Shown here in pieces: positions 1-48,445 of a stretch of DNA of 48,445 nt. Below the pieces are notes generated by a model that worked only from the letters and a program-made list of their open reading frames with translations, searched no databases and was not told the origin of the DNA. Both the position numbers and the translations under genes were made by a program. Positions within the stretch are counted from its first letter, which is position 1; every line of letters starts with the position of its first letter. The DNA is from Mycobacterium sp. UM_WGJ (GTDB taxonomy: Bacteria > Actinomycetota > Actinomycetes > Mycobacteriales > Mycobacteriaceae), in contig NZ_AUWR01000005.1 in NCBI RefSeq assembly GCF_000455125.1, positions 1 through 48,445 of the forward strand, written 5' to 3'.

Positions 1-1
1 G

Positions 2-274
2 GCGAAGCTGGGACCGGCGCATCAGGGCGGCCCGGTTTATCTCAACCCGGCCGGCGGATCCTGGGCGGCCACCGCAGGTTCCGGTGATGTGCTGTCCGGG
101 ATGATCGGCGCGCTGTTGGCTTCGGGGCTGCCTCCCGCTCAGGCCGCTGCCGCCGCCGCGTTCGTGCACACCCGCGCCGCCGCCGCCTCGGCCGCCGACC
201 CCGGACCCGGTGACACCCCGACGTCGGCCTCGCGCATCCTGGCCCACATCCGTACCGCCCTGGCCCAGCTATAG
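2..274 (+). CDS. nnrD: ADP-dependent NAD(P)H-hydrate dehydratase, C-terminal fragment
   Basis: This is the 3' end of a gene that begins before the window; the reading frame is open from base 2 to the TAG at 272-274. NnrD repairs hydrated NAD(P)H, which NnrE epimerises and the dehydratase domain dehydrates with ADP. The fragment contains the nucleotide-binding signature AGSGDVLSGMI (about residues 26-36 of the fragment), typical of the YjeF C-terminal carbohydrate-kinase-like domain, followed by the usual Ala-rich final helices. It lies just upstream of gadB, the same neighbour as in M. tuberculosis (Rv3433c next to Rv3432c). Only about 90 residues are visible, so nothing can be said about the N-terminal epimerase domain. 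Confidence 0.88.
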   Translation, partial: AKLGPAHQGGPVYLNPAGGSWAATAGSGDVLSGMIGALLASGLPPAQAAAAAAFVHTRAAAASAADPGPGDTPTSASRILAHIRTALAQL

Positions 275-286
275 AGGAGAGTCTCA

Positions 287-1672
287 GTGACCCATTCGCA
301 CCCGTCCGTGCCGGCGCATGCCATCGCTCCCGCCTACACCGGCCGGATGTTCACCTCGCCGGTCCCGGCGTTGCGGTTGCCCGACGACCCGATGGACCCG
401 CAGACCGCCTACCGCTTCATCCACGACGAGTTGATGCTCGACGGCAGTTCCCGGCTGAATCTGGCCACGTTCGTCACCACCTGGATGGATCCCGAGGCGT
501 CGACGCTGATGGCGGAGTCGTTCGACAAGAACATGATCGACAAGGACGAATACCCGGCCACCGCGGCCATTGAGCAGCGCTGCGTGTCCATGGTCGCCGA
601 TCTGTTCCACGCCGAGAACCTGCGCGACGATGACCCCGCCAGCGCGATCGGGGTGTCCACCGTCGGGTCCAGTGAGGCGGTGATGCTGGGCGGGCTGGCG
701 ATGAAGTGGCGCTGGCGGGCCAGGGTCGCCGATTGGCAGGGTCGCACGCCCAACCTCGTGATGGGCTCCAATGTCCAGGTGGTGTGGGAGAAGTTCTGCC
801 GCTACTTCGACGTCGAACCCCGTTACCTGCCGATGGCCGAAGACCGCTACGTGATCACGCCCGAGCAGGTGATCGACGCCGTCGACGAGAACACCATCGG
901 GGTGGTGGGCATCCTGGGCACCACCTACACCGGCGAGCTCGAACCCATCGAGCAGATCTGTGCGGCACTGGACACCCTTGCCGCCGGCGGCGGGCCGGAC
1001 GTGCCGGTGCACGTGGACGCGGCCAGCGGGGGCTTCGTGGTGCCCTTCTTGCACCCAGACCTTAAGTGGGATTTCCGGCTGCCGCGGGTGGTCTCGATCA
1101 ACGTCAGCGGCCACAAGTACGGCCTGACCTATCCGGGCATCGGCTTCGTGGTGTGGCGCAACGCCGACTATCTGCCCGAGGAGCTGGTGTTCCGGGTCAA
1201 CTACCTGGGCGGCGATATGCCGACGTTCACGCTGAACTTCTCCCGGCCGGGCAACCAGGTCGTCGGCCAGTACTACAACTTCCTGCGGCTGGGCCGCGCC
1301 GGCTACACCGAGGTGATGCGGACCCTGTCCGACACCGCCCGCTGGCTGAGCCATCAGTTGGCCGCTTCGGAGCACTTCGAGGTGATCAGCGACGGCTCGG
1401 CGATCCCGGTGGTGAGCTGCCGGCTGGCCGGTGAGCACGGCTACACCGAGTTCGACGTGTCCCACGAGTTGCGCACGTTCGGCTGGCAGGTGCCGGCCTA
1501 CACCATGCCGGAGGGGGCCGAGGACGTCGCGGTGTTGCGCGTCGTGGTCCGCGAGGGGCTGTCGGCGGACCTTGCCCGCGCGCTCTTCGACGACATCATG
1601 AAATCGGTGACCGCCCTGGACAGGCTCAAGCCGGCGGGCCATTACGACGATCAGCAGCACTTTTCGCACTGA
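287..1672 (+). CDS. gadB: Glutamate decarboxylase (PLP-dependent)
   Basis: The 461-residue product has the length of bacterial GadB/Rv3432c. It converts glutamate to GABA and CO2, consuming a proton, and so can serve acid resistance or GABA-shunt metabolism. The PLP lysine is in the motif SGHKYGLTYPG, Lys at about residue 277, close to its place in E. coli GadB. Upstream are the phosphate-binding region GVSTVGSSEA and the DAA motif (HVDAASGGF) that contacts the PLP ring. The GTG start at 287 is preceded by AGAGGAGAG at a suitable distance. The gene starts 12 bases after nnrD and probably shares its transcript. It ends ahead of a long hairpin at 1683-1738 that separates it from a convergent gene. 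Confidence 0.95.
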   Translation: MTHSHPSVPAHAIAPAYTGRMFTSPVPALRLPDDPMDPQTAYRFIHDELMLDGSSRLNLATFVTTWMDPEASTLMAESFDKNMIDKDEYPATAAIEQRCVSMVADLFHAENLRDDDPASAIGVSTVGSSEAVMLGGLAMKWRWRARVADWQGRTPNLVMGSNVQVVWEKFCRYFDVEPRYLPMAEDRYVITPEQVIDAVDENTIGVVGILGTTYTGELEPIEQICAALDTLAAGGGPDVPVHVDAASGGFVVPFLHPDLKWDFRLPRVVSINVSGHKYGLTYPGIGFVVWRNADYLPEELVFRVNYLGGDMPTFTLNFSRPGNQVVGQYYNFLRLGRAGYTEVMRTLSDTARWLSHQLAASEHFEVISDGSAIPVVSCRLAGEHGYTEFDVSHELRTFGWQVPAYTMPEGAEDVAVLRVVVREGLSADLARALFDDIMKSVTALDRLKPAGHYDDQQHFSH

Positions 1673-1682
1673 GCCTTCCCGC

Positions 1683-1738
1683 CGAGTGTGTGGTTTGGTC
1701 GGGAAAATGACCCGTGGCCCGACTAAACCACACACTCG
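1683..1738. terminator. Long hairpin between convergent genes, probable bidirectional terminator
   Basis: Arms 1683-1703 and 1718-1738 are complementary over 21 positions with one G-T pairing and a 14-base loop. The hairpin lies between the gadB stop (1672) and the stop of the opposing gene (1747), where both transcripts would need to end. There is no clear T-run on either side, as is common for mycobacterial hairpin terminators. Confidence 0.6.
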
Positions 1739-1746
1739 ATGCGGGG

Positions 1747-2619
1747 TCACCAGGTTTTCGGGCAGCCGCGGCCGACCAGAGCCGCCCCGACTCGGTCCAG
1801 GAACCGGCCAGGAGCCACATGCAGCGTGCGACTCGTCAGCTTCATGTCGACCCAGCCGAGTTCGAGAAGGGCGTTGTAGCGCTCGGCGTCACGCTCCCGC
1901 TGCTTGGGATCGGTCCAATGGTGGGCGCCCTCGAAGTCCACGCCTACCAAGTACTCCTTCCAGCCCATGTCGACTACGGCGACGAGTTGGCCGTAGTCGC
2001 CATACACCGGAATCTGGGTCTGGGGCCGCGGAAAACCGGCCTGCATGAGGATCAACCGCGTGAGCGATTCGTATGGTGACTCGGCGCCGCCGTCGACAAG
2101 CGGCAGCGTTTCGTCGAGTTGCCGCAGGCCCCGCGCACCGCGGTGAGCGTCGGCCACCGCCTCCACATCGACGATCTTGAGATCAGTGGCGTTCATCAGG
2201 GCGTCGATACGCTGAACGCCCTCGCTGAGAGCCAGGCGCCTTCCCAGGTCGAACGCGGTGCGCGCGGCCGTGGTCACCGGAAGTCCGCTCACTACTCGAA
2301 CTTCGCCGGCCAGCAGTGTGTCGGTGTGCACGGTGAGCAGCGGTGGTGCCCGCCGGTTGCTGTGGACGAGTTCCGCGGGTTTGTCGGAGTCGATCCACTT
2401 AGCGCCGAGCATCGCCGATGCCGACAACCCGGCGAGCACGCCCCGCCGACGCGACCAGAGCCAGGCGGCCCGGGCCCGCTGCGTCGCCGAGAGCGCTGCC
2501 TCGCGCGGCACCCAAACGCCGGGGTAGACGGCGGTGTAGTCGCGCCGCAGTTGGGCACGGGTCACCGCGCCGACGGCCAGCGCCTCGGACGCCCGAAATG
2601 GCCCCTGCCGGGTTCGCAT
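1747..2619 (-). CDS. AbiEi-antitoxin-like N-terminus with Vsr-like (DUF559-type) nuclease fold
   Basis: The product is 290 residues from the ATG at 2619. The long open frame continues upstream antisense to alr, but that extension has shadow composition. The N-terminal ~90 residues (about 10-60: a helix-turn-helix-like segment ending in YPGVWVPR) resemble the wing domain found in AbiEi-type antitoxins. The C-terminal third looks like a PD-(D/E)XK very-short-patch-repair fold: ESLTR, then VVDMGW, then VGVDFEGAHHW and a basic helix. The acidic residues and the DFEG...HH segment are in the order expected for DUF559 proteins. Such proteins are common orphan genes in actinobacteria and have no proven function. 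No partner toxin is adjacent. It occupies the gadB-alr interval, which in M. tuberculosis holds different genes. Confidence 0.72.
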   Translation of the reverse strand: MRTRQGPFRASEALAVGAVTRAQLRRDYTAVYPGVWVPREAALSATQRARAAWLWSRRRGVLAGLSASAMLGAKWIDSDKPAELVHSNRRAPPLLTVHTDTLLAGEVRVVSGLPVTTAARTAFDLGRRLALSEGVQRIDALMNATDLKIVDVEAVADAHRGARGLRQLDETLPLVDGGAESPYESLTRLILMQAGFPRPQTQIPVYGDYGQLVAVVDMGWKEYLVGVDFEGAHHWTDPKQRERDAERYNALLELGWVDMKLTSRTLHVAPGRFLDRVGAALVGRGCPKTW

Positions 2620-2781
2620 GTCAGCAGGCTGGCACGCGGGCGGGTCGCGGTGCCGCCGCTGATTCACCGGCCGCCGCCGAGGGTGTGTTCTCGGTCGCAA
2701 AACGGCCGCTGAGCCGATCAAACCCCACCCTGGATGATCCGGCGGGCCGGTTTGGCAGGTTCTGGGACAATCGACGCTGAC

Positions 2782-3936
2782 ATGACTGCCGTATCCCGAA
2801 CGTCCGGTCTGCTCGCGCAAGCGCTGGTGGACCTGGACGCCATTGCTCACAACGTGCGGGTGCTGGATGAACACGCCGGCGCCGCCGGGGTGATGGCTGT
2901 GGTCAAGGCCGACGGTTACGGCCACGGCGCGGTCCCGGTGGCACGTGCCGCGCTGGCCGCCGGCGCGGCCGAACTCGGCGTCGCCACCGTCGACGAGGCT
3001 CTGACGTTGCGGGCGGCCGGCGTCACCGCACCCGTGCTGGCATGGCTGCACGGGCCGCACACCGACTTCGCTCCCGCCCTGGCCGCCGACGTACAGATCG
3101 CCGTGTCGTCGGTGTCCCAGCTGGGCGAGCTGCTCGACGCGGTGCGACGTACCGGCCGGACCGCGACCGTCACGGTCAAGGCCGACACCGGCATGAACCG
3201 CAACGGGGTAGGCGCCGCCGACTTTCCGGAACTGGTGACCGCGCTGCAGCGAGCCGTCGCCGACGACGCGATCCGGGTTCGCGGCCTGATGTCCCATCTG
3301 GCCTGCGCCGATGAGACTGCCAACCCGATCAACGACGTTCAAGCCCAACGCTTTTCCGATCTGCTGAGCGTGGCCCGCGAGCAGGGGCTGAGGTTCCCGG
3401 TCGCCCACCTGGCCAACTCGGCCGGGGCCATGACCCGCCCCGATCTGGCGTTCGACATGGTTCGGCCCGGGATAGCCATGTACGGCCTGAGTCCGATCCC
3501 CGAACGTGGTGACATGGGTCTGATTCCGGCGATGACGCTGAAATCTCTTGTGGTGCTGGTTCGTCCGATCAAAGCCGGGGAGGCGGTCTCCTATGGCCAG
3601 ACCTGGGTCGCCCCGGTAGACACCACCGTGGCGCTGGTACCGATGGGCTACGCCGACGGAGTGTTCCGGCCGCTGAGCGGACGGTTCGACGTGTTGATCA
3701 ACGGCCGGCGTCGGCCCAGCGTGGGCCGGGTGTGTATGGACCAGTTCGTCGTCGATCTGGGCCCCGGCCCGGTCGACGTCGCCGAAGGTGACGAAGTCGT
3801 CCTGTTCGGGTCCGGAGCAGACGGCGAACCGCTGGCCCAGGACTGGGCCGACGCGTTGGGCACCATCCACTACGAGGTGGTGAACAGTCCCCGTGGACGG
3901 GTCGCCAGGACGTATCGGGGCACCGATGGCCGATAA
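2782..3936 (+). CDS. alr: Alanine racemase
   Basis: The product is 384 residues, the normal Alr length. The enzyme uses PLP to interconvert L- and D-alanine for peptidoglycan synthesis. Lys42, in [11 protein letters not shown], binds PLP. Tyr271, in VSYGQTW, is the second catalytic base. The C-terminal beta domain has the conserved [14 protein letters not shown] chose ATG 2782 because the protein then begins like other mycobacterial Alr proteins ([19 protein letters not shown]), and a -10-like GACAAT at 2766-2771 sits ten bases upstream, pointing to a very short leader. An ATG at 2734 in the same frame lies upstream of that element and is less likely. It is the first gene of the alr-hydrolase-tsaE-tsaB/rimI-tsaD operon. 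Confidence 0.95.
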
Positions 3937-5032
3937 TCGGCGCGGGTCACGGCGGGCCGGCGGTTGGCTCGCGGGGATGGCCGGCCTGGCCGCCGTCGGC
4001 ACCCTCGCCGGAAGCACTGTCGCGCGGTCGGTAACACGCCGCACCACTGCCGAAGACGCTTACGCCGACGAGGATTTCGAGATCTTCGACCACGACCACA
4101 GCTCGGTGGTGGTCACCGATGACGGTGTCGAACTGGCGGTGCGCGACACCGGTCCGCGTAACGCACCGTTGACCGTGGTGTTCGCGCACGGATTCTGCCT
4201 GCGGATGGGGTCTTTCCACTTTCAGCGGGCGCGACTGGCGGCCGAGTGGGGCGATCAGGTGCGCATGGTCTTCTATGACCAGCGCGGTCACGGCGATTCC
4301 AGTGTCGCGCCTCCGGGGACCTACACCGTGCCGCGACTCGGCCAGGATCTGGAGGCAGTGCTGACCGCGGCCGTGCCGCGCGGCCCGATAGTGCTGGTCG
4401 GGCATTCGATGGGCGGCATGACCGTGTTGGCGCATGCTCGGCAGTTCCCCCGGCGCTACGGCAGGCGGATCGTCGGTGCGGCATTGATATCGTCGGCCGC
4501 CAAAGGTGTTTCGCGGTCCCCGCTGGGCCAGATCCTGCGCAACCCGGCGCTGGAGGCCGTGCAGTTCAGTGTGCGCTACGCGCCGAAGTTGGTGCACCGC
4601 GGCCGCGGCGCGGTGCGGGGGGTGATCGCACCGATTCTGCGGGCCGCCTCCTATGGCACCGACCAGATCAGCCCGAGTGTGGTGGCGTACTCAGAGGAGA
4701 TGATGCACTCCACCCCGGTCGCCACCATGGTGGGCTTCTTGCACGCCCTGGAAGTGCATGACGAGAGTGCGGCGCTAACGACGCTGGCCAAGATCCCTAC
4801 CCTGGTCGCCTGTGGCGACCAGGACCTGCTCACCCCGCCGGGGTACTCGCGAGCGATGGCGGCCACGTTGTGGGATTGTGAGCTGGTGATCGTGCCCGGG
4901 GCCGGGCATCTGGTGCAGTTGGAGGAACCCGATGTCATCGACGAGGCGCTGGTGCGACTGGTGGAGCGGGCCACTCCGCGCCGTGGCATGCTGACGCACC
5001 GGTTACGTGGGAAGGCCGGGCGCAGTGGCTGA
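3926..5032 (+). CDS. Alpha/beta-fold hydrolase with N-terminal membrane or secretion segment
   Basis: The product is 368 residues from ATG 3926, overlapping the alr stop by 11 bases. The N-terminus is basic ([13 protein letters not shown]) and followed by a hydrophobic stretch (about residues 15-35), so it is probably membrane-anchored or exported. The hydrolase core shows the oxyanion HGFCLR, the nucleophile elbow GHSMGG with Ser161, an acid Asp300 in CGDQDLL and His328 in GAGHLVQ, giving a complete Ser-Asp-His triad. A cap insertion follows strand 6. The substrate is unknown; mycobacterial enzymes of this kind include lipases and esterases. Its place between alr and tsaE suggests co-expression but no known biochemical link. 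An in-frame start at 3893 lies inside alr. Confidence 0.88.
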
Positions 5033-5486
5033 TCCGCAGGAGGCGACCTTGGCCACCGCCGAGGACACTGTTGCGCTGGGAGCTCGGCTGGGTGAACAGC
5101 TGCGTGCTGGCGACGTGGTGGTTTTGTCCGGACCGTTGGGTGCCGGTAAAACCGTGTTGGCCAAGGGGATCGCCACGGCACTCGATGTCGACGGCCCAGT
5201 CACCTCGCCGACGTACGTGCTGGCCCGCGAGCATCGGGCTCGCCGGCCCGGCAGCCCGGCGATGATTCACGTCGACCTCTACCGGCTGCTCGACGAGTCG
5301 GGCCTGGACCTGTTGGCCGAGCTGGACTCTCTAGACCTTGACACCGAACTCGACGACGCGGTCGTGGTGGTCGAGTGGGGCGAAGGACTGGCCGAGCGGC
5401 TCTCCGAACGGCACCTCGACATCCGGTTGGACCGCGCCGCGGACTCCGAGACGCGCACCGTGAGCTGGCGGTGGCACGCGCCGTGA
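5025..5486 (+). CDS. tsaE: tRNA t6A synthesis ATPase TsaE
   Basis: The product is 153 residues. TsaE is the small P-loop ATPase that drives turnover of the TsaB-TsaD complex making N6-threonylcarbamoyladenosine at tRNA position 37. The Walker A motif GPLGAGKTVLAKG, the switch segment SPTYVLAREH and the late VVVVEWGEGL (Walker B-like) are all present. GTG 5025 overlaps the hydrolase stop by eight bases; GTG 5007 is an alternative adding six residues. The stop overlaps the GTG of tsaB by four bases, so translation is probably coupled. Gene order tsaE-tsaB-rimI-tsaD is the standard actinobacterial order. Confidence 0.93.
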   Translation: MADPQEATLATAEDTVALGARLGEQLRAGDVVVLSGPLGAGKTVLAKGIATALDVDGPVTSPTYVLAREHRARRPGSPAMIHVDLYRLLDESGLDLLAELDSLDLDTELDDAVVVVEWGEGLAERLSERHLDIRLDRAADSETRTVSWRWHAP

Positions 5487-6568
5487 CCCGAGCGATTCTG
5501 ACCATCGACACCGCCACCCCCGCCGTTACCGCGGGTGTGGTGGTCCTAGATGAGGCCGGCCGGCCGGCCGTGTTGGCCGAACGGGCCACCCCCGACGCCC
5601 GGGCGCACGCCGAACGACTGACCCCCAATGTGCTGGACGCCCTGGCTGACGCCGGCCTGAGCATGGCCGAGTTGACCGCGGTTGTGGTGGGGTGCGGGCC
5701 GGGACCGTTCACCGGTCTACGGGTCGGGATGGCCAGCGCTGCCGCCTACGGACACGCCCTGGGCATTCCGGTCTACGGCGTGTGCAGCCTGGACGCGATC
5801 GGCGTGCGCACCACGGGGCCGGTCCTGGTGGTCACCGACGCCCGCCGTCGGGAGGTCTACTGGGCGCGCTACCGCGACGGTGCCCGGGTCGCGGGCCCCG
5901 CGGTATGTTCGCCGGCCGACGTCGACCCCGCGGATGCCGTCGCGGTCGCCGGCTCGCCCGCGCATACCGAGCTGTTCGACCTGCCGGTTCTCGACATCAC
6001 CTACCCGACTCCGGCCGGACTGGTTGCCGCAGTGCGGGATTGGAATACGACGCCGGAATCGCTGGTCCCGCTGTACCTGCGCCGCCCCGACGCCAAACCG
6101 GCGGCGACGGCCGCGGTGCCGGTGACGCTGGGCGCACTGGAGGACAGCGATGCGGTGCGCTGCGCCGAATTGGAAGCCCAACTGTTCGGCGACGACGACC
6201 CATGGCCGGCCGAAGCGTTCAGCCGGGCGATCGCTGCGGGAGACAACCATTACGTCGCCGCCCGGATCGGCGATGCCGTGGTGGGCTACGGCGGAATCGC
6301 GCGGTTGGGGCGCACCGCACCGTTCGAATACGAAGTGCACACCATCGGGGTGGACAAGGCCCATCAGGGCCGCGGCATCGGGCGGCGGCTACTCACCGAC
6401 CTGCTGGACTACGCCGACGGGGGCGTCGTGTACCTGGAGGTCCGGACCGACAACGCTCCGGCGATCGCGCTCTACCGCGACGTCGGCTTCGTCGAGACCG
6501 GACTGCGTAAGCGCTACTACCGCAATGGTGCCGACGCCTACACGATGCGACGGGAGCCCCCGGCATGA
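5483..6568 (+). CDS. tsaB-rimI: Fused TsaB (t6A complex subunit) - RimI (ribosomal protein S18 alanine N-acetyltransferase)
   Basis: A single 361-residue frame covers what M. tuberculosis encodes as two genes (Rv3421c and Rv3420c). Residues about 1-215 are TsaB: an ASKHA-type fold with [13 protein letters not shown] at the N-terminus, the [10 protein letters not shown] helix and the signature [17 protein letters not shown]. Residues about 220-361 are a GNAT acetyltransferase: acetyl-CoA-binding [11 protein letters not shown], then [21 protein letters not shown] and the RimI tail [16 protein letters not shown]. The junction is at [23 protein letters not shown], where separate TsaB proteins end. 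No stop lies between the domains, though an in-frame GTG at the junction could also make free RimI. The GTG start at 5483 overlaps the tsaE stop. Confidence 0.93.
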
Positions 6569-7587
6569 CAGTAGTGCTGGCCATCGAATCCTCTTGCGAC
6601 GAAACAGGTGTCGGCATCACCCGCTTGGAAGCCGATGGCACCCTGACGTTGCTGGCCGACGAGGTGGCCTCCAGCGTGGAGGAGCACACCCGATTCGGCG
6701 GGGTGGTGCCCGAGGTCGCGTCGCGGGCACACCTGGAGGCGTTGGGGCCGACCATGCGCCGGGCGCTGGCGACGGCAGGGGTGGACAAGCCTGACGTGGT
6801 CGCGACCACCATCGGGCCGGGACTGGCCGGGGCGCTGCTGGTGGGTGCGGCCGCGGCCAAGGCCTATGCGGCGGCCTGGGGCGTGCCGTTTTACGCCGTC
6901 AACCACTTGGGCGGCCACCTGGCCGCCGACGTCTACGCCCATGGACCACTGCCGGAGTGCGTGGCTCTGCTGGTGTCTGGCGGCCATACCCACCTGCTGC
7001 ATGTGCGGTCGCTGGGGGAGCCGATCGTCGAGCTGGGCAGCACCGTCGACGACGCCGCGGGGGAGGCCTACGACAAGGTGGCCCGCCTGCTCGGGCTGGG
7101 CTACCCGGGGGGGCGGGTGCTCGATGAACTGGCCCGCACCGGCGACCGGGATGCGGTGGTCTTCCCGCGCGGGATGACCGGCCCGCGCGACGACCCCTAC
7201 GTGTTCAGCTTCTCCGGGCTCAAGACCGCGGTGGCCCGCTATGTGGAGCGCAACCCCGATTTCGTCCCCGCCGACGTGGCTGCCGGTTTCCAGGAATCGG
7301 TCGCCGACGTGCTGACCGCCAAGGCGGTCCGTGCGGCCACCGACCTCGGGGTCAGCACTCTGCTGATCGCCGGCGGGGTAGCCGCCAACTCCCGCCTGCG
7401 GGAGCTCGCCGAACAACGCTGCGCGGCAGCGGCAGTGACGCTGCGCATCCCGCCGCTACGGTTATGCACCGACAACGGGGCGATGATCGCGTCGTTCGCG
7501 GCGCAACTGATCGCGGCGGGCGCTCCACCGTCGCCGCTGGACGTGGCCACCAACCCGGGCCTGCCGGTGGTGCAGGGCCAGGTGTAG
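6565..7587 (+). CDS. tsaD: tRNA N6-adenosine threonylcarbamoyltransferase TsaD
   Basis: The product is 340 residues, the usual length (Rv3419c/Gcp family). TsaD transfers the threonylcarbamoyl group onto A37 of ANN-decoding tRNAs, in complex with TsaB. It opens with [12 protein letters not shown], has the metal-binding [11 protein letters not shown] (HxxxH), the nucleotide loop SGGHTHL, the [11 protein letters not shown] segment and the C-terminal [11 protein letters not shown] metal-binding region. The ATG overlaps the preceding TGA (ATGA), indicating coupling. It is the last gene of the operon; the following 80 bases carry only a weak imperfect hairpin (7598-7625) before the groES promoter. 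Confidence 0.96.
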
Positions 7588-7670
7588 GTGCCGGCGACGG
7601 CAACGTGCGATCGGTTCGGTTGCCGGACGCTACCTGGGAAATGATCTCGGCACCGGGGTCACCTTGAGTG

Positions 7671-7697
7671 CTAGCACTCTCATGTATAGAGTGCTAG
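7671..7697. promoter_or_regulatory. CIRCE element (HrcA operator) of groES-groEL1
   Basis: The inverted repeat CTAGCACTC-N9-GAGTGCTAG is a perfect CIRCE. It overlaps a plausible core promoter: TTGAGT at 7664-7669 and TATAGA at 7685-7690 (spacer 15, slightly short). Binding of HrcA here would block RNA polymerase until heat stress titrates HrcA away. About 140 bases separate it from the groES start, so the leader is long. Confidence 0.9.
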
Positions 7698-7837
7698 GTG
7701 GCAGTCGGTCGATTCTCGCTCGGCACCCGCGACGACGACGCGAGGGTTCGCACGAATGCCGAACACCTTAAGTAAGTACGTTCCGATGGGCTCGGCATCG
7801 GCCGGGTCGCATCCAGACAATGTGGAGGGCTCCAATC

Positions 7838-8140
7838 GTGGCGAGCGTGAACATCAAGCCACTCGAGGACAAGATCCTCGTTCAGGCCAACGAGGCCGAG
7901 ACCACGACCGCTTCCGGTCTGGTCATTCCGGACACTGCCAAGGAGAAGCCGCAGGAAGGCACTGTCGTCGCCGTCGGCCCCGGCCGCTGGGACGAGGATG
8001 GCGACAAGCGGATCCCGCTGGACGTCAAGGAAGGCGATGTCGTCATCTACAGCAAGTACGGCGGCACCGAGATCAAGTACGGCGGCCAGGAGTACCTGAT
8101 CCTGTCCGCGCGCGACGTGCTGGCCATCGTCGGCAAGTAG
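7838..8140 (+). CDS. groES: Co-chaperonin GroES (Cpn10)
   Basis: The product is 100 residues, matching mycobacterial Cpn10. It caps the GroEL ring during ATP-driven folding. The sequence [18 protein letters not shown], the mobile loop with [14 protein letters not shown], and the C-terminal [14 protein letters not shown] are family hallmarks. GTG 7838 is preceded by TGGAGGG about nine bases upstream; the ATG at 7820 in the same frame would add six residues not seen in other mycobacterial GroES proteins. Transcription probably starts at the CIRCE-overlapping promoter at 7664-7690. Confidence 0.97.
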
Positions 8141-8160
8141 CCACGAAGCAACCACCGTGC

Positions 8161-8202
8161 CCGCCCCGGAGATCCCCGTTTTACGGGTGATGTCCGGGGC
8201 GG
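8161..8202 (+). other. Hairpin in the groES-groEL1 spacer
   Basis: Ten-base arms CCGCCCCGGA (8161-8170) and TCCGGGGCGG (8193-8202) pair perfectly, and the stem continues inward with one mismatch and one bulge to CCCG/CGGG, leaving a five-base loop. It lies in the 91-base spacer between groES and groEL1. It may act as a partial terminator, an mRNA processing site or a 3' stabiliser that sets the groES:groEL ratio. Confidence 0.55.
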
Positions 8203-8225
8203 CACGCGTAGAGAAAAGGGCTTAA

Positions 8226-9851
<1,626 letters not shown>

Positions 9852-9864
9852 GAATTGAAAGTCG

Positions 9865-9898
9865 AAGCGCCCCCGGCCATTCGGGTCGGGGGCGTTTT
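9865..9898 (+). terminator. Intrinsic terminator of groES-groEL1
   Basis: The stem CGCCCCCG (9868-9875) pairs with CGGGGGCG (9887-9894) and is followed by TTTT; A-U and G-U pairs extend the base. It begins 14 bases after the groEL1 stop. This is one of the few U-tract terminators in the window. Confidence 0.85.
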
Positions 9899-10026
9899 CA
9901 TTCGCTTCTGCGTATCAGCGCAGAGCGATGGAGACGCGGACTTTCGGCCCTGTAGGAGCAGAGCGCGGACGCAGTACGCTTTCACCCGGAGCGTTAGTAG
10001 CGCCAGTCACGTGCTGAAGCAGCAGG

Positions 10027-10608
10027 GTGACGAGAAGTCACCTTCGGAACGGTCGCAGGTGCCACGGGCGCGCGGCCAGAGAGGGGTCCGTCACGGGCCG
10101 ACCATCTGAAGTCACGTCGGTCAGCTCGCTGGACTTGGACCGCTACCTCGGGCTGTGGTACGAGATCGGACGGCTTCCGCTCCGGTGGGAAGCCCCCGAG
10201 TCCACCGACATCACCGCGAACTACACGCGCCACGACGATGGCAGCCTGCGTGTCGACAATCGGTGCATCGACGAGAACGGCAAGCCGTCGCAGGCGATCG
10301 GCTGGGCGACGCCGGTCGACGGCCAACCGGGCCGGTTGCAGGTTACGTTCCTGCCGGAACTGCTGCGTTGGATACCGTTCACGAAGGGTGACTACTGGGT
10401 GCTGAAGATCGACGACGAATACTCAGTTGCTCTCGTCGGCACCCCTAACCGCAAGAACCTGTGGCTCCTGGCCCGCGAGCCGGTGATCGACCCTGCGACG
10501 CGGGAGGCCTACCTGGCTGAGGCGACTCGGCAGGGGTTCGACCTCGACGGGTGGATCGTTCCGAAGCAGTCCGGTGCACGCGTCACCGACGACCAGCTGA
10601 ACGGCTGA
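10027..10608 (+). CDS. Lipocalin family protein (Blc/ApoD type)
   Basis: The product is 193 residues from GTG 10027. The lipocalin domain starts near residue 36 with DLDRYLGLWYEIGRLP, whose GLW (Trp44) is the first lipocalin signature. The end, LAREPVIDPATREAYLAEATRQGFDLDGWI, split here only by context, matches the C-terminus of bacterial Blc proteins. Lipocalins bind small hydrophobic ligands such as lysophospholipids. No signal peptide or lipobox is visible, unlike E. coli Blc, so a cytosolic location is likely. The start is uncertain: the first ~33 residues have low similarity to the family and no other ATG or GTG is in frame. A terminator follows at 10677-10706. Confidence 0.85.
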   Translation: MTRSHLRNGRRCHGRAAREGSVTGRPSEVTSVSSLDLDRYLGLWYEIGRLPLRWEAPESTDITANYTRHDDGSLRVDNRCIDENGKPSQAIGWATPVDGQPGRLQVTFLPELLRWIPFTKGDYWVLKIDDEYSVALVGTPNRKNLWLLAREPVIDPATREAYLAEATRQGFDLDGWIVPKQSGARVTDDQLNG

Positions 10609-10676
10609 CAGAGCCGAATCCGCGGTACTTGCGCGCCTTGATTTTGTGGCGGACGGTTGAAGCCAGTTCGCTCGAG

Positions 10677-10708
10677 AACGCCCCTGGTCCTGATGGGCCG
10701 GGCGTTTT
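10677..10708 (+). terminator. Intrinsic terminator after the lipocalin gene
   Basis: AACGCCC (10677-10683) pairs with GGGCGTT (10700-10706), with additional inner pairing between GGTCC and GGGCC, and runs into TTTTC. It separates the lipocalin gene from the ferritin-like gene. Confidence 0.75.
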
Positions 10709-10780
10709 CGTACGTTCGGTTTCCCGCCCCGACATGCTTGACGCGCCGCGGCCGGCGGCGCAGTGTGATACACGTCATAA

Positions 10781-10791
10781 GACCACTGGTC
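10781..10791. promoter_or_regulatory. Palindrome upstream of the diiron protein gene, possible operator
   Basis: GACCA-C-TGGTC is a perfect 11-base palindrome around a central base, 24 bases before the ATG at 10815. It is nested in a wider GTGTGA (10763-10768) ... TCACAC (10790-10795) inverted repeat. The layout suits a TetR-type operator, but no regulator gene adjoins. Confidence 0.3.
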
Positions 10792-10814
10792 ACACCCGGT
10801 AAAGGCGGCAGCGC

Positions 10815-11915
10815 ATGACCACAAGGGACAAGTACACGACCGTGCCCGACCCCTACTCGTGGGAGGTCGCCAGCGCCGGAGACGCGCGCTTCACCTGGGA
10901 GTACGACGACGGGCGGGGCCGCCTGCTATCGCTGTATCAGAAGGGGAAGGACAAGCAGTGGGACGCCCAGTCGCGCATCGACTGGTCCCAAGACGTCGAC
11001 CCGATGAACCCGATCGGTCTGCCCGACGAGTTCCACCCCCTGTTTGGCAGCCCGATGTGGGACGCCGCCGACGACGCGCGTCGCGCCGAGATGCGCCAGC
11101 ACTTCCAGTCCTGGCAGTTCTCCCAGTTCCTGCACGGGGAACAGGGCGCGATGGTGTGCGCGGCCAAGATCGTCGAAGTGGTCCCGGATCTGGACGCGAA
11201 GTTCTACGCGGCCACCCAGACCATGGACGAAGCCCGCCATGTCGAGGCGTTTTCGCGGTTCCTGCAGGACAAGGCCGAGATGGTCTACCCGATCAACAAA
11301 CACCTGACCGCACTGCTGGGCGATACCCTGCGCGACTCGCGTTGGGACATGCCCTACCTGGGGATGCAGGTCCTCATCGAGGGGCTCGCGTTGGCCGCCT
11401 TCGGGGTACTGCGGGACATGTCAGCACCGGATTCCCTGGCCAAGAAGGTACTGGCCTACGTCATGCAGGACGAGGCTCGCCATGTCGCCTTCGGCCGAAT
11501 CTCGTTGAAGGACTACTACTCCGCGCTCACCGAGGCCGAACGCGATGAACGTGAAGAGTTCGTCGTAGACGCCTGCTACCTGATGCGCGACCGATTCCGT
11601 GGGGAGGAGGTCTTTGAGACCCTTGGCATGAACGTCAAAGAGTGCGCGGAATGGGTCGACTCGTCACCGTTGATGATCCAGTTCCGTTCGCACCTGTTCA
11701 GCCGCATCGTGCCGATCGTCAAGGACATCGGGCTGTGGGGCACCAAGGTGCAGAAGGCATTCCGAGACATGGGTGTGCTCGACATGGCCGGTTTCGACAT
11801 CGAGGCGTTGATGAAGGCCGATGAGGATCAAGCTGAATCCCTGGACCGGGCTCATGCCGAGATGGCCGCGCGCGCCGTCGAGGTCAACGACGTGATCGCG
11901 GCGGGCGCGAGCTGA
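10815..11915 (+). CDS. Ferritin-like (ribonucleotide-reductase-R2-like) diiron protein
   Basis: The product is 366 residues. Two DEARH motifs and two isolated glutamates give the full carboxylate-bridged diiron set: Glu109 (HGEQGAM), Glu139 and His142 (MDEARHVEAF), Glu189 (LIEGLAL), Glu220 and His223 (QDEARHVAFG). Spacing and order (E, ExxH, E, ExxH) are those of R2 and related oxygenases. It lacks obvious R2 tyrosyl-radical context and is too short for a bacterial multicomponent monooxygenase alpha subunit. Likely roles are hydroxylation, N-oxygenation or desaturation of an unknown substrate, or oxidative stress protection. No reductase or ferredoxin gene is adjacent. The ATG at 10815 follows a weak AAAGGCGGC. 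Confidence 0.82.
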   Translation: MTTRDKYTTVPDPYSWEVASAGDARFTWEYDDGRGRLLSLYQKGKDKQWDAQSRIDWSQDVDPMNPIGLPDEFHPLFGSPMWDAADDARRAEMRQHFQSWQFSQFLHGEQGAMVCAAKIVEVVPDLDAKFYAATQTMDEARHVEAFSRFLQDKAEMVYPINKHLTALLGDTLRDSRWDMPYLGMQVLIEGLALAAFGVLRDMSAPDSLAKKVLAYVMQDEARHVAFGRISLKDYYSALTEAERDEREEFVVDACYLMRDRFRGEEVFETLGMNVKECAEWVDSSPLMIQFRSHLFSRIVPIVKDIGLWGTKVQKAFRDMGVLDMAGFDIEALMKADEDQAESLDRAHAEMAARAVEVNDVIAAGAS

Positions 11916-12061
11916 CTTTGGCTGGCCGAAGCGGTTCGCCTGCCACCTGCCGAAGGGTGCGACATAACTCGGAGCGGGCGAATGCATTTGCATCGGTTAT
12001 CAATTCATTTCCGGTTCAACTGTGAAGAGCGCGCGAGAGGTGATTAGTCTCCGCGTGAAAC

Positions 12062-12067
12062 GGGTAT
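12062..12067 (+). promoter_or_regulatory. SigF-like -10 element upstream of the envelope-stress pair
   Basis: GGGTAT at 12062-12067 matches the mycobacterial SigF -10. The -35 candidate GTGATT (12040-12045, spacer 16) is a poor match to GTTT. It lies about 57 bases before the GlsB-like start. The rest of the 208-base gap after 11915 shows no other clear element. Confidence 0.3.
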
Positions 12068-12123
12068 GAATCCTCCGCGGCGTTGACCTCAACGGCGCTA
12101 AAGGTGTCGAAAAGGAGATCACC

Positions 12124-12423
12124 ATGAACGCAGTGGCGGCCACCGAATTCTTGGCCCGTTCCACAACGTTGACCAGTGTGGGGTGGATCGGCTACATCGT
12201 GATCGGCGCTATCGCCGGCTGGATCGCGGGTATGGCCATGAAGACCAAATATGGCCTGTTCACCGACGTAATCGTGGGCGTAGTCGGAGCGTTGATCGGC
12301 GGGTTCCTGCTCAGCTTCGTCGTGGATACGGCGAGCGGCGGCTGGTGGTTCACCCTGTTCACCGCAATATTGGGCGCGATCATCCTGCTTTGGCTGGTGC
12401 GCCTATTCGGGCGCGAGGCGTAG
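12124..12423 (+). CDS. GlsB/YeaQ/YmgE family small membrane protein
   Basis: The product is 99 residues with three hydrophobic segments (about 20-38, 46-68 and 75-95) and Gly-rich helices such as GAIAGWIAGMAMK and GVVGALIGGFLL. This pattern is the transglycosylase-associated (YeaQ/YmgE/GlsB) family, small inner-membrane proteins often induced by stress. The ATG follows a strong AAAGGAG. Three bases after its stop region begins a lipoprotein gene, so the two form an operon. The molecular role of the family is not established. Confidence 0.85.
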   Translation: MNAVAATEFLARSTTLTSVGWIGYIVIGAIAGWIAGMAMKTKYGLFTDVIVGVVGALIGGFLLSFVVDTASGGWWFTLFTAILGAIILLWLVRLFGREA

Positions 12424-12435
12424 GGAGTGACGAGA

Positions 12436-12714
12436 ATGAAAAGCATTGCATTTGCCGCCCTCGCACTGGGCGTGCTCATTTCCAGTGGTTGCTCGGCGTC
12501 GCAGGTGATCAACACCGGCGGCGACACCAAGTGCAAGGATTTCGTCGAACAGGACGAGAAGAAGCAGGACGACGAAATCAGCAAGATGCTCAAAGACAAG
12601 AGCGGTGCCGATCCATCGAATCTGGAGATCTCGGCCACGCGCCTGTCGGTATCGACCTACTGCAAGACGCTGGGCAAGCCGGAGAGCAAGATATCTGAGG
12701 CGCCGCACGGCTGA
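12436..12714 (+). CDS. Small lipoprotein, HdeA/HdeB-like
   Basis: The product is 92 residues. It has a signal peptide with lipobox LISSGC (Cys19), so it is probably a lipoprotein. The mature part is highly charged with two further cysteines, Cys33 and Cys76, whose spacing (43) is near that of the disulfide pair of HdeA-type acid chaperones; the segment CKDFVEQDEKKQDDEISKML fits that comparison in style only. I therefore call it HdeA-like with moderate confidence. ATG 12436 is preferred over the in-frame GTG 12427 because GGGAG (12423-12427) is at the right distance from the ATG and overlaps the GTG. It is coupled to the GlsB-like gene and ends before an 18-bp hairpin. Confidence 0.75.
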   Translation: MKSIAFAALALGVLISSGCSASQVINTGGDTKCKDFVEQDEKKQDDEISKMLKDKSGADPSNLEISATRLSVSTYCKTLGKPESKISEAPHG

Positions 12715-12727
12715 TCTCACGTTCGGA

Positions 12728-12767
12728 ACCGATAGGCACCAGCACTGGCGTGCTGGTGCCTATCGGT
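12728..12767. terminator. Perfect 18-bp hairpin between convergent genes
   Basis: Arms 12728-12745 and 12750-12767 are perfectly complementary (core GGCACCAGCAC/GTGCTGGTGCC) around a four-base TGGC loop. It sits 14 bases after the lipoprotein stop and 61 bases before the end of the opposing DUF732 gene. It has no T-run but is the strongest stem in the window; bidirectional termination is likely. Confidence 0.75.
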
Positions 12768-12827
12768 GTCAGAAGAATTCGTTGAAACAGCGGCGCGAGG
12801 TCATCGGGCGGGCGACTGGCAGGGCTG

Positions 12828-13139
12828 TTAGAGGGTGTCGGGGCACAGGTGATGCTGCGCGGCATTGATCAGCATGCGTCCCTTGTCGACGTCGTTCGGG
12901 TTCACTTGGGCCAGTGTCTGTTCGGGCTTCTCACCCAGACGCAGCCGGTTGCAGGCCATCCAACCGTTGGCCACCACCACGCCGTCGGGCAGCTGCTGGT
13001 CGCCCAGCGTCAGGCCCGGGAATCCATTGGACCGCAGTTCATTGAGGAATCCCTCGTCATCAGCGCTCGCGATGGGTGCGCCGATGAGGCCGACGGCGAA
13101 CCCAGCTGCGATGGTTCCGAACAGCAGGTGCTTTCTCAC
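12828..13139 (-). CDS. Secreted DUF732 protein
   Basis: The product is 103 residues. Residues 1-26 form a Sec signal peptide ending in an ASA motif (IGAPIASADD). The mature ~77 residues contain the DUF732 pattern: FLNELRSNGF, a Gly-Leu-rich turn, ANGWMACNRLRLG with one cysteine, and LINAAQHHLCPD with the second, presumably a disulfide. DUF732 proteins are numerous small exported mycobacterial proteins of unknown function. The ATG at 13139 is followed upstream by GGAGTG at a good distance. It is transcribed alone; whiB3 lies upstream on the same strand behind its own terminator. Confidence 0.88.
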   Translation of the reverse strand: MRKHLLFGTIAAGFAVGLIGAPIASADDEGFLNELRSNGFPGLTLGDQQLPDGVVVANGWMACNRLRLGEKPEQTLAQVNPNDVDKGRMLINAAQHHLCPDTL

Positions 13140-13310
13140 CGGGCACTCCTTGCTCTTCTTTCCCCCGCAGGCCCGCGGGCTGCCGAAAGAAAGCGTAATG
13201 GCGCAGGTGGCCGGTGATCGCCAGAACCGAGTGATCTGCGCTCAACTCAGCGATCACACCGCTGCTGCACGTAACGATCGCCTCGCCGGGGGAGGTGCAG
13301 TGGGGCGAAC

Positions 13311-13333
13311 AGCCCCCGGGAAACCCGGGGGCT
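13311..13333 (-). terminator. Hairpin terminator downstream of whiB3
   Basis: AGCCCCCGGG (13311-13320) and CCCGGGGGCT (13324-13333) form a perfect 10-bp all-strong stem with an AAA/TTT loop, 53 bases past the whiB3 stop on the minus strand. There is no U-tract. Confidence 0.65.
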
Positions 13334-13386
13334 GCTCAGGGTGCCCACGAGCCGCGGATGTGACGCCGCGGCCGGTCGGGAAGCGA

Positions 13387-13677
13387 TTAGCCGCTGGGGC
13401 GCAGGTTGCAGCGCAGTGCGGCGTGCCGCTCGGTTTCAGACATGCCGCCCCAGATGCCATAGGGCTCACCTACGGCGAGTGCGTGCGTCCGGCACTGTTC
13501 CAGCACCGGGCAATTGCGGCACCACTTCTTGGCGTTCTGCTCGCGCTGGGCCCGGGCGCGGCCGCGTTCTCCGTCGGGCGGGAAGAACACCGATGAGTCG
13601 ACCCCTCGACACGCTCCCCGAAGCTGCCAATCCCATACGTCCGCGTTGCGGCCGGGCAATTGCTCAACCTGTGGCAT
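13387..13677 (-). CDS. whiB3: Redox-sensing transcription factor WhiB3
   Basis: The product is 96 residues. It has the four cysteines that ligate a 4Fe-4S cluster (Cys23, Cys53, Cys56, Cys62; CRNCPVLEQC) and the EPYGIWGGMSE turn before the basic C-terminal tail that contacts DNA. WhiB3 binds the sigma-A region 4 and controls lipid and redox metabolism. Identification as WhiB3 rests on the N-terminus MPQVEQLPGRNADVW and on position next to groEL1. ATG 13677 is preceded by GAGAGGGG at five bases; ATG 13692 would add five residues. The C-terminal tail (ALRCNLRPSG) is shorter than in M. tuberculosis WhiB3 and contains an additional cysteine. Confidence 0.95.
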   Translation of the reverse strand: MPQVEQLPGRNADVWDWQLRGACRGVDSSVFFPPDGERGRARAQREQNAKKWCRNCPVLEQCRTHALAVGEPYGIWGGMSETERHAALRCNLRPSG

Positions 13678-13748
13678 GGGAACCCCTCTCAAAACGCTGT
13701 TGGGGCCGGATCTTTGGGGATGCGGCTTGTCGAGCGGTGGGTGGTGCG

Positions 13749-13778
13749 CGTAAAACAGCGCCGGCTGTCTTCCGGCGC
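13749..13778 (-). promoter_or_regulatory. Terminator-like hairpin in the whiB3 leader
   Basis: On the minus strand GCGCCGG (13778-13772) pairs with CCGGCGC (13764-13758) around a seven-base loop and is followed at once by TGTTTTA. This is an intrinsic-terminator shape, about 75 bases before the whiB3 ATG. If the whiB3 promoter lies in the AT-richer block 13790-13890, the transcript must pass it, so it may be an attenuator. Confidence 0.45.
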
Positions 13779-13930
13779 CGAAGGGACGGTAACTAAACGA
13801 TCTGAAGTAAAACCAACGCGATGGTTAAGAAAGGCTGGCCTAAAAGAGTGGAGTTTCCGTGAGAGTGGATGTTATTCCGCATTCTGTGGAGTGGTTATGT
13901 GAAGGCGGTACCGCGTAACGTCGCGCAGCG

Positions 13931-14746
13931 ATGATCGACGACCCGAATGCAGTCCTCGTTGCCGCCGCGTTCGGCGACGAACCCGGCCGCTGGCCCCTGC
14001 CGGCGGCGACCAATCCCCGGCAGCGGTGGCTGCGTGCCGTCGCGGCCGGAGGCCAAGGGCGCTACGCCAGTGCCGCCGCCGATCTGGCGGCGTTGTTGCG
14101 CGAGGTGCCGGCCGGGCCGCTGGCCTCCCTGGCATACAGCACCCGGGGCTCGTTCCTGCGCCAACTCGGCGGTCACGATCGGGCCCGCGTCTTCGACGGC
14201 CGCGCGCTGGCGCTGGCCCTCAATGACCGCGAAGTCGACCCTGAAGCCCGCGCCGATGCGCTGGTCGGGCTGGCCGCCGACGCCCTCGGAGTGGGGCGTT
14301 TCGCGGCGTCGGCGGCACTGCTGGCCCGCGCCGAACCGGAGCCGTCCACCGCGCCGGCGCGCCTGGCGGTGCGCCGGCATTGGGTGACCGCGGAACTGGC
14401 GATGGTCACCGGCGATGGAGTCGCCGCGGTGCGCCATGCCGAGCAGGCGTGCGAGCTGGTGAGCGACGGTATGACGCGACACCGGGTGAAAAGTCAGGTG
14501 GTGCTGGCCGGCGCGCTGTGTTGCGCGGGGAACCTCGACCGAGCACGCGCCGTGTCCGAGGCCGCACTGCAGCACACCGGCCGGCTGGGGTTGATTCCCC
14601 TGCAATGGGCGTTGGCGTGCATGCTGGCCGATTTGAACGACGCCGCCGGCGCGCACACGGCAGCAGAGTTACGCGGCCTGCGTGACGACGCCGCGCAGCT
14701 GGTGGTCCACCGCGGTGGAAACTGGCAGCGACCTGATCAGCGGTAG
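13931..14746 (+). CDS. Rv3415c-like TPR-type protein
   Basis: The product is 271 residues, near the length of M. tuberculosis Rv3415c, which occupies the same place beside whiB3. It is almost wholly Ala/Leu/Arg-rich helix pairs with TPR-like periodicity (for example AAVAAGGQGRYASAAADLAALLR, read in two helices, and LAGALCCAGNLDRARAVSEAAL). No catalytic motif or membrane segment is seen. TPR proteins usually mediate protein contacts. In M. tuberculosis the next genes on the same strand are sigD and its anti-sigma factor; here they are absent and the gene runs ten bases into the end of the opposing DUF5319 gene. Function unknown. Confidence 0.85.
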   Translation: MIDDPNAVLVAAAFGDEPGRWPLPAATNPRQRWLRAVAAGGQGRYASAAADLAALLREVPAGPLASLAYSTRGSFLRQLGGHDRARVFDGRALALALNDREVDPEARADALVGLAADALGVGRFAASAALLARAEPEPSTAPARLAVRRHWVTAELAMVTGDGVAAVRHAEQACELVSDGMTRHRVKSQVVLAGALCCAGNLDRARAVSEAALQHTGRLGLIPLQWALACMLADLNDAAGAHTAAELRGLRDDAAQLVVHRGGNWQRPDQR

Positions 14747-15147
14747 CCGTCGGCTTCCGAGGTCGCCCCGTTGAGCGACGCATCGGCATAACCGCGGCAG
14801 TAATCCCACGTCACGTAGCTGTCCGGCTCCGGGTCGTAGGCCGGCTCGTGCGGGCGGACGGTGCCGTCGATCAGCAGCTGCAGCAGGTTGGCGCGCAGCA
14901 TGTCCCAGTCGTGGTAGTGGTCCTGTTGGCAGTCGTCGCAGCAGACCACCAGGCCGCGAATTCCTCTGTGCGCCAGCAGCGCTTCATAGACCGCCAGATC
15001 TGCGAGGTCGGCCTCGACTGCGGTCCGTTCCTGCGGGTCGAGCGGCTGGCCCGGTTCGACTGCGTCCAGTGCGGCAGACGGGTCATGCGGATCGTCGGCG
15101 AACGGGTCGGGCGGCAAACCGGGTGGCAGGTGGTCACGCACGCCCAT
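14737..15147 (-). CDS. DUF5319 protein (Rv3412 homologue)
   Basis: The product is 136 residues, the same length as Rv3412. It is acidic, with a Pro/Asp-rich N-terminus (PPGLPPDPFADDPHDPS) and a C-terminal part containing VVCCDDCQQDHYHDWDML and a final cysteine in WDYCRGYADA. The CC-x2-C plus His residues could bind metal (inference). The family is confined to actinobacteria and uncharacterised. ATG 15147 gives the family length; the open frame extends far upstream antisense to guaB2, but that is shadow. It is divergent from guaB2 and its 3' end overlaps the Rv3415c-like gene by ten bases. Confidence 0.88.
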   Translation of the reverse strand: MGVRDHLPPGLPPDPFADDPHDPSAALDAVEPGQPLDPQERTAVEADLADLAVYEALLAHRGIRGLVVCCDDCQQDHYHDWDMLRANLLQLLIDGTVRPHEPAYDPEPDSYVTWDYCRGYADASLNGATSEADGYR

Positions 15148-15276
15148 CAGGGTACGCAGTAGCCCTGACAGAACGCCAGCGGTGGGCCAAGGGGCCCGCC
15201 CGGAGACCAAGGGTGGTGGCGGGCGAAGGCGGCTGCGCGCCGCCATTAAGATGGAATTCTCACCCCGGTTTTGTAG

Positions 15277-16872
<1,596 letters not shown>

Positions 16873-16936
16873 GCAGGCGTTCGTCCCCGCGTCTGCGCGC
16901 AGACAAGCAGAGCAACAGAAACGAGGCTGACCCGTC

Positions 16937-18085
16937 ATGCGTGACATGGTTGAGATCGGCATGGGCCGCACCGCCCGCCGGACCTATGAACTCGACGACA
17001 TCAACATCGTGCCATCCCGGCGTACTCGTTCCTCCAAGGACGTGTCCACCGCCTGGCAGCTGGACGCCTACCGGTTCGAGATGCCGGTCCTGGCCCATCC
17101 CACCGACGCGCTGGTCTCCCCGGAGTTCGCCATCGAACTGGGCCGGCTCGGCGGGCTGGGGGTGCTCAACGGCGAAGGACTGATCGGCCGCCACGCCGAC
17201 GTCCAGGCCAAGATCGCCCAGGTGATCGAAGCGGCCGCCAAAGAACCTGAGCCCTCGGCGGCGATCCGGCTGCTGCAGCAGCTGCACGCTGCGCCGCTGA
17301 ACCCCGAACTGCTCGGCGCCGCGGTGGCGCGCATCAGCGAGGCCGGGGTGACCACCGCGGTACGGGTGAGCCCGCAGAACGCCGCAGCGTTGACCCCGGC
17401 GCTGGTGGCCGCGGGCGTCGACCTACTGGTCATCCAGGGCACCATCATCTCCGCCGAGCGGGTCGCCGTGGACCGCGACGGAGCCGGGGAACCGCTCAAC
17501 TTGAAGACCTTCATCTCCGAGCTGGACATCCCGGTGGTGGCCGGCGGGGTGATCGACCACCGCACCGCGCTGCACCTGATGCGCACCGGCGCGGCCGGGG
17601 TGATCGTCGGCTACGGGTCCACCTCCGGGGTGACCACCTCCGACGAAGTCCTGGGCATCTCGGTGCCGATGGCCACCGCGATCGCCGACGCGGCCGCCGC
17701 GCGCCGCGAATACCTCGATGAGACCGGCGGGCGCTACGTGCACGTGCTGGCCGACGGTGACATCCACACGTCCGGGGATCTGGCCAAGGCGATCGCCTGC
17801 GGCGCCGACGCGGTGGTGCTGGGCACGCCGCTGGCCGGCGCGGCCGAGGCGCAGGGCGACGGCTGGTACTGGCCGTCGGCTGCCGCCCACCCCTCCCTGC
17901 CGCGTGGCGCGCTGATGCAGGTCGCCTACGGGGAGCGGCCCGGTCTGGCGCAGGTGCTCGAGGGCCCCTCCGACGACCCATTCGGCTCGTTGAACCTGGT
18001 CGGCGGGTTGCGTCGCGCGATGGCCAAGGCCGGCTACTGCGACCTCAAGGAGTTCCAGAAGGTCGGCCTGACCGTCGGTTCCTGA
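16937..18085 (+). CDS. guaB3: GuaB3, IMPDH/GMP-reductase-like protein
   Basis: The product is 382 residues, homologous to Rv3410c. It has the IMPDH barrel (YELDDINIVPSRRTRS at the N-terminus, DGDIHTSGDLAKAIACGADAV at the phosphate site) but no CBS domains. In the position of the IMPDH catalytic loop it reads VGYGSTSGVTTSDE, with no cysteine, so canonical IMPDH thioimidate chemistry is not possible through that residue. Its function in mycobacteria is unsettled. ATG 16937 follows GAGGCTGA; an in-frame ATG four codons later (MVEIGMG) matches the M. tuberculosis start. It lies 64 bases after guaB2, and is probably co-transcribed. Confidence 0.93.
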   Translation: MRDMVEIGMGRTARRTYELDDINIVPSRRTRSSKDVSTAWQLDAYRFEMPVLAHPTDALVSPEFAIELGRLGGLGVLNGEGLIGRHADVQAKIAQVIEAAAKEPEPSAAIRLLQQLHAAPLNPELLGAAVARISEAGVTTAVRVSPQNAAALTPALVAAGVDLLVIQGTIISAERVAVDRDGAGEPLNLKTFISELDIPVVAGGVIDHRTALHLMRTGAAGVIVGYGSTSGVTTSDEVLGISVPMATAIADAAAARREYLDETGGRYVHVLADGDIHTSGDLAKAIACGADAVVLGTPLAGAAEAQGDGWYWPSAAAHPSLPRGALMQVAYGERPGLAQVLEGPSDDPFGSLNLVGGLRRAMAKAGYCDLKEFQKVGLTVGS

Positions 18086-18098
18086 TTTCGGCCCTGTC

Positions 18099-18117
18099 TT
18101 TGTCTCCGGGAGACGAA
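18099..18117 (+). terminator. Short hairpin after guaB3, weak terminator candidate
   Basis: TTTGTCTC and GAGACGAA pair over eight positions (one G-T) around CGG, 14 bases after the guaB3 stop. There is no T-run, and the separate choD promoter just downstream fits a transcript end here. Confidence 0.35.
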
Positions 18118-18171
18118 AACCGCGACGAAATGTAGCCTCGGCGACCCTGCTACCGCGGGTACCGGGTAGGG

Positions 18172-18177
18172 CATACT
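18172..18177 (+). promoter_or_regulatory. -10 element of choD, probable leaderless start
   Basis: CATACT ends six bases before the choD ATG at 18184, so transcription would start at or next to the A of ATG. No Shine-Dalgarno is present between them. No convincing -35 was found. Confidence 0.5.
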
Positions 18178-18183
18178 GATGCG

Positions 18184-19914
18184 ATGGAGCCTGACTACGA
18201 CGTCCTGATCATCGGCTCGGGTTTCGGCGGCAGCGTGAGCGCGTTGCGGCTGACCGAGAAGGGTTATCGGGTAGGCGTTTTGGAGGCAGGCCGCCGCTAC
18301 GCCGACGCGGATTTCGCGAAGAACTCCTGGCATCTGCGCGAGTTTTTGTGGGCGCCGAAGCTGGGTTGCTACGGCATTCAGCGCATCCACCTGCTCAACA
18401 ATGTCATGGTGCTGGCCGGTGCCGGGGTCGGCGGCGGGTCGTTGAACTACGCCAACACGCTCTATGTCCCGCCGGAGCCGTTCTTCGCCGACAAGCAGTG
18501 GGCGCATATCACCGACTGGCGTGCCGAGTTGATGCCGCACTACGACCAGGCCAAGCGGATGCTCGGCGTGGTCCAGAACCCGACCTTCACCGACGCCGAC
18601 CGCATCGTTAAGCAGGTCGCCGATGAGATGGGAGTCGGCGACACGTTCGTGGCCACCCCGGTCGGGGTGTTCTTCGGCCCGGACGGCGCCAACGGTGCCA
18701 AGGAGCCGGGCAAGACCGTGGCCGACCCGTACTTCGGCGGAGCGGGCCCGAAGCGCACCGGTTGTATCGAGTGCGGCGAATGCATGACGGGCTGCCGCTG
18801 GGGTGCCAAGAACACCTTGGTCAAGAACTACCTGTATCTGGCGGAATCGGCTGGAGCGCAGGTGCATCCGATGACGACGGTGACTGCCTTCGAGCAGGGG
18901 GCCGACGGGCTATGGCAGGTGACGACGGTACGAACCGGCTTGCGCGCGCGCCGGCACCGCAAGACCTTCACCGCCCGGCACCTGATCCTGGCCGCCGGCA
19001 CCTACAACACCCAGCGGCTGTTGTTCAAGATGCGCGATAAGGGCAAGCTGCCGAGGCTCTCCGACAAGCTGGGCGTGCTGACCCGCACCAACTCCGAATC
19101 GATCGTGGGCGCGGCCACCTTGAAGGTCAACCCGGACCTGGACCTGACCCACGGCGTGGCGATCACCTCCTCGATCCACCCCACCACCGACACCCACGTC
19201 GAACCGGTCCGCTACGGCAAGGGCTCCAACGCCATGGGGTTGTTGCAGACCCTGATGACTGATGGTTCCGGTCCGCAAGGAACCGACACCCCGCGGTGGC
19301 GCCAGCTGCTGAACCAAGCCGGCGAAGACCCCCGCAACATTTTGCGGCTGCTCAACCCCCGGGGCTGGAGTGAGCGCACCGTGATCGCCCTGGTCATGCA
19401 GCATCTGGACAACTCGATCACCACCTTCACCAAACGCAGCAAGCTGGGCATCCGCCGCTACAGCAGCAAGCAGGGCCACGGCGAGCCGAACCCGAGCTGG
19501 ATTCCGGTCGGCAACGAGGTCACCCGCCGCATCGCCGCCAAGATCGACGGCGTGGCCGGCGGTACCTGGGGCGAGCTGTTCAACATTCCGCTCACCGCAC
19601 ACTTCCTGGGCGGGGCGGCGATCGGGGACAGCCCCGAGCACGGCGTCATCGACCCCTACCAGCGGGTGTACGGCTACCCGACCCTGGCGGTGATGGACGG
19701 CGCGGCGGTGTCGGCCAACCTCGGCGTCAACCCGTCCCTGTCGATCACCGCGCAGGCCGAGCGGGCCGCATCGCTGTGGCCCAACAAGGGCGAGGCCGAC
19801 CTGCGGCCCACCCAGGGCGAGGCCTACCGGCGGCTCGACCCGATCGCGCCGAAGAACCCGGCGGTGCCCGACAGCGCCTTCGGTGCGCTGCGCTGGTCCT
19901 CCGGTATCGCCTGA
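18184..19914 (+). CDS. choD: GMC-family oxidoreductase, ChoD-type cholesterol oxidase
   Basis: The product is 576 residues, the length of Rv3409c ChoD. The N-terminal FAD-binding motif is DYDVLIIGSGFGGSVSALRL. A cysteine-rich segment CIECGECMTGC lies at about residue 196-206. The C-terminal GMC motif includes TAHFLGGAAIGDSPEHGVIDP and NLGVNPSLSITAQAERA. The family oxidises sterol or other alcohols; in M. tuberculosis ChoD affects virulence, though cholesterol is not proven as its physiological substrate. It follows guaB3, but has its own probable leaderless promoter. It converges on the GH65 gene with only four bases between them. Confidence 0.92.
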   Translation: MEPDYDVLIIGSGFGGSVSALRLTEKGYRVGVLEAGRRYADADFAKNSWHLREFLWAPKLGCYGIQRIHLLNNVMVLAGAGVGGGSLNYANTLYVPPEPFFADKQWAHITDWRAELMPHYDQAKRMLGVVQNPTFTDADRIVKQVADEMGVGDTFVATPVGVFFGPDGANGAKEPGKTVADPYFGGAGPKRTGCIECGECMTGCRWGAKNTLVKNYLYLAESAGAQVHPMTTVTAFEQGADGLWQVTTVRTGLRARRHRKTFTARHLILAAGTYNTQRLLFKMRDKGKLPRLSDKLGVLTRTNSESIVGAATLKVNPDLDLTHGVAITSSIHPTTDTHVEPVRYGKGSNAMGLLQTLMTDGSGPQGTDTPRWRQLLNQAGEDPRNILRLLNPRGWSERTVIALVMQHLDNSITTFTKRSKLGIRRYSSKQGHGEPNPSWIPVGNEVTRRIAAKIDGVAGGTWGELFNIPLTAHFLGGAAIGDSPEHGVIDPYQRVYGYPTLAVMDGAAVSANLGVNPSLSITAQAERAASLWPNKGEADLRPTQGEAYRRLDPIAPKNPAVPDSAFGALRWSSGIA

Positions 19915-19918
19915 GCGA

Positions 19919-22279
19919 TCACCGCGCGACTTCCCGGCGGTGCATGGGTTCGCGGCCGGGCGGCTGCGTCGGAGTGGGCAGCAGCGGTTCGCGCCGACGG
20001 GCCGGCAGCGTCGTCGGGGACCGCGTACTCAGTTCGACCTCCTCGCCGGCATGGTTGATCGTCAGTCGGCCATCGGGGCCATCGCGCAGCGTGTAGGTGA
20101 CCTTGCTGTGGTTGGCGTCGACCGTCACCCGAAACCCCCGCCAGCGCAACCCGAAACGTAGCCGTGAGATTCCGTCCGGCAGGGCGGGATCCAGCGACAG
20201 CACGCCGGCGTCGTCGCGCAGGCCGCCGAACCCGGCCACCAATGACAGCCAGGTCCCGGCCAGCGCCGCCATATGCAGGCCGTCGCGGGTGTTGTCGTGC
20301 AGATCGCGCAGGTCGACGAACGCCGTCTCGTAGGTGTAGTCGTGGGCCAACTCCAGGTGTCCCACCTCGGCGCACATCACCGCCTGGGTGCACGCCGACA
20401 GCGACGAGTCCCGTACCGTGCGCCGCTCGTAGTAGTCGACGTTGCGGGCCTTCTGCTCGTCGGTGAACGCATGGCTGCGCCACTGCATGGCCAGTAGCAG
20501 ATCGGCCTGCTTGACCACCTGGGCCGGGTACAGCCGCACATAGGGTTCGCTGAGTAGCAGTGGGTAGGTGTTGCGGGTGTCGAAGTCCCATTCCGCGGCC
20601 GTGGTGAACCCGTCGCACTGCGGATGCACCCCGAGTTCCTCGTCGTAGGGAATGTGCGCCGCGTCGGCCGCGTCCCGCCAGCCCGCCATTTCCTCGGTGG
20701 TGACCCCCAACTCGTGGGCGGCATCGGGGTGGCGGGCGCATGCCTCGGCGGCGGTGCGCAGATTATGGGCGGCCATCAGGTTGGTGAACACGTTGTCCCG
20801 AACGATCGCGGTGTATTCGTCGGGACCGGTGACCCCGTACAGGTGCCACACCCCGTGCCGGTCGTGGTGCCCCAGCGAGCGCCAGAGCCGCGCGGTCTCG
20901 ACCAGCACCGCCAGCCCGCACTCCTGCTCCACCGAGGGGTCGCCGGTGACCACCCGGTACTGCTCGAACGCCGCCGCGATATCGGCGTTGATGTGCCAGG
21001 CGGCGGTGCCCGCCGGCCAGTACCCGGAGCATTCTTGGCCACGGATCGTCCGCCACGGGAAAGCCGCGCCGGACAGCCCCAACTCGGTGGCGCGCCCGCG
21101 CGCGAGATCCAGCGTGGTCGCCCGCCAGCGCAGCGCATCGGCCGCGGCGTGCGGAGCGGTGTAGATCAGCACCGGCAGGATGAAGCTCTCGCTGTCCCAG
21201 AAGGTATGGCCGTCATAGCCGGTGCCGGTCAGGCCCTTACTGGGGATGGCGCGGCGTTCGGCGCGGGCGCTGGCTTGTAGCAGGTGGAACAGCGCGAAGC
21301 GGACCGCCTGCTGGCAGTCCGGGTCGCCGTGGACCTCGACGTCGGCACCGTCCCAGAACTCGTCGAGGTAGGCACGTTGGGCGTCGACCAGCCCCTGCCA
21401 GCCGCTGTAGCGGGCGCCGGTCAGCGCCGCGATGGCCTGATCGCGCAGCGCGGGCCTGGACCGCTCACTGGACCAGCCGTAGGCCAGGTATTTGACGATG
21501 CGCAGTTTCTGCCCGGGACGCAGTCCGCACACCACGGTGGTCGCCGCCACGTCGGGGATCGCTATCGTGGAGACCTGGACCCGCCCGGGTACCTCGACCT
21601 CGTGATCCATGGCGGCGGCCATCATCAGTTCGCTGGCGCGGGTGCGGTGCACCAGTACCGCACCGGTGTTGGTGTTCTCGCGTTCGACGGCCTCCAGTGG
21701 GTTCTCCAGGATCGCCGCAACCCGCGGGTCGTCGGAGGTCGGCGGCTGGTCCTCATTGGCGACCAGCTCGGATTGCACTGTCACACGGACGAATTCATCG
21801 ACCGCCTCGACGACGTATTCGATGGCGGCGACGCTGCGCTGCGCGAGCGACACCAACCGGGTCGAATGCACCTTGACTTGCTTCTTCGCCGGTGAGCGCC
21901 AGTGGATGTGGCGGGTCAGGGTGCCCGCGCGCAGATCGAGGATCCGCTCGTGTTCGATCAGCTCGCCGTAGCGGACGTCCAGCGGTTCGTCGTCGACCAT
22001 CAGCCGGATTATCTTGCCGTTGGTCACGTCGACCACGGTCTGCCCGGCCTGCGGGTAGCCGAATCCGGACTCGGCGTGCGGCAGCGGCCGCACCTCGTAG
22101 AACGAGTTCAGGTAGGTTCCGGGCAGGCCATGCGGTTCGCCCTCATCGAGGTTGCCGCGCAGGCCGATGTGCCCGTTGGACAGGGCGAACAGGGACTCCG
22201 TCTGCCCCAGCAGATCCAGGTCGAGGTGGGTCTCGCGGATCTGCCACGGTTCTATCGGAAAGTAATCTTGCGCGATCAT
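19919..22279 (-). CDS. Glycoside hydrolase family 65 phosphorylase (Rv3401 homologue)
   Basis: The product is 786 residues, exactly the length I recall for Rv3401. GH65 enzymes phosphorolyse alpha-glucosides such as maltose, trehalose or kojibiose to beta-glucose 1-phosphate plus a sugar. The N-terminal beta-sandwich begins YFPIEPWQIRETHLDLDLLGQ with the conserved SLFALSNGHIGLRGN. In the (alpha/alpha)6 barrel the general acid is Glu488 in GVTGPDEYTA, and the phosphate/substrate site includes HTFWDSESF. ATG 22279 gives the family length; the frame extends upstream to 22348 inside the mutase gene. It lies 10 bases after the beta-phosphoglucomutase gene, the classic pairing, since the mutase uses its product. 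The disaccharide substrate is not determinable here. Confidence 0.92.
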   Translation of the reverse strand: MIAQDYFPIEPWQIRETHLDLDLLGQTESLFALSNGHIGLRGNLDEGEPHGLPGTYLNSFYEVRPLPHAESGFGYPQAGQTVVDVTNGKIIRLMVDDEPLDVRYGELIEHERILDLRAGTLTRHIHWRSPAKKQVKVHSTRLVSLAQRSVAAIEYVVEAVDEFVRVTVQSELVANEDQPPTSDDPRVAAILENPLEAVERENTNTGAVLVHRTRASELMMAAAMDHEVEVPGRVQVSTIAIPDVAATTVVCGLRPGQKLRIVKYLAYGWSSERSRPALRDQAIAALTGARYSGWQGLVDAQRAYLDEFWDGADVEVHGDPDCQQAVRFALFHLLQASARAERRAIPSKGLTGTGYDGHTFWDSESFILPVLIYTAPHAAADALRWRATTLDLARGRATELGLSGAAFPWRTIRGQECSGYWPAGTAAWHINADIAAAFEQYRVVTGDPSVEQECGLAVLVETARLWRSLGHHDRHGVWHLYGVTGPDEYTAIVRDNVFTNLMAAHNLRTAAEACARHPDAAHELGVTTEEMAGWRDAADAAHIPYDEELGVHPQCDGFTTAAEWDFDTRNTYPLLLSEPYVRLYPAQVVKQADLLLAMQWRSHAFTDEQKARNVDYYERRTVRDSSLSACTQAVMCAEVGHLELAHDYTYETAFVDLRDLHDNTRDGLHMAALAGTWLSLVAGFGGLRDDAGVLSLDPALPDGISRLRFGLRWRGFRVTVDANHSKVTYTLRDGPDGRLTINHAGEEVELSTRSPTTLPARRREPLLPTPTQPPGREPMHRREVAR

Positions 22280-22289
22280 CGGCTCGCTT

Positions 22290-23066
22290 TCACAACAGTT
22301 CTTCCAGATCGGTGACGACGACGTCGGCGCCGTGGCTGAGCAGCTCATCGCGCTGGCCCACCCGGTCGACTCCCACCACGAAGCCGAACCCGCCGGCTCG
22401 ACCGGCCGCCACCCCCGACAGCGCGTCTTCGAATACCGCAGCCGCCGTGGGGGACACGCCGAGCAGCTGCGCCGCCCGCAGAAACGAATCCGGTGCGGGC
22501 TTGCCCGCGATGTGTTCGGTGCGCAGCGTCACGCCGTCGACCCGTTGCGCGATGAACGTCTCCAGACCGGTGAGCGCCAGTACCTCACCGGCGTTGGCGC
22601 TGGCCGACACCACCGCGGTGGCCAGGCCCGCCGCGGTGACCGCTGCCAGGTAGCGACGGGATCCCTCGAACACCTCCACCCCGTCGGACTGCAGCGTCAC
22701 CAGGAACGCCGCGTTCTTGCGGTTGCCCAGACCGTGCACGGTCTCGGCATCGGGTGGGTCGTCGTCGGCGCCGTCGGGCAGCGTGATGCCGCGACTGGCC
22801 AGAAACGCGCGCACTCCGTCGTCGCGTTTGCGACCGTCGACGAAGCGCCGGTAATCACCTTCCGGGTCGAACGGCACGAACGGTTCGCCGGTGCGTTCGG
22901 CGCGCGCAGACAGGTAGGTGTCGAACATGGTCTTCCAGGCGCGGGTATGCACGCTGGCGGTGTCGGTGAGGACTCCATCGAGGTCGAACAGGCAGGCACG
23001 CACCGTTTCGGGCAGACCCAGCACGTGTCCTCCTTCTTCCGTTGCGGCGTCCTTCCACTTCACCAT
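22290..23066 (-). CDS. Beta-phosphoglucomutase, HAD family (Rv3400 homologue)
   Basis: The product is 258 residues. HAD motif I is [10 protein letters not shown] with nucleophile Asp28 and acid/base Asp30. Motif II is VVSASAN, the motif III lysine is in GKPAPDSFL, and motif IV is [12 protein letters not shown]. The cap domain between motifs I and II is the mutase type. It converts beta-glucose 1-phosphate, released by the adjoining GH65 phosphorylase, to glucose 6-phosphate. The ATG at 23066 and the divergent guaA start at 23113 are only 46 bases apart, so the promoters must overlap. Confidence 0.92.
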
Positions 23067-23100
23067 GCCCGCCGTTGGTCCGGCTGACTTTTGCCGCCAC

Positions 23101-23106
23101 TACACT
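23101..23106 (+). promoter_or_regulatory. -10 element of guaA, probable leaderless start
   Basis: TACACT ends six bases before GTG 23113, placing the transcript start at the initiation codon. No ribosome-binding site is visible, and the space to the divergent mutase gene leaves little room for a leader. Confidence 0.5.
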
Positions 23107-23112
23107 CTGTGC

Positions 23113-24681
23113 GTGTCATCACCATCGTCTCGTCCCGTCTTGGTCGTCGACTTCGGCGCGCAGTACGCCCAATTGATCGCCCGCCGAGTTCGGGAGGCGC
23201 GGGTCTTCTCCGAGGTCATCCCGCACACCGCGACAGTCGAAGAAATCGCCGCGCGCAATCCGCTGGCGATCGTGCTGTCCGGCGGGCCGGCCAGCGTCTA
23301 CGCCGAGGGCGCGCCCCAGCTCGATCCGGCGCTGTTTGAGCTCGACCTTCCGGTGTTCGGCATCTGCTACGGCTTTCAAGCCATGGCGGCGGCGCTCGGC
23401 GGCACCGTCGAGCACACCGGGACCAGTGAGTACGGCCGCACCGAACTGACGGTGACCGGCGGAGAACTGCACTCGGGCCTGCCGGGCACCCAGCCGGTGT
23501 GGATGAGTCACGGCGACGCGGTGACCGTTGCGCCCGACGGGTTCACCGTGGTGGCCGGCACCGTGGGTGCCCCGGTGGCCGCGTTCGAGAACCGCGCCCG
23601 CCGGCTCGCCGGGGTGCAGTACCACCCCGAGGTGCTGCACACCCCCTACGGGCAGCGGGTGCTCAGCCGGTTCCTGCACGAGTTCGCCGGCATCGACGCG
23701 GCCTGGACGCCCGCCAATATCGCCGATGCGCTGATCGAGCAGGTGCGCGAACAGATCGGCGACGGCCATGCCATCTGTGGACTGTCCGGCGGGGTGGATT
23801 CGGCGGTTGCCGCGGCGCTGGTGCAGCGTGCCATCGGTGACCGCCTGACGTGTGTCTTCGTCGACCACGGGCTGTTGCGCGCCGGTGAACGTGAGCAGGT
23901 GCAGAACGACTTCGTCGCCGCCACCGGCGCGAAGCTGGTCACTGTAGATGCCGCCGCCGTCTTCCTCGATGCGCTGTCGGGGGTGTCGGATCCCGAGGGC
24001 AAGCGCAAGATCATCGGGCGCCAGTTCATCCGGGCCTTCGAGGGTGCGGTGCGAGACACCTTGGGAGACCACGATGCTTCTCAAGGCGGCGTCGAGTTCC
24101 TGGTGCAGGGCACGCTGTATCCGGACGTGGTGGAATCCGGTGGGGGGACCGGCACCGCGAACATCAAGAGCCACCACAACGTCGGTGGGCTGCCCGACGA
24201 CCTGAAGTTCAGTCTCGTCGAGCCGCTGCGGCTGCTGTTCAAGGACGAGGTGCGCGCGGTCGGGCGCGAGTTGGGACTGCCGGAGGAGATCGTTGCCCGC
24301 CAACCGTTCCCGGGTCCCGGACTGGGCATCCGGATCGTCGGCGAGGTCACCGGTGAGCGGCTGGCGACGCTGCGGCAGGCCGACGCGATAGCCCGCGAGG
24401 AGTTGACCGCCGCCGGCCTGGACCACCAGATCTGGCAGTGTCCGGTGGTGCTGCTGGCCGATGTCCGTTCGGTGGGGGTGCAAGGCGACGGCCGCACCTA
24501 CGGCCACCCGATCGTGCTGCGCCCGGTGTCCAGTGAAGACGCCATGACCGCCGACTGGACCCGAGTGCCCTACGAGGTGCTGGAGCGGATCTCGACTCGG
24601 ATAACCAATGAGGTTCGCGAGGTCAACCGCGTAGTCTTGGATATCACCAGCAAACCACCCGGCACTATTGAGTGGGAGTAG
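23113..24681 (+). CDS. guaA: GMP synthase (glutamine-hydrolysing)
   Basis: The product is 522 residues. It aminates XMP to GMP with glutamine and ATP. The class I amidotransferase domain (about 10-200) has Cys85 in GICYGFQAM and the HPE dyad in GVQYHPEV. The ATP-pyrophosphatase domain starts about 210 with the PP-loop SGGVDS (225-230). The dimerisation domain ends with [13 protein letters not shown], the typical GuaA C-terminus. GTG 23113 is chosen since the protein then begins just before [20 protein letters not shown]; the frame is open upstream to 22918 but that region codes for the mutase on the other strand. The pathway partner guaB2 is about 8 kb away on the same strand. Confidence 0.96.
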
Positions 24682-24685
24682 CCCC

Positions 24686-25597
24686 ATGATTGCTGCGCTT
24701 TCCGCTGCCGACGTGCAGCGTCGCGAATTCTGGACGCAACTGTGCCCGGAAATGTCGATAGAAGCCGGGGGCGCCCGCCCGTCCGCTGCGGTGGGCGAGC
24801 TCGATACCCAGCTGGCCAACTTGAAGCGCGAGGGCTACGTCCAGGTCCCCGACGCCCTGCCGGAAGCGGCCATCGCGCCCATTCGCGCGGGCGTGTCGAC
24901 GCTGTTCCAGCAAGGAATCCCGTTGGCCTTCGCGTTCGTCTACGACGAGCTGTGGCTGGCTTTCCAGGGGCTGTCGGAGTTCCTCTCCAGCGTGATGGGC
25001 GAGGGGTACCAGGCGCTGCCCGACTTCTGGGTCTGGCACGTCAATCCCAACGACAACGCCGTCGGCTGGGGACCGCACCGGGACAAGTTGATCAACACCC
25101 TTGATGACGACAACTCGCCTCACACGCTGACCGTGTGGCTGCCGTTCACCGACGCCACGCCGCTCAATGGATGTATGTACATGCTGCCCGCCCATCTCGA
25201 TGATCGTTTCGTCGAACGTCGCTGGGACGGGCCGGACAACACGGTGGTCCGCAATCTCCAGGACATTCGGGCGCTGCCGGCCACGGCGGGCACCATGTTC
25301 GCCTGGAATCAGGCGGTGCTGCATTGGGGCGGGCGTGGCAGCCGTCTTGGCGCCGCGCCGCGGATCAGTGCCGCTTTCGAGTTTCAGCGTTCCGACTGCG
25401 CGCCGTTCAACACGCCGTTGCTGGATCCGGGCCGCATGCCGACGTTCACCGAGCGGCTCGGGTTGATCGGCAAACAGGTTCTGCAGTATCGCCACATGTA
25501 TCCGCTTGCTCCTGAAGTCGAGGCCATCGCGACTGTGCTCGCGGAGAGCTACATGCCTGAGGTGGTTGCCTCGATGGGAGTCGGTGCGGCTCTCTGA
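24686..25597 (+). CDS. Phytanoyl-CoA dioxygenase (PhyH) family protein
   Basis: The product is 303 residues. It has the facial triad and 2-oxoglutarate ligands of a Fe(II) dioxygenase: His131 and Asp133 in GPHRDKL, His213 in VLHWGGRG and Arg226 in RISAAFEF. PhyH enzymes hydroxylate CoA thioesters, free acids or many secondary metabolites, so the substrate is open. ATG 24686 is four bases after the guaA stop with GGGAG eight bases upstream inside the guaA end, so it is probably co-transcribed with guaA. It is not in the M. tuberculosis locus, where imuA' follows guaA, and is part of an insertion of three genes. Confidence 0.87.
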   Translation: MIAALSAADVQRREFWTQLCPEMSIEAGGARPSAAVGELDTQLANLKREGYVQVPDALPEAAIAPIRAGVSTLFQQGIPLAFAFVYDELWLAFQGLSEFLSSVMGEGYQALPDFWVWHVNPNDNAVGWGPHRDKLINTLDDDNSPHTLTVWLPFTDATPLNGCMYMLPAHLDDRFVERRWDGPDNTVVRNLQDIRALPATAGTMFAWNQAVLHWGGRGSRLGAAPRISAAFEFQRSDCAPFNTPLLDPGRMPTFTERLGLIGKQVLQYRHMYPLAPEVEAIATVLAESYMPEVVASMGVGAAL

Positions 25598-25608
25598 TGA
25601 GGGGGAGC

Positions 25609-26211
25609 CTATATCGGCACCGCACGCAGCGCCGCGGGAAGACTGGGCAGGAAATGCTCGGTCGCGAATGTGCGGATGTCCTCGACGGAATCCAGCGGTT
25701 CGCGCGACGGCAATAACAGTGCCAGCGCCGCGTATCGCAGGACGGTGTCGGCCAATTCGGTGACCACCGCCGGGCCGAGGCGTTCGGCGAACCCGGCCGG
25801 GAAGATCACCCGCAGCGCTTCGGACATGCGGTCCAGGATCGCGCTGTAGTGCCGCCGGGAGAGCTCCAGCGCCAGCGCCGGCTCATCGGTGATCATCCGG
25901 TTGAGCACCCGATGTCGGCGAAACTGCATGATTGCCGACGTGAACGCCTCGACATAGTAATTCGACTGGGCGCCAGAGTTTTTCAGCTCGGTGGCGATGT
26001 CGTCGTAGAGCGCGGCGTTCTCCCGGTCGATGACTGCGGCAACCAGCTCATCGCGACCGGCGAACCGGCGGTAGATGGTGGTGCGACTGACCCCGGCGCG
26101 GCGAGCCACGTCGTCCAGTGCGACCCGCCGGAAGCCGTGCTGCTCGAACTCGACGACCGCGGCGTCGAGGATGGCGGTGGTCGCCGGGTCAGCCCCGGGT
26201 GTAGCCGGCAT
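25609..26211 (-). CDS. TetR family transcriptional regulator
   Basis: The product is 200 residues. The N-terminal helix-turn-helix covers about 25-55 ([21 protein letters not shown]) after the [14 protein letters not shown] helix. The C-terminal ~140 residues form the ligand-binding helical domain. ATG 26211 overlaps the end of the MpaB-like gene by 23 bases, so the two are an operon with the regulator second. It probably represses its own operon through the inverted repeat at 27056-27075. It also ends close to the PhyH gene (convergent). Confidence 0.9.
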
Positions 26212-27043
26212 AGGCGAATTGGTTGTAGCGCAGTCGCATCGGCAAATGATCCCACGCCCAGTTGACCGGCCGCGACCGGCAGACCGCGGCGAACCGCTGA
26301 TAGCGCCGCTCGTGGCGATCACTCCACGGCAAGCCCAGTTGGGCACGGGTGCTCGGCGGCATGCCGCCGGTGGTGAGAAACGCCGCGAGCGGGTTGAAGA
26401 CCACCGAAATCGCCCGCCACAGTGTCGGCGGCACTCCCTTGGGGCAGGGGAAGCCCTTGGTGACATAGCCGACGCCGTACTTGGCGGTCGGGTGGTCGAC
26501 GAGAACCTTGTCCAGCATCTGATTCCAGTAGCGCTCGAATTCGGCGTAGTCGGCCGGCATCACCCGGTCGCTGACGCCGTAGCGGCGATACCAGGTCTTC
26601 GATTCGAGGTAGATCCGCTCCTTCTCGGCGGGGGTCAGCCGCTTGACGAAGGTGTCGGCGAAGTACAGCACCTGCTCGACGAACGTGGCGTGGGCCCAGA
26701 AGTAGGTCTCGGGATCCAGTGCGTGGTACCGGTTTCCATCCGGCATGGTCCCCTTGATGTTGAGGTGGAAGTCGCGCACCTGCTGGCCGGGGTTGTCGGA
26801 CTCGGCGCCGTAGACGGTCATGAAGATCGGCGGCAGCGAGCGTTTGATGCGAGCGGCGGTGTCGGTGAAGAACACCGAGTGGTCCAGCACGCCCTGGCCG
26901 AGCTCGGCGAGCATGTTCTGCAGCACCGCGGGCCGCGGCCCGATCAAGAACATCCGGTTGTCGCCGAAGTAGCGCCACACCAGGGACTGCGGTCCCAAGG
27001 GCAGCGCATCGGTAGCCGCGTCGGACTCCACGGATTGGGTCAT
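26189..27043 (-). CDS. MpaB-like oxygenase (DUF2236)
   Basis: The product is 284 residues. It belongs to the DUF2236 family, which includes the latex-clearing protein/MpaB oxygenases that bind haem b. Typical segments are [23 protein letters not shown] divided over the first helix, [22 protein letters not shown], and the Arg-rich [15 protein letters not shown]. The [15 protein letters not shown] region is the candidate haem-pocket part. No signal peptide is visible. Mycobacteria hold several such genes, often with a TetR gene, as here. Substrate unknown. ATG 27043 is chosen over the in-frame start at 27079, which would lie beyond the operator. Confidence 0.85.
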
Positions 27044-27055
27044 GCGGAACAGTGT

Positions 27056-27075
27056 TACATATTTTGAACTATGTA
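27056..27075. promoter_or_regulatory. Inverted repeat, probable TetR operator
   Basis: TACATA (27056-27061) and TATGTA (27070-27075) are perfect inverted arms with an eight-base spacer, 13 bases upstream of the MpaB-like ATG. The AT-rich arms would overlap the promoter. Autoregulation by the TetR protein of this operon is inferred from position. Confidence 0.5.
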
Positions 27076-27194
27076 CCAATCGTCGACGGCCGATGGCCTG
27101 GGGCGCGGTGCTGATGGGGCGTGAGAGGCCGTTGATGCGCCGCCGAAGGATCCGGCTTGACGGTTGTCGGTGGGGGAGTGTTCACTCGGGTCAA

Positions 27195-27220
27195 TCGAAC
27201 ATAGTTTCGAACATATTCGA
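27195..27220. promoter_or_regulatory. LexA (SOS) box upstream of imuA'
   Basis: TCGAAC-ATAG-TTTCGA (27195-27210) matches the mycobacterial SOS consensus TCGAAC-N4-GTTCGA with one mismatch. A second, overlapping near-palindrome CGAACATATTCG (27208-27219) follows. The site is 19 to 44 bases before the imuA' ATG at 27239, so LexA would block the promoter. Confidence 0.8.
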
Positions 27221-27238
27221 GTGTTTCCGGAGGCGATC

Positions 27239-27943
27239 ATGACGGCGGCGGTGGACGTGGGGCAACGCCATGGTGCCGGAGAAAATCGCGCCGAACAGCT
27301 GGAACAGCTGCGTCGGCAGATGGCGGCGGTGTCGGGCAAGGTGGGTGCGGGCCGGCGGGGGGCCGGACTGTCGGCTGCAGCGGCCCCGGCCGCCGACGCG
27401 GTGCTGCCGGTCCCGTCGCTGCTGGCCGGGGTGTTGCCCGCCGGACTGCCGCGCGGCACGGTGGTGGTGCTCTCGGGGGCCCGCTCGCTGATGCTGAGCA
27501 TGGTGGCCACGGTGACGGCGGCCGGCGGCAACGCAGCCATCGTCGGTCAGCCGGATCTCGGGTTGCTGGCCGCCTCCGAGATGGGCGCCGACCTGAGCCG
27601 GCTCGCGGTGATCCCCGACCCCGGCAACGACCCGGTGGAGGTGGCCACGGTGCTGATGGACGGCATGGATCTGGTGGTGCTCGGGCTGGGCGGCCGATCG
27701 GTACCGCCGGCGCGCACCCGGGTGGTGCTGGCCCGCGCGCGTCACCGGGGCTGCGCCCTGCTGGTCTCCGGCGGCACCTGGCAAGGCGCGGCGCTGCAGT
27801 TGGACGCCCGGGTGAGCGGCTATGAGACCGTAGGCGACAAGATGACGGGCTGTGGCGCCATCTCCGGCTTCGGGCGGATCGGCGCGGTGCGGCTCGAGGT
27901 GCGGGCCGCCGGACGCGCGGCCGGGCGGACCAGGGCCGGGTAG
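27239..27943 (+). CDS. imuA': ImuA', SOS mutasome accessory protein
   Basis: The product is 234 residues. It has a truncated RecA-like fold as in Rv3395c: [26 protein letters not shown] in place of a normal Walker A, then [10 protein letters not shown] at a Walker B position. The N-terminal region ([18 protein letters not shown]) is helical. ImuA' works with ImuB and DnaE2 in induced mutagenesis and interacts with RecA and ImuB. ATG 27239 is five bases after GGAGG; an ATG at 27164 would lie upstream of the LexA box. The gene is 12 bases from imuB, in one SOS-induced operon. Confidence 0.92.
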
Positions 27944-27954
27944 CGAGCCTTCCC

Positions 27955-29550
27955 ATGGCCGACTCTCGAGTACTGGCGCTGTGGTGCATGGACTGGCCCG
28001 CGGTCGCCGCGGCGGCCGCGGCGGGGCTGCCGGCCACCGCGCCGATTGCGGTCACCCTGGCCAACCGGGTGATCGCCTGTTCGGCGGGCGCCCGTGCGGC
28101 GGGGGTGCGGCGTGGGCTGCGACGCCGAGAAGCGGCGGCCCGCTGTCCGGCGCTGCATGTGGTGGCCGCCGACACCGATCGTGATGCCCGGCTGTTCGAG
28201 CCGGTCCTGGCTGCGGTCGACGAACTGATGCCGGCTGCTGAGGTGTTGCGGCCCGGGCTGCTGGTGGTGTCGGTGCGTGGTGCGGTGCGGGCCTTCGGCT
28301 CCGAGGAGCAGGCCGCCGAACGCCTCGTCGACGCGGTGGCCGCGACCGATGTCGAATGTCAGGTCGGGATCGCCGACGGGCTCTCCACCGCGGTGCTCGC
28401 CGCACGTACCGGCGCTGTGGTGCCACCCGGGGGAGACGCCCGATTCCTGTCGGCGCTGTCGATCCGGCAGCTGGCCGCCGAGCCCAGCCTGTCCGGGCCC
28501 GGGCGGGACGGCCTGATCGACCTGTTGTGGCGCTTGGGAATTCGAACCATCGGGCAATTCGCTGCGCTGCCCCGCCCGGATGTCACCTCGCGGTTCGGGC
28601 CCGACGCGCTCACCGCGCACCGGTTCGCTCGCGCCGAGCCGGAACGCGGGCCGTCCGGGCGGGAGCCCACGCCCGATCTCGAGGCGGTGCTGCACTGCGA
28701 TCCGCCGCTCGACCGGGTCGACGCCGCGGCGTTCGCCGGGCGCTCACTGGCCGGTGTACTGCACCGGACGCTGATGGCTGCCGGGGTCGGCTGCACCCGG
28801 CTGGCCATTCACGCCGTCACCGACACCGGGGAAGAGCTGACCCGGGTGTGGCGATGCGCCGAGCCGTTGACCGAGGACGCCACCGCGGATCGGGTGCGCT
28901 GGCAGCTCGACGGCTGGTTGAACAGTCGCGTCGCCCGAGATCGGCCCACCGGTCCGGTGACGCTGTTGCGGCTGGAGCCGGTGGAGGTGGCATCGGCGAC
29001 CGAGGCGCTGCAGTTACCGCTGTGGGGCGGGCTCGGAGAGGAGGACCGGTTGCGTGCCCGCCGCGCCCTGGTGCGGGTGCAGGGCCTGCTCGGCCCCGAA
29101 GCGGTGCGGGTGCCGGTGCTCTCCGGCGGTCGTGGTCCCGCCGAGCGCATCACCTTGACCCCACTGGGGGACGAGCCGGTGCCGCTGGCCGACCCGCGCC
29201 AGCCGTGGCCCGGCCGGCTCCCCGAACCCTCGCCGTCGGTGCTGCTCGACGACCCGGTGGAACTGCTTGACGCCGAACGTAATCCGATCCGGGTGACGGG
29301 TCGGGGGCTCTTCTCGGCCGACCCGGCGTGGCTGGTCGCCCGGGACCGGGAAGACCGGCTGCGCTGGTGGGCCGGTCCCTGGCCGGTCGACGAACGGTGG
29401 TGGGATCCGCAGCGGCAGGGGCCGGGATCCGGGCGCACCGCCCGAGTCCAGGCGCTGTTGGAGGACTCGCCGGGAAGCGCGGCGCCCGGGCAGGCACTGC
29501 TGCTGTGTTACCGGCTGCGGCGGTGGTATCTGGAGGGGGTGTATGAGTGA
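27955..29550 (+). CDS. imuB: ImuB, Y-family polymerase-like mutasome hub
   Basis: The product is 531 residues. It has the Y-family polymerase shape but lacks the catalytic acidic triad, as in other ImuB proteins; the segment LALWCMDWPAVAA lies where an active enzyme has acidic D-x-D type residues. Residues 353-357, QLPLW, form the beta-clamp-binding motif that tethers DnaE2 and ImuA' to the replication clamp. The C-terminal part past 400 is the interaction tail. The ATG at 27955 follows imuA' by 12 bases. It ends facing iunH with a 78-base convergent gap. Confidence 0.93.
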   Translation: MADSRVLALWCMDWPAVAAAAAAGLPATAPIAVTLANRVIACSAGARAAGVRRGLRRREAAARCPALHVVAADTDRDARLFEPVLAAVDELMPAAEVLRPGLLVVSVRGAVRAFGSEEQAAERLVDAVAATDVECQVGIADGLSTAVLAARTGAVVPPGGDARFLSALSIRQLAAEPSLSGPGRDGLIDLLWRLGIRTIGQFAALPRPDVTSRFGPDALTAHRFARAEPERGPSGREPTPDLEAVLHCDPPLDRVDAAAFAGRSLAGVLHRTLMAAGVGCTRLAIHAVTDTGEELTRVWRCAEPLTEDATADRVRWQLDGWLNSRVARDRPTGPVTLLRLEPVEVASATEALQLPLWGGLGEEDRLRARRALVRVQGLLGPEAVRVPVLSGGRGPAERITLTPLGDEPVPLADPRQPWPGRLPEPSPSVLLDDPVELLDAERNPIRVTGRGLFSADPAWLVARDREDRLRWWAGPWPVDERWWDPQRQGPGSGRTARVQALLEDSPGSAAPGQALLLCYRLRRWYLEGVYE

Positions 29551-29628
29551 ACCCCGGCAAGTGTCCCGATCGGCGCCCACACCGAACATGTACTCAGGAC
29601 GAGAATTCGCCCCGCTCCGGAATCACCC

Positions 29629-30582
29629 TCAACGCACGTTCGGTGGAAGGGAGCCGGCGAATACGCTGACCCGCTGCACAAATCGGTCGAAGAACACCGC
29701 CGGGTCGACGCTCACCCCGATCAGTGCGTTGGGCTGTGCGGCATCCCAGTCGGGGATCGTCCGCCCGCGCGCATCGCCGGGCGCAAGCTCGACCCGCACC
29801 GCAGCCGGGCGAGTCGTCACCAGTGTGGGGTCCAGTGCGACCGCCGCGGCCAGCGGATCGTGCAGATACGCCAGGTAGCCGTGGCTGCGTGCTTCGTGTG
29901 CCTCGAAATAGAACCGCAGCGCGTCGTTGAGCATCCGGACCACCGGATTAATGCGGTTGTCGGCCAGCCGCGCCAGGATGGCCGGCGTGATCGCGATGTG
30001 CCGGGTCAGATCCAGGCCGCACACGATCGGGAGCCGTTGCGGCGCAACCGCTCCCCATGCCGTGAACACCTCAGCGGCAGCCTCTGGATCGAATCCGATG
30101 TTGAACTCGGCCCAGCCGGACCGTTCGCCGGAGAACGTGCCGCCCATGATCACCAGTCGACGCAGCAGCGTGGGCAGTGCGGGTTCGGTCCGCAGCGCCA
30201 ATGCCAGGTTGGTCAGCGGGCCGGTGGCCAGACCGATCAGCTGCCCCGGATGTTCCCGGGCGGCGGCGACCCAGGCTGCAGCAGCGTCGTATCCGGTGAG
30301 CTGTCCGGTGCCGGGCGGCAACTCGGCGTACCCCAGCCCTTGCGGCCCGTGGCTGTTCTCTGCGGTGTGGGCCAGCCTGTCGGCGCCCCGCGACACCGGG
30401 ACTCCGGTCGCCCCGCACAACTCCAACAGGGCCAGGTTGTTGCGGCAGACCTGCTGCACCGCAACGTTTCCGCCGGTGGCGGCGATCCCGACAAGCTCGG
30501 CATCCGGGCTGGCCAACAGGTACACCAGCGCGACCGCGTCGTCGACGCCGGTATCGAAGTCGGCGAAGACGGGCAGCGTCAC
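29629..30582 (-). CDS. iunH: Ribonucleoside hydrolase (IunH)
   Basis: The product is 317 residues. The family hydrolyses N-glycosidic bonds of ribonucleosides for salvage. The N-terminal Asp-rich calcium motif is DFDTGVDDA, with the conserved TGGNVAV, and the C-terminal LHDPLAAAVAL carries the acid/base His region. GTG 30582 gives a start close to that of Rv3393; the open frame upstream overlaps acrA1. A GGTGAG lies six to eleven bases upstream. The gene is 10 bases after acrA1 and co-transcribed. In M. tuberculosis cmaA1 lies between them on the other strand. Confidence 0.9.
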   Translation of the reverse strand: MTLPVFADFDTGVDDAVALVYLLASPDAELVGIAATGGNVAVQQVCRNNLALLELCGATGVPVSRGADRLAHTAENSHGPQGLGYAELPPGTGQLTGYDAAAAWVAAAREHPGQLIGLATGPLTNLALALRTEPALPTLLRRLVIMGGTFSGERSGWAEFNIGFDPEAAAEVFTAWGAVAPQRLPIVCGLDLTRHIAITPAILARLADNRINPVVRMLNDALRFYFEAHEARSHGYLAYLHDPLAAAVALDPTLVTTRPAAVRVELAPGDARGRTIPDWDAAQPNALIGVSVDPAVFFDRFVQRVSVFAGSLPPNVR

Positions 30583-30592
30583 GAGCGCGGGC

Positions 30593-32626
30593 TCACCAGT
30601 GCACGCCCGGAACCAACCGCACCGCCCGCTTGACCGGGCGGGGCGTCCGTACCCGGGGGATCGCCCGCGACGGCCGCTTCGGGCGCCGTCGAGTCGGGTC
30701 CGCAGCGGGTGCAACGGCTTCGGTGGTTTCTGGGGGCGCCACGCCGCGTGCTGCGGCCGAGTCCGGGTAGCCCAGGTACAGCTGGTGTAGGACCCGTCGC
30801 GCCAGCCTGGGGGTGACGTAGTTGCCCGCCTCGGCCAGAGTTCCCAGCGGGGTGTCGATCCGGTCCGGCTTCTCGATCAGCCCGCGCACCACCATGGCCG
30901 CCGCATGCTCGGCGCTGATCGCCCCGACCGGGAGCAGTTTCCCCGTCGGCGCGATCATCGGGGTGGCCACCAGTGGCATGTGAATGGTGGTGAATGTGAT
31001 GTGATCCGAGAGGGTTTCGGTCGAGATCACGTCGGCGAATGCATCCAGTGCCGCCTTGGTGGGCACGTACGCGCTGTACTTGGGGCTGTGCGCCAGCACC
31101 CCTTCGCTGGAGACGTTGACGACGTGGCCGAACCGTCGTTCCCGCCAGTGCGGCAGCAACGCCAGCGTCATGCGCACCGCACCGAAGTAGTTGACCGCCA
31201 TCGTGCGCTCGTAGTCGTGCATCCGATCGCATGCGTTGACCACCGATCGGCGTATCGACCGGCCGGCGTTGTTCACCAGGTAGTCGACGTGCCCGAACCG
31301 GCCCAGGATGTCCTTGACGGTGTGCTCCACCGACGCCGAATCGGTGACGTCGCAGGTGAACGCGTGCGCCTGCCCACCCCCGGCCCGGATCTCGGCCACC
31401 AGATCGTCGAGTGCCGAGCCGTTGCGGGCCAGCGCGAAGACCGTGCCGCCGCGCTCGGCGACGGCGATCGCCGAAGCCCGGCCGATGCCGCTGGACGCCC
31501 CGGTGATGATGACGTGCCGGCCGACCAGGGGCCCGGCCGGATCGTCACGGCGGGCGCGGTCGGGATCCAGATGCTGCGCCCAGTACCGCCACAGCCCCGG
31601 CGCGTAGTCGGCGAACTCGGGCAGCCGGACGCGGTCTCCCAGCGCCGTGCGGGTGGCGTCGGCGACGAACGTCGGCCGCAGGTTCACCAGGTCGAGCACC
31701 TCGGCGGGCAGGCCCAGCTGGGTGGCCACCATGTTGCGCCACACCCGGGCCCGCCCACCGACGTTGAGCACCGGGGCCGCGACGGCGCCGGGCAGCGTGG
31801 CGCGTAGCGGCGGAAGCCCGGCCTCTCGCGCGACGGCGCGGTAGATGCCGGGCAGCCCGATCGAGCGTGGCGCGGTGAGGTGGAAGGTGCGCCCGTCATA
31901 CCCGTCGGCGTGCATCAACTCGATCAGCGCATCGACGACGTAGTCGACCGGAACCACGTTGGTGCGTCCGGTGTCCGGCACCGCCATCGGGGTGAGCCGG
32001 GGCAGTGCCGCCAGCTTGGCCAACAGCGGAAAGAAGTAGTACGGCCCGTCGACCTTGTCCATCTCGCCGGTGTGGGAATCGCCCACCACCACCGCCGGCC
32101 GGTACACCCGGTAGCGCAGTCCCGGCGTCGAGCGCACCAGTGCTTCGGCCTCGAATTTGGTCTGGTGATACGGGGTCGGCAGTTCCTGGCCGATGTCGAA
32201 GTCGTCTTCGGTGAACTCACCGGCGTAGTTGCCGGCCACCGCGATCGACGACACGTGCGACAAGGTGGCGTCGAGCCGCTTCGCCAGCCCGATCACCGCG
32301 CGAGTGCCTTCGACGTTGGCGGCCTGCTGTTCGGCCGCGCCGGCGGTGATGTCGTAGATGGCCGCACAGTGCAGCACGTGATCGATGTCGCCCAGTTCGG
32401 TGAGTGCCGAGTCGGTCAACCCCAGATTCTCTTCCGTCAGGTCGCCGACCAGCGGATTCACCCGCTCGCCCCATGCCTGACCGTGCTGAGCTGCCAGGGC
32501 CTCGAAGCGGCCCAGCGAGGTGCGGCGCACCAGCACCCACACCTGCGCATCGGGACTGTGCTTCAGAATTCGGGCCACCGCCCGCCGCCCAATAAACCCG
32601 GTACCGCCGGTAACGACATAACGCAT
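30593..32626 (-). CDS. acrA1: Multi-functional fatty acyl-CoA reductase / short-chain dehydrogenase AcrA1
   Basis: The product is 677 residues, similar to Rv3391. The N-terminal half is an extended SDR (thioester-reductase-like): Rossmann VVTGGTGFIG at about 4-13 and the active-site YHQTK. The C-terminal half is a classical SDR starting about 371 with VIITGASSGIG, its active-site YVPTK preceded by the NVSSEG segment. The pair fits reduction of fatty acyl-CoA to aldehyde and alcohol, which has been linked to wax ester synthesis. The final ~50 residues are basic and proline-rich (RRRPKRPSRAIPRVRTPRPVKR, seen in parts), a possible membrane-binding tail. It begins the acrA1-iunH operon. Confidence 0.92.
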   Translation of the reverse strand: MRYVVTGGTGFIGRRAVARILKHSPDAQVWVLVRRTSLGRFEALAAQHGQAWGERVNPLVGDLTEENLGLTDSALTELGDIDHVLHCAAIYDITAGAAEQQAANVEGTRAVIGLAKRLDATLSHVSSIAVAGNYAGEFTEDDFDIGQELPTPYHQTKFEAEALVRSTPGLRYRVYRPAVVVGDSHTGEMDKVDGPYYFFPLLAKLAALPRLTPMAVPDTGRTNVVPVDYVVDALIELMHADGYDGRTFHLTAPRSIGLPGIYRAVAREAGLPPLRATLPGAVAAPVLNVGGRARVWRNMVATQLGLPAEVLDLVNLRPTFVADATRTALGDRVRLPEFADYAPGLWRYWAQHLDPDRARRDDPAGPLVGRHVIITGASSGIGRASAIAVAERGGTVFALARNGSALDDLVAEIRAGGGQAHAFTCDVTDSASVEHTVKDILGRFGHVDYLVNNAGRSIRRSVVNACDRMHDYERTMAVNYFGAVRMTLALLPHWRERRFGHVVNVSSEGVLAHSPKYSAYVPTKAALDAFADVISTETLSDHITFTTIHMPLVATPMIAPTGKLLPVGAISAEHAAAMVVRGLIEKPDRIDTPLGTLAEAGNYVTPRLARRVLHQLYLGYPDSAAARGVAPPETTEAVAPAADPTRRRPKRPSRAIPRVRTPRPVKRAVRLVPGVHW

Positions 32627-32704
32627 GCGGTCATGGTGGTCGCTCGGATCGGCTACGTCAATGGTGAGTTGAGTCTCGCCGTCCGATGCTGGGCGCCGCT
32701 GCGC

Positions 32705-33421
32705 TCAGAATCCGCGAATTCCGTCCCAGTCCACCAGTTTCCAGCCGGTGGCCGGGTTGCCGGTGATCACCACCTTGCCGAGGTTGGGCAGTGGATGGTT
32801 GATCAACAGCTCATCGCGGGGGTTCTTGACATTCATCAGGGTCCACGTCGCGATCGACGCCCCGTGGGCGAACGCCACCGGGTTGGTGTCGCCGGAGTCG
32901 TAGATCTGCTGGACCGCGGCGCCGAAGTCGTCGTTGAACTGGTTGCCGTCGATCGAGCCGGGGATGGCCGCGGTCCGGTCACCGTGCAGCCAGGCCTGCG
33001 GGGCAAGCCAATATGCCGAATTGGCAACATCTCGGGGCTTGTCGGCGAACCAGCCGGCGTTGATCTCGCGCAGCCCGGGCAGGATCTGCACCTGACGGCC
33101 GAGTTCGCGGGCCAGCGGGGCGGCGGTCTGCTGGGTGCGCACCATCGAGGAGGCGTAGACACCATCGTGGTGGCCGCGGGAGAGCTGATCTGCGATTTCC
33201 TGGGCCTGGACGCGGCCCTTCTCGGTCAGTCCCGGACCGGGTACCGACGTGTCGAGGATTCCGGCGGCGTTGGCTTCCGATTCCGCGTGCCGGACGAGCG
33301 TCAGGGTGATGTTGCGCGGGTGCGGTGTCCCCGAACAGCCGCTGAGCATCAGGGCTGCGGCCAGCGCCGCGGCCAACAGTGCGAACGCGGTGCCGGTGTG
33401 GTTCCAGATGCGCTTCCCCAT
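32705..33421 (-). CDS. lpqD: Lipoprotein LpqD, histidine-phosphatase family
   Basis: The product is 238 residues. The signal peptide (about 1-28) ends in the lipobox LMLSGC (Cys29), so it is probably a lipoprotein outside the membrane. The phosphatase signature is VRHAESEAN (His45), with a second His in AFAHGAS near residue 178 and Glu in GLREIN. The family includes phosphoglycerate-mutase-like phosphatases; the substrate is unknown. ATG 33421 is chosen because it yields a proper signal peptide; the frame runs to 33583 through the htdY promoter and its start. It is divergent from htdY with 88 bases between. Confidence 0.9.
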   Translation of the reverse strand: MGKRIWNHTGTAFALLAAALAAALMLSGCSGTPHPRNITLTLVRHAESEANAAGILDTSVPGPGLTEKGRVQAQEIADQLSRGHHDGVYASSMVRTQQTAAPLARELGRQVQILPGLREINAGWFADKPRDVANSAYWLAPQAWLHGDRTAAIPGSIDGNQFNDDFGAAVQQIYDSGDTNPVAFAHGASIATWTLMNVKNPRDELLINHPLPNLGKVVITGNPATGWKLVDWDGIRGF

Positions 33422-33509
33422 GTCCGACAGCCTGCCGTGTGGATGGCGCCGACGGGACCGGTTCTGCTGAAATGGTGGGGGCCAATTCGTCCGAGGTGAA
33501 GGAGAATCC

Positions 33510-34379
33510 GTGGCACTGGACCCGACGGCCATTGGCGCGACCGCAGACCCGATGCCGTTCGCCTGGACCGAGCGCGACACCATGCTCTATGCGCTCGGGG
33601 TCGGCGCCGGAACAGCCGATCTGGCGTTCACCACCGAGAACAGCCACGACACCCCGCAGCAGGTGTTGCCCACCTACGCCGTCATCTGCTGCATGGGCTT
33701 TGCGGCCGTCGCCAAGATCGGCACGTTCAACCCGGCGCTGCTGCTGCACGGCTCCCAAGAGGTGCGACTGTTCGCGCCGCTGCCGCCCGCCGGAAGCCTG
33801 CAGGTGGTGGCCGAGGTCGCCGACATCCAGGACAAGGGCGAGGGCAAGAACGCCGTCGTGATGCTGCGGGCGCGCGGCACCGATTCGAAGACTTCCGAGC
33901 TGGTCGTCGAGACGCTGACCACCCTGGTCATCCGCAAGGCCGGCGGCTTCGGCGGGGAACCCGGGCAACGGGCGGTCGCCCCCCAGATCCCCGACACCGA
34001 ACCGGATTCCCGCGTCGCATATGCGACCCGCGAGGACCAGGCGCTGCTCTACCGGCTCTCCGGCGACCGCAACCCGCTGCACAGCGATCCGTGGTTCGCC
34101 ACCACCCTGGCCGGTTTCCCCAAGCCGATCCTGCACGGGCTGTGCACCTACGGTTTCGCCGGTCGGGCGCTGGTTGCCGAACTCGGCGGCGGCGACGCCA
34201 GCCGGGTCAGCGCCATCTCGGCACGGTTCACCGACCCGGTGTTCCCGGGGGAGACGCTGACCACCTCGATCTGGCGGACCGAGCCGGGCAAGGCGGTGTT
34301 CCGCACCGAGGCCGCCGGTCCCGACGGCGCCAACCGGCGGGTGGTGCTCGACGACGGCGCGGTGGAATACCGGGACTGA
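33510..34379 (+). CDS. htdY: MaoC-like 3-hydroxyacyl-thioester dehydratase HtdY
   Basis: The product is 289 residues with two hotdog halves, as in Rv3389c. The C-terminal half carries the hydratase-2 motif YRLSGDRNPLHSDP with catalytic Asp186 and His191. The N-terminal half lacks it and supports binding of long acyl chains. The enzyme hydrates trans-2-enoyl-CoA to (R)-3-hydroxyacyl-CoA. GTG 33510 is seven bases past AAGGAGA. It is transcribed alone and ends at a U-tract terminator at 34399-34429. Confidence 0.93.
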   Translation: MALDPTAIGATADPMPFAWTERDTMLYALGVGAGTADLAFTTENSHDTPQQVLPTYAVICCMGFAAVAKIGTFNPALLLHGSQEVRLFAPLPPAGSLQVVAEVADIQDKGEGKNAVVMLRARGTDSKTSELVVETLTTLVIRKAGGFGGEPGQRAVAPQIPDTEPDSRVAYATREDQALLYRLSGDRNPLHSDPWFATTLAGFPKPILHGLCTYGFAGRALVAELGGGDASRVSAISARFTDPVFPGETLTTSIWRTEPGKAVFRTEAAGPDGANRRVVLDDGAVEYRD

Positions 34380-34398
34380 GACTTTTTTGGCCTGTTTG

Positions 34399-34429
34399 CC
34401 ACTGTGATCACTTGTGTCACAGTGGTTTT
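34399..34429 (+). terminator. Intrinsic terminator after htdY
   Basis: CCACTGTGA (34399-34407) and TCACAGTGG (34417-34425) form a perfect nine-base stem with a nine-base loop, followed by TTTTA. It begins 20 bases past the htdY stop. Confidence 0.85.
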
Positions 34430-34469
34430 AGGCTGTGGACAGTTTTGGCGGTTTGTCGGGGGCCGGCGC

Positions 34470-34475
34470 TAGTAT
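34470..34475 (+). promoter_or_regulatory. -10 element of the DUF222/HNH gene, probable leaderless start
   Basis: TAGTAT ends six bases before ATG 34482 with no Shine-Dalgarno between, the same geometry as choD and guaA in this window. No convincing -35 was seen. Confidence 0.45.
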
Positions 34476-34481
34476 TAGCAC

Positions 34482-35861
34482 ATGCGTTCGAACAGTCGCG
34501 AAGAGGTCGTCGAAGTCTTCGACGCACTTTCGGCTGATCTGGATCGGGCGCTCGAGCTGGACTTCGAGACGTTGACGCCGCGGGAGTGCCTGGCGATCTT
34601 GCAGCGCTGCGAGAAGTTGCGGCGCAGGCTTCCGGCGGTGGAGCATCCGCTGGTCAACCAGTTCGCGACCGCCGAGCCTGCCGAGATCGGGGGGAAACCG
34701 CGCTGGGTGCTCGCCGACGAGTTGCATCTGACCCGCGGTGAGGCTGGGCGGCGTCTGGCGGAGGCCGCCGAACTCGGGCCGCGCCGCGCCATGACCGGCG
34801 AACCGTTGGAACCCGTGCGGCCTGAGGTGGCTGCCGCGCAGCGGGAGGGGCAGATCAGCGCCGCGCACATCGCGGTAATTCGCTCCTTCTTCACCTACCT
34901 GCCCGAGGCTATAGATGCCGGCACCTTGACCCAGGCCGAACAGCACCTCACCGCATTGAGTACGGATTGTCGCCCCGACGAACTCGCCAAACTCGCCCAA
35001 CGGCTGGCCGATCATCTACATCCCGACGGCAACTACAGCGACGAACAACGAGCCAAACGCCGCGGGATTGTGCTCGGCCCCCAAGACCGTGACGGCATGA
35101 GCCCGATCAAGGGCTATCTCGACCCCCAAGCCCGCGCCACCCTCGATGCCGTACTGGCCCGCTGGGCCGCCCCCGGCATGTGCAACCCCCACGACGAGAT
35201 CCCTTGCACCGGCGGCACACCCTCGCAAACCCAGATCGACACCGACACCCGCACTGCTGCGCAACGCAATCACGACGCCCTGACCGCCATGGGCCGCGCC
35301 CTACTCGCCTCAGGAAACCTCGGCCAGCACAACGGGTTACCCGCCACCATCATCGTCTCCACCACATTGGCCGACCTGGAATCCGGCACCGGCAAAGCCC
35401 ACACCGGCGGCGGCACCTGGCTACCCATCCGCGACGTCATCGCCCTAGCCGGCCACGCCCACCACTACCTACGCATCTACCAAGGCGCCGAAGAACTCGC
35501 CCTCTTCCACACCAAACGCCTCGCCAACCCCGCCCAACGCATCGTGCTGTACGCCAAAGAACGCGGATGCAGTCACCCCAACTGCCCCACATCCGGCTAC
35601 CACTGCGAAGTCCACCACGACAACGACTACGCCAAAACCCGCCGCACCGACATCACCGACCTCACCCTGCGCTGCGGCCCGCACCACCAACTCATCACCT
35701 CAGGCGGCTGGAAAACCCGCAAGCGTCACGACGGCACCACCGAAACCCTGTCCCCACCGCATCTAGACCACGGTCAACCCCGGATCAACCACTATCACCA
35801 TCCGGAAAAATTACTGAGCAACAACGATTCCGGCGACGAGGAAGACGACGAAGATCCGTAG
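34482..35861 (+). CDS. DUF222 and HNH endonuclease-domain protein (13E12 repeat family)
   Basis: The product is 459 residues. The N-terminal two thirds is DUF222 (helical, with [16 protein letters not shown]). The C-terminal HNH domain at about 360-405 has paired cysteines CSHPNC, then CEVHHDNDY with the HH of the nuclease site and the final [10 protein letters not shown]. The 13E12 family occurs in many copies in mycobacterial genomes and some are associated with phage-like loci; function is unknown. The gene has a strong composition change: after about base 34980 the coding strand becomes C-rich in third positions, unlike the first part. It lies as an isolated gene between htdY and the two-component system, so it may be a mobile or recombining unit. 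Confidence 0.9.
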
Positions 35862-35875
35862 GCGATTAGGAATTT

Positions 35876-37321
35876 CTAGCCATTCTGCTGGTCCTTCTCG
35901 CGTGCCAGCGGCACGCTGAGCCGGAATGCCGCACCGGTTTGCCGCGGCAGACACTCGAGGTTGCCGTGATGCGCCTGCGCCAGTGCCCTGGCGATCGGCA
36001 GGCCCAGACCGGCGCCCCCGGAGTCGCGGTTACGGGCGTCGTCGAGGCGGACCAGCCGGTCGAACACCCGCTCGCGGTCGGAGTCCGGGACCCCCGGACC
36101 GGTATCGGTGACCGTTACTTCGGCGTTGGGTTCGCGACGGCTGGTGTGCACGGTGATCTCGCCGCCCTGCGGGGTGTGCCGACAGGCGTTGTCCAGCAGG
36201 TTGGTCAGGATCTGCGCGATGCGTTGCGGGTCGGCGTGCACCGGCAATGTCTGACCGTCCCCGGTAAGGCGCACAGTCAGGTTGGGGGCCAACATCGCGG
36301 CACGGTCGACTTCGGCGGCCGCGATCTCGACCAAGTCGACGTCCTCACAGCGCAGTGCCGCCCCGGCGTCGATGCGCGCGATATCGAGAAGGTCGGCGAC
36401 CAGCCGAGCGGCGCGGCGGGTTTCGCCCGCGAGTAATGTCGCGAATCGACCTCTGCGAGCGGCATTTCCGGTGTTGGCGGCGAGTTGCTGTGCCAGGGCC
36501 TGGATCCCGGCGATCGGAGTGCGCAGCTCGTGTGCGGCGTCGGAGAGGAAACGGCGGGTATTGGCCTCGGCTCGCTGCGCGGAATCTGCGGCTTGGCGTG
36601 CTTCGCGTTCGGCGGTCTCCAGGGCGTCGAGCATGCTGTCGAACGCGGCAGCGGCCTGCCCGAGCTCGGTGTGCGGCCGATCCGGGCGGAGTCGACGGCC
36701 CCGGTCGCCGTGGGCGATCAGCTGCGCAGTCGTGGTCATTCGCTGCAAGGGGGCAAGTGCCCGAGCGGCGGCGAGGCCGACGAGCAACGCGACCAACCCG
36801 AGCCCGATCGCGCCGCCGACGAGCAGGTCGTACCGCAGTTCCGAATGGCGGGCGCTGATCGCCGAGGTGTCGGCCACCAGGGTCAGTGTTGAACCGTCCG
36901 GCAGCAGGCGGGTCACTGTGGTGCTGGTCCACTCGCCGGGAGGTGGTGGTGGCGGCGGTGGTGGCGGTCCGCCGGGCGGGTGCGGGTGCCGGTGGTGGCG
37001 CGGTGGTGGCGGCGGCGGTGGTGGTGGTGGTGGGGCGGGCCTAAGGGCCAGGTCGCCGTAGGCGGTGCCATCCGGAGCGACTATTTGTACCCGGATATCT
37101 TGGCCCTGCAATTGGGTGACGAGGGCGGCTGGACTCACCCCGGCGTCGACCAGATTGGCGGCACGGACGGCGGTGTTGTCGAGCCTGGCCCGTAGGTCCC
37201 GGTTGAGTTGTGCGCCGACCAGCTGGTCGCCGGCCACACCCAGCACGACCAACAGTGCTGCGATCACGCCAACCGTGCCCACGGTCGCTCGCCGGCGCAG
37301 CGATGGTGTGGGTGTGCTCAT
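35876..37321 (-). CDS. Two-component sensor histidine kinase with His/Pro-rich extracytoplasmic loop
   Basis: The product is 481 residues. A first membrane segment (about 10-35) and a second (about 165-190) bracket an outside loop. Within it residues about 94-128 are nearly pure proline with a central histidine cluster (RHHRHPHPPGG), a possible metal site. HAMP follows (about 190-240), then the HisKA domain with phospho-acceptor His264 in SDAAHELRTP, and the ATPase with NLLDNACRHTP (N box), DTGPGVPD (G1) and GGAGLGLPIARALAQAHHG (G2). The ATG overlaps the regulator's TGA by four bases. It is probably a kinase for that regulator. A low-complexity outside loop of this length is unusual. Confidence 0.9.
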   Translation of the reverse strand: MSTPTPSLRRRATVGTVGVIAALLVVLGVAGDQLVGAQLNRDLRARLDNTAVRAANLVDAGVSPAALVTQLQGQDIRVQIVAPDGTAYGDLALRPAPPPPPPPPPPPRHHRHPHPPGGPPPPPPPPPPGEWTSTTVTRLLPDGSTLTLVADTSAISARHSELRYDLLVGGAIGLGLVALLVGLAAARALAPLQRMTTTAQLIAHGDRGRRLRPDRPHTELGQAAAAFDSMLDALETAEREARQAADSAQRAEANTRRFLSDAAHELRTPIAGIQALAQQLAANTGNAARRGRFATLLAGETRRAARLVADLLDIARIDAGAALRCEDVDLVEIAAAEVDRAAMLAPNLTVRLTGDGQTLPVHADPQRIAQILTNLLDNACRHTPQGGEITVHTSRREPNAEVTVTDTGPGVPDSDRERVFDRLVRLDDARNRDSGGAGLGLPIARALAQAHHGNLECLPRQTGAAFRLSVPLAREKDQQNG

Positions 37322-38001
37322 GGGCGGGCTGCCGCCAGTCGGTAGCCGACACCGCGGACGGTGTGCAGCATCCGCGGTCCGTGGGCCTCCAGCTTGCGGC
37401 GCAGTCCGCTGACATAAACCTCGACGAGGTTGGCGTCGTAGGCGTCGTAGCCCCAGACCGCCGTCAGGATCCGATCCTTGCTCATTGTCCGGCCGCGCTG
37501 CTCGGCGAGGTAGCCGAGCAGCTTGAGTTCGGTGCCCGTCAGCTCAATCACGGCACCCGCACGGCTCACCACCCCGGCCTCCATGTCGACCACCAAGTCG
37601 CCGATCTGTATCGCAGACGCCACCCGACCGCGCCGTCGCAGCACCGCTGCGATACGGGAGACCAGCTCTGCCAATTCGAACGGCTTGACCACATAGTCGT
37701 CGGCGCCGGTGTCCAGCCCGCGCAGGCGATCCTCGAGCGCGTCTTTGGCGGTGAGCAAGATGATTCCGGTGTCGCCGTAGCCGCGCACCACATCGATCAG
37801 AGCGAACCCGTCCCGGCCTGGCAGCATCACGTCGAGCACCACCAAGTCCGGGCGGAACGCGGGCAATACGTCCTCCAGGCCGCGGCCGTCGGCTCGTCCA
37901 CCGCTGACGAATCCGGCGTCGGCGAGCGCCGCCACCACGGTCTCGCGGATCGCGTCGGAGTCCTCAATCACCAGCACCCGGGGTGCGCTGTTGTTGTGCA
38001 C
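37318..38001 (-). CDS. OmpR-family response regulator
   Basis: The product is 227 residues. The receiver domain starts VLVIEDSDAIRE, has phospho-acceptor Asp57 in LVVLDVMLPG, the Thr in ILLTAKDA and Lys in YVVKPFE. The C-terminal winged helix reads LTGTELKLLGYLAEQRGRTMSKDRIL, in segments, then VYVSGLRRKLEAHG and VRGVGYRL. GTG 38001 is the likely start because an upstream in-frame ATG at 38061 would make the coding region overlap the repeat-rich control region; no good Shine-Dalgarno is seen for either. It is divergent from a proline-rich membrane gene and coupled to the kinase gene. It resembles TcrA/PrrA-type regulators, but I would not name an orthologue. Confidence 0.9.
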   Translation of the reverse strand: MHNNSAPRVLVIEDSDAIRETVVAALADAGFVSGGRADGRGLEDVLPAFRPDLVVLDVMLPGRDGFALIDVVRGYGDTGIILLTAKDALEDRLRGLDTGADDYVVKPFELAELVSRIAAVLRRRGRVASAIQIGDLVVDMEAGVVSRAGAVIELTGTELKLLGYLAEQRGRTMSKDRILTAVWGYDAYDANLVEVYVSGLRRKLEAHGPRMLHTVRGVGYRLAAARP

Positions 38002-38024
38002 CTTGCCATTGTGACCGCTCGGTC

Positions 38025-38081
38025 GCTGAAGCAGAGCTGAGCAAACGGGGTCCTGGCCCATGTTTTCAGCTGGGCTTCAGC
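38025..38081. promoter_or_regulatory. Mirror-image direct repeats between the regulator and the proline-rich genes
   Basis: GCTGAA-N5-GCTGAG at 38025-38041 and TTCAGC-N5-TTCAGC at 38065-38081 each have repeat units spaced 11 bases, the spacing of OmpR-family binding sites. The two pairs are inverted relative to each other and separated by 23 bases, so each can serve one side of this divergent region. Downstream of the second pair, TACAAA (38108-38113) could be the -10 of the proline-rich gene. Confidence 0.65.
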
Positions 38082-38152
38082 ATTGCGCCGCAACGTTGGT
38101 GGCGCAGTACAAACCTTGGCATTGCAGTGGTGCGCGACTCACGGAGGACACC

Positions 38153-38662
38153 ATGACTGAATCGGAACACATCGAAGCGCCGGAACACATCGAAGTGCCC
38201 AGTGCTACCGCGACACCTAACCAGACGCCCACTCTCGGCAAGCCGGGGCGGCGGGTGACCAATCGCCCATGGTTCGCCCCGGCCGTCGCCGGTCTCGGCG
38301 GCCTGATCGTCGGTGGCCTTGTCGTCGCGGGCTCTGCGGGGCTGCTGGGCGTGGGCGGTCCTGGCCGATTGGCCTCTGCCCCAATCCCGCTCGCTGCCCC
38401 AGCCCCGCTTTGGCCGGCGCCGCCACCTCCGCCGTTGCCGCCGGGGCCGCCGCCGCCTCCGCAGGCGTGGGGACCGCCGCCTCCGGCGTGGGGACCACCG
38501 CCTCCGGCGTGGGGAGCGCCGACACACCCCGGGCGAGGAGTGCCGCAGCCCCCGGAGGGGGGAGCGCCGCAACCTCCCGGGCCAGGAGCGCCGCCGTCTC
38601 CGGGGTGGGGCCCACCACCACCTCCTGGCGGGCCCGTGGCACCGCCGGGACCGCCGCGCTGA
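38153..38662 (+). CDS. Proline-rich single-pass membrane protein
   Basis: The product is 169 residues. It starts with an acidic segment (MTESEHIEAPEHIEVPS), then a basic PGRRVTNRPW, then one hydrophobic helix (about 43-70, AVAGLGGLIVGGLVVAG), and then an extracytoplasmic tail of about 90 residues made of proline, glycine, alanine and tryptophan with PPPPAWG-type repeats. The DNA for these is a 21-base tandem repeat at 38464-38510. ATG 38153 is six bases past CGGAGGA, a good ribosome-binding site. The low-complexity tail is open in other frames too, so a frameshift in the family cannot be excluded. It is divergent from the response regulator, and its control region has the repeats. Function unknown. 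Confidence 0.65.
   Translation: MTESEHIEAPEHIEVPSATATPNQTPTLGKPGRRVTNRPWFAPAVAGLGGLIVGGLVVAGSAGLLGVGGPGRLASAPIPLAAPAPLWPAPPPPPLPPGPPPPPQAWGPPPPAWGPPPPAWGAPTHPGRGVPQPPEGGAPQPPGPGAPPSPGWGPPPPPGGPVAPPGPPR
38464..38510. repeat. 21-base tandem repeat encoding AWGPPPP
   Basis: Units beginning GCGTGGGGACC start at 38464, 38485 and 38506; the first two are complete and differ at one base, and the third diverges after about ten bases. Each unit is seven codons and keeps the frame. Confidence 0.8.
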
Positions 38663-38666
38663 CCTG

Positions 38667-38891
38667 GTGATGGTGATGGTGCTGTTGCTCGCGGCGGTGG
38701 CCGCCCTGGCCTACTGGCTGGGTGCCCACCGCCGCGCAGACCACGACGACGCGGCCGGCTTGCGGCCGTGGTTACTGGCCGGCGGGGCGGTCTTGGGTGT
38801 CATCGTGCTGGTCAGCCTGCTTTCGGGTGGCCCGGGGCCGATCGGCGGGCCCGGGCCGTTGTGGGGGCCGGGCCCGATCTTCGGGCCGTAA
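38667..38891 (+). CDS. Small two-helix membrane protein with Gly-Pro tail
   Basis: The product is 74 residues from GTG 38667, with alternative in-frame ATG starts at 38670 and 38676. Two hydrophobic helices (about 3-18 and 34-52) flank a charged loop (HRRADHDDAAG), and the end is a Gly-Pro-rich tail (GGPGPLWGPGPIFGP). It begins four bases after the preceding stop, so it may be translated by coupling. The frame is also open upstream as an Arg-rich low-complexity stretch that looks like a shadow of the proline-rich gene. Existence is likely but not certain. Confidence 0.55.
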   Translation: MMVMVLLLAAVAALAYWLGAHRRADHDDAAGLRPWLLAGGAVLGVIVLVSLLSGGPGPIGGPGPLWGPGPIFGP

Positions 38892-38909
38892 CGCATCCCG
38901 GCGCTGTGC

Positions 38910-40046
38910 TCAGGGGGCCAGGCGCTGCGCCAGCCGTTCGGTGAACTCGGCGGCTTGCGCCGGGCTGTCCAACCCGTAACGGGCGGCGGTTGCACGGTCG
39001 CCGTCGTCATTGTGGCGCACCACAATTCCGGCACCCGACAGTTCGGCGACCGCATCGAACGCGTCCTCGTCGGTGATGTCATCGCCGAGAAACAGTGGTG
39101 TGCTCACCCCGGCCATTCGATCCAGCAGCCAGTGCAGCGTACGGCCCTTGTCCCAGTCGATCTCGGGGCGCAGTTCGATCACCTCGCGCCCGGTCGTGAC
39201 CCGCAGTCCGCGGCGCCGACCGGTCTCGCGCACCGCTGCCAGTACCTCGCCGACCCGATCCCGGGCGGCGTTTCGGTAGTGCACGGCGACGGCGAAACGC
39301 TTGTGTTCCACCATGATTCCCGGGATCGCGCCGAGTTGATCGTTCAGTGAACCGGCCGCGTCGGCCAGCACCGACACCGCATCGACGGCGGTGTCGTTCT
39401 GGTGGTGGGCGCCGTCCGGCCCGATCAGCTCGAAGCCGTGACTGCCCGCATACCAGATCCCGGCCAGCCCCACCCGGGTCCGCACGTCGGCCAGATCGCG
39501 ACCGGACAGCACCGCGACCGGACATCGGGCGGCCAACGCGGCCAACGCCTCCACCGCGCCGGCCACCGGCCGCGCCGCGTCGGGATCGTCGACGATCTCC
39601 GAGAGGGTCCCGTCGAAGTCGAAGAACACCGCCGGGTGATCGAGGTCACGCAACGCTCCGACGGTCAAGGCCGTCATCGCATCGGGCAAGGCTGACATCG
39701 GCCGGTCGCCGGTACGCACGTGCACCGCGCTCGGGTCAGCCACCACCGCGTCGCCGCCGTCGCACCCCACGCCGATCACCAGGGCGAATCCGGCACTGCG
39801 AGCGGCGATTACCTGCGATTCGGAGTCGGTGAGCACCACGCAGCGGCCCGGCCGTATCGCCAGTCCGGCGGCGGCAGCCACCAGTTCGGCGCCTGAACCG
39901 TCGGAGTCATCGGGGGCCACCGCGGCCACCCGCACGCCGGCCTGTCGCAGCCGTTCGGTCAGTGCTGTCGTGTCGGCGCCACCGTCGAGCCGCAACAGCA
40001 CCGCGTCATGCCGGCGCGGGTCGATTGTGACCGACATGCCAACCAT
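38910..40046 (-). CDS. otsB: Trehalose-6-phosphate phosphatase
   Basis: The product is 378 residues, similar to OtsB2 (Rv3372). An N-terminal domain of about 120 residues precedes the HAD phosphatase core, as in mycobacterial OtsB2. Motif I is VFFDFDGTLSEI with Asp143 and Asp145. Motif II is VAVLSGRDLADV, and the GDDITDEDAF motif completes the site; WYAGSHGFEL and VEHKRFAVAVHYRN are TPP-specific. It makes trehalose from trehalose 6-phosphate, an essential step for mycolyl transfer in M. tuberculosis. Start codons at 40055 (GTG), 40046 (ATG) and 40037 (ATG) are all possible; none has a clear ribosome-binding site. It is divergent from the stress protein gene. Confidence 0.94.
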   Translation of the reverse strand: MVGMSVTIDPRRHDAVLLRLDGGADTTALTERLRQAGVRVAAVAPDDSDGSGAELVAAAAGLAIRPGRCVVLTDSESQVIAARSAGFALVIGVGCDGGDAVVADPSAVHVRTGDRPMSALPDAMTALTVGALRDLDHPAVFFDFDGTLSEIVDDPDAARPVAGAVEALAALAARCPVAVLSGRDLADVRTRVGLAGIWYAGSHGFELIGPDGAHHQNDTAVDAVSVLADAAGSLNDQLGAIPGIMVEHKRFAVAVHYRNAARDRVGEVLAAVRETGRRRGLRVTTGREVIELRPEIDWDKGRTLHWLLDRMAGVSTPLFLGDDITDEDAFDAVAELSGAGIVVRHNDDGDRATAARYGLDSPAQAAEFTERLAQRLAP

Positions 40047-40072
40047 GTCCACCACGGTGCCACAGCCGCGGT

Positions 40073-40089
40073 CCTACTAGCGTGGTAGG
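40073..40089. promoter_or_regulatory. Short inverted repeat between otsB and the stress protein gene
   Basis: CCTAC (40073-40077) and GTAGG (40085-40089) are inverted around seven bases in the divergent intergenic region. It may be an operator for one of the two genes, or chance. Confidence 0.25.
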
Positions 40090-40124
40090 GGTCTAGAGAG
40101 TTCCCCGAACACAAGGAGAGCCCC

Positions 40125-40985
40125 GTGTCGTCCACTCCCGGAATCCTGGTCGGTGTCGACGGATCGCCGTCGTCGGTAGCGGCGGTCGACTGGGCGGCGC
40201 GTGACGCCGCGCTGCACAACCTGCCGCTCACCCTGGTCCACGTGCTGGCCTCCCCGGTGGTGATGACGTTTCCCGAGACCCCGATGCCGTCCGGCTACAC
40301 CGAGTGGCAGCGTGACCAGGGCGAACGCTACCTGCGCGAGGCCGTTGAGATCGCCGAGGCGGCCGGCGCGACGCAGGTCGCAGCCGAGACCGTCGTGGGC
40401 TCCACGGTGCCGATGCTGGTGGACATGAGTCGCGAGGCCGCCCGCCTGGTGGTCGGATCGCGCGGGCACGGGCGGATGCGCCGGCTGCTGCTCGGCTCGG
40501 TCAGCTCGTCGCTGGTGCGGCACGCGCACTGCGCGGTCGTGGTCATCCACGAAGACCATCTGCGTCGCGACACCGCACCGGTGGTGGTCGGTATCGACGG
40601 CTCTCCGGTGTCGGAGGCCGCAACCGCGCTGGCGTTCGAAGAGGCTTCGTTGCGCGGGGTGGAACTGGTCGCGGTGTATGCCTGGCACGACACCGGACTG
40701 CTGGACTTTCCCGGCATCGACACGGCGGCGATGGCATCCGAAGGCGAACTGGCCCTGGCCGAAAGACTGGCGGGCTGGCGGGAGCGCTACCCCGACGTCA
40801 CGGTACGCCGCGTGGTGGTCGATGACCGGCCGGCCGACCAACTCGTCGATCAATCGCAGGAGGCTCAGCTACTGGTGGTGGGCAGCCACGGCCGCGGCGG
40901 CTTCACCGGCATGCTGCTGGGTTCGGTCAGCCAGGCAGTGGTGCAGTCGGCGCACGCGCCGGTCGCCGTGGTCCGACCGACCTGA
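40125..40985 (+). CDS. Universal stress protein, tandem UspA domains
   Basis: The product is 286 residues with two UspA domains (about 5-145 and 150-285). Each carries the ATP-binding G-x2-G-x-G-x(9)-G-S type loop: VVGSRGHGRMRRLLLGSVS and VVGSHGRGGFTGMLLGSVS. Tandem Usp proteins are frequent in mycobacteria, several being DosR regulated; I see no clear DosR box here. GTG 40125 follows AAGGAGAG closely. It converges on mmpL with only eight bases between the ends. Confidence 0.93.
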   Translation: MSSTPGILVGVDGSPSSVAAVDWAARDAALHNLPLTLVHVLASPVVMTFPETPMPSGYTEWQRDQGERYLREAVEIAEAAGATQVAAETVVGSTVPMLVDMSREAARLVVGSRGHGRMRRLLLGSVSSSLVRHAHCAVVVIHEDHLRRDTAPVVVGIDGSPVSEAATALAFEEASLRGVELVAVYAWHDTGLLDFPGIDTAAMASEGELALAERLAGWRERYPDVTVRRVVVDDRPADQLVDQSQEAQLLVVGSHGRGGFTGMLLGSVSQAVVQSAHAPVAVVRPT

Positions 40986-40993
40986 CGACGGCG

Positions 40994-43897
40994 TCAGCCG
41001 ACCGATACCGGCTCGGACGACGACCGCAGCGTGGCGACCTGCTGCGCCGCCGGCGTCGGCCGCAACGGCACCCGCTGCGGCCACCAGAACCAGCGACCCA
41101 GCAGCGCGGCGATCGACGGTGTCATGAAGGAGCGGATCACCAGGGTGTCGATGAGCAGGCCCAGGCCGATGGTGGAGCCCACCTGACCGATCACCTTCAG
41201 GTCGGAGACGATCATCGACATCATCGTGAACGCGAACACCAGGCCCGCTGAGGTGACCACGGAGCCACTGCCACCCATGGCGCGGATGATGCCGGTCTTC
41301 AGCCCACCGTGCAGCTCTTCCTTCATTCGGGAGACCAGCAGCAGGTTGTAGTCCGAGCCGACCGCCAGCAGGATGATCACCGACATCGCCAGCACCATCC
41401 AGTGCAGGTGCAGGCCGATGATGTGCTGCCAGATCAGCACCGAGAGCCCGAACGAGGTGCCCAGTGAGAGCAGCACCGTCCCGACGATCACCGCCGAGGC
41501 CACCACCGCGCGGGTGATCAGCAGCATGATGATGAAGATCAGGCACAGTGAGGCGATGCCGGCGATGATCAGGTCATAGTGCGAGCCATCTTTCATGTCC
41601 TTGAACATGGCTGCGGTGCCGCCGAGATAGACCTTCGAGCCCTCCAGCGGGGTGCCTTTGAGCGCTTCGTGCACGGCGTGCTTGATCGGCGTGACGTGTG
41701 AGATGCCTTCTTCGGACATCGGGTCGCCCTCGTGGGAGATGATGAACCGCACCGAGTGTCCGTCGGGGGACAGGAACATCTTCATGCCGCGCTTGAAGTC
41801 GGGGTTGTCGAATGCCTCGGGCGGTAGATAGAACGAGTCGTCGTTCTTGGACTCGTCGAACGCCTTGCCCATGGCGTTCTGGCCTTCCATCATCTTCTCC
41901 ATCTGAAGCTGCAGGCCCTCCATGGTGGACTGCATCTTCAGCTGGGTGGTCCGCATGTTTTCCATCGTCTCGATCATCGGCGGCATGATCTCGAGCATCC
42001 GGGGCATCAGCCGGTCGAGGTTGTCGATGTCGGGCAGCACCTTTTCGAAATCCTCGGTCATCTGGTCGAGGCCATCCATCACGTCGAAGATCGACCGGAT
42101 CGACCAGCAGATCGGGATGTCGAAGCAGTGCGGCTCCCAGTAGAAGTAGCTGCGCATCGGGCGCCACATGTCGTCGAAGTCCGCGATCGAGTCGCGCATC
42201 TTCTGGATGTCGTCGAGCATGTGGTGCATCTTGAGGTCCATGCTGTGCGTGGTCTCCGACATCGCGCGGGTGACTTCGAGCATCTGCTTCATGCTGTCGA
42301 TCGAGACCTGCATGTCCTCGCCCATCTTGAGCATGTTGCGCATGCTGTCGAGCTGGTACTTCATGTTCAGTTGCTGGGTGGTGCCCTGCATGCTGATCGC
42401 GAACGGGATCGTGGTGTGTTCGATCGGCGTGCCCAGTGGCCGGGTGATGGTCTGCACCCGCCCGACGCCGGGGACCTCGAACACCCGCTTGGCGATCCGG
42501 TTGATCACCAGGAAGTCGGCCGGGTTGCGCAGGTCGTGGTCGGTCTCGATCATCAGCAGTTCCGGGCTCATCCGGGCCTGGGAGAAGTGCCGGTCGGCGG
42601 CGGCGTAGCCGATGTTGGCCGGCACGTAGTCCGGCAGGTACTCCCGGTCGTTGTAGTTGGTCTGGTACCCAGGCAGCGTGAGCAGCCCGACCAGGCAGAC
42701 CGCTGTGGTGGCCACCAGCACCGGCCCCGGCCAGCGCACGATCAGCGTGCCGATGCGCCGCCAGGTGCGGATCCGCATCGCACGCTTGGGCTCCAGCATG
42801 CCGAAGCGGCTGGCCACCGTGACCACCGCGGAACCGAAGGTGAGAGCGGCCACCACAATGACCAACATGCCGATCGCCAGCGGGACGCCCAGCGACTGGA
42901 AATAGGGCAGTCGGGTGAAGTGCAGGCAGAAGGTCGCCCCGGCGATGGTCAGCCCGGAACCCAGGATCACGTGCGCGGTGCCGTGATACATGGTGTGGAA
43001 GGCCGATTCCTTGTCCTCGCCGAGTGATCGGGCCTCCTGGTAGCGGCCGAGCAGGAAGATCGCATAGTCCGTCGAGGCGGCGATAGCCAGTGTCACCAGC
43101 AGGTTCACCGCGAACGTCGACAGGCCGATGATGTTGTAGTAGGCCAGCACGGCCACCACGCCGCGGGCAGCGCTCAGCGAGAAGACCACCATGCCCAGCA
43201 CCAACAGCACGGTGCCGACGGACCGGTAGATACTCAGCAGCATCGTGATGATCACCACGAACGTCAGCGCGGTGATGAGTTTCAGACTTTTGTCCCCGGC
43301 GATGTGCTGATCGGCGTTGAGGGCGGCCCCGCCGGTGACGTAGGCGTGTACGCCCTCGGGGGCCGGGGTGTCGGCGATGATCTGCTGGACGGCCTCGACC
43401 GACTCGTTGGCCAGGGTCTCGCCCATGTTGCCGGCCAGATACACCTGAACATAGGCGGCCTTGCCGTCCGGGCTCTGGGATCCGGCTGCGGTCAGCGGGT
43501 CGCTCCAGAAGTCCTGGACGTGCTCGATATGGGTGGGGTCGGCCTCCATCTTGGCGACCAACTGGTCGTAGTACTTGTGCGCGTCGTCGCCCAGGGGCTG
43601 GTCGCCTTCGATCACGACCATGCCCGAGCTGTCCGACTTGAACTCGTCGAACACCTTTCCGATGCGCATCATCGCGATCATCGACGGAGCGTCGCGGGGG
43701 GCCATCGACACCGCGCGCATCTTTCCGACTTCATCGAGCTGCGGCACGATGACGTTCACCAGGACCGTGAGCGCCACCCAGGCCAGGATGATGGGCACAG
43801 CGAGCCGCCGGATCCAGGCCGGGATACCGGTGCGCTTGGGTGGTTGCGCGGCAGGCAGCGTGTCGGTGGGGGTGTCGTGGCTGGTGTGGTTGCTCAT
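40994..43897 (-). CDS. mmpL: MmpL-family RND transporter (MmpL4/5 type)
   Basis: The product is 967 residues, the length of MmpL4/MmpL5. The N-terminal membrane segment is at about 30-50, followed by a first periplasmic domain and membrane helices with the proton-relay Asp277-Tyr278 ([12 protein letters not shown]). A large periplasmic domain with a methionine-rich helical hairpin (about 505-715) carries an [11 protein letters not shown] segment likely forming a disulfide. The second proton-relay Asp849-Tyr850 lies in GSDYNLLL. Related pumps export siderophores (MmpL4/5) and can move drugs such as bedaquiline. The ATG overlaps the mmpS stop, so the two are coupled. The substrate cannot be told from sequence. 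Confidence 0.93.
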
Positions 43898-44364
43898 GCG
43901 GATTTCACAATGCAGAAGGTCTGGGCGCTGACGGGGCTGCTGGAGATGCGTTCGTCTTTGACTTCGCCGTCGATGGTGACCCGACAGCCGATGGTGGTGC
44001 CGTCACCTTGGGCGACGATGTTGGGGCTCACCGCCGGGTTGGTGGTCGACAGGGTCAGCGACCACGGCAGGCCGGCGCCGTCGACCCGCTGTGGCGTGGC
44101 ATCGAGGTCCAGGTAGTTGATGTCGGCGTAGGTGCCGTCGGGGCTGAAGATGTCGTAGACCACGACTTTGGGGTGGAACGGCTTGGTGTCCTCGAACGGG
44201 GTGGACCCTGAGCCGCTGTCGTCGGCTCCGAAGAAACCGCGGACTCGCTGCACCGTGAACCCCCCTACCACGAGAACGGCGATGATGAGTAGGGGCAACC
44301 ACGCACGTCTGACAGCGCCGAACATGAAAGCAGTGGCCTTTCGCATCGTGCCGGAATCTGACAC
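43894..44364 (-). CDS. mmpS: MmpS-family membrane accessory protein
   Basis: The product is 156 residues. One membrane segment (about 20-40, [15 protein letters not shown]) is followed by a periplasmic beta-sandwich with motifs [19 protein letters not shown] and the late [17 protein letters not shown], with two cysteines. MmpS4/5 proteins work with their MmpL partner in siderophore export, as shown in M. tuberculosis. GTG 44364 is used; ATG 44346 would remove six residues, and neither has a clear ribosome-binding site. It is divergent from dnaE2, with the SOS box between them. Confidence 0.9.
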
Positions 44365-44409
44365 AGATTAGTGCATCAAACTTCTTTTTCGCACCCACCC
44401 AGGGTTTTA

Positions 44410-44425
44410 TCGCACATATGTTCGA
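44410..44425. promoter_or_regulatory. LexA (SOS) box at dnaE2
   Basis: TCGCAC-ATAT-GTTCGA matches TCGAAC-N4-GTTCGA with one mismatch. It lies 45 bases upstream of the mmpS start and 13 bases upstream of ATG 44439, and it overlaps an alternative in-frame ATG at 44418. LexA here would repress dnaE2. Confidence 0.8.
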
Positions 44426-44438
44426 TACATTGGAGGGT

Positions 44439-47400
44439 ATGGGCTGGGGTAACGGGCCGCCGAGCTGGGCGGAAATGGAGCGGGTGCTCGATGGTAAGCC
44501 TCGTCACACCGGTATTCCTGCCGGTATGTCTGCTGAGCACGGCCCGCCGGCCCCGCAGGTCGAGCCGCTCCGGCCAGCCGGGCGGGTAGTGCCCTACGCC
44601 GAGTTGCACGCACACTCGGCGTACAGCTTTCTGGACGGGGCCAGCAGCCCACAGGAGCTGGTTGCCGAGGCTGCCCGGCTGGGCCTGCGGGCGATCGCGC
44701 TGACCGATCACGACGGTCTGTACGGAGTGGTGCGCTTCGCCGAGGCGGCCGCCGAGTTGGATATGGCCACGGTGTTCGGCGCCGAGTTGTCGCTGGGGAG
44801 GGTGGCGCGCACTGATGACCCGGACCCACCAGGTCCGCACCTACTGGTGCTGGCCCGCGGCCCGGAGGGTTATCGGCGGTTGTCGCGGCAGATCGCCGCC
44901 GCGCACCTGGCCGGCGAGAAGGGCAAGCCGCGTTTCGATCTGGATGCGCTGACCGAGGCGGCGGGCGGGCACTGGCACATCCTGACCGGCTGCCGTAAGG
45001 GCCACGTTCGCCAGGCGCTGGCCACCGGGGGCCCGGATGCGGCCGCCGCCGCGCTGGCCGACCTGGTGGACCGGTTCGGGGCCGCGCGGGTCAGCGTGGA
45101 GCTGACCCGGCACTCCGATCCGTGCGACGACGAACGCAATGCGGCGCTGGCCGGCCTGGCGCCCCGGTTCGGGGTGGGGCTGGTAGCCACCACCGGCGCG
45201 CATTTCGCCCGGCCGGACCGGGGGCGGCTGGCAATGGCGCTGGGCGCGGTGCGGGCCCGACAGTCACTGGACGCCGCCGCCGCCCGGCTGGCTCCGCTGG
45301 GCGGCTCGCATCTGCGCTCCGGCGCAGAGATGGCCCGATTGTTCGCGGCACATCCGACGGCGGTGCCGGGGGCGGCCGAACTCGGTGAGCGGTGCGCTTT
45401 TCCGTTGACGCTGATCGCCCCCCGGCTGCCGCCGTTTGCCGTTCCAGACGGTCACACCGAGGACAGTTGGCTGCGGCAGCTCACCCTGGCCGGCGCGGTC
45501 GGGCGCTACGGCCCGCCCGAGCGCATGCCGGATGCCTCCGCCCAGATCGAACGCGAGCTGGAAGTCATTGCTCAACTGGGTTTTTCCGGATATTTCCTGG
45601 TGGTGCACGACATCACCCAGTTCTGTCGGCGCAGCGACATCTTGTGTCAGGGCAGGGGATCGGCTGCCAACTCCGCGGTCTGCTACGCCCTCGGGATCAC
45701 CGCGGTGGACCCGGTGGCCAACGGGCTGCTGTTCGAACGCTTTCTGTCGCCGGCTCGCGATGGCCCACCCGACATCGATATCGACATCGAATCGGATGAG
45801 CGGGAAAAGGTGATCCAGTACGTCTACGACAAATACGGCCGAGACCACGCCGCCCAGGTGGCCAACGTCATCACCTACCGGGGTCGCAGCGCCGTGCGGG
45901 ACATGGCCCGCGCGCTGGGCTATTCGCCGGGGCAACAGGACGCCTGGAGCAAGCAGCTGAGCCGATGGGGCCGGCCTGGCCGGGAGGACTCCGATCTGCA
46001 CGGCATCCCCGAACAGGTGATCGAGCTGGCCGACCAGGTCGCCGACCTGCCGCGGCATCTGGGCATCCACTCCGGAGGCATGGTGATCTGTGACCGCCCG
46101 ATCGCCGACGTATGCCCGGTGGAATGGGCCCGGATGCCTGGACGAAGCGTGCTGCAGTGGGACAAGGACGACTGCGCGGCAATAGGTTTGGTGAAGTTCG
46201 ACCTGCTGGGGCTGGGAATGCTGTCGGCATTGCACTACGCGATCGATCTGGTGGCGCAGCATTGCGGCATCGAAGTGGATTTGGCCGCGATCGATCTGTC
46301 CGAGCCGGCGGTGTACGAGATGCTGGCCCGCGCCGACACGGTCGGAGTGTTCCAGGTGGAGTCGCGCGCGCAGATGGCCACCCTGCCGCGGCTGCGCCCC
46401 CGGGTGTTCTACGACCTGGTGGTGGAGGTGGCGCTGATCCGCCCCGGGCCGATCCAGGGCGGATCGGTGCATCCCTACATCCGCCGCCGCAACGGTATCG
46501 ATCCGGTGACCTATGAGCATCCGTGCATGGCGAGGGCGCTGGAGAAAACCTTGGGAATCCCGCTGTTTCAAGAACAGCTGATGACGCTGGCGGTGGACTG
46601 CGCCGGATTCACCGCGGGCGAAGCCGACCAGTTGCGACGCGCGATGGGCTCCAAACGATCACCGGAGCGGATGCGCCGATTGCGTGACCGGTTCTACAGC
46701 GGCATGGCGGAGTGCCACGGCATCACCGGCGAGGTGGCGGACCGGATCTACGAGAAGCTGGAAGCCTTTGCCAACTACGGATTTCCGGAGAGTCACGCGA
46801 TGAGTTTCGCGTCGCTGGTGTTCTACTCGGCCTGGTTCAAGCTGCACTACCCGGCGGCGTTCTGCGCCGCGCTGCTCCGCGCCCAGCCGATGGGCTTCTA
46901 TTCGCCGCAGTCACTGGTCGCCGACGCCCGCCGGCACGGGGTTGTGGTGCACCGGCCGGACGTCAACGCCAGCCTGGCGCACGCCACACTGGCCGAAGTC
47001 GGCACGCAGGTCCGGCTGGGGCTGGGCGCTGTACGTGGCATCGGTACCGACCTCGCCGAGCGGTTGGTGGCCGACCGTGAGGCCTACGGACCATTTGCTT
47101 CGATGCTGGATCTGACTGCGCGGGTAAAGCTTTCAGTTCCCCAGACTGAGGCGTTGGCAACCGCCGGCGCATTCGCCGGTTTCGGGGTGTCACGCCGGGA
47201 GGCGCTGTGGACGGCCGGGGCTGCGGCGGGGCAGCGGCCGGACCGGCTGCCGGGGGTGGGGGTTGCGACGCATACTCCGGTGTTGCCCGGGATGAGTGAG
47301 ATCGAGTTGTCGGCGGCCGATGTATGGGCTACCGGGGTGTCCTGCGACAGCTTCCCGACCCAGTTCCTGCGTGCCGATCTCGATGCGCTCGGGGTGATTC

Positions 47401-47705
47401 CGGCGGTGCGGCTGACCGCGGTTCCCGACGGCACCCGGGTGCTGGTGGCCGGGGCGGTCACCCACCGGCAGCGGCCGTCCACTGCCCGCGGGGTGACGTT
47501 CGTCAACATCGAAGACGAGACCGGGATGGTCAATGTGCTGTGTACGCCCGGGGTGTGGACGCGGCATCGCCGGCTGGCGCAGACGGCGACAGCGTTGCTG
47601 ATCCGCGGGCGGGTGCAGAACGCCAGTGGGGCCATCACCGTGCTGGCCGATCGGTTGGGCGCCCTTGAGCTGGCGGTGAGTTCGCGATCCCGCGATTTTC
47701 GGTAG
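44439..47705 (+). CDS. dnaE2: Error-prone DNA polymerase DnaE2
   Basis: The product is 1088 residues from ATG 44439. The PHP domain reads ELHAHSAYSFLDGASSPQEL in the first 110 residues. The polymerase active site carries aspartates at 445, 447 and 449 in PDIDIDIES, plus the Gly-rich GRGSAANS loop. The C-terminal OB fold appears at GVTFVNIEDETGMVNVL. DnaE2 is the catalytic subunit of the SOS mutasome with ImuA' and ImuB and drives damage-induced mutagenesis. The first residues (MGWGNGPPSWAEMERVL) match other mycobacterial DnaE2. GGAGGG is very close to this ATG; an ATG 21 bases earlier lies inside the LexA box, so the start is not firm. Confidence 0.94.
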   Translation: MGWGNGPPSWAEMERVLDGKPRHTGIPAGMSAEHGPPAPQVEPLRPAGRVVPYAELHAHSAYSFLDGASSPQELVAEAARLGLRAIALTDHDGLYGVVRFAEAAAELDMATVFGAELSLGRVARTDDPDPPGPHLLVLARGPEGYRRLSRQIAAAHLAGEKGKPRFDLDALTEAAGGHWHILTGCRKGHVRQALATGGPDAAAAALADLVDRFGAARVSVELTRHSDPCDDERNAALAGLAPRFGVGLVATTGAHFARPDRGRLAMALGAVRARQSLDAAAARLAPLGGSHLRSGAEMARLFAAHPTAVPGAAELGERCAFPLTLIAPRLPPFAVPDGHTEDSWLRQLTLAGAVGRYGPPERMPDASAQIERELEVIAQLGFSGYFLVVHDITQFCRRSDILCQGRGSAANSAVCYALGITAVDPVANGLLFERFLSPARDGPPDIDIDIESDEREKVIQYVYDKYGRDHAAQVANVITYRGRSAVRDMARALGYSPGQQDAWSKQLSRWGRPGREDSDLHGIPEQVIELADQVADLPRHLGIHSGGMVICDRPIADVCPVEWARMPGRSVLQWDKDDCAAIGLVKFDLLGLGMLSALHYAIDLVAQHCGIEVDLAAIDLSEPAVYEMLARADTVGVFQVESRAQMATLPRLRPRVFYDLVVEVALIRPGPIQGGSVHPYIRRRNGIDPVTYEHPCMARALEKTLGIPLFQEQLMTLAVDCAGFTAGEADQLRRAMGSKRSPERMRRLRDRFYSGMAECHGITGEVADRIYEKLEAFANYGFPESHAMSFASLVFYSAWFKLHYPAAFCAALLRAQPMGFYSPQSLVADARRHGVVVHRPDVNASLAHATLAEVGTQVRLGLGAVRGIGTDLAERLVADREAYGPFASMLDLTARVKLSVPQTEALATAGAFAGFGVSRREALWTAGAAAGQRPDRLPGVGVATHTPVLPGMSEIELSAADVWATGVSCDSFPTQFLRADLDALGVIPAVRLTAVPDGTRVLVAGAVTHRQRPSTARGVTFVNIEDETGMVNVLCTPGVWTRHRRLAQTATALLIRGRVQNASGAITVLADRLGALELAVSSRSRDFR

Positions 47706-47710
47706 TACCC

Positions 47711-47758
47711 CGGCGGTCAGCGGGGGCTCGGCGCAGGAGAGCCGAAGCTGGACCGCCG
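47711..47758 (+). terminator. Nested hairpin after dnaE2
   Basis: CGGCGGTCAGC (47711-47721) and GCTGGACCGCCG (47747-47758) pair with one bulged base, and inside them GGCTC pairs with GAGCC. It starts five bases past the dnaE2 stop. There is no T-run. Confidence 0.45.
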
Positions 47759-47785
47759 CAGCAAGCCCGACGGTAACCTCCATCC

Positions 47786-48433
47786 ATGACCCTCAACTTG
47801 TCCGCCGACGAAGTCCTGACCACCACGCGATCGGTCCGCAAACGCCTCGATCTTGACAAGGCTGTTCCCCGCGAGGTGCTGATGGAGTGCCTTGAGATCG
47901 CCCTGCAGGCACCCACCGGATCCAACGCTCAGGGCTGGCAGTGGATGTTCGTCACCGACCCGGTCAAGAAGCAGGCGCTCGCCGACATCTACCGCACGAA
48001 CGCCCTGCCGTACCTGAACCGGATGAAGCCTGACTACGGCGAGGGCGACGTGCGCAGTGAGCGGATGGAGTTCATCAGCGGCTCAGCCAGGTATCTGGCC
48101 GAGAACCTGCAGGACGTGCCGGTGCTGATGATCCCGTGCCTGGAAGGCAAGCCCGAGACCGGGTCGCTGGGGTTCGGCGCATCGTTCTGGGCGTCGTTGT
48201 TCCCGGCTGCGTGGAGCTACTGCCTGGCGTTGCGCAACCGCGGACTTGGTTCCTGCTGGACGACCCTGCACCTGCTCGGGGACGGCGAGCAGCAGGCCGC
48301 CGAGGTGCTCGGCATCCCGTACGAGAACTACAGCCAGGGCGGGCTGTTCCCCATCGCCTACACCTTGGGCACCGACTTCAAGCCGGCCAAGCGACTGCCG
48401 GCCGAGCAGGTGGCGCACTTCGACACTTGGTGA
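47786..48433 (+). CDS. Nitroreductase family protein (Rv3368c homologue)
   Basis: The product is 215 residues. It has the FMN-binding pattern of the nitroreductase fold: TTRSVRKRLD at the N-terminus (RSVRKR contacts FMN phosphate), APTGSNAQGWQWMFVTD, and the late GLGSCWTTLHLL that covers the flavin. Rv3368c is an FMN/NAD(P)H-dependent protein of uncertain substrate. The ATG at 47786 has no strong Shine-Dalgarno; GGTAAC about eight bases upstream could be a -10 and point to a near-leaderless transcript. The stop at 48431-48433 is followed by 12 bases to the end of the window. Confidence 0.93.
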   Translation: MTLNLSADEVLTTTRSVRKRLDLDKAVPREVLMECLEIALQAPTGSNAQGWQWMFVTDPVKKQALADIYRTNALPYLNRMKPDYGEGDVRSERMEFISGSARYLAENLQDVPVLMIPCLEGKPETGSLGFGASFWASLFPAAWSYCLALRNRGLGSCWTTLHLLGDGEQQAAEVLGIPYENYSQGGLFPIAYTLGTDFKPAKRLPAEQVAHFDTW

Positions 48434-48445
48434 TCGCAAGCGCGG

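Follow-up and report, generated by a model that had tools for sequence, protein, structure and literature searches.

Organisation of the locus

The window, a 48,445-nucleotide stretch of Mycobacterium sp. UM_WGJ DNA, carries a two-component system and, divergent from it, two small membrane-protein genes. The first-pass annotation had described a kinase, a regulator, a divergent proline-rich partner and a second small protein, and all four are found as open frames, accompanied by the following features.

35876..37321, minus strand: sensor histidine kinase, 481 aa (ORF; Pfam HAMP, HisKA and HATPase_c; AF2 model)
36938..37042, minus strand: coding region of the loop, residues 94–128, in which two polyproline runs flank a His cluster (translation; AF2 secondary structure)
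37318..38001, minus strand: OmpR-type response regulator (Pfam Response_reg and Trans_reg_C; GTG 38001 start preferred)
38025..38041, minus strand: candidate regulator-type site CTCAGCTCTGCTTCAGC, 17 bp, facing the regulator gene
38065..38081, plus strand: candidate regulator-type site TTCAGCTGGGCTTCAGC, 17 bp, facing the partner gene
38153..38662, plus strand: divergent partner, one-TM, 169 aa (ORF; translation; TM and tail test)
38363..38659, plus strand: codons of the partner's proline-rich outside tail, with tandem repeats (derived from translation and topology)
38670..38891, plus strand: small two-TM protein with a Gly-Pro tail, 73 aa (translation)

The window thus holds a loop-bearing kinase, a regulator, a divergent one-TM proline-rich protein and paired TTCAG sites. 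The kinase (HAMP, HisKA and HATPase_c) and the regulator (receiver and Trans_reg_C) are of the OmpR/PhoB type, with Pfam scores above cut-off. GTG 38001 is most likely the regulator start, rather than the upstream ATG 38061; a start at the latter would overrun the first 17-bp site. An ACAAT-like element, judged by eye, lies just 5′ of the regulator start in several relatives, and the regulator transcript is possibly leaderless.

Sensor kinase and divergent partner

The kinase is ordered as TM1, a small α/β outside domain bearing the polyproline loop, TM2, HAMP, HisKA (His264) and HATPase. The loop, RPAPPPPPPPPPPPRHHRHPHPPGGPPPPPPPPPPGEW, has 25 prolines and 4 histidines in a counted stretch of 49 residues, in agreement with the double polyproline run and His cluster first described. 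In an AF2 model of residues 1–266 (mean pLDDT 87.5), the loop sits between predicted strands 87–89 and 133–139 of the outside domain. A fold search with this model returned one match at E<0.001, a WalK-YycH integrative model, and gave no convincing name for the small outside domain. A paralogue in the same genome is 51% identical to the window kinase.

The partner tail is 47% proline, which bears out the polyproline repeat noted earlier, and the protein is predicted to lie N-in/C-out. Positive charge on the N-terminal side favours this orientation in 81 of 83 partners, the other two being ties. None of the partners tested matches a family, whether in Pfam (five proteins) or in NCBIfam (four). 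A search with the N-terminal half of the window partner gives matches in 4 of 148 genomes of the genus, one of them the window's own; the other three are weak (E 1e-4 to 1e-3), and none has a kinase of the family within the 3.2 kb taken. One such partner-like match (L244) adjoins a receiver-type match of 33% identity. Partner sequences are barely alignable across loci. A laxer comparison gave weak TM-region similarity between the window partner and those of three loci (L119, L122 and L128), which does not establish common descent.

The second small protein begins 7 bp past the partner stop and ends in Gly-Pro repeats. No convincing homologue was found in the related loci compared, the matches listed being of repeat type only. 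The proposal that both proline-rich genes belong to one unit is supported for the divergent partner, which recurs, but not for the Gly-Pro protein as a member of the conserved core.

Recurrence across actinobacteria

When 111 related but distinct loci were scored by a blind test, 83 had a partner, whereas none of 39 unrelated OmpR-type regulators from seven genomes did. The layout occurs in Mycobacteriaceae, Antrihabitans, Actinomycetospora, Microbacterium, Curtobacterium, Aeromicrobium, Nocardioides and Microlunatus, with Microbacterium testaceum StLB037 (L057) as one example. This recurrence over several actinobacterial families, together with a recurrent control-region site, supports the claim that these genes form one unit. 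The partner is absent beside orthologous sensors in the closest relatives except L034, which was to count against such a unit; those relatives also lack the long loop. PE and/or PPE genes replace the partner in four distinct sister loci (L035, L037, L038 and L115) and, as these have no long loop, they support a link between loop and partner.

No kinase match was found in the plasmid collection at 1e-40. A plasmid origin was rejected, since a DNA search gave partial matches only, none covering more than 80% of the query (167 records). The unit is not described in the accessible parts of the open-licence literature searched, including PMC11043171 and PMC6629963.

Candidate regulator sites

The site consensus is a direct repeat, TTCAGC-N5-TTCAGC, which recurs between the divergent genes, often with one copy facing each. 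With up to two mismatches allowed, 134 matches were found in 117 loci against 1.7 expected, and sites of this type are absent from all 39 control regulators. Of the 48 loci listed as having two sites, 33 have them facing apart at an offset of 38–40 bp. The control-region repeats of the first-pass annotation need correcting: the 18-bp tandem repeat (38163–38199) lies inside the partner coding sequence, and the relevant control-region repeats are the two 17-bp sites. No other exact copy of the 38065–38081 site was found in the 4.47-Mb assembly. The window alone has 4 matches (≤2 mismatches) against 2.17 expected, a number equalled or exceeded in 20 of 100 shuffles and not significant; the significance of the site thus comes from its recurrence in relatives, not from the window count. 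Eight of 28 scored partnered loci in Mycobacteriaceae/Antrihabitans have no site at ≤2 mismatches. Taken with the layout, the recurrent candidate sites point to shared regulation of the regulator operon and the partner.

Co-change of loop and partner

Across 49 Mycobacteriaceae/Antrihabitans loci, loop proline content divides exactly by the presence of a partner: 29 partnered loops have 20–41 prolines and 20 unpartnered loops have 5–11 (Mann–Whitney p 3e-9, uncorrected for kinship). Within the 29 partnered loci, loop and tail correlate in proline content (rho 0.49) and aromatic content (rho 0.64); glycine and the Gly/Pro ratio show no loop–tail correlation in this group. In the C71-type clade (nine loci), which is nested within the partnered kinases on the tree, the loop is short, partner and site are missing, and a PPE gene occupies the slot in at least seven loci.

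Loop and partner change together, over few independent events, as seen from the closest relatives, in which the loop is shorter and the divergent slot is taken by PE/PPE genes. Our reading of the tree gives about two or three independent co-changes in Mycobacteriaceae, and the exact separation of 29 from 20 loci therefore overstates the evidence. Outside Mycobacteriaceae/Antrihabitans and Actinomycetospora the contrast is weak (42 partnered loops with 7–13 prolines, 8 others with 2–10; p 0.017), and several of those eight 'unpartnered' loci carry a partner-like protein below the test threshold.

Proposed mechanism

The recurrent layout, the co-change of loop and partner and the candidate sites point to an envelope feedback or gauge. 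We infer regulator–site binding, activation at both promoters, loop–tail contact, the nature of the signal and whether the feedback is positive or negative. The regulator would bind the two direct repeats in the intergenic region, one 5′ of each promoter, and once bound would activate the partner gene as well as its own operon. Anchored N-in/C-out in the membrane, the partner would expose its polyproline tail in the same compartment as the sensor loop, which is predicted to project from the small membrane-proximal domain. Tail and loop may either touch or both engage one cell-wall layer, and the amount or spacing of partner could thereby feed back on the kinase. An autoregulated envelope two-component unit of this kind, in which loop and tail cooperate, is given about an even chance of being correct.

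Alternative explanations

A less probable but serious alternative is that the partner is an output only, a wall or surface protein that is regulated and carries a proline spacer, and that the loop is an independent spacer, with neither contact nor feedback; loop and tail would then be alike in make-up since both face one wall. Other exported proteins (PE/PPE or a small secreted protein) can occupy the slot under a similar site, so that the constant of the unit would be a regulated exported product, and loop and tail share few 5-mers (own pairs 4.9%, others 3.9%, p 0.05; 28 Mycobacteriaceae loci). This account leaves unexplained why a long proline-rich loop occurs only where the product does (29 of 29 against 0 of 20). 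Both tracts could instead have arisen neutrally, through slippage at CCG-type repeats in DNA of high G+C, their proximity being coincidental. The tracts are indeed of low complexity and variable in length, several draft contigs end in or beside them, and the coordinates of L204 put the two parts of its kinase, one on either side of the tract, in different reading frames. Slippage is nevertheless very unlikely, given the lack of divergent partners at the control regulators, the recurrence over several families and the independence of loop proline from local G+C (rho 0.05, p 0.75; 49 loci).

A sensor of acid or redox state like M. tuberculosis TcrXY, with the His cluster reading pH and the partner acting as effector, also seems unlikely. 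As described in the accessible part of PMC10883919, TcrXY is likewise an autoregulated mycobacterial system, and its regulator, TcrX, exerts direct control over two small proline-rich proteins, Rv3706c and Rv3705A, at acidic pH. In that part, however, the site described in the tcrXY promoter is a mirror repeat, rather than a direct repeat as in the window, the proline-rich targets are not described as neighbours and no polyproline loop is mentioned (PMC10883919). The window kinase is moreover not TcrY, being 34–37% identical to the kinases beside lpqH-type genes (L155, L156, L157 and L159). An H-x-H-P motif is common to the window and five distinct loci of one sister clade, which makes a local role of loop histidine, in acid or metal sensing, possible there; 27 of 29 partnered Mycobacteriaceae/Antrihabitans loops, however, have two histidines or fewer. 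The same sparseness tells against the metal sensing first suggested, in which the His/Pro loop would bind metal and the partner would buffer it. The four loop histidines of the window are compatible with this idea, as are sub-threshold scores of kinase and regulator to heavy-metal sensor and regulator subfamilies, but the TIGR01386 score (176.5) falls below its cut-off (292.55), the His cluster is not conserved in the kinase family and no metal transport family occurs among eight flanking proteins scanned. Metal sensing was rejected as a general reading and is the least probable of these explanations.

Comparison with known systems

We take tcrY to adjoin lpqH. The sole lpqH-family match in the window genome lies on contig 8 and the kinase on contig 5; this, with the identities given above, led to rejection of a TcrXY orthologue. 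A kinase lies alongside in 4 of 10 lpqH-type loci examined. Rv3706c and Rv3705A presumably lie beside EgtA, and a protein like them was rejected as the partner after the EgtA flanks (about 1.5 kb on each side, ten genomes) were screened. Two of these flanks (L167 and L170) encode a one-TM Gly/Pro protein that is short and of another build, the L170 protein being rich in His, and a third (L168) has a 68-residue frame of doubtful meaning.

The closest curated matches of the kinase and regulator are to MtrAB (NCBIfam NF040691 and NF040689), yet both score far below cut-off (183.4 against 450 bits for the kinase, 187.2 against 300 bits for the regulator), and the kinase match spans residues 162–476 only, leaving the outside domain uncovered. 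MgrB, a small membrane protein, is a regulator target that feeds back on the kinase PhoQ. The feedback proposed for the window unit would be similar; the MgrB–PhoQ type is not known to have a polyproline module or the divergent layout. In mycobacteria, TapA interacts with and activates MtrB, and TapA is not described as a proline-matched protein or a divergent target in the accessible part of that report (PMC12338722). A separate protein acting on an envelope sensor kinase is the common element, with contact in the window unit a supposition.

If the feedback reading is true, a signalling unit that is widespread in actinobacteria has gone unnoticed because family models miss proteins of low complexity, and its outside module would be recognisable by composition rather than sequence. 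The unit would then offer a simple test of a kinase that reads its own product or wall thickness, with the candidate regulator site as a starting point. The sets of loci with and without loop and partner form natural comparison pairs.

Possible hybrid kinases

The assemblies of two draft genomes (L200 and L203) join the membrane half of a partner to the kinase, in frame and within the proline tracts, through either inversion or assembly error. The two tracts lie in opposite orientation because of the divergent gene layout. Loop and tail might thus constitute one interchangeable polyproline module, with inversion swapping the outside halves to yield hybrid kinases and a recombination-switchable sensor, although we consider this improbable. 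Long exact repeats were rejected as the driver of inversion, since the longest exact word common to loop and tail codons is 8–16 nt (28 loci). Imperfect loop–tail repeats in the window extend to 19 nt at 95% and 37 nt at 73% identity. Repeats of these lengths seem short as substrates of ordinary homologous recombination and, equally, as a source of simple k-mer errors in assembly.

Gene layout and the kinase loop

The two-component unit and its divergent neighbours are arranged as follows.

Genes and candidate regulator sites of the unit
35876–37321, minus strand: sensor kinase, 481 residues (open frame and domain matches)
37318 to about 38001, minus strand: OmpR-type regulator (open frame and domain matches)
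38025–38041, minus strand: candidate site, one mismatch
38065–38081, plus strand: candidate site, exact
38153–38662, plus strand, divergent to kinase and regulator: one-TM partner, 169 residues (open frame)
38670–38891, plus strand: two-TM protein, 73 residues, 7 bp beyond the partner

The neighbours of the unit are a DUF222 protein to one side and, to the other, a trehalose-phosphatase plus a universal stress protein. The first-pass annotation described a double polyproline run around a histidine cluster in the outside loop of the sensor, and the translated sequence bears this out: RHHRHPHPP is flanked by two proline runs within residues 94–128. In an AlphaFold model of kinase residues 1–266 (alignment of the window kinase with 49 relatives, 50 sequences in all; mean pLDDT 87.5), a long TM1 helix leads into a short helix and two strands; the loop, which has no secondary structure, comes next, and a further pair of strands connects it to the TM2 helix. 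The loop is thereby predicted to project from a small, membrane-proximal domain. A fold search with this model returned no convincing known sensor domain.

Recurrence of the layout

The kinase was found at 1e-80 in 51 of 148 genus genomes searched; from one genome per species, the best 80 of at least 175 confirmed loci were retained. Together, 133 loci were assembled with the kinase, 119 of which have the regulator in place. Eighteen loci lacking a regulator or upstream DNA, including the rearranged loci L200 and L203, were left out and four duplicates were also removed, leaving 111 for the partner count. A partner was defined blindly as a divergent ORF starting near the regulator, with one TM cluster near the N-terminus and a tail of at least 30 residues containing at least 18% proline.

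The layout, which had been proposed for a search in other mycobacteria, recurs there and in other actinobacteria: a partner was found in 83 of the 111 related loci, vs 0 of 39 OmpR-type regulators from seven genus genomes under the identical criterion. These controls derive from 46 loci (all 16 of the window genome and 30 from six other genomes), after leaving out four without an alignment and one that was too short, and setting aside the window regulator and its paralogue. Among the 28 failing loci, L058, L071, L076 and L104 encode a TM protein whose tail is rich in Pro or Gly but falls outside the criterion, L102 is interrupted by a run of unknown bases, a partner-like frame is present in L204, and L034 keeps the N-terminal half of the partner with the tail missing. 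The layout occurs in Mycobacterium-group species, Antrihabitans, Actinomycetospora, Microbacterium, Curtobacterium, Aeromicrobium, Nocardioides and Microlunatus, and the co-occurrence of kinase, regulator and partner is well supported. No earlier description of the kinase–partner unit was found in the open-licence papers searched.

Candidate regulator sites

Two oppositely facing TTCAGC-N5-TTCAGC sites, with 11-bp spacing, lie between the divergent genes. No other exact copy was found in the assembly; allowing up to one mismatch, 22 matches were found vs 13 for the reversed control pattern. The count within the window alone was not significant, and this single genome argues moderately for regulator sites. 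Relatives argue for them strongly: the 52 Mycobacteriaceae/Antrihabitans loci contain 59 matches where 1.1 would be expected, the 12 Actinomycetospora loci 24 (0.1 expected) and the 53 other loci 51 (0.5 expected), over 117 loci with four duplicates included and L138 not scored. No site was found in 24 of the 117: nine of the type of the window genome's paralogous system at C71, nine other Mycobacteriaceae/Antrihabitans loci, eight of which do have a partner, and six of the 53 others.

Of the 48 loci listed, 33 have their paired sites offset by 38–40 bp (core TTCAG-N6-TTCAG, one mismatch). By eye, in many loci inspected, a TAnnnT-like element follows the partner-side site by about ten bases and an ACAAT-like element lies behind the regulator-side site, near the start codon. 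This placement would be expected if the regulator activates both promoters. The recurrence of the sites supports the putative shared regulation of both genes.

Covariation of loop and partner

Across 49 Mycobacteriaceae/Antrihabitans loci, the loop contains 20–41 prolines in 29 partnered loci and 5–11 in 20 unpartnered loci, and a run of at least six prolines is present in 23/29 vs 0/20. L034 and L204, both with abnormal loops, were placed among the 20 despite partner remnants or a partner-like frame. Loop proline did not follow local G+C (rho 0.05), which therefore does not account for the split. Within this group, loop and tail correlate in proline (rho 0.49) and aromatic content (rho 0.64); glycine content showed no correlation. 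Beyond it, the loops are shorter, with Gly and Pro mixed, and show a weak contrast (p 0.017; 50 loci); each of the 12 Actinomycetospora loci has a partner. In Amorphoplanes, the divergent gene at L059 2640–3215 (minus strand) codes for a protein that looks exported, is Pro-rich at its end and may have a folded middle; it had no Pfam match.

In a tree computed from only the kinase part, without the loop, the window and L034 fall beside L035, L037, L038 and L115; in these four, PE and/or PPE genes occupy the divergent slot (Pfam PE and PPE where scanned). In the neighbouring clade L039–L043, a small exported-looking protein of 77–80 residues occupies the slot of L040, L041 and L043. These proteins stand under the same kind of site, replacing the Pro-rich partner, and that of L041 had no Pfam match. 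Nested within the partnered kinases is the clade L146–L153 plus L207, which includes the C71 paralogue (L002/L149), a short-loop kinase 51% identical to the window kinase. This clade has a 30-residue loop, a PPE gene in the slot in at least seven loci, and neither partner nor site (0/9 each); the C71 paralogue itself has a PPE gene in its divergent slot and likewise lacks a TTCAG site.

The partner label requires 11 changes over the whole tree, some of these being threshold misses, vs 25 with shuffled labels. By our own count, loop and partner changed together independently about two or three times in Mycobacteriaceae, so that p-values uncorrected for kinship overstate the case. In L034 (Mycolicibacter icosiumassiliensis), the nearest relative, kinase loop and partner tail have both collapsed and the gap before the next gene is too small for the second small gene, through either joint loss or assembly collapse.

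Rearranged and broken loci

In L200, a segment carrying the kinase N-terminal part, the regulator and the start of the partner lies inverted with respect to the kinase domain; partner TM and tail read through to the kinase as a single frame of 505 residues. Comparison of L203 (4347–7054) with L138 shows the kinase segment inverted at its original position and joined in frame to an N-terminus resembling that of a partner (433-residue frame), while the original N-terminal part of the kinase continues into a distinct proline-rich end. The breakpoints of both fall in proline tracts, and either real inversion or assembly error may be responsible. Assembly error is quite possible, since both are drafts (140 and 130 contigs, respectively), L200 begins at the edge of a contig, and the tract is where several contigs stop. 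Neither explanation fits well, because exact words common to the L203 breaks are short (12 nt).

In L204 (genome G045, one contig), the N-terminal part of the kinase is in a different frame from the kinase domain. The break falls in the proline tract and would stem from sequencing error, decay or slippage. Draft contigs also end in or next to the kinase loop at L036/L114, L144, L145, L201, L209, L210 and L211. As the kinase gene is often cut in assemblies, it may be under-reported.

Proposed function

The constant parts of the unit appear to be a regulator with its own candidate sites, a kinase and an exported product facing the regulator; a proline-rich membrane product goes with a proline-rich kinase loop. 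By charge, the tail is assigned to the outside in 81 of the 83 partners; the remaining two are ties. The favoured reading is an envelope feedback or gauge: tail and loop would meet, or both would read one wall layer. Such a unit, with its putative contact between tail and loop, would resemble accessory-protein control of a kinase as in TapA–MtrB (PMC12338722). The main rival is that the partner is pure output with no feedback role, and a functional pairing of loop and tail is plausible, with chances about even.

For the envelope feedback or gauge, acid would be a reasonable first guess as the signal, because of the parallel with TcrXY, the acid-linked M. tuberculosis system whose regulator controls small proline-rich proteins, and because H-x-H-P is common to the loops of the window kinase and its sister clade. 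Identity of the window kinase with TcrY itself was rejected by kinase comparison.

Other proline-rich and His-rich proteins

A GroEL-type chaperonin frame at 8232–9851 of the window, which resembles GroEL1, has a terminal tail rich in His (10 protein letters, not shown). At L167 and L170, small one-TM Gly/Pro-rich proteins lie beside EgtA (ergothioneine ligase), with a His-rich stretch in L170; by position, these are possibly like Rv3705A.
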